Below the pieces are notes generated by a model, which saw only the letters and a list, made by a program, of their open reading frames with translations, had not been told where the DNA came from and ran no database searches. A stretch of DNA of 5,206 nt from Candidatus Omnitrophota bacterium (GTDB lineage: Bacteria > Omnitrophota > JACPQZ01), in assembly GCA_016190205.1 (NCBI GenBank), contig JACPQZ010000012.1:1-5206 (forward strand), given 5' to 3'. Shown here one piece after another: positions 1 through 5,206 of this stretch. Position 1 is the stretch's first letter. Each line of letters starts with the position of its first letter. The translations under genes and the position numbers were made by a program.

Positions 1-388
1 GGGGGTCATCCGGGATGGGCATGGTGTCAAAGGTGTTCGTAAAGACTTGCGTCTCCGGTTTCATACCCGCCTGCGGAGGAGCTGCTGCAGGCGCCATGGA
101 AACCTGGACGAGCTCGTGAGATCGAAAACCATCCGGAGGGATCACCCTCGAAGGATTGGTGTCGAGATTCGGCCGATAGAGCCAGAGAATTCCCGCGACG
201 AGAACCGCGCCGCCCGCCCAGTAGCCAAAGCGGTGGAGAAAAGGTTTTGCAGAGTCGCGACCTCCCGCCGGCTGCATCAATAAGGGAACGGGTACCTCCC
301 TGGGCGCTTGCGCAGTAACTTTGAGGCTCGAGTCCAAATGCCCTTCCCCCTTGCCCGCCTTTTTGAGCGCCTCATTAATAATGCTCAA
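1..388 (-). CDS. GspB/MshN-like bitopic inner-membrane protein, N-terminal part
   Basis: An open frame runs from a TTG at 388-386 to the left edge without a stop (129 codons seen, C-terminus missing). It begins MSIINEALKKAGK. This resembles the cytoplasmic N-terminus of GspB/PulB/MshN proteins (pattern MSxIxxALxxAE), which pair with an ExeA/GspA-type ATPase. A charged N-terminal stretch is followed by one predicted membrane helix at about residues 57-71 (YWAGGAVLVAGILWLY), then a Pro/Ala-rich presumably periplasmic linker, so the topology is bitopic. The start overlaps the last 14 bases of the upstream ATPase, which indicates translational coupling. GGAG at 402-399 lies about 10 bases upstream and could be the ribosome binding site. 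The TTG start and the window edge hide this gene from simple ATG-based calling. Family assignment is inferred from the N-terminal motif, the membrane helix and the ATPase neighbour. The C-terminal domain that would distinguish GspB from MshN or another partner lies outside the window. Confidence 0.8.
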   Translation of the reverse strand, partial: MSIINEALKKAGKGEGHLDSSLKVTAQAPREVPVPLLMQPAGGRDSAKPFLHRFGYWAGGAVLVAGILWLYRPNLDTNPSRVIPPDGFRSHELVQVSMAPAAAPPQAGMKPETQVFTNTFDTMPIPDDP

Positions 389-1232
389 GGGTCAGCTTCT
401 CCATTCCCAAAAGGGAGGGGAATTTCTTCCCCTCGATCTCATCCACGGCGCGCTGGGCGATTGCTTCGCTGATCTCGCGCGTCTCCCACACAAAGGCATT
501 GAGGAGCGTCCGGTCGCAGGCGAGATTAATCATGCGCGGGACCCCCTTGGAAAACTTGCTAATGACCTCCAGGGCCCCCTCGGTAAAATGCGGCGGCTCC
601 ATACAGCCCGCAACCGACATGCGATGATCGATGTACTTCCTGACCTCGGACTTATGCAGAGGATCCAAATGGTAGCGAACCGCGATGCGCTGCTTGAGTT
701 GCCGAATTTCCGGATCATCCAGGATAGCGGCGAGCTCCGGTTGTCCCACGAGAACAATCTGTAGGAGCTTGTCTGTCTCTGTCTCCAGGTTCGAGAGGAG
801 GCGCACCTCCTCGAGCTCTCTCTTACCCAAGCCCTGTGCCTCATCGATGATGACCACCACATTGTGGTTTTGGGCCAGCTGCTCCATGAGAAATGCGTTT
901 AAGGTATCCAAGAGATCCTTCTTCGTCCGCCCCGTGGCGTCTAGCCCTAAATCCTCTAGGATAGTGCGGATAAGCTGCTGGCCCGAAAGGTCCGGATTAA
1001 AAATATAAGCCGTTTTGGTGGTTTGGTTATCCAGACGGGAGAGAAGGGTGCGGCAGAGTGTGGTTTTTCCGGCCCCCACCTCCCCGATGATGGCGATAAA
1101 CCCCTTCCGCTCGCGTATGCCGTACAGGACGTGGTTTAAGGCTTCGATATGCTGGTCGCTGAAATAAATAAAGCGGGGGTCGGGGGTTACGTTGAAGGGT
1201 TTTTCTTTGAAGCCGAAGAATTCCTGGTACAC
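375..1232 (-). CDS. AAA+ ATPase of the ExeA/GspA/MshM family
   Basis: Predicted 285-residue ATPase. Members of this family hydrolyse ATP on the cytoplasmic face of the inner membrane and act with a GspB-type partner in assembling type II secretion or type IV/MSHA pilus machines. The N-terminus (VYQEFFGFKEKPFNVTPDPRF) is the family signature, so I chose the GTG at 1232-1230 although its ribosome binding site is weak. Visible motifs are Walker A GEVGAGKT (residues 50-57), Walker B VVVIIDEAQ (125-133, with D130 and E131), a sensor-1-like QIVLVGQPEL (158-167), an arginine-bearing LKQRIAVRYHLDPL (179-192) and a sensor-2-like GVPRMINLACD (230-240). All look intact. There is no added peptidoglycan-binding domain, so it is the short MshM/exosortase-type form rather than full-length ExeA. 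The frame stays open upstream to 1439, but that extension is a translated palindromic repeat. It overlaps the GspB-like gene by 14 bases. An exosortase-associated ATPase is the alternative, made less likely by that partner. Confidence 0.9.
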   Translation of the reverse strand: MYQEFFGFKEKPFNVTPDPRFIYFSDQHIEALNHVLYGIRERKGFIAIIGEVGAGKTTLCRTLLSRLDNQTTKTAYIFNPDLSGQQLIRTILEDLGLDATGRTKKDLLDTLNAFLMEQLAQNHNVVVIIDEAQGLGKRELEEVRLLSNLETETDKLLQIVLVGQPELAAILDDPEIRQLKQRIAVRYHLDPLHKSEVRKYIDHRMSVAGCMEPPHFTEGALEVISKFSKGVPRMINLACDRTLLNAFVWETREISEAIAQRAVDEIEGKKFPSLLGMEKLTLEHY

Positions 1233-1261
1233 AGCGCTGGCACCCGGGGTGAATGGGTTCC

Positions 1262-1428
1262 TAGAAGCTATCCCAAAACCCCCTTTCTGCTGCAATCGCT
1301 GCTTTTGGCCTACGCCTTTGCGCCGTTCGGCTTGCGTACCGCTGCGGGTACGCGGCACCTCACGCCGCTGCGGCTCGGCTGCAAAACCAGCGATTTCGCA
1401 ACGAAACGGGGTTTCGGGATAGCTTCTA
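1262..1428. repeat. 167-bp end-to-end imperfect palindrome (MITE-like)
   Basis: The outer 21 bp (1262-1282 and 1408-1428) are inverted repeats with 20 of 21 matches, beginning TAGAAGCTATCCC. The similarity continues inward: for example ATCGCTGCTTTTG on the left pairs with ATCGCTGGTTTTG on the right. It ends in a central stem GCGTACC (1334-1340) / GGTACGC (1347-1353) with a 6-base loop. The symmetry centre lies within 2 bp of the element's midpoint, so the whole unit folds as one long hairpin. It carries no credible gene. Its outer end touches the leuS stop codon, and the other end lies 29 bp before the ATPase start, so it fills nearly the whole intergenic gap. A TA target duplication is possible but cannot be told apart from the palindromic ends. 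It could be a non-autonomous transposable element or an ERIC-like intergenic repeat, and in the mRNA it may act as a terminator or stability hairpin. Copy number cannot be seen from one window. Confidence 0.75.
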
Positions 1429-1436
1429 TTATAACA
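1428..1436 (-). promoter_or_regulatory. Candidate extended -10 promoter for the ATPase/GspB-like pair
   Basis: On the minus strand TGTTATAAT matches the extended -10 pattern TGnTATAAT exactly and overlaps the leuS stop codon. No good -35 lies at the usual distance, which extended -10 promoters can tolerate. Transcription would start near 1421 and the leader would contain the whole palindromic element before the GTG at 1232. It may be fortuitous, because TTA-TAA also encodes the last leuS codons. Confidence 0.3.
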
Positions 1437-3909
1437 CAATATTTACCAGGCGGCCCGGCACCACGATGACCTGCTTAACCGCTTGATCCTTGATCCAGCG
1501 CTCGATCGCCTTTTCGCTTAACACGCGCTTTTTGAGCTCTTCCTCCCCCACCTCGACCGGTACCTCAACGCGGTGGCGCACTCGTCCGTTCACCTGAACA
1601 ACCACAGTGACCGATTCGACTTGAAGAGCTCGCTCATCCACTTTAGGCCAGCCGCTTGAGTGTACGCCCTCCCCATGACCCAGCCGGCTCCAGAGCTCTT
1701 CCGCCATATGCGGCGCAAAGGGGGTGAGGAGCCTCACCAAAATTTCCACTGCCTCCTTAAGGGCTGGGTCAGGGGCGTGGCCGGCCGCCTTTCCACCGCC
1801 CTCAATCTCCCGGGTTCCTTTATAAAGCTCGTTCACGAGCTCCATAATCTGGCTGATGGCGGTATTAAAATGGAAATCGCCTTCCATATCCTGCGTGACC
1901 TTTCGCAGGGCGCCGTGCGCCCTTTGCCGCAAGAGAGAGGCGGCCTCTTTCGAAATAAGTTCGATGCTTCCCTCGGTGAAGGCCGTGACCAGGCGCCAGA
2001 GCCTATTCAAAAACCTCCAGGCCCCCTGCATTCCTTGATCGCTCCACTCCGCGTCGCGTTCCGGCGGGCCTATAAAGAGGGTATAGACCCGGACCGTATC
2101 GGCGCCGAAACGCTCGATAAGCTCGTCGGGGCTCACGACATTCCCCTTTGACTTCGACATCTTGGCCCCGTCTTTGATGATCATGCCTTGAGTGAACAGA
2201 GTGCCGAAGGGCTCATCGAACTCAAGATGGCCCAGATCCTTGAGGACTTTGGTAATAAACCTGGAATAAAGGAGGTGCAGGATCGCGTGCTCCACCCCCC
2301 CGATATACTGGTCCACCGGGAGCCAACGGTTGACGAGTTCTTTCGAAAAGGCCTGATGGGCGTCCCTGGGCGAGAGATAGCGCAGAAAATACCAGGAGGA
2401 ATCGACGAAGGTGTCCATGGTGTCGATTTCCCGGCTGGCCTGGGAACCGCAACGGGGGCAGACGGTCTTCACAAAGTCAGGCGCGTCCTTAAGCGGGCTC
2501 TCCCCCGTGGGTTTAAAGCGGACATTTTCTGGAAGGAGGACAGGCAGGTCTTGCTCCGGCACAGGGACCGGCCCGCATTTGGGGCAAAGAATTACAGGTA
2601 TGGGCGCCCCCCAGTATCGCTGGCGTGAGATGAGCCAGTCGCGCAGGCGGAATTGAACGGCGCGGCGGCCGCTTTTTTTTGCCTCCATCTCGTCTGCCAT
2701 TTTTTCCATCGCGGCCCGGTTGGGCTGGCTGTTGTAAGGACCGGAATTTACCATGACGCCGTCTTCCACGTAAGCCGACTCCATCTGGGACCCATTTAGG
2801 GGGGACCCCGGCCGGTCGATCACCACCTGAATCGGCAGCTTATATTTCTTGGCAAACTCAAAGTCGCGCTGGTCATGCGCCGGAACCGCCATGACCGCGC
2901 CGGTCCCGTATTCCATGAGGACATAGTTCGCAACCCAAATGGGGATTTTCCCGCGCGTCATGGGGTTTAGGCAGTAACGCCCCGTAAAGACCCCGGTTTT
3001 TTCAAGATCCTCCCGGGTGCGCTCGAAGCGGCTGACATTGGTTTCTTTTTCGACGTACTGCTCCACATCCGCCCGTTTCGGAGAATTCTTAAGAAGCTCG
3101 CCCAGCCGCGGGTACTCGGGGGCGAGCACCATATAGGTGGCACCAAAGATCGTGTCCACCCGCGTCGTGTAGCACTCGATGGGGTCTCCGCCGCCCTCGA
3201 GGGGAAAAAGACAGCGCACGCCCGCGCTTTTTCCGATCCAGTTCATTTGCATGATCTTGACCCGCTCCGGCCAGCGCTCAAGCTTCTCGATATCTTTGAG
3301 CAGGCGCTCGGCGTATTCCGTGATCCGGAAAAACCACTGCTCAAGCTCCTTCTGCGTCACAGCCGTTGAACAGCGTTCGCACTTGCCCTCCACCACTTGC
3401 TCGTTGGCAAGCGAGGTCTGGCAGGACGGGCACCAGTTGACGGGCGCTTTGGCCTTATAACACAAACCCCTCTCAAAGAGCTTTAAGAATATCCACTGCG
3501 TCCACTTGTAATAATCGGGCAGGCAGGACGTCACCTCCCGGTCCCAGTCATAGCCCACTCCCCAGGAATGAAGCTGCCGCTTCATGTTTTGAATGTTGTT
3601 TAAGGCGCTCGTCTTAGGATGGATCCCGCGCTGGATGGCCGCGTTTTCTGCGGGCAGGCCAAAGGCGTCCCAGCCCATCGGGGAGAGCACATTGAACCCG
3701 CGCATGAGCTTGTAGCGGACGACGGCGTCCCCGATAATGTAATTGCGGCCGTGCCCCACATGGAGCGCGGCCGACGGGTACGGGAACATGACCAGGCAGT
3801 AGTACTTAGGCTTGGGAGAAGCGGGGTCCATGCGAAAAAGACCCATCTCGCTCCACCTCGCCTGCCACTTGGATTCTATTTCCTTAAAGGGATATGCTGC
3901 TTCGGGCAT
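1429..3909 (-). CDS. leuS: Leucyl-tRNA synthetase
   Basis: Complete 826-residue class I leucyl-tRNA synthetase, the cytoplasmic enzyme that activates leucine with ATP and loads it on tRNA-Leu. The Rossmann fold has the HIGH-type motif HVGHGR (50-55) and the KMSKS loop GAKMSKSKGN (581-590). Two Cys pairs, CPSC (160-163) with CERC (177-180), look like one zinc knuckle; CPKC (442-445) with CPRC (484-487) look like a second. The CP1 editing domain contains TTRVDTIFG (248-256), with the threonine that discriminates against leucine at T253, and AVPAHDQRDF (341-350) with the conserved Asp D346. The anticodon-binding region follows from about 610, and the C-terminal domain ends VVPGRLVNIVL. The segment before KMSKS is short (FTQGMIIKDGAKMSKS), so the leucine-specific domain found in E. 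coli is absent, as in Bacillus-type enzymes. TTRVD replaces the usual TTRPD. The ATG fits the family N-terminus, but no Shine-Dalgarno precedes it: a hairpin ends 9 bases upstream. tRNA-Ala lies upstream in the same direction. Confidence 0.98.
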   Translation of the reverse strand: MPEAAYPFKEIESKWQARWSEMGLFRMDPASPKPKYYCLVMFPYPSAALHVGHGRNYIIGDAVVRYKLMRGFNVLSPMGWDAFGLPAENAAIQRGIHPKTSALNNIQNMKRQLHSWGVGYDWDREVTSCLPDYYKWTQWIFLKLFERGLCYKAKAPVNWCPSCQTSLANEQVVEGKCERCSTAVTQKELEQWFFRITEYAERLLKDIEKLERWPERVKIMQMNWIGKSAGVRCLFPLEGGGDPIECYTTRVDTIFGATYMVLAPEYPRLGELLKNSPKRADVEQYVEKETNVSRFERTREDLEKTGVFTGRYCLNPMTRGKIPIWVANYVLMEYGTGAVMAVPAHDQRDFEFAKKYKLPIQVVIDRPGSPLNGSQMESAYVEDGVMVNSGPYNSQPNRAAMEKMADEMEAKKSGRRAVQFRLRDWLISRQRYWGAPIPVILCPKCGPVPVPEQDLPVLLPENVRFKPTGESPLKDAPDFVKTVCPRCGSQASREIDTMDTFVDSSWYFLRYLSPRDAHQAFSKELVNRWLPVDQYIGGVEHAILHLLYSRFITKVLKDLGHLEFDEPFGTLFTQGMIIKDGAKMSKSKGNVVSPDELIERFGADTVRVYTLFIGPPERDAEWSDQGMQGAWRFLNRLWRLVTAFTEGSIELISKEAASLLRQRAHGALRKVTQDMEGDFHFNTAISQIMELVNELYKGTREIEGGGKAAGHAPDPALKEAVEILVRLLTPFAPHMAEELWSRLGHGEGVHSSGWPKVDERALQVESVTVVVQVNGRVRHRVEVPVEVGEEELKKRVLSEKAIERWIKDQAVKQVIVVPGRLVNIVL

Positions 3910-3918
3910 AAAACATTA

Positions 3919-3940
3919 CCAGACACGAAAGCGTGTCTGG
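3919..3940 (-). promoter_or_regulatory. Perfect 9-bp hairpin in the leuS leader
   Basis: CCAGACACG (3919-3927) and CGTGTCTGG (3932-3940) form a perfect stem with a 4-base loop. In the leuS mRNA it ends 9 bases before the ATG, where a Shine-Dalgarno would normally sit. The gap reads TAATGTTTT and has no purine-rich core. It could modulate initiation, or be a small palindromic repeat lodged in the leader. There is no T-tract, so it is not a standard terminator, and no T-box signature is visible. Confidence 0.5.
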
Positions 3941-3955
3941 CCGTGTGGCACACAA

Positions 3956-3982
3956 TATAAGACCTGGAGCTGACCGGGATCG
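3956..3982 (-). repeat. Duplicated 3' end of tRNA-Ala (att-like direct repeat)
   Basis: These 27 bp match 4146-4172 with one mismatch, and the 21 bp at 3962-3982 match 4152-4172 exactly. The copied segment covers the 3' half of the T-arm, the 3' acceptor strand and discriminator base of tRNA-Ala, plus the flank GGT and TTATA. That is the part of a tRNA gene that tyrosine recombinases commonly use as attachment core. The copies are 190 bp apart in the same orientation, with the intact gene at the right-hand copy. The rest of the tRNA is missing here, so this copy is not a functional tRNA. It may be an integration/excision scar or a local duplication. Confidence 0.7.
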
Positions 3983-4137
3983 GCGCTTGGAGCTCGCAAG
4001 GTAGAATGTTAGGCAATAGCGCGTTTCATCTTGCTCGCCCCAAGTCGGCCACTCGCCGCTCCAAGGATGGCGGGCCTCCTACTCGTCGGCCCGCATCATT
4101 TTGGGGGTCGCGGCTCACTTCGATCCCGGTCGGCTTC
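3966..4137. repeat. 172-bp segment bounded by tRNA-tail-like inverted repeats
   Basis: The 17 bp at 3966-3982 are matched in inverted orientation at 4121-4137 with 15 of 17 identities (core GACCGGGATCG). The right copy also matches the T-arm of tRNA-Ala: 4119-4131 is identical to 13 bases of it in inverted orientation. I see no gene inside. The interior is GC-rich and contains one strong stem-loop. The length is close to the 167-bp palindrome downstream of leuS, but I see no shared interior sequence. It could be a small non-autonomous element whose ends mimic a tRNA tail, or a rearranged tRNA fragment. Confidence 0.4.
4066..4097. other. Stem-loop in the tRNA-Ala to leuS gap
   Basis: GATG-CGGGCC (4066-4076, one bulged G at 4070) pairs with GGCCCGCATC (4088-4097) across an 11-base loop, giving a stable 10-bp stem. 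No U-tract follows on either strand, so it is not a clear intrinsic terminator. It may help 3' processing or partly end tRNA-Ala transcription before leuS. Confidence 0.4.
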
Positions 4138-4154
4138 GCTACTATTATAATACC

Positions 4155-4227
4155 TGGAGCTGACCGGGATCGAACCGGCGGCCTCCACAATGCCATTGTG
4201 GCGCTCTCCCAGCTGAGCTACAGCCCC
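4155..4227 (-). tRNA. tRNA-Ala (anticodon GGC)
   Basis: The 73-base cloverleaf is complete. The acceptor GGGGCTG pairs with CAGCTCC and includes the G3:U70 wobble that identifies alanine tRNAs, with discriminator A. The D-stem is GCTC/GAGC. The anticodon stem is CCACA/TGTGG around the loop ATGGCAT, giving anticodon GGC (4194-4192), which reads GCC codons. The T-arm is GCCGG TTCGATC CCGGT. The CCA tail is not encoded (GGT follows), so a CCA-adding enzyme is needed. A near-consensus promoter lies just upstream. leuS follows in the same direction after 245 bp, and its own promoter is not evident, so read-through from here is possible. Confidence 0.97.
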
Positions 4228-4254
4228 ATAACAAGTTTGCTAACAGATTACACC

Positions 4255-4283
4255 ATTATAAGTTACAGCTGTGCGTATATCAA
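4255..4283 (-). promoter_or_regulatory. Sigma70-type promoter of tRNA-Ala
   Basis: On the minus strand TTGATA (4283-4278, 5 of 6 to consensus) is separated by exactly 17 bases from a perfect TATAAT (4260-4255). The start would fall near 4248, about 20 bases before the mature tRNA 5' end. Spacing, motif quality and position agree with a strong stable-RNA promoter. It lies just downstream of the terminator of the preceding gene, so the tRNA is an independent unit. Confidence 0.8.
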
Positions 4284-4297
4284 GTAAGGACCTAAAT

Positions 4298-4330
4298 AAA
4301 AAAAGGGCCCAGGTCCGGCCTGGGCCCTTT
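4298..4330 (-). terminator. Intrinsic terminator of the 122-residue protein gene
   Basis: A perfect 12-bp stem (AAAGGGCCCAGG at 4302-4313, CCTGGGCCCTTT at 4319-4330) with a 5-base loop is followed on the minus strand by seven T residues (4304-4298). It lies 47 bases after the stop codon of the leftward small gene and separates it from the tRNA-Ala promoter. Confidence 0.92.
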
Positions 4331-4376
4331 CGAACCGCTGTCTGTTTACTCCCTTTTCGAGGCGGTGTGACCCTCC

Positions 4377-4745
4377 CTACTTGGCCATTGGACGACGGTT
4401 CCGCGCAGTCGCCCGCACCCGCCGGATTGCTCCCTCATGGGTGCGAATCTCGCGGTTGAGCTGGGCCGCCCGCGCGAGATAAGACTTGAGCCCCGGGATT
4501 TCCACCTCACCCTTCTGGCTCAACTCCACCACCCGCCGCCCAATTTCCTGGTGTACTTGATCCTGCCTGCGTTTGATGCCCAATACATCGAACTGCAAAC
4601 GGCCGATCCGCGCGGCGCGCGCAATCTCCTTTTCACCCTTGCGCGCCAGCACCAAGGCCTCGCCGCCCAAAACGCGCAGACGCTTGCGCGCAGCTTCCCA
4701 TATTTTTAGAATTTCTTTCTGTAAATCTTGCTCTTTCGTCGGCAT
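4377..4745 (-). CDS. Small charged helical protein, function unknown
   Basis: Encodes 122 residues beginning MPTKEQDLQKEILKIWEAARKR and very rich in Lys, Arg, Glu and Gln. It looks almost entirely helical, with a likely amphipathic or coiled-coil stretch from about residue 35 to 80 (centre IGRLQFDVLGIKRRQDQVHQ) and a second helix at 85-115 after a short break near VEIPG. The C-terminus is strongly basic. There is no signal peptide or membrane helix, so it is probably cytoplasmic. I do not recognise the family; small coiled-coil proteins with an IGxLxxDxxGxKR...IGxRVxEL pattern occur in several Gram-negative lineages without an assigned role. The ATG at 4745 was chosen because a sigma70 promoter predicts transcription from about 4781. 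The frame is open further upstream to 4919, but that part lies upstream of the promoter and is translated repeat. The ribosome binding site is weak (AAGAG). It has its own promoter and terminator, so it is a single-gene unit. Confidence 0.8.
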   Translation of the reverse strand: MPTKEQDLQKEILKIWEAARKRLRVLGGEALVLARKGEKEIARAARIGRLQFDVLGIKRRQDQVHQEIGRRVVELSQKGEVEIPGLKSYLARAAQLNREIRTHEGAIRRVRATARNRRPMAK

Positions 4746-4775
4746 GGCTGGCTCTTGCTTCAGGTACTCGCTGCG

Positions 4776-4804
4776 TTGACAAGTTTCAGAATACTCCCTA
4801 GAAT
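4776..4804 (+). promoter_or_regulatory. Sigma70-type promoter directed at tRNA-Leu
   Basis: TTGACA (4776-4781, perfect) is separated by exactly 17 bases from TAGAAT (4799-4804, 5 of 6). The start would be near 4811, giving a leader of about 125 bases before tRNA-Leu that contains the 7-bp-period inverted repeats. No better promoter is seen closer to the tRNA. It shares its DNA with an opposing promoter. Confidence 0.7.
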
Positions 4805-4816
4805 AGCGCCTGTCAA
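4788..4816 (-). promoter_or_regulatory. Sigma70-type promoter of the 122-residue protein gene
   Basis: On the minus strand TTGACA (4816-4811, perfect) is separated by exactly 17 bases from TATTCT (4793-4788, 4 of 6). The start would be near 4781, 36 bases before the ATG. The -35 of each promoter lies just beyond the -10 of the other, so the two cannot be occupied by polymerase at once. Confidence 0.65.
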
Positions 4817-4839
4817 TAACATTGTGCCGGAAAGATACA

Positions 4840-4910
4840 TTCCTCGTGCTTCGTGCTTCGTGCGTCGTCCAAAACGATACGAAGCACGAGGAACGATGCA
4901 CGACGCACGA
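4840..4910. repeat. Inverted 7-bp-period repeat cluster upstream of tRNA-Leu
   Basis: The left half carries CGT at 4845, 4852, 4859 and 4866 (units such as TCGTGCT). The right half carries ACG at 4879, 4886, 4893, 4900 and 4907, so both have an exact 7-bp step on opposite strands. A perfect 15-bp inverted repeat (4840-4854 with 4879-4893) and a second 11-bp one (4858-4868 with 4900-4910) link the halves. The cluster can fold into alternative hairpins in the tRNA-Leu leader. No gene is credible here. Confidence 0.75.
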
Positions 4911-4935
4911 GCGCTGCACACCCTAACTTATTAGG

Positions 4936-5021
4936 GCCGAGGTGGCGGAACTGGTATACGCGCCGGTCTCAAAAACCGGTGGGGTGTAAACCCCGTGTGG
5001 GTTCGAGTCCCACTCTCGGCA
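4936..5021 (+). tRNA. tRNA-Leu (anticodon CAA)
   Basis: An 86-base class II tRNA. The acceptor GCCGAGG pairs with TCTCGGC (one G-U), with discriminator A. The anticodon stem is CCGGT/ACCGG around the loop CTCAAAA, giving anticodon CAA (4970-4972), which reads UUG. The long variable arm folds as GGGG/CCCC, and the T-arm is GTGGG TTCGAGT CCCAC. CCA is not encoded. It is the only feature firmly on the plus strand. The enzyme that charges it, LeuRS, is encoded about 1 kb away on the other strand. Repeats with a 7-bp period flank it on both sides. Confidence 0.97.
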
Positions 5022-5026
5022 TCTTT

Positions 5027-5047
5027 GAACCGCTCGCGAGCGGGTTC
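5027..5047 (+). terminator. Hairpin just after tRNA-Leu
   Basis: The 12-bp palindrome CGCTCGCGAGCG (5031-5042), flanked by GAAC and GTTC with a small offset, forms a strong hairpin 5 bases after the tRNA. It lacks a T-tract, so it is a weak or atypical terminator candidate or a processing signal. Confidence 0.4.
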
Positions 5048-5049
5048 GG

Positions 5050-5113
5050 GGATCGTGGATCGGTTATCGGTGATCGCAGGATCGTTGATCGTTTATCGGT
5101 CATCGGTAATCGC
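5050..5113. repeat. Degenerate 7-bp-period ATCG array
   Basis: ATCG occurs nine times, at 5052, 5059, 5066, 5073, 5081, 5088, 5095, 5102 and 5109. The step is 7, with a single 8. Units read like TTATCGG, TGATCGC and TCATCGG. Two blocks each open with GGATCG and close with ATCGCA, suggesting a higher-order duplication. No gene is visible in it. Beyond it, 5114-5182 holds only a small TTGGCT/AGCCAA stem (5122-5143). Confidence 0.8.
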
Positions 5114-5182
5114 AAGCGCCGTTGGCTATCAGACTTCAGCCAAAGGTGGAGCATACAACCGGCGGCTGCAAGTTGAGGGCGC

Positions 5183-5206
5183 ATGATATTTCTCTTTCTT
5201 GCGATA
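5183..5206 (+). CDS. Possible start of an exported or membrane protein, cut by the edge
   Basis: An ATG at 5183 opens MIFLFLAI, a hydrophobic start like a signal peptide or membrane helix. GAGGG at 5175-5179 could be the ribosome binding site, though only 3 bases separate them. Eight codons are too few to be sure, and no function can be given. Confidence 0.25.

Follow-up and report, generated by a model that had tools for sequence, protein, structure and literature searches.

Two probable divergent promoters of the sigma70 type, interleaved in a conserved 41-bp box between a tRNA-Leu gene and a small-protein gene in Omnitrophota

Bidirectional promoters of E. coli and Salmonella (Warman, Grainger; PMC12825309, PMC10268837) load RNA polymerase either way, with steric exclusion and divergent transcripts. 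They have one common -10 element, and their starts are 7-25 bp apart. The wild-type bidirectional promoters of E. coli are too weak for competition at basal activity, but strong competition appears when one -35 element is improved; at least one strongly active promoter is needed (PMC12825309). The control region of plasmid RA3 includes the opposed pairs repBp/repXp and orf02p/orf02prev, called face-to-face, of which the orf02 pair is under the repressors KorB and KorC; when repXp is crippled, repBp rises 14-fold (PMC9455977). In pLS20, the cores of the divergent sigma-A promoters Pc and Pr overlap entirely, each -10 falling on the -35 of the opposite promoter, their strengths are unequal, and the switch is made by the regulator Rco and DNA looping (PMC4207663).

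A 41-bp box with two consensus promoters was recognized in a contig of 5,206 nt from a Candidatus Omnitrophota bacterium (JACPQZ010000012.1, assembly GCA_016190205.1), referred to here as the window. The box is a well-conserved new case of overlapping divergent promoters, an arrangement already known. It resembles the bidirectional promoters in predicted either-way loading, steric exclusion and divergent transcripts, and differs from them in its separate -10 elements, in predicted starts about 30 bp apart, and in that one product is a tRNA. Its promoters are opposed as in RA3, but it does not belong to a plasmid control region, and no dedicated repressor comparable to KorB or KorC is evident in the window. 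With Pc and Pr it shares divergent orientation, overlap of the whole cores and unequal predicted strengths; unlike theirs, its hexamers do not coincide. The features are collected in Table 1.

Table 1. Features around the promoter box, in window coordinates; G002 is an Omnitrophota genome from a different class
Feature	Position	Strand	Basis
41-bp box, two interleaved divergent sigma70-type promoters	4776..4816	.	Direct read and scan; kept in G002
tRNA-Leu-directed promoter TTGACA-N17-TAGAAT, predicted start ~4811-4812	4776..4804	+	Scan; same in G002
122-codon-gene-directed promoter TTGACA-N17-TATTCT, predicted start ~4780-4781	4788..4816	-	Scan; G002 counterpart TTGACA-N17-TAACAT
Dispersed hairpin repeat, inside the 125-nt leader between + promoter and tRNA-Leu	4838..4912	+	
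tRNA-Leu, anticodon CAA	4936..5021	+	ARAGORN, Rfam
122-codon gene, ATG start, charged small protein	4377..4745	-	ORF list; Omnitrophota family
Intrinsic terminator, 13-bp stem, T-rich tail, after the 122-codon gene	4301..4331	-	

Read directly on the + strand, the box is TTGACA AGTTTC AGAATA CTCCC TAGAAT AGCGCC TGTCAA, or in scheme TTGACA N6 AGAATA N5 TAGAAT N6 TGTCAA. The + promoter consists of TTGACA at 4776-4781 and TAGAAT at 4799-4804 and matches the consensus at 11/12 positions, and the - promoter, with TTGACA at 4816-4811 and TATTCT at 4793-4788, matches at 10/12; both have a 17-bp spacer, and direct reading and scan agree. Only three matches with at least 10/12 consensus positions were found in the window, the third of which precedes tRNA-Ala. 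With 7 bp taken from the -10 to the start, the predicted starts are ~4811 (+) and ~4781 (-), about 30 bp apart, each inside the opposite -35 hexamer. Each -10 falls within the spacer of the opposite promoter, and the two -10s are 5 bp apart. The first-pass annotation had described these opposed hexamers and spacers, the expected start of each transcript in the -35 region of the other, and the two neighbouring genes at which the promoters point, all of which agree with the letters and the scan. Two full -35/-10 pairs on opposite strands share a core here, and outward-pointing genes flank it on both sides in the window and in G002, which places the box among overlapping divergent (face-to-face) sigma70 promoters. 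It is not a bidirectional promoter in the strict sense of a shared or overlapping -10 and starts 7-25 bp apart. Promoters overlapping in this way yield diverging, not colliding, transcripts.

In the host draft genome (1.65 Mb), TTGACA-N17-TANNNT occurs at 45 sites, compared with 5 for the reversed control, and is therefore the promoter consensus of this genome itself. Two exact matches overlap at a single site in the genome, the box. Among the 30 host tRNA genes examined, only tRNA-Leu(CAA) and tRNA-Glu(CTC) have an exact-TTGACA promoter match within 250 bp upstream, and of these two matches only that of tRNA-Leu is overlapped by a reverse one. About 1.6e-9 boxes are expected by chance in the 190-bp intergenic region of the window. 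The strict pattern TTGACA N6 ANNNTA N5 TANNNT N6 TGTCAA detects a complete box in 3 genomes out of the 384 of the phylum, and the reversed control detects none. In the third of these genomes, G291 (L104), the box falls where a TPR-like coding sequence begins, no tRNA is present, and the match was treated as chance. At these expectations, a chance origin of the box between tRNA-Leu and the small-protein gene is excluded.

The second locus is in G002. The class of the host genome contains one genome and that of G002 two, so far as the search for closer relatives covered them, and protein identity between the genomes is 63% for LeuRS and 36% for the small protein. The box of G002 (L002:1426-1466) occupies the equivalent position in a syntenic locus, flanked by tRNA-Leu(CAA) on one side and by the homologue of the small-protein gene on the other. 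The loci share leuS, tRNA-Ala(GGC), an excisionase-like gene and a bactofilin-like gene; in G002 the gene diverging from tRNA-Leu(CAA) is followed by tRNA-Ala(GGC) and leuS, and the excisionase-like and bactofilin-like genes lie beyond tRNA-Leu. The two boxes were aligned in the tRNA direction, and both TTGACA hexamers together with T, A and the last T of both -10s were taken as the 18 informative positions. All 18 sigma70-informative bases are identical, compared with 9 of the 23 others (Fisher p 2.3e-5). The tRNA-side promoter of G002 is again TTGACA-N17-TAGAAT and the gene side is TTGACA-N17-TAACAT, whose predicted start gives a 25-nt leader with GGAG ahead of the ATG. By chance, 7.6e-9 boxes are expected in the 87-bp intergenic region of G002. 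The single-promoter pattern, at 71 sites genome-wide against 60 for the control, is not clearly above control in G002, so only the double box is informative there. No relative other than G002 was found in which the two genes are neighbours, and G002 keeps both promoters; the comparison of relatives suggested in the first-pass annotation, covering both -35/-10 pairs and their 17-bp spacers, thus turned out in favour of the promoter pair. G005, from the family of G002 (72% complete), was considered as a further case and rejected, as its tRNA match is Leu(TAA) and it has no small-protein homologue.

This conservation bears on two other explanations. It is highly improbable that the tRNA promoter alone is real and the reverse match fortuitous. 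The tRNA side is indeed the stronger one and fully conserved, with TAGAAT in both loci, and the gene-side -10 (TATTCT; TAACAT in G002) is, by its letters, imperfect; however, G002 keeps the reverse TTGACA and TA...T at 17 bp while the neighbouring bases are randomised, and given how rare the box is, two chance matches at one locus can be discounted. The outer TTGACA...TGTCAA could also be read as an inverted repeat serving as the operator of a dimeric regulator, with at most one real promoter, and the 80 boxes retrieved from GTDB genomes include several near-perfect palindromes, as is typical of operators. This is very unlikely here: the boxes of the window and G002 are non-palindromic between the outer hexamers, and conservation extends to the TA...T of both -10s and to their 17-bp spacers, features for which an operator has no use. 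Most likely, both promoters are real. The two consensus promoters, their geometry and their conservation between classes can be read from the sequences themselves.

The predicted 5' leader of the 122-codon gene is about 35 nt. Given the terminator downstream, the - transcript is probably monocistronic. The product is probably helical; no family in Pfam or NCBIfam matched it over the cut-off, and no relatives turned up when GTDB contigs were scanned with its 122-aa sequence. A profile of the family has matches in 84 of 368 genomes of the phylum, one copy each. On the other side, the predicted + start precedes tRNA-Leu by 125 nt, and the repeat hairpin lies between them; this repeat has 35 matches in the genome and is missing from G002, whose leader is shorter. 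Downstream of tRNA-Leu, at 5040-5115, degenerate GATCG/ATCGG short repeats are observed, which are also present at the start of another contig, C39.

The order in the window is an XrtA/PEP-CTERM-associated-type ATPase gene (-), leuS (-; 1429-3909), tRNA-Ala(GGC) (-), the terminator and the 122-codon gene (-), followed by the box, the dispersed hairpin repeat and tRNA-Leu(CAA) (+). C39 overlaps the end of the window (contig C73) with a few mismatches and extends the locus with genes which we take, from reading their translations, to be HigBA-like, excisionase-like, bactofilin-like and AccA-like. The tRNA-Leu(CAA) region recurs at a contig end, in C39 (G000:C39:21-112; L240). This second copy is 97% identical and has a tRNA score of 39 bits, compared with 57, the lower score coming from substitutions; it is probably a strain variant or an assembly overlap. 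Of the 31 phylum genomes in which both leuS and a tRNA-Leu(CAA)-like gene were found, 23 have the two on one contig and no more than 5 kb apart, often with tRNA-Ala(GGC) alongside, so that leucyl-tRNA synthetase is linked with its own tRNA phylum-wide. Other elements were observed in the window. A MITE-like element of ~167 bp (1262-1428) with 26-bp terminal inverted repeats (92% complementary) occurs at about six places in the genome; the 354-codon ORF at 375-1439 reads into it, and its real start is probably further in. A 27-bp direct repeat (3956-3982 and 4146-4172, 190 bp apart) copies the tRNA-Ala 3' end and flank, with an inverted further copy at 4119-4135, and may have been left by an integration event at the 3' end of the tRNA gene.

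The pairing of tRNA-Leu and the small protein is clade-specific. Among the best 30 loci of the small-protein family from the 84 genomes, just two, in the window and in G002, lie within ~1.5 kb of a tRNA, and just these two have the box; for the window in this survey, an upstream GTG was taken as the gene start, and its promoters were read directly instead. Likewise, among 30 tRNA-Leu(CAA) loci examined, gene and box are present only in the window and G002. The pairing consequently provides no phylum-wide functional link between tRNA-Leu and the small protein, and the proposal in the first-pass annotation of a switch tying tRNA supply to the protein is not borne out, the gene family and tRNA-Leu(CAA) being apart elsewhere in the phylum. 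A different overlap was seen in two loci of one family, L218 and L239 (G112 and G058): a TTGACAA heptamer is the -35 of a tRNA-Ala/tRNA-Leu promoter, and reversed (TTGTCA-N17/18-TAGAAT) it is the -35 of a promoter pointing the opposite way.

Across 257 Gb of GTDB genomes, the box was found in 117 stretches, which by a rough estimate is about what chance would produce, given the millions of ordinary promoters on which a mirror site can arise; no global enrichment is therefore claimed, and the case stands on the conserved locus. A divergent context was similarly frequent for boxes (22/80) and for single promoters in the same loci (6/26), which gives no global support. About 14 of the 80 fetched boxes immediately precede tRNA genes, in most cases tRNA-Val(TAC) operons in Bacilli and Clostridia. 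In several MAGs of these classes, the box lies ~10-20 bp before the tRNA-Val(TAC) operon with co-directional flanking genes (L097, L100, L111, L113, L128, L143, L150, L164, L165, L169, and L171), which may reflect shared ancestry of one promoter. A Eubacteriales locus (L155) with the box, tRNA-Leu(CAA) and a 124-aa gene was rejected as a third case since the gene is, from its translation, presumably YlxM-like and the tRNA has its own closer promoter.

The box is best read, with a probability of about three in four, as a pair of overlapping divergent housekeeping promoters, in an economical constitutive layout with passive competition rather than a signal-operated switch. The RA3 pair repBp/repXp and the E. 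coli promoters with improved -35 elements are precedents for this reading; the distance to the tRNA with its intervening hairpin, the imperfect gene-side -10 and the lack of competition at wild-type E. coli bidirectional promoters at basal activity speak against it. RNA polymerase bound rightward would produce the tRNA-Leu(CAA) precursor, and polymerase bound leftward a monocistronic mRNA for the 122-codon protein. As the spacer of each promoter contains the -10 of the other, and its -35 the predicted start of the other, the box would hold a single polymerase at any time. Such steric exclusion can be deduced from this geometry together with what is established about the footprint of the polymerase. 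Firing of one promoter would lower the other in proportion to its own occupancy, and two perfect -35 elements make competition plausible. We infer the firing of both promoters, their start points, the mutual exclusion and its size. Promoter occlusion means that an elongating polymerase covers a promoter. The exclusive binding claimed in the first-pass annotation under this term is thus supported by the geometry, but the term does not fit, the expected effect being competition for binding.

A regulated reciprocal switch, in which high tRNA-Leu transcription shuts the small-protein gene off and vice versa, possibly tipped by a regulator, is unlikely. The -35 elements are strong on both sides, the geometry is exactly conserved, and strong promoters do compete (PMC12825309). 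However, almost any internal indel breaks at least one 17-bp spacer, so interleaving alone locks the 41-bp geometry while both promoters are needed, and conservation alone is no proof of selected competition or reciprocity. No operator besides the box itself and no regulator gene is evident in the window, and elsewhere in the phylum the gene family is away from tRNAs and tRNA-Leu(CAA) away from the gene. It is similarly doubtful that the box is a conserved regulator-free pair beside leuS which, by polymerase competition and nothing else, makes tRNA-Leu(CAA) output vary inversely with the small protein.

As overlapping housekeeping promoters, the box offers a clean natural example: two interleaved consensus promoters within 41 bp have been retained in two different classes, while the filler bases have changed. 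It would be a good test piece for the regulatory meaning of polymerase competition at strong overlapping promoters, in this instance with one of them directed at a tRNA gene.
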